The position numbers were made by a program, and so were the translations under genes. Positions 1-37,863 of a stretch of DNA of 37,863 nucleotides are shown piece by piece; the first letter of the stretch is position 1; each line of letters begins with the position of its first letter. Source of the stretch: Candidatus Anaerostipes avistercoris (lineage in GTDB: Bacteria; Bacillota; Clostridia; Lachnospirales; Lachnospiraceae); contig DWWD01000047.1 in NCBI GenBank assembly GCA_019119895.1, positions 1-37,863 of the forward strand, in the 5' to 3' direction. The notes beneath the pieces were generated by a model. That model did not search any database. It had not been told where the DNA came from and saw nothing but the letters and a program-made list of their open reading frames with translations.

Positions 1-95
1 GTACAGGCGGCTGGCTAGACCTTACCTGATAGGATTTTCCTACTGTATTGTTATCAGCTTACCAAGGCTTGCAGAGTTTCCTCCGCTCGCCAGGG

Positions 96-116
96 GAAAT
101 CAGCTACGCTGATTTC
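96..116. repeat. Short perfect hairpin in left-edge intergenic repeat
   Basis: A perfect inverted repeat has 9-base arms (GAAATCAGC / GCTGATTTC) and a 3-base loop, next to a GC-rich stretch around 80-93 (CTCCGCTCGCC). Bases 1-170 hold no open frame of useful length on either strand. If transcribed leftward from the promoter at 175-205, the hairpin would lie in a leader RNA. Its form resembles the hairpin repeat near the right edge (37740-37807), so a dispersed intergenic repeat is an alternative. Confidence 0.5.
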
Positions 117-174
117 ACAGCTCGCACTATAGTCATATTATGCATCCCCCTTTCAAGCAATTTCCCTTTACTTA

Positions 175-205
175 ATAATAAGCTGTAAACAAGGTTTACA
201 GTCAA
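175..205 (-). promoter_or_regulatory. Leftward promoter with dyad operator in a 19-base spacer
   Basis: On the minus strand TTGACT (205-200) and TATTAT (180-175) are separated by 19 bases. The spacer carries a perfect dyad, CTGTAAAC / GTTTACAG (201-194 and 190-183). A dyad within an overlong 19-base spacer is the hallmark of MerR-family activated promoters. The inner TGTAA-N7-TTACA also fits the GlnR/TnrA consensus TGTNA-N7-TNACA. The controlled gene would lie to the left, outside the window, so the regulator cannot be named. Confidence 0.5.
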
Positions 206-234
206 GCATTTATCAAAAATCTTTCCTCTTTTAG

Positions 235-432
235 TTACAAATCAATTCTACAATCCTGTACAAGTCTTGTCCCGATTGCAAACACCATCTTCATACAGAC
301 GATGGATAAAGCTTTCTTTATCGCAATTACTATGACAGCTATCGGACTCCTCTTGTGGCAGATATTTTTATCCCGAAGTACCACTCTTGACTCTGTAGGA
401 ACTGATATACCTTCTTTAAAATAAAGAAACAC
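235..432 (-). pseudogene. Possible IS110-type transposase C-terminal remnant
   Basis: Bases 206-508 contain no convincing intact gene. This minus-strand frame of 65 codons includes the stretch IAVIVIAIKKALSIVCMKM followed by a GT pair. That loosely resembles the C-terminal pattern of IS110-family transposases (an AIVAVA..L..I...L...GT pattern). There is no upstream DEDD domain, no good ribosome site, and no terminal repeat was found. The resemblance is weak and from memory; the frame could equally be a chance ORF in the region downstream of the RlmD terminator. Confidence 0.2.
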
Positions 433-508
433 TCACATTTGCAAAACTCCATTCCGAAAATCTCTAAGCATATCTTTATTCCGTCCACAATATCTCCCTT
501 TAGAATAG

Positions 509-542
509 AAAAAATGGGATGCTTATCCGCACCCCATTTTTC
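509..542 (-). terminator. Intrinsic terminator of the rRNA methyltransferase gene
   Basis: The hairpin lies just past the stop codon at 550. Arms AAAAATGGGGTG and CATCCCATTTTT have one mismatch, and the 3' arm runs into T residues on the minus strand. Confidence 0.75.
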
Positions 543-549
543 ATTACTT

Positions 550-1911
550 TTATACAACATCTCGTGTAAGCAGAACGACTGTCTCCACATGCACGGTGCC
601 CGGGAACATGTCGACACACCCTGCCTGTTCTACTTCATATCCTGCTTCCCGGAACATTTCCAGGTCTCTTGCCAGGCTAGTCGGCTTACAGCTGATGTAC
701 ACCATTTTCTCCACGCCGTAGCCGATGATCTTCGGCAGTGCTTTCGGATGGATGCCGTCTCTCGGCGGATCCAGTACGATGATGTCCGGTTTTTCTTCTA
801 GTTCATCCAGTACTTTCAGCACATCTCCGGCGATAAATTCACAGTTATTCAGTCCATTCAGCCTTGCATTTCCCTTTGCTGCTTTCACGGCCTCTTCCAC
901 GATTTCCACGCCGACGACTTTCTCTGCCACCGGCGCCAGCATCTGGGCAATGGTTCCGGTTCCGCTGTACAGGTCAAAAATCACCTGATCTTTTGTTTCT
1001 CCGATATAATCTCTCGCCGTCTCATAGAGCAGCTCCGCCCCCAGAGAATTGGTCTGGAAGAAGGAAAACGGTGAAATCTTAAATTTCAGGCCCAGAATTT
1101 CCTCGAAGAAATAATCCTGTCCATGAAGAATTTCCATGGAATCTGGCTGCACCACGTCTGCCAGGCTGTCGTTTACTGTATGCAGAATTCCCACGATCTG
1201 TCCGTGAAGTTTCAAGACTTCCAGTGCTTCCACAAGTTTCGTAAAGTCCGCCTCTCTCTGGGAGGTTGTTACAATATTGATGAGAATGTCTCCGGAACAT
1301 TCCGCCCTGCGCACTACCAGATGACGCCAGTATCCTTCATGGCGCATTTTGTGATAAAACGGCAGTCCCATATCTTTTACTTCATTTAATACACACTGGA
1401 CAATCCGATTGTAATCGTCATCTACAATTTTGCACCCTGTAATGTTCACAATATCATGGAATGTGTTCTTTTTGTGCATTCCCAGGGCCAGAGGTCCGTC
1501 TTTCACCTCATCGCCGAAGGAAAATTCCATTTTGTTGCGGTATTCCCACTGTTTCGGGCTTCCCTTGATGCCGTTCCAGATGTCATCGGATACATAATCC
1601 TTCAACAGTTCTCTCACCTGGCCTTCTTTTATTTTCAGCTGGTTTTCATAAGAAACGGTCTGATAGAAACACCCGCCGCAGGCTCCGAAATGTTCGCATA
1701 CTGGCTGCGTATCTTCCAGATAAGACGGCTCCAGCACTTCTATCAGCCGGATCTGGCCGCCGTTTTTACGTTTCTTTGTCACCTGACCCCGAACTTTTTG
1801 TCCCTCAATGACTCCTTTTACCGTGATTTTACGGTCTTCATAGGAAAAAGTCCCTTTATTGGGAAATTCCACATGCTCCACAACACCTTCTATGATATCT
1901 TTCTTTCTCAT
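550..1911 (-). CDS. rlmD: 23S rRNA (uracil-C5)-methyltransferase, RlmD/RumA family
   Basis: SAM-dependent enzyme of 453 residues that makes 5-methyluridine in 23S rRNA (RlmD acts at U1939 in E. coli; Firmicutes RlmCD acts at two sites). Visible parts: an N-terminal TRAM-like RNA-binding region (about 1-60); an iron-sulfur cysteine set C72-x5-C78-x2-C81 with a fourth cysteine at C160; the SAM motif DLYSGTGT; a DPPRDG motif; and the catalytic cysteine C408 in VYISCKPTSLARD. Length and motif order are normal for the family. The start is supported by an AGGAAGGAAAG purine run. The gene is 164 bases downstream of the phosphodiesterase gene, with a terminator between, so it probably has its own promoter. 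Whether it modifies one or two uridines cannot be told from sequence. Confidence 0.9.
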   Translation of the reverse strand: MRKKDIIEGVVEHVEFPNKGTFSYEDRKITVKGVIEGQKVRGQVTKKRKNGGQIRLIEVLEPSYLEDTQPVCEHFGACGGCFYQTVSYENQLKIKEGQVRELLKDYVSDDIWNGIKGSPKQWEYRNKMEFSFGDEVKDGPLALGMHKKNTFHDIVNITGCKIVDDDYNRIVQCVLNEVKDMGLPFYHKMRHEGYWRHLVVRRAECSGDILINIVTTSQREADFTKLVEALEVLKLHGQIVGILHTVNDSLADVVQPDSMEILHGQDYFFEEILGLKFKISPFSFFQTNSLGAELLYETARDYIGETKDQVIFDLYSGTGTIAQMLAPVAEKVVGVEIVEEAVKAAKGNARLNGLNNCEFIAGDVLKVLDELEEKPDIIVLDPPRDGIHPKALPKIIGYGVEKMVYISCKPTSLARDLEMFREAGYEVEQAGCVDMFPGTVHVETVVLLTRDVV

Positions 1912-1964
1912 CTTCTTTCCTTCCTTTTTCTCCTGATCTCATTATCTCCTCTGCGCTATGACAG

Positions 1965-1986
1965 AAAAAAGCGGACATGTCCGCTT
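1965..1986 (-). terminator. Intrinsic terminator after the phosphodiesterase gene
   Basis: The perfect palindrome AAGCGGACATGTCCGCTT is followed on the minus strand by six T residues. It ends the operon transcribed from the promoter at 4358-4386 and separates it from the rRNA methyltransferase gene. Confidence 0.8.
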
Positions 1987-2074
1987 CCATTCTCCATTTA
2001 CACAGTCCGTCTTCCGGAACTCCCGCGCAGAAAAAAAGACGGAAATGTCCTGATACATCCCCATCTTCTTCTTT

Positions 2075-2584
2075 CTAGTAACGCAGCAGTTCTCCAAACT
2101 GCTCTTTGTAATATCCATGGGCATAATGCGCCTGTCCTTCCTCATCGATCTCCATCATCAGAAATGTAGGCTTTCTTCCCGCCTGTCTCGGATAAGAAAT
2201 GCTTCCCGGATTCAAGATGGTCACATCTTCCCCGATTTCGATGAATGGCACATGCGTATGCCCATACATCACAATATCATATCCGTATTCCAGGGCGTGC
2301 TCTTTCAGATATTCCACGCCTGAATTCACATAATACGCATGTCCGTGAGTCACCAGGACTTTATAATCTCCAATCTGTACTTCTTCTTCACTCGGAAGAT
2401 CCAGGTAATAATCATTATTTCCTGCGACCATGACCACAGGACACCCCGCAATCTCCCTTATGTATGAATCTCCACGTTCTACATCTCCGCAATGAATCAT
2501 CAGATCGACATCCCCAACCTGGTCGAGGACGCCTTTGATGTCATCGTTGCGCCCGTGAGAATCACTGACTACCAATATTCTCAT
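2075..2584 (-). CDS. YfcE/MJ0936-family metallophosphodiesterase
   Basis: A 169-residue calcineurin-like phosphoesterase of the small YfcE/MJ0936 group. All metal-binding blocks are present in order: SDSHG (D8, H10), CGDVE, the GNND block, THGH and GHTH. Relatives hydrolyse phosphodiesters with Mn2+ or Ni2+, but the physiological substrate is usually unknown. The gene starts 11 bases after the stop of the XTP/dITP pyrophosphatase gene, with an AAGGAG site, so the two are cotranscribed. This pairing is common in Firmicutes and suggests a nucleotide-related housekeeping role, which is inference. It has no signal peptide and should be cytosolic. Confidence 0.85.
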   Translation of the reverse strand: MRILVVSDSHGRNDDIKGVLDQVGDVDLMIHCGDVERGDSYIREIAGCPVVMVAGNNDYYLDLPSEEEVQIGDYKVLVTHGHAYYVNSGVEYLKEHALEYGYDIVMYGHTHVPFIEIGEDVTILNPGSISYPRQAGRKPTFLMMEIDEEGQAHYAHGYYKEQFGELLRY

Positions 2585-2595
2585 AAAACATCTCC

Positions 2596-3180
2596 TTAAA
2601 GAACTTCCTTCATTTTCCTCAGCGCCTCTCCGCGATGGCTCAATTGATTTTTCTCGTCGCTGCTAAGCTGCGCACTATATTTCTTAAGCTGTGGCAGATA
2701 AAAGATCGGATCATACCCAAATCCATTTTCTCCGCTGGCTTCATATCCTATAATCCCTTCCATAGTACCACGAGTTGTATAGGTTTGTCCATCAGGAAAT
2801 ATTGCAGCAATCACACAGACAAACCTTGCAGTGCGGTCTTTTTCCGGTATATCCTTCATTTTATCCAATATAATCTGATTTTTTTCAGTGTACGGCGTAT
2901 CTTCTCCGAGATATCTGGAAGAATACACGCCCGGTCCCCCGTCAAATGCGTCGATCTCCAGACCGGAGTCATCTGCCAGAGTCAGCTCCCCGGTGGCCTC
3001 CATGACAGCTCTTGCTTTGATCAGGGCATTTTCTTCAAATGTCGTTCCATCTTCCACAATATCCAAATCCAGTCCCGCTTCCTTCATGGATAGAATCTCA
3101 TATCCACAGTCTGCGAGGATTTCCCGGATTTCTCTCATCTTTCCTTCATTTCCTGTAGCGAAAATCAATTTTTTCTTCAT
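2596..3180 (-). CDS. rdgB: XTP/dITP diphosphatase (RdgB/HAM1 family)
   Basis: A 194-residue house-cleaning pyrophosphatase that converts non-canonical purine nucleoside triphosphates (XTP, dITP, ITP) to monophosphates plus pyrophosphate, keeping deaminated bases out of DNA and RNA. Family motifs are intact: ATGNEGK near the N terminus (substrate binding), ADDSGLEIDAF with the catalytic acidic residues, GVYSSRY, FGYDPIF and the C-terminal SHRGEAL. The start codon overlaps the stop of the THUMP methyltransferase gene by four bases (ATGA), and an AAGGAGG site lies inside that gene, giving clear translational coupling. Length is typical. Confidence 0.95.
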   Translation of the reverse strand: MKKKLIFATGNEGKMREIREILADCGYEILSMKEAGLDLDIVEDGTTFEENALIKARAVMEATGELTLADDSGLEIDAFDGGPGVYSSRYLGEDTPYTEKNQIILDKMKDIPEKDRTARFVCVIAAIFPDGQTYTTRGTMEGIIGYEASGENGFGYDPIFYLPQLKKYSAQLSSDEKNQLSHRGEALRKMKEVL

Positions 3181-4322
3181 ATCGGCTTCCTCCTTGGGGG
3201 TTTCGGCCCCAGATACTGAAGATATTCTCCCCGTATCATTCCATTATATACCTTTCGTTTCTTCGTCGCTTTGCCTAAATATCTCTCTGCGTCCTCATAG
3301 GATGTAATGATATACTTTGACCAGGTGTCCAGGCGGTCAAAGGCTTCCCTCATCTGGCGGTAAAGTTCCGGAAGATCTTTTCTATCTTCCAGGCGCTCTC
3401 CGTACGGCGGATTGGCAATGACAAACCCGTACGGTTTGCTGTGTCTTAAGTCTTTGACTTCTCTCTGCTGAAAATGAATCAGGTCGTCCACTTCCGCGTC
3501 TCTCGCATTTTCCCTGGCAATCCAGAGCATCTGCGGGTTTTTGTCATATCCCTGCAGATCCATCTCCAGATGATCGATCACCATATCGCCAGCCTCGTCG
3601 GCAGCGGCATACCATGTTTTACGCGGCACAAAACTCCAGTTTTCTGCTTCAAAGGAACGATTAATGCCCGGAGCAATTCTTTTTCCCATCATTGCCGCTT
3701 CGATCAGAAATGTTCCGCTTCCGCAAAACGGATCTACGAGAATTCTGTCTTTGTTCCACGGCGTCAGCATCAGAAGTGCCGCCGCGAGCGTCTCCCGAAT
3801 CGGCGCCTCGCTGACCAGTTTGCGGTATCCTCTCTTATGAAGAGGCACTCCGGAAGTATCCAGACTGATCGTCGCCTGATCTTTCAATATAAACACGCGG
3901 ACCGGATAATCATCACCGCTCTCCTCAAACCATGATACATGGTATCTGCCCTTCAGCCGTTCCACCATTGCTTTTTTCACAATGGACTGGATATCCGGCG
4001 CGCTGAACAGCCGGCTTTTTGCCGTGGAGGCTTTCTTGACCCAGAACTTTCCATCTGCCGGAATATACTCCTCCCACGGAAGCTTTCTGGTCTCTTCAAA
4101 TAATTCGTCAAATGTTCTGGCTTTAAAAGAACCGATTTTCAGCAGGATCCTCTCTGCTGTTCTTAAAAACAGATTGGCTCTGGCGATTCCGTCCAGATCC
4201 GCCGAAAATGTGACACGGCCGTCTTCTACCTGAACAATGTCATATCCCAAATCTTTGATTTCTCTTTTTAATACTGCTTCCAGCCCGAAATGACAGGGAG
4301 CAATCAATTCTATTCGGTCCAC
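3177..4322 (-). CDS. THUMP-domain class I RNA N2-guanine methyltransferase (RlmL/YpsC-like)
   Basis: A 381-residue SAM-dependent RNA methyltransferase. The N-terminal 160 or so residues fit a THUMP RNA-binding domain. The catalytic part carries DPFCGSGTFLIEAAM (SAM site) and VIANPPYGERL (the NPPY motif typical of N-methylation of a base amino group). E. coli RlmL makes m2G2445 in 23S rRNA and Firmicutes YpsC-type proteins resemble its N-terminal half, as this length suggests; the exact target is inferred. The start codon is GTG (4322) with an AAGGAGAG site. It heads the operon with rdgB and the phosphodiesterase. Confidence 0.85.
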   Translation of the reverse strand: MDRIELIAPCHFGLEAVLKREIKDLGYDIVQVEDGRVTFSADLDGIARANLFLRTAERILLKIGSFKARTFDELFEETRKLPWEEYIPADGKFWVKKASTAKSRLFSAPDIQSIVKKAMVERLKGRYHVSWFEESGDDYPVRVFILKDQATISLDTSGVPLHKRGYRKLVSEAPIRETLAAALLMLTPWNKDRILVDPFCGSGTFLIEAAMMGKRIAPGINRSFEAENWSFVPRKTWYAAADEAGDMVIDHLEMDLQGYDKNPQMLWIARENARDAEVDDLIHFQQREVKDLRHSKPYGFVIANPPYGERLEDRKDLPELYRQMREAFDRLDTWSKYIITSYEDAERYLGKATKKRKVYNGMIRGEYLQYLGPKPPRRKPI

Positions 4323-4357
4323 TTATCTCTCCTTCATTTTGATATAATTCTTTCCCT

Positions 4358-4386
4358 ATTCTACCTTTTTCCATTTTTTTCGTCAA
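4358..4386 (-). promoter_or_regulatory. Sigma-A promoter for the THUMP-rdgB-phosphodiesterase operon
   Basis: TTGACG (4386-4381) and TAGAAT (4363-4358) have a 17-base spacer. The -35 box overlaps the stop codon of the rhodanese gene, leaving a leader of about 30 bases before the GTG start. Confidence 0.65.
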
Positions 4387-4688
4387 CTGTCTTTCCATTC
4401 TTCCAGGTAATAATACACACCTCCAACAATATTATATACCTGAAATCCTTCTTTTGCCAGATGTCTGGCGGCCATCATGCTCTGTCCGCCGAAGTCGCAG
4501 TAGACGATCAGTTTCTTTTTTTCCTGATAATCTTCCTCTTTTAAAATACCGTATGGGCGGCTGACGGCTCCTTTCAGGTGCTCTTTCTCATACCGGAACG
4601 CTTCCCTTACATCGATCAGCCGGAATGTCTCCGTGTCCTCTGCCATTTTAAGACCGTCTTTTAATGATACATTAATAAATTCTTCCAT
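4383..4688 (-). CDS. Single-domain rhodanese-like protein
   Basis: A 101-residue cytosolic rhodanese domain. The active-site loop is C64-DFGGQS, in IVYCDFGGQSMMAARHLA, with the usual upstream LIDVREAFRYEKEHLKGAV block that precedes the catalytic loop. Such proteins carry a persulfide on the cysteine and pass sulfur to acceptors; the partner here is unknown. The ribosome site GGAG is very close to the ATG. The gene stands between a small spore-protein-like gene and the THUMP operon and appears to be its own unit. Confidence 0.85.
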   Translation of the reverse strand: MEEFINVSLKDGLKMAEDTETFRLIDVREAFRYEKEHLKGAVSRPYGILKEEDYQEKKKLIVYCDFGGQSMMAARHLAKEGFQVYNIVGGVYYYLEEWKDS

Positions 4689-4756
4689 TGCTCCAACCTT
4701 TTATCTTTATATAGATAGATTATGCAGAAACAGGAAAACCGTTTTATCCGAGAGCA

Positions 4757-4794
4757 GAAAACAGCCCCGGGAAATAATGTTCCCGGGGTGCTGT
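4757..4794 (-). terminator. Intrinsic terminator of the small Asn/Gln-rich protein gene
   Basis: A strong hairpin with arms ending CCCGGGAA / TTCCCGGG plus an outer ACAGC/GCTGT pairing. On the minus strand it is followed by TTTTC. It lies 14 bases beyond the stop of the 4808-4978 gene. Confidence 0.8.
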
Positions 4795-4807
4795 CTTCTC
4801 CACTTTT

Positions 4808-4978
4808 TTAATATTCGTCATTCTCGTTCTGACTTTTGTTCTGCGCTTTATTCTGCCCTTTGTTCTGGGTTTTGTTCTTTGACGCATTTTTAAAGCAGTT
4901 CTGTCCGCTGTTTTTTGCATTTCTGCAATTACCTGCTGACTGGTTCTTGTTGTTGGCGTTGGAATAATTTTTTGACAT
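4808..4978 (-). CDS. Small Asn/Gln/Lys-rich protein, possibly SASP-like
   Basis: A 56-residue ORF too short for a simple length cut-off but well supported. It starts with ATG at 4978 behind a good AAAGGAGAAAG site and ends in front of a strong terminator. It opens MSKNYSNANNKNQ and is about one third Asn; repeated (K)NK(x)QNK units fill the C-terminal half (NKTQNKGQNKAQNKSQN). It has two cysteines (C18, C28) and no membrane segment. The composition resembles gamma-type small acid-soluble spore proteins and other low-complexity spore proteins of Firmicutes, but no defining motif is present, so this is only a suggestion. A possible promoter -10 TACAAT lies at 5051-5046. Confidence 0.7.
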   Translation of the reverse strand: MSKNYSNANNKNQSAGNCRNAKNSGQNCFKNASKNKTQNKGQNKAQNKSQNENDEY

Positions 4979-5080
4979 AAATCTTTCTCCTTTCTTTGAT
5001 TTACAGTTCTATTTTTTACGAAAGGATTTCAAAATATGTATTAAAATTGTATGAACTTTTGATTTTTTTCAATAAAATGA

Positions 5081-5228
5081 TTGCTTTTTTTTGGTAAATG
5101 GGTTATGATTCTGTTATCGAAGGTATATTATATTTTCGATTTATAACCCCTTATTAATTTATTTATACTCCCCTCAAAGAGAGCAGATTTCCCTATCTGC
5201 TCTCTTTACCTTTTATGGGAGTTTTTTT
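5081..5228 (+). ncRNA. Candidate small RNA in the gap before the EamA gene
   Basis: On the plus strand TTGCTT (5081-5086) and TATGAT (5104-5109) are 17 bases apart. An RNA begun near 5116 would contain a small ATCGAA/TTCGAT hairpin and end at a strong long hairpin (5167-5222) followed by seven T residues. No ORF lies inside and both neighbours are on the other strand. The promoter is only moderate, so transcription is inferred. Confidence 0.35.
5167..5228. terminator. Long two-tier terminator hairpin
   Basis: The inner perfect 13-base stem AAAGAGAGCAGAT / ATCTGCTCTCTTT is enclosed by an outer stem ACTCCC / GGGAGT. A T7 run follows on the plus strand. In the minus direction it lies just beyond the EamA stop codon but lacks a good T run there, so it is stronger for plus-strand transcripts. 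Confidence 0.7.
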
Positions 5229-6123
5229 ATTCTTTTTGCTTCCTGTTGACCAAAACAATTCCGGCGCATACCAGCAGGATGGAAATCAAGTGCCCCCACG
5301 TCATAATATTCTCCCTCAGGAAAATTCCTGACAGAAGAGTTCCAAAGACCGGTATCAGCAGATTATAGATGGATATGGTGCTGACCGGATTGTGGGACAG
5401 AAGATATGTCCACACGGTAAATGCCACCGCTGACAGAGCTGCCATGTACACAAGGAGAATGATTCCCTGCCATGTAAACGCCAGACTTCCTTTTGAAAGG
5501 ATACCCGCCAGTACCAGCAGGATTCCTCCGATGGTCAGCTGATAACCTGTGATGGTCATAACATTCATATATTTTGCCAGTTTCTTGCTGTAAATGGAGG
5601 CAAGGCTCTGGGCCATGGCCGCAAAAAGAGCGAATCCTTCCCCTGTCAGTTTAAATCCTCCCAGTCCGCTGCCGTCTAAATTGATGATAACGATTCCCGC
5701 AAGGCCGATCAGACAGCCCAGGCCTTTTCTGACTGTCAGGCGGTCGTCCCGGAAAAACAGCGGCGCCAGGATGATTGGGAAAAATGCGGTAAACGAATTA
5801 ATAATGGCGCTCTTTGCCCCTGTGGTATTGGCCAGTCCCACATAGAAAAAAATATACTGAATCGTTGTCTGCATGACTCCCAGCAGCGCCAGCCGTCCCA
5901 GCATGCCTGTGGGCGGAACACAGTCCTTTGTCCGTTTCCTTGCGGTAAATCCGAGAACCATCAGTCCTGCCATTACAAAGCGGATTCCCGCAAACAGAAA
6001 TTTGCTTCCCAGATCATCTGCCGCGATCTGAAACCATTCATATCCGATTTTAATGAAGGGATAAGCGCTTCCCCAGAGAAGGGTCGCAAGAACTGCCAAT
6101 ATCATGACTTTCTGTTTCTTCAT
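5227..6123 (-). CDS. EamA/DMT-family transporter
   Basis: A 298-residue polytopic membrane protein of the drug/metabolite transporter superfamily, with about ten hydrophobic segments arranged as two EamA repeats. The first repeat shows the typical LLWGSAYPFIKIG opening and the second ends in an AGIVLVNRK segment before a short basic tail. Family members export amino acids or other small metabolites; the substrate cannot be read from sequence. The start chosen is ATG at 6123, which has an AAAAAGGAGAAG site; an upstream in-frame ATG at 6225 would add 34 polar residues encoded across a hairpin and lacks support. The upstream region is unusual (TGACT array, divergent promoters). Confidence 0.85.
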   Translation of the reverse strand: MKKQKVMILAVLATLLWGSAYPFIKIGYEWFQIAADDLGSKFLFAGIRFVMAGLMVLGFTARKRTKDCVPPTGMLGRLALLGVMQTTIQYIFFYVGLANTTGAKSAIINSFTAFFPIILAPLFFRDDRLTVRKGLGCLIGLAGIVIINLDGSGLGGFKLTGEGFALFAAMAQSLASIYSKKLAKYMNVMTITGYQLTIGGILLVLAGILSKGSLAFTWQGIILLVYMAALSAVAFTVWTYLLSHNPVSTISIYNLLIPVFGTLLSGIFLRENIMTWGHLISILLVCAGIVLVNRKQKE

Positions 6124-6141
6124 TTTCTTCTCCTTTTTCTC

Positions 6142-6170
6142 ATTACATTTTTTAAATTTGTTCTTGACAA
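6142..6170 (-). promoter_or_regulatory. Probable promoter of the EamA transporter gene
   Basis: TTGTCA (6170-6165) and TGTAAT (6147-6142) have a 17-base spacer on the minus strand, giving a very short leader before the AAGGAG site. The -35 box overlaps the -35 box of the opposite promoter (6164-6191) by five bases. Confidence 0.45.
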
Positions 6171-6191
6171 ATCCTTCCATGCATGTATAAT
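6164..6191 (+). promoter_or_regulatory. Consensus plus-strand promoter facing a terminator
   Basis: A perfect TTGACA (6164-6169) and perfect TATAAT (6186-6191) are separated by 16 bases. Transcription would start near 6198 and meet a terminator hairpin at 6209-6246 almost at once, giving an RNA of roughly 50 bases with no gene. Confidence 0.6.
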
Positions 6192-6208
6192 AGGAATTAA
6201 TCAAGAAC

Positions 6209-6246
6209 AAAGGCGTTCCATCCAAAGGGATTGGAATGCCTTTTTT
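6209..6246 (+). terminator. Terminator-like hairpin directly after the plus-strand promoter
   Basis: Arms AAAGGCGTTCCATCC and GGATTGGAATGCCTTT pair with one wobble or mismatch and one bulge around a short AAAG loop. A run of six T follows on the plus strand. It would end the short transcript from the promoter at 6164-6191. Confidence 0.65.
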
Positions 6247-6256
6247 GTTTTATGGC

Positions 6257-6286
6257 ATTGCCTGCGGAAGGCCATCCACAGGCAAT
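6257..6286. repeat. Hairpin next to the TGACT array
   Basis: Arms ATTGCCTG (6257-6264) and CAGGCAAT (6279-6286) pair perfectly, and the pairing can extend inward through GGA/TCC with one wobble-like mismatch. No T run follows on either strand, so it is probably not a terminator. Confidence 0.5.
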
Positions 6287-6290
6287 AACA

Positions 6291-6415
6291 TAAAGTATAG
6301 CTGATGACTAGTTTTTGACTTGAATCTGACTTGAATCTGCGTATGACTAATGTTTGACTAATCCAATGACTTCAAGTGAACTAGAATGTTTTTTACATCG
6401 AAGACCTATACTTTA
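6291..6415. repeat. Tandem TGACT-unit array inside a 10-base inverted repeat
   Basis: The block is bounded by the perfect inverted repeat TAAAGTATAG (6291-6300) / CTATACTTTA (6406-6415). Inside, TGACT occurs six times on the plus strand, starting at 6305, 6316, 6327, 6344, 6355 and 6367, with steps of 11, 11, 17, 11 and 12 bases. Two units are identical 11-mers (TGACTTGAATC). Inner arms ACTTGAA and TTCAAGT, and CTAGTT and AACTAG, can also pair. The near-helical spacing suggests repeated protein binding sites; a structured RNA is the alternative. It lies between the DUF1189 terminator and the EamA promoter. Confidence 0.6.
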
Positions 6416-6430
6416 CTCCAGACAAAGAAA

Positions 6431-6460
6431 AACCACGGATATCATGTCCGCGGTTTTTTC
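6431..6460 (-). terminator. Bidirectional terminator after the DUF1189 gene
   Basis: The AACCACGGA / TCCGCGGTT stem has a short loop and is flanked by A5 on the left and T6 on the right. It can therefore terminate in both directions and ends the DJ-1 / DUF1189 operon. Confidence 0.75.
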
Positions 6461-6472
6461 TTTTTTCATCTG

Positions 6473-7273
6473 CTATTCCTGCTTTTCTGATTTCTTTTCT
6501 GTTCTTACAAATGCCATTCCAAGGAGCTGATAACTGCCCAGGTACGAGATGATCATCCATACACTGCCTGAGAAAAAGGCGATTCCCGCCGTAGAACCTA
6601 TTGTCTCGATCAGTGAAAATACCACTCTCGCATATATTGACAGACGGAATACTTTTCCAAAAGAAACCGCCTCATTGCGCACCCGCTGGTTCATGAACAC
6701 AAACATACTGATGAACAGACACAGAAACAGATACATAAGAATCTGTACAATCCATGTCATAAGGAACATCAGAACCATAAACAGGCGGATTGCCGGTATC
6801 AGCGACAACATCTTCTGATTATTGTATACAACATCTTTATGATCAGAGAATGTGATCCGGTAAGTCACCGGCTGTGTGTAATTCATGCGCAGCACTGCTT
6901 CATCCTTGGCAAAATAGATTTCTCCAGCATACTCTGTGCTGAAATCATCTGTGTCTACTTTATCCTGGCTCGTATCTGCAGCAATATGGATTCCGCCAAT
7001 CTCAAAATTCAGGCGGCCGTCCATTTCCAGGACCCCGTCTTTCAATTCAAAATCCGGCAGCCGGTTTAAGATAAAATTCCTTGTTCCTCCTACGCTGACG
7101 GTGAAGCCGATCATGTCGACTCCCACGCCCAGGAATGTAATCAAAAAACTGAACACGATGAAAAAAACAACAACTCTGCCTTTGGCAACCTGAAGCAGGC
7201 GGGGATATTCCCTTGGCTTCAGACAGGCAATCTTAAGCTGTTCCAGCCAGCCCAGTTTCTTCGTTCCTTCCAT
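6473..7273 (-). CDS. DUF1189-like membrane protein
   Basis: A 266-residue membrane protein of unknown function that resembles the DUF1189 family. It has one membrane segment near residues 32-60 and a large extracytoplasmic region of about 100 residues containing beta-type sequence (FELKDGVLEMDGRLNFEIGG). A cluster of three or four hydrophobic segments follows in the C-terminal half, with the family-like FRLSIYARVVFSL stretch. The gene begins three bases after the DJ-1 gene, and its GGAG site lies in the end of that gene, so they are cotranscribed. The family assignment is from memory of the pattern; no enzymatic motif is visible. Confidence 0.7.
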   Translation of the reverse strand: MEGTKKLGWLEQLKIACLKPREYPRLLQVAKGRVVVFFIVFSFLITFLGVGVDMIGFTVSVGGTRNFILNRLPDFELKDGVLEMDGRLNFEIGGIHIAADTSQDKVDTDDFSTEYAGEIYFAKDEAVLRMNYTQPVTYRITFSDHKDVVYNNQKMLSLIPAIRLFMVLMFLMTWIVQILMYLFLCLFISMFVFMNQRVRNEAVSFGKVFRLSIYARVVFSLIETIGSTAGIAFFSGSVWMIISYLGSYQLLGMAFVRTEKKSEKQE

Positions 7274-7276
7274 ACA

Positions 7277-7828
7277 TTAATCTCCGTAAACAATGCTTTC
7301 CAATAATTCTTCTTTTGCTTTCGTTCCCTGCATGATCTCTACCATCTTTGCCCCGAATTCAATGGCAGTTCCCATTCCGCGGCTGGTGATGATATTTCCA
7401 TCCACAACGACTTTGTCCGTCTGATAATCAGCAGATACCAGTTCTTTCTCCATCGCCGGATAAGACGTTGCTTTCTTTCCTTCCAGTAGACCATATTTCT
7501 CCAGAACCGTCGGAGCCGCACAGATTGCCGCAATATATTTGCCGTCGGCATACGCTTTCTTTAGCAGCTCTCCCAATCCTTCATGGTCTTTCAGATGCAG
7601 GGTTCCCGGCATGCCTCCCGGCAGCACGAACATTGTGCCTTCTTCTTCCATTCCTTCACAGAACACGCTGTCCGCTTCTATCTCAATCTGATGCGCTCCT
7701 ACAACCTTTGTGGAATCGCCTATGGACACAGTCTCTGTGTCGATATCTGCTCTGCGCAGAAGATCAACGACCGTCAGCCCTTCTATCTCTTCAAAGCCAT
7801 CTGCTAAAAATACAAATACCTTATTCAT
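7277..7828 (-). CDS. DJ-1/PfpI family protein (YajL/ThiJ-like)
   Basis: A 183-residue cytosolic protein of the DJ-1 group. The nucleophile elbow is AICAAP with C103, and the supporting glutamate is in the GFEEIE block (E14/E15). The FVLPGGMPG motif and the C-terminal SRGMGTAIEFG region are also typical of DJ-1-type proteins. Proposed activities in the family include protein deglycation or glyoxalase-like repair and redox-stress protection, and their physiological weight is debated. It heads a two-gene operon with the DUF1189 protein and has a clear promoter at 7883-7911. Confidence 0.9.
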   Translation of the reverse strand: MNKVFVFLADGFEEIEGLTVVDLLRRADIDTETVSIGDSTKVVGAHQIEIEADSVFCEGMEEEGTMFVLPGGMPGTLHLKDHEGLGELLKKAYADGKYIAAICAAPTVLEKYGLLEGKKATSYPAMEKELVSADYQTDKVVVDGNIITSRGMGTAIEFGAKMVEIMQGTKAKEELLESIVYGD

Positions 7829-7882
7829 GATTCGCCTTCCTTTGTTTTCCTTTATTCTTAATTAATACTATCTTGTTTTATT

Positions 7883-7911
7883 ATGTTAAAGAAAAAACAC
7901 CAAAAAGTCAA
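7883..7911 (-). promoter_or_regulatory. Promoter of the DJ-1 / DUF1189 operon
   Basis: TTGACT (7911-7906) and TAACAT (7888-7883) have a 17-base spacer, about 50 bases upstream of the DJ-1 start. An AAAGGAAGG ribosome site follows before the ATG. Confidence 0.55.
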
Positions 7912-7941
7912 CCTCGGCCACATAGTTTTTCACTTTTATGA

Positions 7942-7970
7942 TTGACATTTACAGGAAGAATGGATAAAAT
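7942..7970 (+). promoter_or_regulatory. Promoter of tRNA-Arg
   Basis: TTGACA (7942-7947) and TAAAAT (7965-7970) are 17 bases apart. The predicted start, near 7977, is about 19 bases before the mature tRNA. Confidence 0.75.
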
Positions 7971-7995
7971 AATCAGAGATATAAATATTCTCTTT

Positions 7996-8069
7996 GTTTC
8001 CGTAGCTCAGCTGGATAGAGCGACCGCCTCCTAAGCGGTAGGTCGGGTGTTCGAATCACCTCGGGAACG
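7996..8069 (+). tRNA. tRNA-Arg (anticodon CCT)
   Basis: The cloverleaf folds fully. The acceptor stem GTTTCCG pairs with CGGGAAC (one G-U); the D arm is GCTC...GAGC; the anticodon stem ACCGC/GCGGT has loop CTCCTAA, which places CCT at positions 34-36; the variable loop is five bases; the T arm is GGGTG TTCGAAT CACCT. Discriminator base is G. CCA is not encoded and must be added after transcription. It reads AGG codons. Confidence 0.95.
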
Positions 8070-8079
8070 TTAAGCATCC

Positions 8080-8107
8080 AGAAGAAGCCAGTGTGCTTCT
8101 TCTTTTG
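8080..8107 (+). terminator. Terminator/processing hairpin after tRNA-Arg
   Basis: The perfect 9-base stem AGAAGAAGC / GCTTCTTCT has a six-base loop and is followed by a short T run. Partial read-through could supply the lipid kinase gene starting at 8148, for which no separate promoter is obvious. Confidence 0.65.
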
Positions 8108-8147
8108 CATTGCATCTGCCAATATTAATACCCAACAGGAGGCATTT

Positions 8148-9062
8148 ATGAAAGGCTTATTTATTATCAATCCATCCTCAGGCAAGCAGAATATCGAATC
8201 AACTCTGAGAGAAATCATGGCCAATTTAGTTCTGAATCAGATCAGTTCACATATCGATGTTTTTTACACCCAGAAAAAAGATGACGCCAAGAACCGGGCA
8301 GCTCAGCTGAAACCAGGTGAATATGATTATATCGTGTCTGTCGGCGGCGACGGAACATTAAACGAAGTAACCAACGGTCTGATCATAAGCGGAAGCAACA
8401 TTCCTCTTGCGATTATTTCCGCAGGAACAGTCAATGATTTTGCGACCTATATGAAACTTCCTCAGACTGCGGAAGAATTCTGCCGAATGATCGAAGAGTT
8501 CCAGACGAAAAAAGTAGACATTGGCAAAGTCAACAATGAATATTTTATCAATGTTCTGGCAGCAGGAATGCTGACTGATATTGCATACAAGGTTCCAAAA
8601 GATAAAAAAGCAGTGCTCGGAAAGATGGCTTATTATCTGGAAGGGGTCAAGGAATTTCCAAAACAGCTGACACAGAACATGACCCTGTCTTTCCACAGCA
8701 AAGAATTCAACGATACTCTGGATATCATGCTGTTTCTGGTTACCAATTCCAAGAGTGTCGGCGGTTTCGCAGATGCGGCGCCTCTGGCTTCTGTTTCTGA
8801 CGGATACCTGGATGTATTGATCTTAAAAAAAATGGATCTCTTATTTGAAGCACCTGATCTTATCATCAAATGGTTCCAGGGAGATCATCCGAAACATCCT
8901 GCCATCGAATATTTCCAGACCAAGGAACTCAGTGTCCTTTCTACGGAAAAGACGGCGGAGATTGCCATCGATTATGACGGTGAAATATTAGAAGAAGGAC
9001 TCCCGATTGATATTTCTATCGTACCGGAAGCCCTTAACCTGATCATTCTCCGTGCTCAGTAA
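8148..9062 (+). CDS. Diacylglycerol kinase-like lipid kinase (DgkB/YegS family)
   Basis: A 304-residue cytosolic or membrane-associated enzyme that transfers ATP phosphate to a lipid hydroxyl; in Gram-positives the main substrate is diacylglycerol from lipoteichoic acid turnover. The nucleotide-binding motif SVGGDGTLNEV (GGDGT at 66-70) and the N-terminal FIINPSSGK block are clear, and the C-terminal half has the beta-sandwich pattern of the family, including IDYDGE. The start is ATG 8148 behind CAGGAGG; an upstream in-frame ATG at 8091 falls in the tRNA terminator hairpin and is rejected. It ends seven bases inside the convergent carboxypeptidase gene. YegS-like relatives may use other lipids. 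Confidence 0.88.
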   Translation: MKGLFIINPSSGKQNIESTLREIMANLVLNQISSHIDVFYTQKKDDAKNRAAQLKPGEYDYIVSVGGDGTLNEVTNGLIISGSNIPLAIISAGTVNDFATYMKLPQTAEEFCRMIEEFQTKKVDIGKVNNEYFINVLAAGMLTDIAYKVPKDKKAVLGKMAYYLEGVKEFPKQLTQNMTLSFHSKEFNDTLDIMLFLVTNSKSVGGFADAAPLASVSDGYLDVLILKKMDLLFEAPDLIIKWFQGDHPKHPAIEYFQTKELSVLSTEKTAEIAIDYDGEILEEGLPIDISIVPEALNLIILRAQ

Positions 9063-10162
9063 ATCTGAACTTTTCCTATATTCTTACCGTTATAGTCTAC
9101 ATACAGATTTTTTCCTTTGGAACGGTAAGATAATTTTTCTTCATCCTGACTCTTTTCCAGCAGGATGGAAACATCATCTAAGTCACCTAACTGCAGGGAA
9201 TTTGCCGGAAGCTGATTCCCTGCTTTTAATATACCCAGTCCATTGTCCTGAATGACATTCTGTATGCCTTTAAACGGCGTTACTACTTTATAATTGTCAT
9301 ATGCGTAATCCAGCATCTTGATCGTATCTTTGTACAATTCATAGCCATTTCCCTGAAGCACAACACAGATCAATTCAAGATTGTCCCTTTTTACAAAAGT
9401 TACCAGCGTTCCACCGGCTCTTGTTGTATAGCCTGTCTTCCCGCCTTCGATTCCTTCATATGGGAACATGGTTTTCTTTACCATCTTGTGATGATTCCAC
9501 AGCTGTCTTGCCTCTTTGCTCTTATTCGTCGGCGTAATATAATAGTTAGAACTGCAGGCAATCTTTCGGAAGGTTTCATTTTCCAGAGCCGCCTTTGTGA
9601 TCGTTGCCATATCTTTCGCTGTCACATAGTGATCGTCGTCATGAAGCCCGTTAGTGGTCACAAAATGGGAATGATCGCACCCCAGCTCTTTGGCTTTCTC
9701 ATTCATTAGTTTGACAAATTCCTTGTTGGATCCCGCCGTATACTCTGCCGCCCCGTTGCATGCCTCATTGGCGGACTCCAGCATGATCGCGTACAGCACA
9801 TCGATCAGCGGCAGCGTTTCTCCCTCCTGGATTCCAATATGGGTGCTTCCCTCTTCCAGTGTATTGACCGTCTCCCCGGAGAACGTCACTTCTCCGTACA
9901 GATCATCGTTATTCTCAATGGCCACCAGCGTCGTTAAAATCTTTGTGATGCTGGCGGGATAATGTTTCTCATTAATATTTTTCTGAAATAATATTTTTCC
10001 GGTTTTGGCGTCCATGACAATTCCTGCCCTGCCGTCAATCTCCGGCTGCTCTGCCGATGTCTTTTTCTTAGCAGCGACTCCGCCGGCAGCAAAAATTGTT
10101 TTGGTGGACATTGCCATGACACAGATCACCATAACCGCCAAAATTTTCCATATCCTTATCAT
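9056..10162 (-). CDS. D-alanyl-D-alanine carboxypeptidase (DacF/PBP5 family)
   Basis: A 368-residue secreted penicillin-binding protein that trims the terminal D-Ala from peptidoglycan stem peptides. Residues 1-25 form a signal peptide. The three active-site motifs are intact: S71-ITK, S130-AN and K242-TG. A C-terminal domain of about 100 residues, typical of the peptidase S11 group, follows. No clear C-terminal amphipathic anchor is seen. The start has a GGAGG site. It is the last gene of the ung / HAD / carboxypeptidase operon (15-base gap) and its end overlaps the convergent lipid kinase by seven bases, with no intergenic terminator. Confidence 0.92.
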   Translation of the reverse strand: MIRIWKILAVMVICVMAMSTKTIFAAGGVAAKKKTSAEQPEIDGRAGIVMDAKTGKILFQKNINEKHYPASITKILTTLVAIENNDDLYGEVTFSGETVNTLEEGSTHIGIQEGETLPLIDVLYAIMLESANEACNGAAEYTAGSNKEFVKLMNEKAKELGCDHSHFVTTNGLHDDDHYVTAKDMATITKAALENETFRKIACSSNYYITPTNKSKEARQLWNHHKMVKKTMFPYEGIEGGKTGYTTRAGGTLVTFVKRDNLELICVVLQGNGYELYKDTIKMLDYAYDNYKVVTPFKGIQNVIQDNGLGILKAGNQLPANSLQLGDLDDVSILLEKSQDEEKLSYRSKGKNLYVDYNGKNIGKVQIY

Positions 10163-10177
10163 TGGTATTCCTCCTGC

Positions 10178-10960
10178 CTAAATTAATCCAAAATGCTCAA
10201 GCCCCAGCGCAATTCCATCCCGGTCTGCCCGTTCTGTCACATAATCAGCCGCTTCTTTGAGCTCAGGAACTGCATTTCCCATGGCCGTTCCATAATGTAC
10301 GTAACGAATCATATCTATATCATTTGCACTATCGCCAAAAGCATACGTATCTTCCCATGAAAGTCCTGTATGCTCCAAAATCCATTCAATTCCTTTTGCC
10401 TTTTGGATCCCCTTTGGCAGAAATTCCACAGAATTTGCCGGTTCATGAAATGTTCCGATATATTTCCCCTTTAATATATCTTCAATCTCATATTTTCTCT
10501 CCGGATCCAGGTGATGATAGGTCCATTTCTGGACTGCTTCCGCTTCGCTGAGAGACTTCAGTTTTACTTCACAGTCCCGCTCGGTCCTTCGTACCATGTC
10601 CGTGTAGTATGTCTGATGATTGTCTGCGTCATAATACCCGTCGTTTTTCCCTTCCAGGATAATCCCGATTTCCTGTTTTCTGCCCCAGTCAATGACCTTC
10701 CGGACTTCCTGTCCGCTCATCAGATCATCCCGGAGCACCTTCCCCTCGTATTCCACATAAGCTCCCGCGCCCAGGATCATGCCGTGAAATCCCATATGGA
10801 AATAAGATTCCGGTATCATTCCTCTGCTTCTTCCTGTACACATGACGGCCTTATGTCCATTGGCAAACAGCTGTTTCAGTGCTTCTTTTGCAGAATGCGG
10901 GATTCCGATTCCTGAATAAAACAGCGTTCCGTCAATGTCAAAAAATACGATCTTACTCAT
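10178..10960 (-). CDS. HAD-IIB (Cof-type) phosphatase
   Basis: A 260-residue haloacid-dehalogenase hydrolase of the Cof/IIB subgroup. Motif I is FFDIDGT (nucleophile D8, acid D10), motif II is VMCTGRS, motif III is the lysine in GIQKAKGIEWIL, and motif IV is FGDSANDIDMI. A cap domain of about 100 residues lies between motifs II and III. Relatives dephosphorylate sugar phosphates, nucleotides or pyridoxal phosphate; the substrate here is unknown. It sits 12 bases after ung and 15 bases before the carboxypeptidase gene, in one transcript. Confidence 0.9.
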   Translation of the reverse strand: MSKIVFFDIDGTLFYSGIGIPHSAKEALKQLFANGHKAVMCTGRSRGMIPESYFHMGFHGMILGAGAYVEYEGKVLRDDLMSGQEVRKVIDWGRKQEIGIILEGKNDGYYDADNHQTYYTDMVRRTERDCEVKLKSLSEAEAVQKWTYHHLDPERKYEIEDILKGKYIGTFHEPANSVEFLPKGIQKAKGIEWILEHTGLSWEDTYAFGDSANDIDMIRYVHYGTAMGNAVPELKEAADYVTERADRDGIALGLEHFGLI

Positions 10961-10972
10961 AACATAAATTCC

Positions 10973-11647
10973 TCATATATTTTCTATTTGCCAGTCAATG
11001 GGCTCCACGCCATGAGCCTCTAAAAATTCATTGGCTTTGCTGAAATGTCTGCACCCGAAAAATCCCCGGTAAGCTGACAGAGGGCTTGGATGCGGCGCTT
11101 CCAAAATCAAATGTTTTGGATTGTGAAGGAGTGCTTTCTTATTCTGGGCTGGCCTTCCCCACAGCATAAAAACAATCGGGCGGTCCTGCTGGTCCAGCAC
11201 ACGAATTGCCGCGTCCGTAAACTGCTCCCAGCCGATATTCCGATGAGAATTTGGCCGGTGGGCCTGTACCGTCAGTACGGTATTAAGCATCATGACGCCC
11301 TGTTTTGCCCACTTGGTCAGATATCCGTTATTCGGTATGTAGCATCCCAGATCTTCGTTCAGTTCTTTATAAATATTCACAAGTGACGGCGGCGCTTCCA
11401 CTCCCGGTTTTACAGAAAAGGACAATCCATGTGCCTGTCCGTCCCCGTGATACGGGTCCTGACCCAGGATCACGACTTTCACGTCTTTTACCGGCGTAAA
11501 ATGAAATGCGTTAAATATATCGTCTGCCGGCGGAAAAATCTGCTTTGTCTGATATTCCCGCATGATCGTCTTATAAAGTTCCCTGTAGTAAGGTTTTCCA
11601 AACTCATCTTTCAGATAATCTGCCCAGTCATTGGTTATTGGCGGCAT
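10973..11647 (-). CDS. ung: Uracil-DNA glycosylase, family 1
   Basis: A 224-residue DNA repair enzyme that removes uracil from DNA. The water-activating loop GQDPYHG carries catalytic D64, and the DNA minor-groove loop HPSPLSAYRGF carries catalytic H186; VMLLNTVLTV and VFMLWGRPAQ are also typical. Length matches the family. The start is ATG 11647 with an AAGGAGG site; an in-frame ATG at 11689 would add 14 residues and would place the start at or within the probable -10 region, so it is rejected. It is first in the operon with the HAD phosphatase and the carboxypeptidase. Confidence 0.96.
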   Translation of the reverse strand: MPPITNDWADYLKDEFGKPYYRELYKTIMREYQTKQIFPPADDIFNAFHFTPVKDVKVVILGQDPYHGDGQAHGLSFSVKPGVEAPPSLVNIYKELNEDLGCYIPNNGYLTKWAKQGVMMLNTVLTVQAHRPNSHRNIGWEQFTDAAIRVLDQQDRPIVFMLWGRPAQNKKALLHNPKHLILEAPHPSPLSAYRGFFGCRHFSKANEFLEAHGVEPIDWQIENI

Positions 11648-11677
11648 AATTCGACCTCCTTCGCAAAATCTTTTCCC

Positions 11678-11707
11678 ATTATAGCACAATTTTGTAGTAA
11701 AATAAAA
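11678..11707 (-). promoter_or_regulatory. Promoter of the ung operon
   Basis: A perfect TATAAT -10 (11683-11678) lies about 30 bases before the ung start. The best -35 candidate, TTTTAT (11707-11702), is poor and 18 bases away, so only the -10 box is convincing. Confidence 0.5.
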
Positions 11708-11747
11708 TGGCTATCCGATGAAATCGTGTGAAAAGGAGGGAAAAACT

Positions 11748-13316
11748 TTGCAGCAAAAACTTCATTCATTGGAAGATCCCCATGGATTTTCCATTTCTCT
11801 GGTCTTAAACGGACTCCTGGCCGGTCTCGCAGCCGGAGCCGTGGCCATTTTTTACCGGATCTTATTAAATCATGCGGAGAATCTTCTGTTCGCTGTCATT
11901 GATTACACCAAAGGCCACGCCGATCTGATGGCCGTATGGTTCCTGATTCTCGCCCTTATGGGCGTCCTGGCAGGAAAACTGATTTCCTGGGAAGGCATGA
12001 GTTCCGGAAGCGGAATTCCCCAGGTTCAGGGTGAAATGAAAGGATATCTCAATCAGAACTGGCCGCGGATCCTCGTCTCCAAAATCGTCGGCGGTACTTT
12101 GTGTATCCTGGGCGGTCTGTCTCTGGGCCGTGAAGGTCCTTCCGTCCAGCTGGGCGCCATGGCAGGAAAAGGCATCGCCAGACTGACGAAAACCAGCGCC
12201 ACCAAAGAGCGGTATATGCTGACCTGCGGGGCAGGCGCCGGACTCGCCGCTGCCTTTAACGCGCCTCTGGCCGGCGTTATGTTTTCTCTGGAAGAACTGC
12301 AGAAAAATTTCAACAGTTCCATGCTGGTGTGCGCTATATCCGGCTGCGCAGCCGCCGATTTTATTTCCAAAAACTTTTTCGGTCTGCTTCCGGTTTTTGA
12401 TTTTCACCTTCACAGCGCGCTGCCTCTGAGAAATTACTGGCTGCTGGTGCTTCTCGGTCTCCTGCTGGGAATCTGCGGAGCCTTTTATAACTTTGTGATG
12501 CTGAAAGGACAGGATCTGTTTTCCGCCATGAAAAATCTCCCTGCCAGGTACCGGATCGTCCTTCCTTTTCTTCTGGCCGGCATTGTCTGTTATACGATGC
12601 CTCAGATTCTGGCCGGCGGACATGCCATGATCGAGCTTCTGTACGGCCAGCGTCCCGCCGTCACCGTTATGCTGGCGCTGCTGATCGGAAAGTTCCTGTT
12701 TTCCGCATTTTGTTTCGGATCCGGCGCTCCCGGCGGCATTTTCTTTCCAATGCTCGTGCTGGGAGCCTACATCGGCGCCATATTTGGAACCGTCGCTATC
12801 GATCAGACGGGAATTGAATCTTTTTATATGGTAAATTTTATTACCATTGCCATGGCTGGTTTCTTTACCGCTATTGTCCGGGCGCCGATTACGGGAATCT
12901 TACTGATTGCTGAAATGACTGGAACTTTTGACCACTTTTTATCCCTGGCTGTTGTGTGCCTGATCAGCTATATGACGGCGCACCTGCTTCGCAGTGAACC
13001 GATCTATGAGAGTCTCCTTGCCCGGATTCTCGCCAAAAACGGACTGCAGGAAAACGAGGGTCCGGAAAATAAAGTGCTTCGAAGTTTCAGCGTGGGCGGG
13101 GATTCCATGGCCTGCGGAAAGGAAATCAAAGAAATCGACTGGCCGGATCACTGTCTGATCGTAACCCTTCAGAGAGGGGAAGAAGAAATCATAGCCAGAG
13201 GCAGCACCGTCATCCATGCAGGCGACACGGTCACTGCCCTGGTGGACGAAAATTATCTGGGAATGGTAACGGAGACCATTCAGCTGATCTGCAGTGAAAT
13301 CCAGATGCCGTCATAA
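11748..13316 (+). CDS. ClC-family chloride/proton antiporter with C-terminal RCK (TrkA-C) domain
   Basis: About 522 residues, integral membrane. ClC signature motifs are in order: GSGIP (87-91), GREGP (127-131, gating glutamate E129) and GGIFFPMLVLGA. A glutamate pair in FSLEELQ sits where ClC-ec1 has its internal proton glutamate, so a Cl-/H+ exchanger is more likely than a channel. The final 80 or so residues (IVTLQRGEEEIIARGSTV..GDTVTALV) form a TrkA-C/RCK-C domain, a regulatory ligand-binding module. The start chosen is TTG 11748, eight bases after AAGGAGG; an in-frame ATG at 11718 has no ribosome site and would add ten residues. It is divergent from ung. Confidence 0.9.
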   Translation: MQQKLHSLEDPHGFSISLVLNGLLAGLAAGAVAIFYRILLNHAENLLFAVIDYTKGHADLMAVWFLILALMGVLAGKLISWEGMSSGSGIPQVQGEMKGYLNQNWPRILVSKIVGGTLCILGGLSLGREGPSVQLGAMAGKGIARLTKTSATKERYMLTCGAGAGLAAAFNAPLAGVMFSLEELQKNFNSSMLVCAISGCAAADFISKNFFGLLPVFDFHLHSALPLRNYWLLVLLGLLLGICGAFYNFVMLKGQDLFSAMKNLPARYRIVLPFLLAGIVCYTMPQILAGGHAMIELLYGQRPAVTVMLALLIGKFLFSAFCFGSGAPGGIFFPMLVLGAYIGAIFGTVAIDQTGIESFYMVNFITIAMAGFFTAIVRAPITGILLIAEMTGTFDHFLSLAVVCLISYMTAHLLRSEPIYESLLARILAKNGLQENEGPENKVLRSFSVGGDSMACGKEIKEIDWPDHCLIVTLQRGEEEIIARGSTVIHAGDTVTALVDENYLGMVTETIQLICSEIQMPS

Positions 13317-13370
13317 ACCGGCGGCTTTTGAAATTTTTTCTCATTATGAATTATCAGAAAAATGTTGCCG

Positions 13371-13400
13371 TTGACTAACTTTTGTCCCATCTTTTACAAT
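13371..13400 (+). promoter_or_regulatory. Promoter of the FeoA-like gene
   Basis: TTGACT (13371-13376) and TACAAT (13395-13400) have an 18-base spacer, about 60 bases before the start codon. No dyad matching a Fur box was recognised in the leader. Confidence 0.6.
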
Positions 13401-13459
13401 AAATATTAGAAAATAATACGTTACGTAATCGCATACATCTTTTAAAGGAGGGACTTATT

Positions 13460-13672
13460 ATGCTGCCGTTAACAAAAGCAGCGCAGGGCACCACCCATAC
13501 GGTAAAATGGGCGTTCGGCCTGCCTGAGATTATGGAGAAACTGAACGAATTGAAGATTCAGCAGGGAAGCAATATCCTTGTGGTCCAGAAAGACAAAGAT
13601 TATATGATCATTGGAAGCGGCGGGAAACGAGTCGTCCTCGACAATCGCATTGCCAGCCGGATCCAGGTTTAA
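13460..13672 (+). CDS. Orphan FeoA-domain protein
   Basis: A 70-residue protein consistent with a stand-alone FeoA (SH3-like) domain: MLPLTKAAQGTTHTVKW at the start, a middle ELKIQQGSNILVV, and a closing GKRVVLDNRIASRIQV that matches the FeoA beta-barrel end. FeoA normally assists the FeoB ferrous-iron transporter, but no feoB is nearby, and lone FeoA-like proteins are common in Clostridia with unclear roles. Its ribosome site is AAGGAGGG, and it has its own promoter and a strong terminator. The assignment rests on pattern recognition. Confidence 0.7.
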   Translation: MLPLTKAAQGTTHTVKWAFGLPEIMEKLNELKIQQGSNILVVQKDKDYMIIGSGGKRVVLDNRIASRIQV

Positions 13673-13680
13673 CGTAATTG

Positions 13681-13722
13681 AAAATCCCCGCTCTGAAATC
13701 ATCCAGAGCGGGGATTTTTTCT
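13681..13722. terminator. Shared bidirectional terminator between feoA-like gene and clpB
   Basis: The stem AAAATCCCCGCTCTG / CAGAGCGGGGATTTT has a short loop and is flanked by A and T runs. It lies between convergent genes and serves both. Confidence 0.9.
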
Positions 13723-13727
13723 ATATA

Positions 13728-16313
13728 TTATGCTTTAACTCTTGCTGTCAATTCACCGTTTTCCACATCGATCAGGATTGTATCTTCCGCATCGACTCCA
13801 TCGCCTAAGATCAGTCTTGCAGCCAGTGTCTCCACTGTCTTCTGCAGATATCTCTTCAGCGGTCTTGCGCCGTACATCGGCTCATATCCGTTGTCAGCTG
13901 CATATTCTTTCGCTGCCGGAGTCAGCTCGACACGCAGTTCTTTGTCCGCCAGCCTACGGTTCAGGTCTTTTACCTGCAGATCAATAATCCTTGTAATGTT
14001 ATCTTTGGTCAGCGGCTTGAACATGATCGTCTCATCCAGACGGTTCAGGAATTCCGGACGGAAGTGGTTTCTGAGGTCTGTCATTACCATATCCTGTGCT
14101 TCCTGTTTGATATTGCCCTGATCATCGATTCCTTCCAGCAGATACGTGGATCCGATATTGGAAGTCATAATCAGAATCGTATTCTTAAAGTCCACTGTCT
14201 TTCCTTTGGAGTCCGTAATACGTCCGTCATCCAGTACCTGAAGCAGAATATTAAACACATCCGGATGCGCTTTCTCAATCTCATCAAACAGCACAACGGA
14301 GTATGGTTTTCTGCGAACTGCCTCTGTCAGCTGACCGCCCTCTTCATATCCTACATATCCAGGAGGTGCTCCGATCAGTCTTGCCACAGAGTGTTTCTCC
14401 ATATATTCACTCATATCGATACGCACGATGTTCTGTTCATTGTCAAACAGACTCTCTGCCAAAGCTTTGGCAAGTTCTGTTTTTCCGACTCCGGTCGGTC
14501 CGAGGAATAAGAAGGAGCCGATTGGTTTGCTCGGATCTTTGATTCCGGCTTTGGAACGAATGATGGATTCTGTTACCAGTTCCACTGCCTCATCCTGTCC
14601 CACAACTCTCTCATGGAGCACCTGATCCAGATGCAGCGTCTTATTTCGCTCGCTTTCCGTCAATTTGGCTACCGGAATTCCGGTCCATCTGGAAATGATT
14701 TTCGCAATCTCATCTTCCGTTACGCTTTCACGTACCATGGAGCGGTCTTCCCTGCTGACTCTTTCTTCCTCCTCCTGCAGCTGTTTCTGCAGTTCCGGAA
14801 GTCTGCCGTACTGGAGCTCTGCCGCTTTATTCAGGTCATAATTTCTCTGGGCAATCTGGATTTCACTGTTGACAGCCTCGATTTCTTCCCTTAACTTGGA
14901 AACTTTCTCAACGGATGCCTTTTCATTCTCCCATTTTGCCTTTCTGGAGTTAAACTCTTCCCGAAGTTCTGCCAGCTCTTTCTGCAGTTCTGCCAGACGT
15001 TCTTTGCTCAGACGGTCGTCTTCTTTCTTAAGAGCCGCCTCTTCGATTTCCATCTGCATAATCTTTCTCTGGACTTCATCCAGTTCAGCCGGCAGAGAAT
15101 TCATCTCTGTCTTGATCATGGCGCAGGCTTCATCTACCAGGTCGATTGCCTTATCCGGCAGGAACCTGTCTGTAATATAACGATTGGACAAAGTAGCTGC
15201 TGCCACCAAAGATCCGTCTGTAATCTTAACGCCGTGATATACTTCATAACGGTCTTTGATACCCCTTAAGATGGAAATGGTATCTTCCACTGTCGGCTGA
15301 TCAACGGTAACCGGCTGGAAACGACGCTCCAGTGCCTGGTCTTTCTCAATATACTGGCGGTATTCATCCAGCGTCGTAGCGCCGATGCAGTGAAGTTCTC
15401 CTCTTGCCAGCATAGGCTTCAGCATATTCCCCGCATCCATGGCGCCGTCCGTCTTGCCGGCTCCTACAATGGTATGCAGCTCATCGATGAACAGGATAAT
15501 CTGTCCGTCGCTTTTCTTCACTTCTTCCAGCACTGCTTTCAGACGTTCCTCAAATTCTCCACGGTATTTGGCACCTGCCACCAGAGATCCCATATCCAGA
15601 GAGAAAATCGTCTTGTCTTTCAGCTGTTCCGGAACATCGCCCCGGACAATTCTCTGGGCAAGGCCCTCGACAACGGCTGTTTTACCAACGCCGGGCTCAC
15701 CGATCAGCACCGGGTTGTTCTTGGTCTTTCTGGAAAGAATACGGATCACGTTTCGGATCTCACTGTCTCTCCCGATGACCGGATCCAGTTTCTGTTCCCT
15801 GGCACGTTTTACCAGGTCATATCCATATTTCTCAAGACTGTCATAAGTCTCCTCCGGATTATCGCTGGTTACCTTCTGCCCGCCTCTTACCTGAGCCAGC
15901 ACCTCAAGGAAACGATTTCTCGTGATTCCATATGCGCGGAACAATTCTTTGACTGCTTTATTCGGATGGCGGATCATTGCCAGGAACAAATGCTCAACGG
16001 AAACATACTCATCCTTCATGGCTTTCATCTCATCCTCGCCATGGAGCAGCACCTGATTCAGATCATTGCTCATATAAACCTGTCCGCCGGATACTTTCGG
16101 CTTCCTGGCCAAAAGCTCCTGTACCTGACTGATAAATGTATCTTTCTGAATGTTCATCTTCTCCAGCAGGCTGGCAATCAGACTGTCCTCGATGGTCAGC
16201 AGGCTGTACAGAAAATGTTCCTGATCTATCTCCTGATGCCCATAGTCATAAGCAATTTTTTCGCATTGATTTACGGCTTCAATGGACTTTTGTGTAAATT
16301 TATTGATATTCAT
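13728..16313 (-). CDS. clpB: ATP-dependent chaperone ClpB (disaggregase)
   Basis: An 861-residue AAA+ Hsp100 that extracts proteins from aggregates together with DnaK. Parts in order: Clp N domain (1-150); NBD1 with Walker [14 protein letters not shown] and Walker [10 protein letters not shown]; a long coiled-coil middle domain (roughly 400-520), which sets ClpB apart from ClpA/ClpC; NBD2 with [15 protein letters not shown] and [11 protein letters not shown]; and the small C-terminal domain. No ClpP-binding loop was recognised. The start is ATG 16313 with an AAAAGGAGG site; an in-frame ATG at 16400 would add 29 residues encoded by the promoter and operator and is rejected. A CIRCE element and consensus promoter precede it. 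Confidence 0.97.
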
Positions 16314-16368
16314 AGCTTTTTTCCTCCTTTTTTCTGCCCTCTGAAAGGATCTCCTATGTTCTATTTGT

Positions 16369-16397
16369 ACTATAACACCAATTGTTAGCACTGTCAA
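16369..16397 (-). promoter_or_regulatory. clpB promoter
   Basis: TTGACA (16397-16392) and TATAGT (16374-16369) have a 17-base spacer on the minus strand, close to the sigma-A consensus. The -35 box lies inside the CIRCE element, so repressor binding would block RNA polymerase. Confidence 0.85.
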
Positions 16398-16411
16398 CAC
16401 TCGAGTGCTAA
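16385..16411. promoter_or_regulatory. CIRCE operator (HrcA binding site)
   Basis: The inverted repeat TTAGCACTG - 9 bases - GAGTGCTAA matches the CIRCE consensus TTAGCACTC-N9-GAGTGCTAA except for one base in the left arm. It overlaps the clpB -35 box. This predicts heat-shock control by the HrcA repressor, whose gene is not in the window. Confidence 0.92.
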
Positions 16412-16575
16412 TTTTTTATTTCAAAGATTCTCCATTTTTTACCATTTATTTACATGAATTTCATTTTTTTCATAAATTCATTTGTTAGAATAAAAGCTGA
16501 TCAAAAGGCCTGATGATTCGACTGTGTCATTGTAACTATGAAGCAGCCAAAAAACAACGAAAGAAGATAGATGAT

Positions 16576-17073
16576 ATGCAGAATAAGAAAAAGAAAAAAA
16601 CAGCACGGAATGTCATCCTGATCGCTGGTCTTGCGGTCATTATATTTGCCGCCGCCTGGATGATCCTATCCAGGAACCAGCAGAAGACGCAGACCGCGCA
16701 GGGCATCGTTTTAGATGAAAATGCGGAAGCATGGGACGGAAACATGAATGATATGTCCAACGGAAAAAGCGGAATCAAAATCCCAGGCTACGGAGAACTG
16801 ACCGTTCCCCAGGGAGACAACACATGGAATATCACACTTGCAAATCCAAAAGGCAATAACTGCTACTTCCGCTATACTGTCACAGTGGACGGTGAGACTC
16901 TGTACAAATCAGACCTGATCGAACCCGGCAAAGCAGTACGGCAGTTTGAAGTATCAAAACTTCTGGATCCCGGAGAATATGAAATCCATTTGAATATTTC
17001 CACTTATTCCCTGGATGACGGACAGACTCCGATGAATGGTGCCAATGTGAAATCTGTTTTGCATGTGATCTGA
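16576..17073 (+). CDS. Membrane-anchored extracytoplasmic protein of unknown function
   Basis: About 165 residues. A lysine-rich N terminus (QNKKKKKTARN) is followed by one membrane segment (about 13-32), then an external domain rich in beta-type sequence: GIKIPGYGELTVPQ, WNITLANPKGNNCYF, YTVTVDGETLYKSDLIEPG, LLDPGEYEIHLNIST. This looks like an immunoglobulin-like beta sandwich, but no named family is recognised. The start is uncertain: ATG 16576 has only a weak GAAAGAAG site, and an in-frame ATG at 16513 (AAGG site) would add 21 residues. The next gene follows 20 bases after its stop with an AAGGAG site, so the two form an operon. Confidence 0.7.
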   Translation: MQNKKKKKTARNVILIAGLAVIIFAAAWMILSRNQQKTQTAQGIVLDENAEAWDGNMNDMSNGKSGIKIPGYGELTVPQGDNTWNITLANPKGNNCYFRYTVTVDGETLYKSDLIEPGKAVRQFEVSKLLDPGEYEIHLNISTYSLDDGQTPMNGANVKSVLHVI

Positions 17074-17093
17074 CACAAAAAGGAGAATGCATT

Positions 17094-17639
17094 ATGAAAA
17101 AAATAGTATTGGGACTCGCAGCTTTAGCTATGACAGTATGTGCATCTATTCCGGTTGCGGCAAACACAACAAGCGGCCGTACCGACTTAAGCTTATATGT
17201 AGCCAATGATCCTACATACACTGTAACCGTTCCGGAAACAGTACAGCTCAGCGCTACAGAAAACACTCAGGTGCCAGTTACCGCAAGTGACGTCAAATAC
17301 CTTCCTGACGGACAGAAGATTTCTGTTACTCTGGACCGCGGAAACGGAACTTTCGGAAGATTATACCTGGAAGGCACTAATGAAGAAACCGGAAAAGAAT
17401 ATATGATGACTCTGTACGTAAAAGGTACGGACGGAGAATTCAAAATGGGAGCGCTTGAGAACCAGATCAAAGGCATGGAACTGGCTTCTTTCACTGAAGA
17501 TGGCACGATGAATTATGAACTTCGTCCGGCAGCTCTCAATTATCCTGATTCCACCAGCGATAATCTTGTCATTCAGAAAGGTGTTCACTATTCCGGATAT
17601 GTTACTTATGGTATCGGACTTACAGATATCGCAGAATAG
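17094..17639 (+). CDS. Secreted beta-rich protein of unknown function
   Basis: A 181-residue protein with a clean signal peptide (MKKIVLGLAALAMTVCASIPVAA, cleavage near residue 24). The mature part opens with SLYVANDPTYTVTVPETV and alternates beta-type segments (KISVTLDRGNGTFGRLYLEG, KEYMMTLYVKG), ending HYSGYVTYGIGLTDIAE. This resembles surface or fimbria-like beta sandwiches of Gram-positives in general style, but there is no LPXTG, no WxL motif and no lipobox, so how it stays at the surface, if it does, is unknown. It is paired with the anchored protein just upstream and followed by a strong terminator. Confidence 0.75.
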   Translation: MKKIVLGLAALAMTVCASIPVAANTTSGRTDLSLYVANDPTYTVTVPETVQLSATENTQVPVTASDVKYLPDGQKISVTLDRGNGTFGRLYLEGTNEETGKEYMMTLYVKGTDGEFKMGALENQIKGMELASFTEDGTMNYELRPAALNYPDSTSDNLVIQKGVHYSGYVTYGIGLTDIAE

Positions 17640-17663
17640 TTGAATATATAAAACACCCATCCA

Positions 17664-17693
17664 AAAAAAGAGACGGCGTGCCGTCTCTTTTTT
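17664..17693. terminator. Bidirectional terminator
   Basis: The perfect stem AAAAAGAGACGGC / GCCGTCTCTTTTT has a minimal loop and lies between the convergent secreted-protein and NlpC/P60 genes. A and T runs on both sides make it work in both directions. Confidence 0.88.
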
Positions 17694-17698
17694 CTGTC

Positions 17699-18346
17699 TC
17701 ATTCCCACCGGAACTGTCCATACTCTCTCAGATATTCTCCGCCCTTCCGGAACTGATCGTATCTCCTGCACCACTCCGGCGCGATCCGCCGCATGCAGGC
17801 TTCTGCCTTTTGGACTGCCTCGCTCCTGATCCTGCCGTCAGACCGTACCGTTCCATTGACCTGTACCCCGGGAGGACTGGAATGACATATCAAAAGACTT
17901 CCGTCCTCACACTCCTCCAGCACAAGATATACATGCCCCTGAGATGCTGAACTCATTATATCTCCCGGATGCCAGCCAGATATCTCCGAAGGCTCTTTCC
18001 AGTTTCCGAATCCTTTTTCTTCCAGCATTCTGCCTTGTTCTCCCGCCTTTCGCACATAATCGTCCGGGAAACCATACGGTGCCAGAGTATTGTATAAGAG
18101 CCACCCGATATAGCCGGAACAGTCCAGTCCTTTTCTCCGCTCCATGCGGTGCTTTTTAAAATCATAGGATGCATCCTGACTGAGAAAAAACTCCTCCCAC
18201 GCCTGACTGATTCCCATGCTCACAGCATCCGCGCCGGCTCCTGTATCAGATTCGTTCCATCCGCCGCCCCATATATACAAAGTCCTGCCTGCCGGAAGCA
18301 GAGCGGTTTCACATAATTTTGCAATCAGCGATTCTTTCCATCTCAT
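17699..18346 (-). CDS. NlpC/P60-like cysteine peptidase without signal peptide
   Basis: A 215-residue protein with the NlpC/P60 catalytic set: YIWGGGWN near residue 24, nucleophile C76 in GLDCSGYI, H138 in QGHVYLVL, and a third polar residue H155 in LICHSSPPG. WHPGDIM before the histidine is also typical. The family cleaves gamma-D-Glu-diamino-acid bonds in peptidoglycan peptides. Unusually, the N terminus (MRWKESLIAKLCETALL) is not a secretion signal and there are no cell-wall-binding repeats, so it may work inside the cell on recycled muropeptides or be released another way. It follows the alpha/beta hydrolase gene by 39 bases, probably in one transcript. Confidence 0.8.
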   Translation of the reverse strand: MRWKESLIAKLCETALLPAGRTLYIWGGGWNESDTGAGADAVSMGISQAWEEFFLSQDASYDFKKHRMERRKGLDCSGYIGWLLYNTLAPYGFPDDYVRKAGEQGRMLEEKGFGNWKEPSEISGWHPGDIMSSASQGHVYLVLEECEDGSLLICHSSPPGVQVNGTVRSDGRIRSEAVQKAEACMRRIAPEWCRRYDQFRKGGEYLREYGQFRWE

Positions 18347-18385
18347 ACAGATCCCTTCCGTATCCCTGCTTTTCTTTATCTTATG

Positions 18386-19309
18386 TCAGGCTTCCTCTGA
18401 TGATTCCAGAAAGTCAAAGATCACCCGGTAAACCTTATCTACTCCGTCCTCATTTAAAATTTCATGGCGTCTGTGCCGGAACAGGACGCCTCTCACCCGG
18501 CTGTATCCCCGTTTTCTCAAAAATGTCATCGCCTCCGCATATTGCTTTTTGGAACCAATACACGGATCATCGGCTCCCGCGATAAACAAAATCGGCAGAG
18601 AAGGATGTTTCACGTCCCATCCCTTCTTACTGTAGGTATTTTTCATAAGAAGAAATAAATTCAGAAATCCATTATTGGTAAATATAAATCCGTCCAGCGG
18701 ATCTGCGTCATATTCCGTTACATTTTCTTTATTATAACTGATCCAGCTGTTGGGAGATTCTCCTTCCTTCAGCTGCTCTCTGTATGCCGCAAAGGCAATC
18801 TTCTGAAACAGCCTTCCCGGTCTTTTGGACCGTATTTTGCAGGCGGAGTGCGCCAGAAACAGAGCCGTCTCCGTCAGCTTGTTTTCGCTGGGACTTCCAC
18901 ACACAATCAGGGTATCCAGATCCTGGTCATATTTTTTCAGATAACAACGGACTACCAGAGATCCCATGCTGTGTCCGAACAAATGGAAGGGTATCCCCGG
19001 ATATCGTTCTTTCACCCAGAGAGAAATCTGATGTGCGTCTTCTACGATTGCTTCTCCGGTATCATCGTAAAAATATCCCAGTTCTTTCTTCTTTTTGATA
19101 CTTTTTCCGTGTCCCCTGTGATCATGGATTACCGCCGCATATCCGCATTTGCAGAGTTCCCTCATAAAAGGCTCGTACCTCTCCTTATGCTCCGCCATAC
19201 CATGACACAACTGCATGATTCCCTTCACTTCGCCTTCCGGCTCCATCATCATCACATGCAGTTCCAGGTTGTCATAATCTGACGTCAGATAGAATGATTT
19301 TTTCTTCAT
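18386..19309 (-). CDS. Alpha/beta hydrolase, monoacylglycerol lipase/lysophospholipase type
   Basis: A 307-residue serine hydrolase of the hydrolase_4 (Serine aminopeptidase S33 / lysophospholipase) group. The nucleophile elbow is GHSMGS (S114), the oxyanion region is LCHGMAEHKERY and HDHRGHGKS, the acid is in GADDPC (D247 or D248) and the base is H282 in RRHEILNE. There is no signal peptide, so it is probably cytosolic. Substrates in the family are monoglycerides and lysophospholipids; specificity here is not determined. Upstream of the NlpC/P60 gene on the same strand. Confidence 0.88.
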   Translation of the reverse strand: MKKKSFYLTSDYDNLELHVMMMEPEGEVKGIMQLCHGMAEHKERYEPFMRELCKCGYAAVIHDHRGHGKSIKKKKELGYFYDDTGEAIVEDAHQISLWVKERYPGIPFHLFGHSMGSLVVRCYLKKYDQDLDTLIVCGSPSENKLTETALFLAHSACKIRSKRPGRLFQKIAFAAYREQLKEGESPNSWISYNKENVTEYDADPLDGFIFTNNGFLNLFLLMKNTYSKKGWDVKHPSLPILFIAGADDPCIGSKKQYAEAMTFLRKRGYSRVRGVLFRHRRHEILNEDGVDKVYRVIFDFLESSEEA

Positions 19310-19495
19310 AACGAACCGCCTCCTACGTTCAGTTTAATAATTCCCGGAGTGTCTGTCAATCTTTCTGTCAAAGAGATTCCGGGAAGAAAATTTCCGCCAG
19401 GGAAGCCATTTTTTATATACAAAATCTGTAAAATCCCTTATACTATATATAACTGAACCGATCAATACAACTGCCATTGGCAAAGGAGGAAAATT

Positions 19496-20371
19496 ATGAC
19501 AAAAGGTATGAAAAAATTATCGGCGCTGATTATGGCTCTCGCTCTTGCTTTCTCTGTCACTGCCTGCTCCGGCGGAAATAATAAAAGTGACAGCAGCAGC
19601 GAAGATACCGGCCGCACTGCCCAGGAAATTCTGGAATCCAATCTTGAGAAATCAAAAGATATGAAGGATGTGGATATGACGATGGCTGTAAAATATGTGT
19701 ATGAGACATCTTCCGAAGATTCTTCATCTTCTGACTCTTCTTCCGAAGATTCTTCCAGTCAGACGATTTCTATGAATTATGATGCAAAAATCAGTGATTC
19801 CGGAGAAGACAATATGAAGATGGCAATGGAAGGTGCTCTTTCTGCTTCCGGTGTCAGCATCGATATGAATATTTATTACTCTGACGGATACTATTATCTG
19901 AATATGATGGATCAGAAAATGAAACAGCAGATGGATGTATCTAATCTTCAGAAACAGATCAGCAGTACAACCAGCCAGTCTCAGCTTCCTGTAGATAATT
20001 ATAAAAACATCGTCGTAAGCCAGGACGATGACGGCAATACGGTTCTGGACTATGAATTGAATGAAGACGGATTAAACGAATATATCCAGATGGCAGCAGA
20101 TCAGATAAGTTCCGCAAGCGGCAGCACTGCTTCGTCTGATGATCTGGACGGCATCAGGATCTCTTCTTTCTCCGGAACCCGTACACTGGATAAAGATGAT
20201 AATACCCTGAAAGATTCTGCTGAATTCGTCATGGTAAGTTCGTCTTACGAAGGTGAAACGGTCACTGTCACCATGGATGTTACTTACAACAATCCCGGAA
20301 AATCTGTAACTGTAACCCTTCCGGATGATCTGAATGATTATCAGGAATCTTCTTCTATTTCTCTTAACTAA
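19496..20371 (+). CDS. Lipoprotein with Ser/Asp-rich segment, DUF6612/LppX-like
   Basis: A 291-residue lipoprotein. The signal peptide ends in the lipobox VTAC with the modified cysteine at C23. The mature protein starts with an acidic, Ser-rich stretch, and a second Ser/Asp/Glu low-complexity run (ETSSEDSSSSDSSSEDSSS) sits near residues 72-90. The remainder alternates beta strands and amphipathic parts (MNYDAKISDSGEDNMKMAMEG, SIDMNIYYSDGYYYLNM), in the style of LppX/LprG or DUF6612 lipid-binding lipoproteins. Function unknown. It is a monocistronic gene with an AAAGGAGG site, a TATACT-like -10 near 19440 and a shared terminator. Confidence 0.7.
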   Translation: MTKGMKKLSALIMALALAFSVTACSGGNNKSDSSSEDTGRTAQEILESNLEKSKDMKDVDMTMAVKYVYETSSEDSSSSDSSSEDSSSQTISMNYDAKISDSGEDNMKMAMEGALSASGVSIDMNIYYSDGYYYLNMMDQKMKQQMDVSNLQKQISSTTSQSQLPVDNYKNIVVSQDDDGNTVLDYELNEDGLNEYIQMAADQISSASGSTASSDDLDGIRISSFSGTRTLDKDDNTLKDSAEFVMVSSSYEGETVTVTMDVTYNNPGKSVTVTLPDDLNDYQESSSISLN

Positions 20372-20383
20372 AAGATATGGAAT

Positions 20384-20430
20384 AAGAAGAATCCGGCCCG
20401 CCTTCCGGCAGCCGGATTCTTCTTTCTTTT
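20384..20430. terminator. Bidirectional terminator between lipoprotein and citrate synthase genes
   Basis: The perfect 14-base stem AAGAAGAATCCGGC / GCCGGATTCTTCTT has a 13-base loop and is followed by a T-rich tract on the plus strand. It serves both convergent genes. Confidence 0.85.
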
Positions 20431-20433
20431 GAT

Positions 20434-21804
20434 CTATTCTCTTTCCTTTAAAGGCACATATTCTTTTAATGGAGCCACAGCCTTATAAGCCGGACGGATG
20501 ATTCTGTTTCCATTGACAAGCTCTTCCATTCGGTGAGCGCACCAACCTGCAATACGGGCAATGGCAAATAACGGTGTATACAGTTCATGAGGAAGCCCCA
20601 GCATGTTGTAAATAAATCCACTGTAAAAATCGATATTTGCGCTGACTCCTTTGTAGATTTTTCTCTCTTGTGCGATAACTTCCCTTGCCAGCCGCTCTAC
20701 AGACGCATACAGGTGATATTCTTCTTCCCTTCCCTTTTCTTCTGACAATTTCTTTACAAACTTGGAAAGAATCTTGGATCTCGGATCGGAAATAGAATAT
20801 ACTGCATGGCCCATACCATAAATCAGGCCGGCATGGTCAAAGGCTTCTTTATGAAGAAGCTTCAGCAGATACTCCCTGATCTGATCTTCGTCAGACCAAT
20901 CCTTTACATTTTCCTTCAGATCCGCAAACATTTCAACTACCTTGATGTTGGCTCCTCCGTGTTTTGGCCCTTTCAGAGAACACAGGGCAGCCGCAATGGC
21001 CGAATATGTATCGGTTCCTGAGGAAGATACAACTCGTGTCGTAAAGGTAGAGTTATTTCCTCCGCCATGCTCTGCGTGCAGCACAAGCGCCATATCCAGA
21101 AGCTTGGCTTCCAGTTTGGTATACTGGCTGTCCGGACGGAGCAGATGCAGGATATTTTCCGCAACTGACAGATCATCTTTCGGCGGATGGATAAACAGGC
21201 TCTGTCCCATTTCATAATGAGAATAGGACTGATATCCATATACCGCCAGAACCGGGAACAAAGCGATCAGCTGTATAGACTGACGAAGTACATTCGGAAT
21301 GGATGTGTCGCTTCCGTTGTCATCGTAAGCATACAGAGTCAGCACGCTTCTCGCCAGCATATTCATCATATCGCGGCTTGGCGCTTTCATGATGATATCT
21401 CTTACGAAGTTGGTAGGAAGCTGGCGGTATTCCGCAATCATTTCTTTAAAGTTGTTCAATTCTGTCTCATTCGGCAGACTTCCGAATAAAAGAAGATAGC
21501 ATGTCTCCTCAAATCCATACCGGTTTTCGGAAATAAATCCATGTACAATGTCTTCTATATTGATTCCACGGTAGTAGAGCTTTCCTTCGCACGGAACGAT
21601 TTCCCTATCGATCATTGTATAAGACTGGATCATGGAAATGTCTGTGAGCCCCGCAAGGACACCCTCTCCGTTTCGTTTTCTCAGTCCCCGGTTTACATTA
21701 TATTGAGAAAAAAGTTCCTCATCTATTTTATGCTCACATTTTTTTGCAAGCTCTCTAATTTCCGGCGTTACCTCTGAAAACTTATTTGGCATATCTTTAA
21801 TCAT
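20434..21804 (-). CDS. Citrate synthase
   Basis: A 456-residue enzyme condensing oxaloacetate with acetyl-CoA to citrate. The catalytic triad is readable: H282 (KHGGAN), H333 (GHAVYSISDPR) and D392 (NIDFYSG). The EHGGGNNSTFTTR block and the C-terminal GWCAHRMEE are also typical. An N-terminal extension of about 50 residues before the conserved core makes it longer than the 370-residue Bacillus enzymes. In strict anaerobes it supports glutamate synthesis rather than a full Krebs cycle. It starts 32 bases after the ABC ATPase gene with an AAAGGAG site and no visible terminator between, so read-through from the amino-acid transporter operon is plausible. Confidence 0.92.
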   Translation of the reverse strand: MIKDMPNKFSEVTPEIRELAKKCEHKIDEELFSQYNVNRGLRKRNGEGVLAGLTDISMIQSYTMIDREIVPCEGKLYYRGINIEDIVHGFISENRYGFEETCYLLLFGSLPNETELNNFKEMIAEYRQLPTNFVRDIIMKAPSRDMMNMLARSVLTLYAYDDNGSDTSIPNVLRQSIQLIALFPVLAVYGYQSYSHYEMGQSLFIHPPKDDLSVAENILHLLRPDSQYTKLEAKLLDMALVLHAEHGGGNNSTFTTRVVSSSGTDTYSAIAAALCSLKGPKHGGANIKVVEMFADLKENVKDWSDEDQIREYLLKLLHKEAFDHAGLIYGMGHAVYSISDPRSKILSKFVKKLSEEKGREEEYHLYASVERLAREVIAQERKIYKGVSANIDFYSGFIYNMLGLPHELYTPLFAIARIAGWCAHRMEELVNGNRIIRPAYKAVAPLKEYVPLKERE

Positions 21805-21836
21805 AACTGCTCCTTTCTGTTGTCAACTGCATCTCA

Positions 21837-22598
21837 TTACTGAATGTCATGATATTTCCCAAGGAACTCTCTCGTACGCTCATTGGAAGACTGGAACACT
21901 ACATCCGGCGTGTCATCTTCCACAATCACACCTTTATCCATAAAAATAACTCTGTCTGATATTTCTTTCGCAAAGGCCATCTCATGTGTGACGATCACCA
22001 TCGTCATATGAAGATCAGCCAGCGACTTGATAACTTTTAAAACTTCCCCGGTCAATTCCGGGTCCAGCGCCGATGTCGGCTCATCAAAAAACAAAATCTT
22101 AGGTTCCAGCGCCAGCGCTCTGGCAATTGAGACACGCTGTGACTGTCCGCCTGACAATTCACACGGATAGGCGTCCGCCTTCTCCTCAAGTCCCAGTTTC
22201 TTCAGTAATTCCACTGCCTTTTTTCTGGCTTCTTCTTTTGGTACTCCCGCCACACAGACAGGGGCTTCCATTACATTTCTTAATACACTGTAGTGAGGAA
22301 ACAGATTAAAATTCTGGAATACAAATCCTGTTTCCATCAAAATTTCTTTCTGAACGTCCTTCCCGCTGTATACAGGCGTGCCGTTCTCTGTCTTTACCAA
22401 TGTCTTCCCATTGATCTCTATGGTTCCGGATGTAACGGTCTCCAGCTGATTCATACAGCGCAGCAGCGTCGACTTTCCGGATCCGGATGATCCGATGATT
22501 GAGACAATTTCCCCATCGCTGATCTGGAAGGAAATATCTTTGAGAACCGTCAGATCTCCAAACTTTTTCTGCAAGTTCGTTACCGATAATATACTCAT
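21837..22598 (-). CDS. Polar amino-acid ABC transporter, ATP-binding subunit (GlnQ-like)
   Basis: A 253-residue ATPase of a type I importer. Motifs: Walker [10 protein letters not shown] (36-44), Q-loop [12 protein letters not shown], signature LSGGQSQR, Walker [13 protein letters not shown], and the switch histidine in IVTHEMAF. The [17 protein letters not shown] stretch marks the polar amino-acid subfamily (GlnQ/HisP/ArtM). It follows the permease gene by 12 bases and completes a transporter with the two upstream genes. The amino acid carried cannot be told. Confidence 0.92.
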
Positions 22599-22610
22599 GT
22601 TCCTTCCTCC

Positions 22611-23267
22611 TTAACGATAATAGTCCATTTTCTTCTCGATGATTGAAAATACTTTTGATACGACCGCATTCATGATCAGATAGAAGATACCTGCGACAAC
22701 CAGATAAATCATTCCACGGCTTCTTGCCATCTGATTGGTAGCGACTACATAGATTTCCATGACTCCGACTACATGAGCAAGAGATGTATCCTTTACCAGC
22801 GTCATACACTCGCTTCCAAGGGAAGGGGTGATAATTTTAATAACCTGAGGCAGAACAATCTTAAAGAAGGTCTGTGCTTTGCTGAATCCCAGCACTTTTG
22901 CCGCCTCATACTGTCCTTTTGGAATCGCCTGGATTCCGCTGCGGTAAATTTCCGCGAAATAGGCCGCATAGTTCAGCGTAAAACTGATCACAGCCGCCGT
23001 CATACGGTCAAGGCTTAACCCTGCCAGATAATAAAGTCCGAAATAGAATCCATACAGCTGCAGAATCAGCGGCGTTCCCCTCATGATCAGGAGGAAAAAC
23101 CGAACCGGCATCTGTATGATCCATAATTTGGACATTCTTCCTTTCGCGATTACCATTCCCAGCACTAAACCGAAAATCAGGGTAAGGAAGAAAAGGGTCA
23201 GCGTCTGCGTCAGACCATTTTCTACCAGCAGTACGACGATTTCCGGCAAACTTTGTATTTGATTCAT
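22611..23267 (-). CDS. Polar amino-acid ABC transporter, permease subunit
   Basis: A 218-residue membrane protein of the HisM/GlnP group with about five membrane segments. The EAA loop that contacts the ATPase is visible as YEAAKVLGFSKAQTFFKIVLPQ. Upstream AAYFAEIYRSGIQAIPKGQ is also family-typical. The start has only a modest AGGA site. One permease gene suggests a homodimeric channel. It lies between the substrate-binding lipoprotein gene (120-base gap with a stem-loop) and the ATPase gene. Confidence 0.92.
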   Translation of the reverse strand: MNQIQSLPEIVVLLVENGLTQTLTLFFLTLIFGLVLGMVIAKGRMSKLWIIQMPVRFFLLIMRGTPLILQLYGFYFGLYYLAGLSLDRMTAAVISFTLNYAAYFAEIYRSGIQAIPKGQYEAAKVLGFSKAQTFFKIVLPQVIKIITPSLGSECMTLVKDTSLAHVVGVMEIYVVATNQMARSRGMIYLVVAGIFYLIMNAVVSKVFSIIEKKMDYYR

Positions 23268-23338
23268 AATCCTGTTACTCCTATGTCATATATATTAAAA
23301 CAAAGCGGATGTTTGTTACGCCGCTCATAACCACAAAA

Positions 23339-23362
23339 GGGACTTTTGATAACAAAAGCCCC
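23339..23362 (-). terminator. Stem-loop between binding-protein and permease genes
   Basis: GGG-A-CTTTTG pairs with CAAAAG-C-CCC around a four-base loop, about 25 bases after the lipoprotein stop. On the minus strand it is followed by CCCTTTTGTG, a poor T run. Such leaky or stabilising hairpins usually give more binding protein than membrane subunits. Confidence 0.55.
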
Positions 23363-23387
23363 TCGTTGTTCTCTCATCTATCTCTTG

Positions 23388-24188
23388 TTATTTGATGGTA
23401 GTGATATCTTCACCAAACCATTTTTCACTGATTTCTGCCAGCTTACCGTCTTCTGCCATGTCCTTCAGCTGTTTTTCTACTTCATCACAGAGTGCCTGAT
23501 CTCCCTTGCGGAATCCGATCACATAGTCCTCTGTTGCAAGGTCTGCTGCCAGAACTTTATATTTTCCATTGTCCTGTTCTGTATAATATTTCGCTACAAC
23601 CTCGTCCATAACGGCCGCGTCACATCCGTTGCCCAGGTCATTTAAAATCTGTACATTGTCAGGAAGCAGTACAATATCAGCATCCTTCAGTTCATCGGTC
23701 TTATCTACGGCGTCTGCTGCTGTGGAGCCTTCCTGAACACCAACGGATTTATCTTTCACATCATCAAGGCTCTTAATACTGCTGTCTGCCGGAACGACCA
23801 GTACCTGGTGGTTCTCCATGTACGGCTCAGAACAAAGCATAACTTCCGCTCTGTCTTCACTGTATGTTAATCCGTTCCATATACAGTCAATATTTCCTGT
23901 ATCCAGTTCCTGCTCTTTGGAATCCCAGTTGATCGGCTGAAGTTTGAGTTCCACACCCATTCTGTCTGCCACTTCTTTGGCGAGATCGATATCAAATCCG
24001 ACAATTTCCTGGTTTTCATCTGTGAATCCCATCGGCGGGAAAGATGCGTCCAGTCCGAGCACCAGCTCCTTCTTGTCCTGCACATCCTGAAGAGATGTAT
24101 CTTCCTCGCTCTCATTCTTGCTGCTGCATCCAAACAGACAGCAGGCTGCAAGTACGACCGTTAATAACCCAATGACAATTTTTTTCAT
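23388..24188 (-). CDS. Amino-acid ABC transporter, substrate-binding lipoprotein (SBP_bac_3)
   Basis: A 266-residue solute-binding protein of cluster 3. The lipobox is LFGC (C21). The mature protein shows the family pattern: LVLGLDASFPPMGF, GFDIDLAKEVADRMG, ELKLQPINWDSKEQELDTGNIDCIWNGLTYSEDR written here only in part, DKSVGVQEGSTA, and a C-terminal FRKGDQALCDEVEKQL. The DIDLA and IWNG elements contact the ligand alpha-amino group in relatives. The start is ATG 24188 with a GGAGGAG site; an in-frame ATG at 24215 would add nine polar residues before the signal peptide. It is first in the transporter operon, behind a near-consensus promoter. Confidence 0.92.
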   Translation of the reverse strand: MKKIVIGLLTVVLAACCLFGCSSKNESEEDTSLQDVQDKKELVLGLDASFPPMGFTDENQEIVGFDIDLAKEVADRMGVELKLQPINWDSKEQELDTGNIDCIWNGLTYSEDRAEVMLCSEPYMENHQVLVVPADSSIKSLDDVKDKSVGVQEGSTAADAVDKTDELKDADIVLLPDNVQILNDLGNGCDAAVMDEVVAKYYTEQDNGKYKVLAADLATEDYVIGFRKGDQALCDEVEKQLKDMAEDGKLAEISEKWFGEDITTIK

Positions 24189-24249
24189 CCTTCTATGCTC
24201 CTCCATTATATTCATTCAGCACATTAGCGTACTAAAACGTCCGTTCAAT

Positions 24250-24278
24250 ATAATAACAAATATTTCATTCTTTGTCAA
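24250..24278 (-). promoter_or_regulatory. Promoter of the amino-acid transporter operon
   Basis: TTGACA (24278-24273) and TATTAT (24255-24250) have a 17-base spacer, about 60 bases before the lipoprotein start. A TTAG-CGTA-CTAA partial dyad at 24222-24233, just after the expected start site, could be an operator. Confidence 0.8.
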
Positions 24279-24309
24279 ATTTTTTGCAGCGGATTCCCGG
24301 TAAATCCGA

Positions 24310-24338
24310 TTGTTCCGGGCCTCTTTCCATGCTATAAT
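24310..24338 (+). promoter_or_regulatory. Promoter of the glucosaminidase gene
   Basis: TTGTTC (24310-24315) and a perfect TATAAT (24333-24338) have a 17-base spacer. The leader is about 65 bases and contains the hairpin at 24360-24390. Confidence 0.65.
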
Positions 24339-24359
24339 CTCCGAGTATCTTAACTTGCA

Positions 24360-24390
24360 GTGCGGGATCGAAGGGGAATGAATTCCGCAC
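24360..24390 (+). promoter_or_regulatory. Leader hairpin upstream of the glucosaminidase gene
   Basis: GTGCGGGAT and ATTCCGCAC form a 9-base stem with one G-U pair around a purine-rich 13-base loop containing AAGGGGAA. It lies 21 bases before the start codon. The gene's own AAAGGGG site lies after the hairpin. The element is too short for a c-di-AMP (ydaO) riboswitch, which often precedes wall hydrolase genes; its role is unknown. Confidence 0.45.
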
Positions 24391-24411
24391 ACGACTGAAA
24401 GGGGTTTAAAT

Positions 24412-25887
24412 ATGAAATATTTTTGTCTGAAAACCACGGCGGCCGTTTTATTATGCTGCCTTCTTATGACATCTTCTGTCTGGGGCACCGCTCTTCCCAT
24501 ACGTTATGGAGGAAAAAACTATCAGTACACCGGGAAACAGCTTTCCTTTACTTACAAAGGAAAATCCATATCTCTTGGCAAAACGCCGGGAATCCAGCTT
24601 CAAAAAGTAAACATGCTTCCTTACTATACCGCCCTGGTCAAAAACGGTCCAAAGGTAAAACGAAGCTACAGCAGCAGAACAGGTAAACTTACGCTGACTT
24701 ACGGAAAAAATAAAATCATCTTTTACAAGAACAAAAAGTATGCCTACACCAATGGAAAGAAACGAGGTCTTACCACAGCGCCTGTTGTGGTAAAGTACCG
24801 GAACATCAACAAAAACTATCTGCTGATTCCTGCCAATTTTACAGCAAAATATCTTGGCATATCTTATACATATGACAGCAAAAAGCGAATCATTCATTAC
24901 GCAAAGCCGTCTTCTTCATCGAAACCGACAGCTGCGACATCCAAACCTGCCTCCACCACTGCTTCCTCCGGATCTTCGGTCTCATCCACTTATTCCATGG
25001 GCATGAGCCGTTCTTCCTATATCGCCGAGCAGATGAAGGTTTATCCTTCTTACGGCGGCAGCGCGATTACATCCCAGAAATATGACACTTATGTCAATCC
25101 CGCCAATGATACCACCGGCGGACTTCAGTTTCTGCGGCTGGATACATACCGTGATGTCAGCGCAGCCACTTACAAAAGCCATCTGTCGGCCATGATTTCC
25201 GGAAAGCCCTCCAGTGTATTTGCCGGAAAAGGCGATGCTTTCCTGCAGGCATCCAGAAAATATAAGATCGATCCGCTGTACTTCCTCTGTCAGACCATCC
25301 AGGAATCCGGCTACGGCACAAGTTCTCTGGCAAAAGGAATCCGCTCTTCTTCCCTGACCGACTCTCAGGTTCAGAAATACGATACCTCCAGCCTGAAAGG
25401 GAAAATTGTTTCCGGCGATTCTGTAAAAAAAGATGCTTCCGGTGAGATCACAGGATTTCGTTTCCTGTCGGCTTCTGAGAAAAAATCCGGCAGATCTTAT
25501 GTCAAAACGGCCTCCGGTTATCTTGAAGTGTCAAGTCTACCGGCGTCAGCACAAAACATAACTTACTATAATCTGTACGGCATCAAAGCAGTGGACGCCG
25601 CGCCTCAGCTGTGCGGTTTTACCTACGCCTGGAACGAAGGCTGGACAAGCGTTGACAAAGCCATCGAAGGCGCTGCGGAATATGTTTCCAAATGGTATAT
25701 CCACAACAGCACCCACAGGCAGAATACTCTGTATAAGTTCCGCTACCACCCGAAAGTTTCCAGCATCTGGCATCAGTATGCGACAGATCCCGCCTATGCC
25801 AGAAGTATCGGCAATCTGATGGCGAAATACAAAAACGTATACACTTCTTCCGCAGTCTTTTCTTATGACAGACCGGCATACCGGTAA
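24412..25887 (+). CDS. Secreted N-acetylglucosaminidase with N-terminal stalk domain
   Basis: A 491-residue secreted peptidoglycan hydrolase. Residues 1-26 are a signal peptide. Residues about 28-165 form a lysine- and tyrosine-rich domain resembling copper-amine-oxidase N-like stalk domains (LLIPANFTAKYLGISYTYDSK is the typical end). A Ser/Thr/Pro linker covers 166-195. The C-terminal part (from about 200) is a GH73-type glucosaminidase: FLQASRKYKIDPLYFL, then FLCQTIQESGYGTSSLAKG with likely catalytic E298, and NLYGIKAVD. It should cut the glycan bond after GlcNAc and act in wall turnover or cell separation. Confidence 0.85.
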   Translation: MKYFCLKTTAAVLLCCLLMTSSVWGTALPIRYGGKNYQYTGKQLSFTYKGKSISLGKTPGIQLQKVNMLPYYTALVKNGPKVKRSYSSRTGKLTLTYGKNKIIFYKNKKYAYTNGKKRGLTTAPVVVKYRNINKNYLLIPANFTAKYLGISYTYDSKKRIIHYAKPSSSSKPTAATSKPASTTASSGSSVSSTYSMGMSRSSYIAEQMKVYPSYGGSAITSQKYDTYVNPANDTTGGLQFLRLDTYRDVSAATYKSHLSAMISGKPSSVFAGKGDAFLQASRKYKIDPLYFLCQTIQESGYGTSSLAKGIRSSSLTDSQVQKYDTSSLKGKIVSGDSVKKDASGEITGFRFLSASEKKSGRSYVKTASGYLEVSSLPASAQNITYYNLYGIKAVDAAPQLCGFTYAWNEGWTSVDKAIEGAAEYVSKWYIHNSTHRQNTLYKFRYHPKVSSIWHQYATDPAYARSIGNLMAKYKNVYTSSAVFSYDRPAYR

Positions 25888-25893
25888 ATGCGA

Positions 25894-25936
25894 AAAATCG
25901 TATCCTGCTTTCCTGCAAGGATACGATTTTCTATTA
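25894..25936. terminator. Bidirectional terminator between glucosaminidase and phoR
   Basis: The perfect 13-base stem AAAATCGTATCCT / AGGATACGATTTT has an 11-base loop and a T-rich tail. It closes both the glucosaminidase gene and the pst-pho operon. Confidence 0.88.
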
Positions 25937-27283
25937 TTATTTAAATTCTTCTTTTGGAAAAACAACCGTGATTTTTGTCCCCTGATTCAGTTCGCTTTCC
26001 ACTTCAATGGATGCATGGTGATATTTCGCACCATGCTTTACAATGGAAAGTCCCAGACCGGATCCTTCTTTCTGGTTGGAATGACTTTTGTCCACACGAT
26101 AAAACCGTTCGAATACCCGGTCCACATCATCCTTCGGGATTCCGATTCCAGTATCTTCCACTACAACGGTCGGTTTATCATCCATGGTGATAATGGTAAC
26201 AACAACTTTTCCCTTCGGACGATTATACTTCACTGCATTCTCACAAATATTGAAAAACATTTCGTACAAAATCTGATAAACTCCGTATATCTTTGTGTGA
26301 ACGCCCCGTATATGGAATGTCACATCTTCTTTCTTCAGTTTGTGGTCCAGATCGGTTTTAATCTGAAACATCAGTTCATACAGATCTACGTCTTTCTTCT
26401 CAAGTTCTACCTGATTTTCGTCTAATCTTGATAATTTAATGATATCTTCGATCATGGAAATCAAACGTCTGGCCTCTTTGTAAATCGTACCGGAAAAGCG
26501 TTCCATATCTTCCGGTTTCACCAGTCCGTCCTTCATCAGCTCCGCATACCCGGATATCGTCGTCAGCGGCGTCTTCAGTTCATGAGAAACATTCGCCGAA
26601 AATTCCTTCCGCATGTTCTCAGCTTCCTTGATTTCCTCGATCTGATTCTGGATATCAATATTCTGCTGTTCAATCCTATCTAACAACGGCGTCAACTCAC
26701 TATATGTCTGGTTCTGCTTCGGATGAAGCAGATCAATCTGGTTAATCGGTTCCACAATACGGTTTGTAATGATTCCGGATAAAAGGATATCCAGAGCCAG
26801 AACGATCAGCAGCATAACAGATACTGCAGGCAGGAATCCCAGAACCTGGCGCAGCATCGTCTGCGTCTCTCTGGACAGCCGCAGCACTGTTCCGTCATTC
26901 AGCCGTACTGCATAATAATATGTCTGTTCATTCAGTGTATCCGAAATTCTTGTATCTTCGCCGGTACCCTCTTCCAACGCTTCCTGGATTTCCTTGCGGT
27001 TTAAGTGATTTCCCATGGTGCTTTCTTCTCCTTCACTGTCATAAATCACTTTACCGGAAGTGTCGACCCAGGTAATTCTGCTGACTGTAATATCCTTGTA
27101 AGCATCCAAATCCTGCCTGTCGTGGAGATTCAGGGATGTTGCCATGTATCCTGCTTCATCCTGTATTCCAGATTCAATCTGCTGGGTATACTGAAAATAA
27201 GCGATAAACGCCAGTATAACGGTTGTGATTAAGACTGCAGCAAAAGACACTAATACCATTTTGCTGAAAATCTTACGTTTCAT
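25937..27283 (-). CDS. phoR: PhoR-type phosphate sensor histidine kinase
   Basis: A 448-residue membrane kinase. Membrane segments lie near 8-30 and 148-175, bracketing an external domain of about 115 residues. A linker coiled coil follows (about 195-225), then HisKA with the phosphorylated H234 in FSANVSHELKTPLTTISGYAEL, and an HATPase domain with the N box FNICENAVKY, G1 VVEDTGIGIP, F box FERFYRVD and G2 GSGLGLSIVKH. No separate PAS domain is evident. The start overlaps the phoB stop by four bases (ATGA), with GGAGG inside phoB. Last gene of the operon; with the adjacent PstSCAB-PhoU it should sense phosphate state through the transporter. Confidence 0.9.
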   Translation of the reverse strand: MKRKIFSKMVLVSFAAVLITTVILAFIAYFQYTQQIESGIQDEAGYMATSLNLHDRQDLDAYKDITVSRITWVDTSGKVIYDSEGEESTMGNHLNRKEIQEALEEGTGEDTRISDTLNEQTYYYAVRLNDGTVLRLSRETQTMLRQVLGFLPAVSVMLLIVLALDILLSGIITNRIVEPINQIDLLHPKQNQTYSELTPLLDRIEQQNIDIQNQIEEIKEAENMRKEFSANVSHELKTPLTTISGYAELMKDGLVKPEDMERFSGTIYKEARRLISMIEDIIKLSRLDENQVELEKKDVDLYELMFQIKTDLDHKLKKEDVTFHIRGVHTKIYGVYQILYEMFFNICENAVKYNRPKGKVVVTIITMDDKPTVVVEDTGIGIPKDDVDRVFERFYRVDKSHSNQKEGSGLGLSIVKHGAKYHHASIEVESELNQGTKITVVFPKEEFK

Positions 27284-27954
27284 TCATTTCCTCCAATACG
27301 ATAACCAATTCCACGTACAGTCTCAATTAAACTTCCGCATTCCCCAAGCTTCTGCCGCAGTGACCGGATATGGACGTCCACAGTCCTTGTCTCTCCGTCA
27401 AAGTCATACCCCCATATGTTGGTAAGCAGCTGGTCTCTGTTCAGTACATTGCCCTTGCTTTCCACCAGGAGGCACAAAAGCTTAAATTCTTTGTTCGTCA
27501 GCGTCACTGACTGATCTTTTACTTTTACCTTATGTTTGTTCGGATAAATCCGCAGATCTCCAATCTGCAGCTCATCTCTGGATTCTTTCTTTGAACGGCG
27601 AAGCACTGCCTTGACTCTGGAAACCAGTTCCATCATACCAAACGGCTTCGTGACATAATCGTCCGCGCCGCTGTCAAGACCAAGCACCTTATCGTACTCT
27701 GTGCCCTTTGCCGTCATAATAATAATTGGCAGCTCTTTTGTTGCTGACTTTCCACGAAGTTTTCCCAGTATTGACATTCCGTCTTCTCCCGGCAGCATAA
27801 TATCAAGCAATACTAATTCAGGCATAACTCCTTCACTCATGGCCTCCATAAACTGCGTTCCGTCCTCGAAGCCTTTTGCTTCGAACCCGGTGCTCTGCAG
27901 CGTGTAGGTCACAAGTTCTCTTATATTCGGATCGTCTTCTACAACAAATATCAC
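27280..27954 (-). CDS. phoB: PhoB-type response regulator
   Basis: A 224-residue OmpR/PhoB regulator. The receiver domain has acidic residues in VVEDDPN, phospho-acceptor D51 in LVLLDIMLPGEDG, a T in IIMTAKG and K in VTKPFG. The C-terminal winged helix shows LTNKEFKLLCLL and TRTVDVHIRSLRQKLG. It should bind Pho boxes such as those before pstS when phosphorylated by PhoR. The start codon is GTG (27954), after AAAGGAGG, overlapping the phoU stop by four bases. Confidence 0.92.
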   Translation of the reverse strand: MIFVVEDDPNIRELVTYTLQSTGFEAKGFEDGTQFMEAMSEGVMPELVLLDIMLPGEDGMSILGKLRGKSATKELPIIIMTAKGTEYDKVLGLDSGADDYVTKPFGMMELVSRVKAVLRRSKKESRDELQIGDLRIYPNKHKVKVKDQSVTLTNKEFKLLCLLVESKGNVLNRDQLLTNIWGYDFDGETRTVDVHIRSLRQKLGECGSLIETVRGIGYRIGGNE

Positions 27955-28604
27955 AAGCTTCCTCCTTTATATTCCCCGGTAATCGCGTATTCTACCCACT
28001 CAGCAATGTTGCTTGCATGGTCTCCGATACGCTCAAAATATTTTGCGATCATAAGAATCGCTACACATTCTTCTCCTCTTTCAGGCTCATTATGAATCAT
28101 CTCAATGACTTCTTTCTTAACCTGACTGAACAGATCATCTACAAGATCATCCTGTTCGATGACTTCGCGTGCAAGGCCAAGATTTTCTTTTACAAAAGCC
28201 TTAACGCTGCGGCTTACCATGTCAATGGTAGCCTGAGACATCTTTTCAAGGTGTGTATTTTCTATCTGAGCCGGCACTGCAGAATCCTTCTTAACGATTC
28301 CAATGATATCCGCTGCCTGATCTCCGATTCGTTCCATATCAGATACCATCTTAAGCGCAGAAGAAATCACTCGCAGGTCTGTCGCTACAGGCTGCTGCTG
28401 GAGCAGCAGTTTCATACAAATACGCTCGATGTCTCTCTCTTTGTGATTGATCTCTTCTTCCATTCCTTTTGCGTCTTCGATGAGTTCTTTGTCTCTCGTA
28501 GCTACAACCTTCGCTGCTGCTGTGATCATTTCTTCGCAAAGAGCTCCCATGTCCACCATTTCCTGGTTCAGACGCATCAGCTGTCTGTCGAATCGATTTC
28601 TCAT
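27951..28604 (-). CDS. phoU: Phosphate uptake/signalling regulator PhoU
   Basis: A 217-residue all-helical protein made of two PhoU repeats. Each repeat has the metal-binding signature: ERIGDQAADI in the first and ERIGDHASNI in the second. PhoU couples PstSCAB activity to PhoR and limits phosphate uptake. The start is ATG 28604, behind GGGAGG and one base after the pstB stop; an in-frame ATG at 28688 lies inside pstB and is rejected. Confidence 0.95.
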   Translation of the reverse strand: MRNRFDRQLMRLNQEMVDMGALCEEMITAAAKVVATRDKELIEDAKGMEEEINHKERDIERICMKLLLQQQPVATDLRVISSALKMVSDMERIGDQAADIIGIVKKDSAVPAQIENTHLEKMSQATIDMVSRSVKAFVKENLGLAREVIEQDDLVDDLFSQVKKEVIEMIHNEPERGEECVAILMIAKYFERIGDHASNIAEWVEYAITGEYKGGSL

Positions 28605-28605
28605 A

Positions 28606-29358
28606 TCAACCAAACCTCCCTGTAATATAGTCTTCTGTTCGTTTATCCTGAGGCATAGAGAACAGGTCGTTAGATTTTCCGAACTCAACCATCTCTCCTA
28701 ACAGGAAAAATGCTGTTCTGTCAGAAATTCTGACTGCCTGCTGCATATTATGAGTTACCATGATGATGGTATACTTTGATTTCAATTCTACCGCAAGATC
28801 TTCGATTTTGGAAGTAGAAATTGGATCAAGGGCAGATGTCGGCTCATCCATCAGCAGAACTTCCGGCTCCACTGCCAGTGCTCTTGCGATACAGAGACGC
28901 TGCTGCTGTCCTCCGGAAAGTCCGAGAGCGCTTTTCTTCAGACGGTCTTTTAATTCATCCCAGATGGCTGCACTTCTCAGAGATTTCTCAACAATCTCAT
29001 CCAGCTGTGATTTGTTATGAATTCCGTGAGTTCTCGGTCCGTACGCAATGTTGTCATATACGCTCATTGGGAACGGATTCGGTTTCTGGAATACCATTCC
29101 GACACGTTTTCTTAACAGATTGACATCCATGTCTCCATAGATATCTTCTCCGTCCAAAGTTACTTTTCCGGTAATCTTACATCCTTCTACCAGATCATTC
29201 ATACGGTTTAAGGATTTTAACAGCGTGGATTTACCACATCCGGAAGGTCCGATAAATGCTGTGATTTCATGTTCCGGAAGATCCAGGTTAATATCTTTTA
29301 ATGCTTTAAATTTTCCATAATATAAATCTAAATTATCGATTTTAAACTTTGTTCCCAT
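28606..29358 (-). CDS. pstB: Phosphate ABC transporter ATPase PstB
   Basis: A 250-residue ATPase. Walker A is [11 protein letters not shown], signature LSGGQQQR, Walker [13 protein letters not shown], switch VTHNMQQA. The insert [19 protein letters not shown] and [20 protein letters not shown] are diagnostic for PstB among ABC ATPases. It starts six bases after pstA, and its stop is almost contiguous with the phoU start. Confidence 0.97.
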
Positions 29359-29364
29359 TTCATT

Positions 29365-30267
29365 TTACCCTTTCGTGATTCGTTTTGCAATAAATGAAGA
29401 AACTGCATTAATCAGCAATACTGTAATCAGCAGGACAACTGCTGTTGCGTACGCCTGATTAATATGAAGTCCCTCACAAGATAAGGTATACATATGAACT
29501 GCTAATGTACGTCCGGATCCCATAATATTGGAAGGAATTTCTGCTACAGTACCTGCTGTATACATTAATGCTGCCGTTTCTCCTACGACACGTCCGATTG
29601 CCAGGATGATTCCTGATAAGATTCCCGGAACCGCAGATGGAAGCACGATACGGAATACAGTACGAAGTTTTCCGGCTCCCAGTCCGAAACTTCCTTCTCT
29701 GTAAGAATCCGGTACGGATTTTAATGCTTCCTCACTGGTACGCATGATCAGCGGAAGGATCATGATCGCCATGGTTGCCGCACCGGATAAGATAGATAAT
29801 CCCCAGCCAAGAGCGCCGACGAAAAACAACATACCGAATAATCCATATACAATAGAAGGAATACCCTGAAGAGTTTCTGCCGTAATTCTTACAAGATCCA
29901 CAATTTTATTTCCGCGTTTTGCATATTCCACCAGATAGATAGAAGCAAAAATTCCCAATGGAACTGCAAATAAAAGTGATAAACCTGTCATAATCAATGT
30001 ATTAATAATCGCAGGGAACATAGATACGTTTTCTGTTGTATATGTTACATCAAATAAATCACTTGTTAAATTCGGAATACCGTTTACCAGAATGTATACA
30101 ATCAAGAAGAATAATACAACTACTGTAATGAGCATTGCCGCATTCACAAGCAGCCATAAAACAAAAGAAAGCGGTGTTCTTTTGTAAGATTTCATTTTCT
30201 GACCAAACGTTACTTTATTGATTCCCTGAATATCTTCTGTTTTCTCCATAGTTTTTACAGCCTCCAT
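29365..30267 (-). CDS. pstA: Phosphate ABC transporter permease PstA
   Basis: A 300-residue membrane subunit with about six hydrophobic segments. PstA traits: TLIMTGLSLLFAVPLGIFAS, ETLQGIPSIVYGLFGM, and the EAA loop region SYREGSFGLGAGKLRTVFRI. It has a hydrophilic N-terminal extension of about 25 residues before the first membrane helix. Its start lies one base after pstC, with an AAGGAG site inside pstC. Confidence 0.95.
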   Translation of the reverse strand: MEAVKTMEKTEDIQGINKVTFGQKMKSYKRTPLSFVLWLLVNAAMLITVVVLFFLIVYILVNGIPNLTSDLFDVTYTTENVSMFPAIINTLIMTGLSLLFAVPLGIFASIYLVEYAKRGNKIVDLVRITAETLQGIPSIVYGLFGMLFFVGALGWGLSILSGAATMAIMILPLIMRTSEEALKSVPDSYREGSFGLGAGKLRTVFRIVLPSAVPGILSGIILAIGRVVGETAALMYTAGTVAEIPSNIMGSGRTLAVHMYTLSCEGLHINQAYATAVVLLITVLLINAVSSFIAKRITKG

Positions 30268-30268
30268 C

Positions 30269-31120
30269 TTAAATATTCTCCTTCTTCTTTAATGCTGCAA
30301 AGCAGAGATTAATCAGCAGGATAAATACAAACAATACAACTGCTGTTGCGATCAAAGCCTCTCTGTGGAGATCTGTCGCATATCCCATTTCCAATACGAT
30401 ATTGGAGGTCAGTGTTCTGACTCCGTTGAAAAGTCCTGATGGAACGACTGCCTGGTTTCCGGCAACCATTACAACCGCCATGGTCTCACCAATGGCACGT
30501 CCGATTCCCAGAACGACTCCTGCCAGGATTCCTGATTTTGCTGCCGGCAGTACTGCGAAAAATACGCTTCTTTCATGGCTTGCTCCCAGTCCGAGAGATC
30601 CTTCATAATAACTGTCCGGCACGGCACGAATCGCGCTCTCTGATACTTCTACGATGGTTGGCAGGATCATGATGCCCAGAAGAATCGATGCAGTAAACAA
30701 ACTGTTTCCCGTACCTCCAAACATGTTTCTGAATAATGGAACCAAAACAACCATTCCGAAGAAACCATATACTACAGAAGGGATTCCGGCAAGAAGCCCA
30801 ACCGCAGGTTTTACAATTTTGTAAACTTTATCGTTACAGAATCTAGCCATATATACTGCCGCAAGAATTCCGATTGGTACTCCCACAATGATTGCTCCCG
30901 CAGTAACGTAAATACTTCCTAAAATCATAGGGAAGATGCCAAAGATCTCAACCTTTGGCATCCATATTCTTCCGGTAATAAATTCTCCAAGTCCGATTTT
31001 CCCTATGGTAGGAATTCCGTTTATAAATAAGAAAGCACAAATTAAAATAACTGCCAGAATGGAAGCACATGCTGCGATCAAAAAGACCACACTCATAATC
31101 TGTTCTTTATATTTTCTCAT
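30269..31120 (-). CDS. pstC: Phosphate ABC transporter permease PstC
   Basis: A 283-residue membrane partner of PstA. Recognisable segments: MILGSIYVTAGAIIVGVPIG, LLAGIPSVVYGFFGMVVLVP, YYEGSLGLGASHERSVFFAV (EAA loop) and GIGRAIGETMAVVMVAGN. It begins 28 bases after pstS with a GGTGAGG site and runs straight into pstA. Confidence 0.95.
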   Translation of the reverse strand: MRKYKEQIMSVVFLIAACASILAVILICAFLFINGIPTIGKIGLGEFITGRIWMPKVEIFGIFPMILGSIYVTAGAIIVGVPIGILAAVYMARFCNDKVYKIVKPAVGLLAGIPSVVYGFFGMVVLVPLFRNMFGGTGNSLFTASILLGIMILPTIVEVSESAIRAVPDSYYEGSLGLGASHERSVFFAVLPAAKSGILAGVVLGIGRAIGETMAVVMVAGNQAVVPSGLFNGVRTLTSNIVLEMGYATDLHREALIATAVVLFVFILLINLCFAALKKKENI

Positions 31121-31148
31121 AAATTCCTCACCTTTAAATTACTTTTTA

Positions 31149-32024
31149 CTATTTGATATCACCCCAGGATGTTGTCTCACCAGTAAAGATTGATTTTACC
31201 TGATCACTTGAAAGCTCATCAACATCTCTGTCTTTGTTTACGATAACCGCAATACCATCCTGTGCGATTGCTGTTGCTGTAACGCCTTTGGATTTTTCAC
31301 TGTCAGCCAGGTCACGGGAAGCCATTCCAATGTCACACACACCATCGATTGCATTGTTTACACCAGTTGTAGAATCACTCTGCTGTACTTCGATTGTTAC
31401 TTTGTCATTTGCTTTCTCATAAGCTTCTTTTAATTTCTCCATAACCGGTGTAACAGAAGAAGATCCGGAAACAACAACTTTTCCTTCTGCTCCGTTAGAC
31501 TTAAATGCTTCTGCATTCTCATCAACACTGATATATCCGTTATCTTCTACAATCTGCTGTCCTTCTTTACTCATGATGTAGTTTTCAAAATCCTGTGCAG
31601 CATCGCTTAATCCGTCTTTTGTTACGATGTTAAACGGACGAACAACTTTGTAAGATCCATTCTTAACATTTTCTGCAGATGCTTCTGCTCCGTCAATCTT
31701 CAAAGCTTTAACCGTATCATTTAAAGATCCTAAAGATATGTATCCGATTGCTGCGTCGTTTTCAGCGATTGTTGTCATCATAACAGATGTAGAGTTTGTA
31801 ATCTGAGCGGACTGTGTTGTCATATCCACTTTTTTTCCGTCCTGCTCTTCTTCAATTCCGAACAGCTCAACGAAAGCTCCTCTTGTTCCAGATCCATCTT
31901 CTCTGGAAACAACTGCGATTTCATCATTATTGCTGCCTGAATCGTTACTTCCTCCGCTGCATCCTGTCAGAAGGCTTGCTGCTGCTACGGTGGCTAATGC
32001 TAAAGTCAAAAATCTTTTTCTCAT
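31149..32024 (-). CDS. pstS: Phosphate-binding lipoprotein PstS, circularly permuted motif order
   Basis: A 291-residue solute-binding lipoprotein; lipobox LTGC with C22. All PstS ligand-site blocks are present but in unusual order. The mature protein opens with EIAVVSREDGSGTRGAF (SREDGSGTR at 40-48), then GYISLGSL, VRPFNIVTKDG and a YIMSKEGQQIV helix. Only after residue 181 come the blocks that normally open PstS: VVVSGSSSVTPVMEKL (186-193), QQSDSTTG, DIGMASRDL (231-239), DGIAVIVN and LSSDQVKSIFTG, ending in TSWGDIK. In E. coli-type PstS the SWxD(I/V) segment is followed directly by the (S/R)xDGSGT segment, so the C and N termini here mark the permutation point. It is first in the operon with Pho boxes upstream, so a working role is likely. 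Confidence 0.88.
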   Translation of the reverse strand: MRKRFLTLALATVAAASLLTGCSGGSNDSGSNNDEIAVVSREDGSGTRGAFVELFGIEEEQDGKKVDMTTQSAQITNSTSVMMTTIAENDAAIGYISLGSLNDTVKALKIDGAEASAENVKNGSYKVVRPFNIVTKDGLSDAAQDFENYIMSKEGQQIVEDNGYISVDENAEAFKSNGAEGKVVVSGSSSVTPVMEKLKEAYEKANDKVTIEVQQSDSTTGVNNAIDGVCDIGMASRDLADSEKSKGVTATAIAQDGIAVIVNKDRDVDELSSDQVKSIFTGETTSWGDIK

Positions 32025-32064
32025 TTTTGTTCTCTCCTTTTGATCTGTTTCAATTACAAGACTT

Positions 32065-32126
32065 ATCTTACCTGTGTTATGTAAAATCCAAAAGGATGCT
32101 TTTGTAAAATCTATGTTAAATGTAAA
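32065..32126 (-). promoter_or_regulatory. pst operon promoter with Pho-box-like repeats
   Basis: On the minus strand TTTACA, TTAACA, TTTACA and TTTACA occur at 32126-32121, 32119-32114, 32108-32103 and 32085-32080. The second and third are 11 bases apart, as in Firmicute Pho boxes (TT[ATC]ACA spaced 11). A -10 candidate TAAGAT lies at 32070-32065 with only a poor -35 (TTTTGG), as expected for a promoter that depends on PhoB. Confidence 0.65.
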
Positions 32127-32151
32127 GTCTTTTTTTACGCTAATATAAAGT

Positions 32152-32166
32152 CAGGAATCATTCCTG
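32152..32166. repeat. 15-base perfect palindrome upstream of pstS Pho boxes
   Basis: CAGGAATCATTCCTG is symmetrical around one central base. Its one-base centre makes an RNA hairpin unlikely, so a dimeric protein binding site is the better reading. It lies 26 bases upstream of the first Pho-box-like repeat. Confidence 0.45.
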
Positions 32167-32174
32167 TTTTAGAC

Positions 32175-32217
32175 AAAAAATCAGCCGCTGTCCCGGGTTT
32201 TCTTCCGAAACAACGGC
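32175..32217 (-). terminator. Terminator after pyrC
   Basis: On the minus strand a 13-base stem (GCCGTTGTTTCGG / CCGGGACAGCGGC) pairs throughout when G-U pairs are allowed. A run of six T follows. It separates ppk1-pyrC from the pst operon. Confidence 0.8.
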
Positions 32218-32227
32218 ATATTTCCTA

Positions 32228-33487
32228 TCATTCCACGACTTTTCCATCGCAGATGGTATATTTTACTTTTCCTTTGAGTTTCCATCCGGTAAACGGAGAA
32301 TTGCTTGCTTTGGATTTGTAATCTTTTACAATCCATTCCTCCTCGGGATCAAAGATCACCAGATCCGCCGGGCATCCTTCCTGAAGGCGTCCCTGAGGCA
32401 GATGATATAATTTTGCCGGATTGAGAGTCATCTTCTCCAGAAGTTCCATCATGGACAGATATCCCTTATCCACCAGTTCGGTAATTCCAAGACCGAGTGA
32501 TGTCTCCAGACCTGTAATACCGCTTGGGGCTTCTGCAAGGCTCTTTTCCTTCTCTTCTTTCGAATGAGGCGCATGATCAGTAGCTATGATCTCGATGGTG
32601 CCCTCCTGAAGGCCTTTGATGATACGCATCCTGTCTTCCTCGGTACGAAGAGGAGGGTTCATTCTTGCCAGAGTTCCGTATTTCAAAACCGCTTCCTCCG
32701 TCAGTGTAAAATGATGAGGCGAAGCTTCCGCCGTCACATTGGCACCTTTTTCTTTTGCCACTTTTACATACTCTACTGCCTGGGCGGAACTGATATGCTG
32801 GATATCCACCGATGCTCCGGTCTCCAGCGCCAGCCGGCAGTCTCTCTTCACCATAACGGCTTCCGCCAGATATGACGCGCCGCCGTATCCCAGCTGCTCT
32901 GAAACCTTTCCCTGATTAACTCCCGGCTGTTTGATATAAGCCGGATCTTCCTCATGAAGGCTGATCGGAACATCCAGTTCCTTTGCCTTCTCCATGGCTT
33001 TCCGAACAATATCTTCATCCATCAGCGGAATCCCGTCATCGGTAAATCCTCTCACGCCTGCCTTATACAGGGCGTCCATATCCACCAGTTCTTTCCCCTG
33101 GAATCCTTTGGATACCGCGGCTGCCTGAAGAACTTTGACCGGAAGTTTTTCACAACGTTTCGCGATTTCCTCATAGATTTCCACAGAATCCACTACCGGT
33201 TTTGTATTTGCCATGCAGACAACCGTCGTAAACCCTCCTGCTGCCGCCGCTGCTGCTCCGGTTGTCAGATCTTCCTTATAAGTAAAGCCCGGATCGCGGA
33301 AATGAACATGGACATCAATCAGTCCCGGAGCCACAATACTGCCCCCGGCGTCGATGACCTGACAGTCATCCGCCGCGTCTTCTACCTTTCCGATTTTTAT
33401 AATCCGGTTTCCATCCAGCAGAACATCTCCTGTCTGATCAAATCCCGTCTCCGGGTCCATAACCCTTCCATTTCGAATCCAAATCAT
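32228..33487 (-). CDS. pyrC: Dihydroorotase (class I PyrC)
   Basis: About 419 residues; cyclises carbamoyl aspartate to dihydroorotate in pyrimidine synthesis. Zinc ligands H60 and H62 are in DVHVHFRDPG; the TDHAPHSKEEK block holds the catalytic aspartate; ANTKPV and ASPHHFTLTEE are also family motifs. The sequence encodes two adjacent ATGs (33490 and 33487); the second has better spacing from GGAGG and is chosen. The gene starts about 16 bases after ppk1 and is alone, without other pyr genes. Confidence 0.93.
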   Translation of the reverse strand: MIWIRNGRVMDPETGFDQTGDVLLDGNRIIKIGKVEDAADDCQVIDAGGSIVAPGLIDVHVHFRDPGFTYKEDLTTGAAAAAAGGFTTVVCMANTKPVVDSVEIYEEIAKRCEKLPVKVLQAAAVSKGFQGKELVDMDALYKAGVRGFTDDGIPLMDEDIVRKAMEKAKELDVPISLHEEDPAYIKQPGVNQGKVSEQLGYGGASYLAEAVMVKRDCRLALETGASVDIQHISSAQAVEYVKVAKEKGANVTAEASPHHFTLTEEAVLKYGTLARMNPPLRTEEDRMRIIKGLQEGTIEIIATDHAPHSKEEKEKSLAEAPSGITGLETSLGLGITELVDKGYLSMMELLEKMTLNPAKLYHLPQGRLQEGCPADLVIFDPEEEWIVKDYKSKASNSPFTGWKLKGKVKYTICDGKVVE

Positions 33488-33506
33488 CATACAGCCTCCT
33501 TATTCT

Positions 33507-35639
33507 TTATTTTGTATGTTTCTGAAAGATTCTCCGGCCTACAGAAGCAAAGAATCCTCTTTTCTTCTGTTTCGGTTTTCTCTGGTGCCGTCTCGCGTCT
33601 CTCATAAAATAATTCTGGGAACTTAACGGTTCGTCTCCTCTCTTCCTTTTGGAAACATATTCGCCGCTGGACAAGAGTCTGGTTGCCTGTACATTATCTT
33701 TCTTCAGGATTTCAATCATTTCCGCCAGCCGCTCTCTGAGAGCCGGATCATAAATCGGGCAGGCTACCTCAACTCTTCGCTTGGTATTGCGCGTCATCAT
33801 GTCTGCGGAAGAAATAAAGATTTCCAGATCCTGTCCGGAACCAAAACTGTAAATCCTTGAATGTTCGAGAAATCTTCCTACAATGCTTTCCACCTGAATG
33901 TTTTCTGTTTTGCCCGGGATTCCCGGACGGATGCAGCAGATTCCGCGGACCAGCAGGAAAATCGGCACTCCCGCGCAGGATGCCTCCGCCAGAGCGTCGA
34001 TGATCTGACGGTCTGTCAAAGAATTCATCTTCATAAAGATTCCGCATGGCTGGAAGCTCTCTGCCTTCATCTTCTCCCGGTGTATGTATTTGATGATATT
34101 ATTCTTAAGGCTGGTCGGCGCCACCAGCAGATGCTCATACTCACCGTCCAGATTAAAAACCGAAATATTATGGAAAAACCTGGTGGCATCCTGACCAATA
34201 GCTTTGGAGGCCGTCAGCAGACTTAAATCCGTGTAGATCTTCGACGTGCTTTCGTTATAATTTCCTGTTCCAATCTGGGTAATATAATAAATACCCCTGC
34301 TGTTCTTCTTGGTAATCAGGCAGACTTTGGAATGTACTTTATAGTCCTCGATACCGTACATTACTTTGCAGCCTGCCTCTTCCAGCACCTCTGAATAATT
34401 AATATTGTTCTGCTCGTCAAATCGGGCCCGCAGTTCCATCAGCACAATGACTTCTTTTCCGTTTTCCGCAGCCTCGCATAAGTATTTTACAATCTTTGCC
34501 TGTTTTGCCAGACGGTAAATCGTGATTTTAATCGATATCGTTTCCCGGTCTCTGGCGCTCTCTTTCAAAAGCTGTACAAAACTGTCAATGCTCTCAAATG
34601 GAAAAGAAAGCAGCTTATCTCCCTGGAGCACCTGTTTCGTCACTGACTCTCCCGGAATCAGATCACGGTTCAGGGCCGGCTCAAACGGTTTATAACTTCC
34701 TTTCTTTTTCTGTTCCTCCGGCATTCTGTCCGTCAGCTGATATACATATTTCATATCCAGAGGAGTCAGGCTCTTAAATACTTCTTTCCTGGAGATATCC
34801 AGTTTCTTCATTAAATATTTCTCGATCCACTTGCTTCCTCTGCGGTAAAATTCCAGACGGACAGGATGCAGTCTGCTCCGAAGCTTAATGATCTGGCGCA
34901 TATGTTCCCTGTAGTCGTCTGTATTTTCATAAATTTCATCATCCGGATTAATATCCGCACTTCTGGTCACACAGAGAATGGTTTTGTCCTCCACTGTATA
35001 ATTGCGGAACAGCATATCACAGTACTGGGCGATGATATCCTCCAGAAGTACGAATCTGGTTCCCTCTCCTTCCAGAAAAACCATTCGATCCATGTCTTTC
35101 GGCATAGCGATGATCCCAAAAGATTCTTTATCTTTCTTTTTCAGCAGGAGTCCGATATGTATCACCTTATTGGGGATATGAGGAAACGGATGCTGTTTTC
35201 CGATGACAATCGGAGAAAGCACCGGCAGAAGCATCACTTCAAAATAATTTTTCAGATACTGCTTCTCCTCTATACTGAGATCTGCAAATGCGCACTGCTT
35301 GATTCCCTGCTTTTCCAGTTCTTCCGAAACATCCGCAAAGATCTGATCCCTCAGTCGGTACAGGGGATCCATCCTTTCCGCTATCTTTGTCAGCTGCTCA
35401 TCCGGTGTCAGATTGGAACGGATGTCGTGATGATGGTCATGGATGATACTCATTTCATGAATGCTCCCCACTCTGACCATATAAAACTCATCCAGGTTGT
35501 TTGTAAATATTTCCAGAAATTTTAATCGTTCAAAAATCGGGACGGATTTTTTTCCCGCCTCCCTTAAAACTCTCTCATTAAATTTCAGCCAGGACAATTC
35601 TCTGTCCTGTGTGTAAGAATAATCGTAGTTCTTACCCAT
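33507..35639 (-). CDS. ppk1: Polyphosphate kinase 1
   Basis: A 710-residue enzyme that reversibly moves the gamma phosphate of ATP onto polyphosphate. Domains: N-terminal helical part (RELSWLKFNERVL, NNLDEFYMVRV), head domain, and two phospholipase-D-like C domains. The autophosphorylated histidine is in DYKVHSKVCLIT, and the second active-site histidine is in RFLEHSRIYSFG. IGTGNYNESTSKIYTDL is a diagnostic stretch. The C-terminal 60 residues are lysine/arginine-rich and extend past the usual end. The start has a GGAGG site. Its position next to pst-pho links phosphate import and storage, although a Pho box in front of it was not found. Confidence 0.95.
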   Translation of the reverse strand: MGKNYDYSYTQDRELSWLKFNERVLREAGKKSVPIFERLKFLEIFTNNLDEFYMVRVGSIHEMSIIHDHHHDIRSNLTPDEQLTKIAERMDPLYRLRDQIFADVSEELEKQGIKQCAFADLSIEEKQYLKNYFEVMLLPVLSPIVIGKQHPFPHIPNKVIHIGLLLKKKDKESFGIIAMPKDMDRMVFLEGEGTRFVLLEDIIAQYCDMLFRNYTVEDKTILCVTRSADINPDDEIYENTDDYREHMRQIIKLRSRLHPVRLEFYRRGSKWIEKYLMKKLDISRKEVFKSLTPLDMKYVYQLTDRMPEEQKKKGSYKPFEPALNRDLIPGESVTKQVLQGDKLLSFPFESIDSFVQLLKESARDRETISIKITIYRLAKQAKIVKYLCEAAENGKEVIVLMELRARFDEQNNINYSEVLEEAGCKVMYGIEDYKVHSKVCLITKKNSRGIYYITQIGTGNYNESTSKIYTDLSLLTASKAIGQDATRFFHNISVFNLDGEYEHLLVAPTSLKNNIIKYIHREKMKAESFQPCGIFMKMNSLTDRQIIDALAEASCAGVPIFLLVRGICCIRPGIPGKTENIQVESIVGRFLEHSRIYSFGSGQDLEIFISSADMMTRNTKRRVEVACPIYDPALRERLAEMIEILKKDNVQATRLLSSGEYVSKRKRGDEPLSSQNYFMRDARRHQRKPKQKKRGFFASVGRRIFQKHTK

Positions 35640-35676
35640 CGCGAGTCCTCCATCTTATTACTCTGTCATATGGCAA

Positions 35677-35710
35677 AGAAATCCCGGACTCTTACGCTTC
35701 CGGGATTTCT
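35677..35710 (-). terminator. Terminator between glyS and ppk1
   Basis: The perfect stem AGAAATCCCGG / CCGGGATTTCT has a 12-base loop. On the minus strand the tail is TTGCC, so termination may be incomplete and some glyS transcripts could continue into ppk1. Confidence 0.65.
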
Positions 35711-35716
35711 GATTGT

Positions 35717-37105
35717 TTAAAATGCAAATTTTTCTTCAAAATAATCTTTCAGATCTTCTATTTTGATTCGTTCCTGCTCCATCGTATCACGGTCGCGGAC
35801 AGTGACTGCCCCGTCTTCCAGGGAATCAAAATCAAACGTCACGCAATACGGTGTACCGATTTCATCCTGACGACGGTAACGTTTTCCAATATTTCCACGC
35901 TCATCAAACTCACAATTATAGTATTTTACTAATTCTTCATAGACTTTCAGCGCCTCTCCGCTTAATTTCTTGGACAGCGGGAGGATTCCGATCTTCACCG
36001 GAGCGATTGCAGGATGGAAACGGAGAACGGTTCTTGTATCCCCGCCTTCCAGCACTTCCTCATCATATGCTGAACATAAAAACGCCAGCGTTACACGATC
36101 CGCTCCCAGAGAAGGTTCGATAACATACGGAATATAACGTTCTTTTTTCTCAGGATCAAAGTAAGTCAGATCTTCACCGGATGTATTCTGATGCTGTGTC
36201 AGGTCGTAATCTGTACGGTCAGCGATTCCCCATAATTCGCCCCATCCGAATGGGAAGAGGAACTCGATGTCAGAAGTCGCTTTGGAATAATGAGATAACT
36301 CTTCCTGCTCATGATCGCGGACTCTCATTTCTTCATCTTTAATCCCCAGATCTTTCAGCCACTTGATACAGAACTCTTTCCAATACTCAAACCATTCCAG
36401 ATCGGTATCCGGCTCGCAGAAGAATTCCAGCTCCATCTGTTCAAATTCACGGGTACGGAATGTGAAGTTTCCAGGTGTGATCTCATTTCGGAAAGATTTT
36501 CCGATCTGACCGATACCAAACGGGATTTTCTTTCTGGATGTACGCTGTACATTTTTAAAGTTGACAAAAATACCCTGTGCCGTTTCCGGCCGGAGATATA
36601 CTGTGCTCTTTGCGTCTTCTGTAACGCCCTGGAATGTCTTAAACATCAGATTGAATTCTCTGATTTCTGTAAAATTCTTCTTTCCGCAGGACGGACATGC
36701 AATGTCATGTTCTTTGATGAATTCTTCCATCTGTTCTTTTGACCATCCGTCAACGGAACCTTCCAGTTCCATGTCATGTTCATGCATGTAATCTTCGATC
36801 AGCTTATCCGCGCGGAAACGCTCATGACATTCTTTACAGTCCATCAGCGGATCGGAAAAACTTCCAAGATGACCAGATGCCACCCATGTCTGAGGGTTCA
36901 TTAAGATGGCGCAGTCCACGCCGACGTTGTAAGGGCTTTCCTGAATGAATTTTTTCCACCATAATTTTTTTACATTGTTCTTTAATTCTACACCGAGATT
37001 TCCATAATCCCATGTGTTTGCCAATCCACCGTAGATCTCAGAGCCGCTGTATACGAATCCTCGAACCTTTGCCAGGTTGACGATTTTTTCCATTGTTAAT
37101 TCCAT
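35717..37105 (-). CDS. glyS: Glycyl-tRNA synthetase, alpha2 class II type
   Basis: A 462-residue enzyme charging tRNA-Gly, of the dimeric single-chain type, not the bacterial alpha2beta2 type. Class II motifs: motif 1 region [18 protein letters not shown], motif 2 [19 protein letters not shown], motif 3 [15 protein letters not shown] pair of cysteine clusters (CKECHE and CPSCGK) in the insertion could hold zinc. The C-terminal anticodon-binding domain ends the protein. The ribosome site is GAGG. A near-consensus promoter precedes it; no T-box leader was seen. Confidence 0.95.
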
Positions 37106-37146
37106 AAGTTTTCTACCTCTTTTTTGTACTTTCTTTATATTGTTCC

Positions 37147-37175
37147 ATTGTATCTTGTAATGAATATTTTTTCAA
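37147..37175 (-). promoter_or_regulatory. glyS promoter
   Basis: TTGAAA (37175-37170) and TACAAT (37152-37147) have a 17-base spacer. The start site would be about 35-40 bases before the ATG, too short a leader for a T-box. Confidence 0.8.
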
Positions 37176-37252
37176 GATGTATTTCTTTTAAATGTTTCTT
37201 TTTAATATACCAAATATACTAATTGGCTATTACTTTTTTTTTTCATTTATAT

Positions 37253-37258
37253 TATAAT
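37253..37258 (+). promoter_or_regulatory. -10 box of the XRE regulator gene
   Basis: A perfect TATAAT lies 46 bases before the XRE start codon. The -35 region is a T-rich tract without a clear TTGACA, so the promoter may be weak or regulated. CCAA...TTGG (37210-37226) nearby is only a loose dyad. Confidence 0.45.
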
Positions 37259-37304
37259 GCTTATATTAACAACTTAGGAGATATGAAGAAAGGGAAATTA
37301 GACC

Positions 37305-37637
37305 ATGTATCAAATTGATTATACCAATGTTGGTAAACGAATGAAAACTTTACGTAAACAAGCAGGTTACACCCAGGAGCAGATTGCAGACGCATTGGAC
37401 GTAACGGTTGCCTTCATCAGCAACATTGAAAATGACCGTGTTAAGATGAATCTGAGAGTTCTATCTTATTACGCAAAACTTCTGAATGTTTCAATCGATT
37501 ACCTGCTCCGTCCGGAGACAAATGAAAACGGCGAGAAGGATAATGTGCTGAACAAAGAAATCCTTCGTCTTCTCGAGAAGTTTTCTACAGAAGACAAAGA
37601 AAAATTTGTTAAAGTACTGCGTATTTTATGCAAATAG
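37305..37637 (+). CDS. XRE-family transcriptional regulator
   Basis: A 110-residue DNA-binding protein. The helix-turn-helix spans about 8-65: GKRMKTLRKQAGYTQEQIAD, ALDVTVAFISNIENDR, ending NVSIDYLLRP. The C-terminal 40 residues are charged and short, with no peptidase or ligand domain. Its ribosome site is GAAAGGG. It is divergent from glyS, and no obvious toxin or phage gene is adjacent, so its target may be chromosomal genes or itself. Confidence 0.9.
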   Translation: MYQIDYTNVGKRMKTLRKQAGYTQEQIADALDVTVAFISNIENDRVKMNLRVLSYYAKLLNVSIDYLLRPETNENGEKDNVLNKEILRLLEKFSTEDKEKFVKVLRILCK

Positions 37638-37656
37638 TCTCCCATTCAGGGACGAG

Positions 37657-37699
37657 AAAATCCAGGGCTGTCCGAAACCGGAAGGTCCTGGATTTTTTT
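37657..37699 (+). terminator. Terminator of the XRE gene
   Basis: The stem AAAATCCAGG / CCTGGATTTT has a 20-base loop and is followed by a T run. The T run is also the left arm of the 28-base palindrome at 37693-37720. Confidence 0.8.
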
Positions 37700-37720
37700 A
37701 TTTCCTAGGAAATAAAAAAA
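37693..37720. repeat. 28-base perfect palindrome
   Basis: Symmetrical around CCTAGG: T7, A, TTTCCTAGGAAA, T, A7. It overlaps the T run of the XRE terminator. As DNA it could be a protein site; as part of the transcript end, it extends the T tract on one strand and mirrors it on the other, allowing termination from either side. Confidence 0.7.
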
Positions 37721-37739
37721 ACGCTCCGCGAAGATCGCA

Positions 37740-37807
37740 CTGCGGCGGAACGGAAACTGCCGCTCATGCGCCCCGCCGCAGGCGGAGAATCCTGCAAAGC
37801 AGGATTC
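37740..37807. repeat. GC-rich double-hairpin element at right edge
   Basis: The first hairpin has perfect arms CTGCGGCGG (37740-37748) and CCGCCGCAG (37773-37781). The second has AGAATCCTGC / GCAGGATTCT with an AAA loop (37786-37807), followed by TTTCTTG. The GC content is far above the neighbouring sequence and no gene is visible from 37638 to the end. It could be a dispersed intergenic repeat or the leader/terminator of an RNA. Confidence 0.5.
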
Positions 37808-37863
37808 TTTCTTGTGTCAGATCTTACATTACGGTTCCGGAAGGAAGACCTGGGATTTGAATT

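Follow-up and report, generated by a model that had tools for sequence, protein, structure and literature searches.

Canonical PstS proteins (TIGR02136 / PF12849; PDB 4GD5, 4Q8R, and 1TWY) share with the protein described here two homologous halves, the phosphate blocks, and the setting of a pst operon, but carry the two halves in the opposite order. A closer relative is PstS2 of Streptococcus pneumoniae (SP_2084; PDB 4H1X, released 2012-10-17), which is likewise permuted and colinear with our protein from residue 29 to residue 291 (E 4.5e-64), with 46% identity across 257 columns, although it belongs to another genus and another operon. This colinearity over the full length, together with the common fold, assigns our protein to a permuted PstS subfamily. 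The pneumococcal Pst1 and Pst2 systems have been called evolutionarily distinct in a paper whose main text contains no word beginning with "permut" (PMC4913102). Another naturally circularly permuted, lipid-anchored binding protein is TpMglB-2 of Treponema pallidum, for which a "Type Ic / Cluster Bc" has been proposed; according to the accessible part of its description, ligand binding by this sugar-binding protein is accompanied by a change of shape (PMC4990184). The same part of that source gives it a Type I fold whose strand order is altered in the N lobe only and which needs a fourth crossover, whereas in our protein whole PstS halves are swapped. The best sequence and fold matches of the latter are PstS proteins, which places it outside Type Ic / Cluster Bc. 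As far as found in a literature search that covered open-access work, mostly titles and abstracts, with subscription journals mostly outside, natural permutation of PstS is undescribed. The permuted form of PstS is genuine and widespread, and apparently unremarked; the solved structure 4H1X made its order public in 2012. Given this structure and the wide occurrence documented below, the novelty is lower than an initial annotation of this DNA had hoped.

The stretch of DNA analyzed as a whole, hereafter the window, comprises 37,863 nucleotides of Candidatus Anaerostipes avistercoris (contig DWWD01000047.1), and its relevant genes are collected in table 1. The pstS product bears an LTGC motif at Cys22 that we take, by eye, to be a lipobox, and is thus presumably a secreted lipoprotein. 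The SREDGSGTR block occupies residues 40-48, SGSSSVTP begins at residue 186, and SWGDIK forms the C-terminus at residue 291, all in agreement with the initial annotation. Naming the halves B (window residues 34-172) and A (179-291), canonical PstS proteins run A-B and the window protein runs B-A. The ligand blocks had been described as complete, and both phosphate-binding blocks are indeed present in the sequence. Arg41, Ser45, Gly46, Thr47, and Ser188-190 are invariant in all 43 permuted proteins aligned, a subset of those fetched. Moreover, Arg41 aligns with chain residue Arg125 of Clostridium perfringens PstS 4q8r, a Pi-binding residue according to the part of the source available to us (PMC12421899). 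No second, canonical PstS turned up in the window genome: apart from four weak hits (E 2e-4 to 6.3), a protein search and a PF12849 search gave no other PF12849 protein or full-length match.

Table 1. Positions of the genes and protein segments discussed in the text (window coordinates unless a locus or accession is given).
Feature	Position	Strand	Remarks
pstS, permuted phosphate-binding lipoprotein	31149..32024	(-)	291 aa plus stop
Residues 1-22: signal peptide, lipobox, and anchor Cys22	31959..32024	(-)	motif; pLDDT < 50 over residues 1-31
Tether, residues 23-33, anchor to B half	31926..31958	(-)	
B half, residues 34-172	31509..31925	(-)	canonical C-terminal half (SREDGSGTR ... GYISV)
Linker, residues 173-178 (approximate)	31491..31508	(-)	old C-terminus to old N-terminus
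A half, residues 179-291	31152..31490	(-)	canonical N-terminal half (SGSSSVTP ... SWGDIK)
pstC permease	30269..31120	(-)	TIGR02138 277.3 bits, cut-off 196.45
pstA permease	29365..30267	(-)	TIGR00974 276.6 bits, cut-off 193.45
pstB ATPase	28606..29358	(-)	TIGR00972 418.8 bits, cut-off 343.2
phoU	27951..28688	(-)	start codon uncertain; TIGR02135 200.7 bits, cut-off 130.25
PhoB/PhoP-like response regulator	27280..27954	(-)	best TIGR02154 237.4 bits, below cut-off 296.2
PhoR/PnpS-like histidine kinase	25937..27283	(-)	best NF046044 246.7 bits, below cut-off 400
Dihydroorotase	32228-33490	(-)	directly upstream of pstS
Polyphosphate kinase	33507-35639	(-)	directly upstream of pstS, with dihydroorotase
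Diverged PstS-like lipoprotein gene	L203:5019-5987		
Adjoining Na/Pi symporter	L203:3283-5001		
Phage-collection records, "Bacteriophage sp."	MT837962, MT837530, MT838145, MT838544, MT837061		

Canonical PstS proteins of the PDB (4q8r and 4gd5) align with the window protein in two separate stretches whose order is reversed (E 1.2e-50 and 6.1e-50, respectively). When the mature chain of the window protein is rotated at 175/176 and aligned globally with 41 canonical PstS proteins, the median score rises from 254 to 445 and the median number of identities from 60 to 100, and the rotated chain outscores the native order in every one of these 41 comparisons; random cut points yield a mean rotated score of 352. 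With a subset of 12 of these canonical proteins as references, the best cut points lie at 174-180, with 167-169 nearly as good. Thus, the swapped order exceeds what chance would give. The PstS halves of the window protein are circularly permuted, as the initial annotation had proposed.

Among PDB entries, 4H1X best matches the structure predicted for the window protein (mean pLDDT 88.2, pTM 0.79), with TM 0.85/0.96 and rmsd 1.5 across 257 columns. For the canonical 1twy and 4gd5 chains, a good match is confined to 91-139 columns, and the canonical 4pqj spans 270 columns with a poor fit (TM 0.34, rmsd 10.1). The expectation that the fold could close with new termini is supported by a confident model and a colinear solved structure. 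The place of those termini is another matter: they had been put in the segment that links the two lobes, and instead a loop of about three residues inside lobe 2, past the hinge, has been opened. In the model, a long crossing strand (248-262), a helix (273-280), and then a short turn lead up to the cut, and the strand 37-41 comes after it. In canonical numbering, the accessible part of PMC12421899 puts the hinge at 102-117 and the motif arginine at position 169, so that the cut falls roughly 50 residues beyond the hinge. The strand order of the model and these two positions both locate the cut inside lobe 2 and outside the hinge. The A-B junction of canonical proteins measures 3 residues in 45 of 48 ORFs; by the same ruler, the linker measures 4-7 residues in 159 of 160 permuted ORFs, a number that includes repeat fetches of one region. 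Relative to the C-terminus of the window protein, the ends of all 160 fall between -4 and +7 residues. From the topology, both termini, and hence the lipid anchor, would have shifted from lobe 1 to lobe 2. The length of the lipid tether was dropped as a difference between the two forms, given that the spacers from the cysteine to the first strand have similar medians (18 in permuted and 21 in canonical proteins, with a lipobox-like match in 144 of 160 and 44 of 48 ORFs, respectively).

In our view, the product of the gene is very probably the lipoprotein that binds phosphate for a PstSCAB importer, as a member of a subfamily derived from one ancient circular permutation. The former C-terminus would have been joined to the former N-terminus through the short linker, and the opening of the loop in lobe 2 would leave a chain that runs through the B half and then the A half. 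As the sequence, the model, and the colinear 4H1X show, the phosphate blocks and the two-lobed fold are kept. With both termini and the lipid anchor predicted on lobe 2, not lobe 1, the protein would most likely bind Pi and hand it to PstCA as an ordinary PstS does, tethered from the other lobe.

The pstC gene begins 28 bases past the pstS stop, and is followed by pstA, pstB, phoU, and the genes of a two-component pair. Across loci, the identity of PstC to that of the window ranges from 61% to 100% where PstS is permuted (147 loci) and from 34% to 52% where it is canonical or fused (50 loci), both counts including repeat fetches. In a quick PstC+PstA tree, calculated without a mixture model and with warnings of long branches meeting, the 144 permuted of 178 loci form one clan with a support of 100 and imply one change between forms. 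One clan and one change are also found for PstB (85 permuted of 104 loci, support 84). In contrast, the PhoU tree (83 permuted of 98 loci) shows six changes between forms, at least four of them forced by starred branches; this contrast draws on 13 canonical and 2 fused loci, with long branches and possible paralogs among the rows. In the sample, and judging by the trees, PstC/PstA and PstB have stayed with permuted PstS and PhoU has been exchanged. Since PstCAB cosegregates with permuted PstS whereas PhoU does not, the pattern suggests that the permuted protein and its permease are a matched working set. The cosegregation with PstC/PstA also fits, without proving coupling, the altered docking that the initial annotation had envisaged.

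Nevertheless, cosegregation of PstCAB could stem from joint inheritance of the operon, with a functionally silent permutation in a set of genes that is inherited or transferred as a unit. We regard this as a serious possibility, if not quite a probable one. The usual order pstS-pstC-pstA-pstB-phoU occurs with both permuted and canonical PstS, and the whole permuted set is borne on plasmids in Treponema saccharophilum and Monoglobus pectinilyticus; transfer as a unit is thus real. Additionally, the permuted TpMglB-2 still binds its ligand and changes shape, according to the accessible part of PMC4990184. Against an explanation by joint inheritance only stands PhoU, which is usually part of the same operon and yet underwent six changes, compared with one each for PstC+PstA and PstB. 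The pairing of permuted PstS with one permease clan provides a test case for how the position of anchor and termini enters into the docking of binding proteins.

The number of permutation events was approached with trees in which both halves had first been put back into one common order; the sample was assembled by similarity to the window protein, such that remote independent permutations would escape it. In a tree of 147 rows (102 permuted after thinning, 41 canonical, and 4 copies from tandem fusions), the permuted proteins occupy one side with a support of 69, and L198, L208, and a diverged side branch join at an unresolved fork. A tree of 90 rows was thinned further, with nine locus prefixes dropped (eight long or remote canonical ones and L165, which has an in-frame stop). 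Here, the 53 permuted rows, side branch included, form one clan (99/95), recovered in 98% of 200 bootstraps that had not quite settled and that the program rates as rough. Trees of a single half, each built from 138 rows with 101 permuted ones among them, again give one permuted clan, with a support of 86 for the A half and 99 for the B half. One event therefore suffices to account for the whole-protein, A-half, and B-half trees, and a single permutation appears to be the simplest reading for the sampled proteins. That the chain was permuted several times independently at the same place seems to us highly improbable. Such a history would agree with the strong divergence of the side branch (31-47% identity per half to the window protein) and with the support of 69 and the unresolved fork in the full set, but the clan of the 90-row tree takes in the side branch, each half on its own concurs, and the linker keeps to 4-7 residues in all but one of the ORFs. 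As for polarity, the canonical order is probably the older form, because it occurs in distant groups represented in the PDB, the tree itself being unrooted.

How a single permutation may have come about is illustrated by a second set of loci. The initial annotation had derived the swapped order from a tandem duplication followed by loss of both outer halves, and the intermediate that this route predicts can exist, since single A-B-A-B ORFs, equivalent to two canonical PstS proteins head to tail, were found in two genomes of one genus (G323 and G343). At these loci (L131/L132; also L191 and L192) the open frames span 544 and 531 residues and lie upstream of pstC. The fusions resemble the window protein in containing the B-A order internally, but differ in consisting of two similar canonical copies in one ORF. 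In the 147-row tree they group as a separate clan within the canonical proteins and are not sister to the permuted clan. They thus represent a parallel case and were ruled out as its ancestor, whereas a tandem duplication as the source of the permutation is still plausible by analogy.

The same order is common in the window's family, where a search had been proposed at the outset: with one genome taken per genus, 54 of 150 have a permuted match through both halves, two of them with the side-branch form only (G481 and G572) and two with a stop inside the match (G552 and G465). A draw from the phylum, in which up to six candidates were scored per genome, gave at least 18 genomes with the permuted form among 398. 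Carriers include Anaerostipes, Blautia, Coprococcus, Streptococcus, bins labeled as Phascolarctobacterium, and Eubacterium barkeri. Outside Bacillota, the form is carried by Treponema saccharophilum, whose plasmid pTS2 (NZ_AP025290.1, L277:5947-9965) combines a permuted pstS with pstC, pstA, pstB, and phoU. The PstS of pTS2 is 59.6% identical to the window protein, and this copy suggests transfer between phyla. In Anaerostipes butyraticus (L035) the order and the downstream pstC are the same, at 93% identity. We found nothing in favor of a misassembly or of a truncated piece of some longer gene, and both can be dismissed, because the order recurs in many other assemblies, is present in the solved 4H1X, and belongs here to a frame with an intact lipobox, a stop codon, and an adjacent pstC.

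PstS ranks among the binding proteins studied most thoroughly, yet its permuted form, carried by roughly one in three of the family's sampled genera, is partly hidden by annotation. The window protein passes PF12849 (PBP_like_2) with 120.9 bits in two stretches (cut-off 27), but on TIGR02136 it reaches 181.2 bits in two swapped stretches and remains below the cut-off of 206.6. So do all five further permuted proteins scored, some of them as translations short of a few terminal residues, and the six together span 179.5-200 bits. Five of five canonical PstS proteins lie above the cut-off (226.3-282.3 bits), while three side-branch proteins score 135.5-154.9 bits. The swapped order is the likely cause of the low scores. 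Furthermore, in two RefSeq plasmid records the neighboring pstC, pstA, and pstB bear their names, and the permuted protein is entered only as "substrate-binding domain-containing protein". In consequence of such scores and generic names, surveys of pstS by name can miss the permuted forms.

The side branch is a diverged permuted clan with a support of 100 in the 147-row tree, composed of L196, L197, L200, L201, L203, and the second copy of L199; L202 also belongs to it but, being nearly identical to L203, was removed when the tree was thinned. In six of these seven loci (five if the near-identical pair is counted once) the lipoprotein gene adjoins that of a Na/Pi symporter. The exception is the L199 copy, which has a stop inside the match and lies in a pst region near a PhoR-like gene. 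The six partner symporters belong to one particular subfamily, have 570-590 residues and a PhoU domain (PF02690, PF01895), and share 53-100% identity with the L203 symporter. A polyphosphate kinase gene, identified as such in L203, comes next in both L202 and L203. The side-branch proteins retain the Pi-binding blocks. A PstS-like neighbor is absent from all 27 other Na/Pi symporter loci fetched (32-35% identity to the symporter of L203), within flanks of at most about 1.5 kb. By eye, G018 has a canonical PstS gene at a distance of about 5 kb from a symporter gene, and G024 has one some 3.5 kb away from a symporter fragment, which counts against an exclusive link. The window genome has symporters and lacks a second PstS-like protein. 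From adjacency, which is the evidence here, we put forward as a speculative and rather unlikely scenario that the permuted fold was recruited a second time, outside ABC transport, into binding-protein-assisted Na/Pi symporters. The shift of the anchor to lobe 2 may be what fits the lipoprotein to its partner here as well as in the ABC importer. No paper on a Na/Pi cotransporter sharing one operon with PstS was found in a search of open-access literature, with subscription journals mostly outside. To our knowledge, binding-protein-assisted Na/Pi symporters have not been reported.

Additional permuted copies were observed elsewhere. L199, L205, and L206 each have a second permuted PstS gene within the same pst region, that of L199 being the copy with an internal stop. 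Upstream of the permuted pstS of L079 lies a diverged frame (L079:2782-3591) in which BLAST recognizes the A half alone; it is maybe a fast-evolving permuted paralog. Finally, a phage collection contains five matches to permuted PstS with 88% coverage (table 1). These records are unannotated human fecal contigs of 5-8 kb, and are perhaps bacterial.
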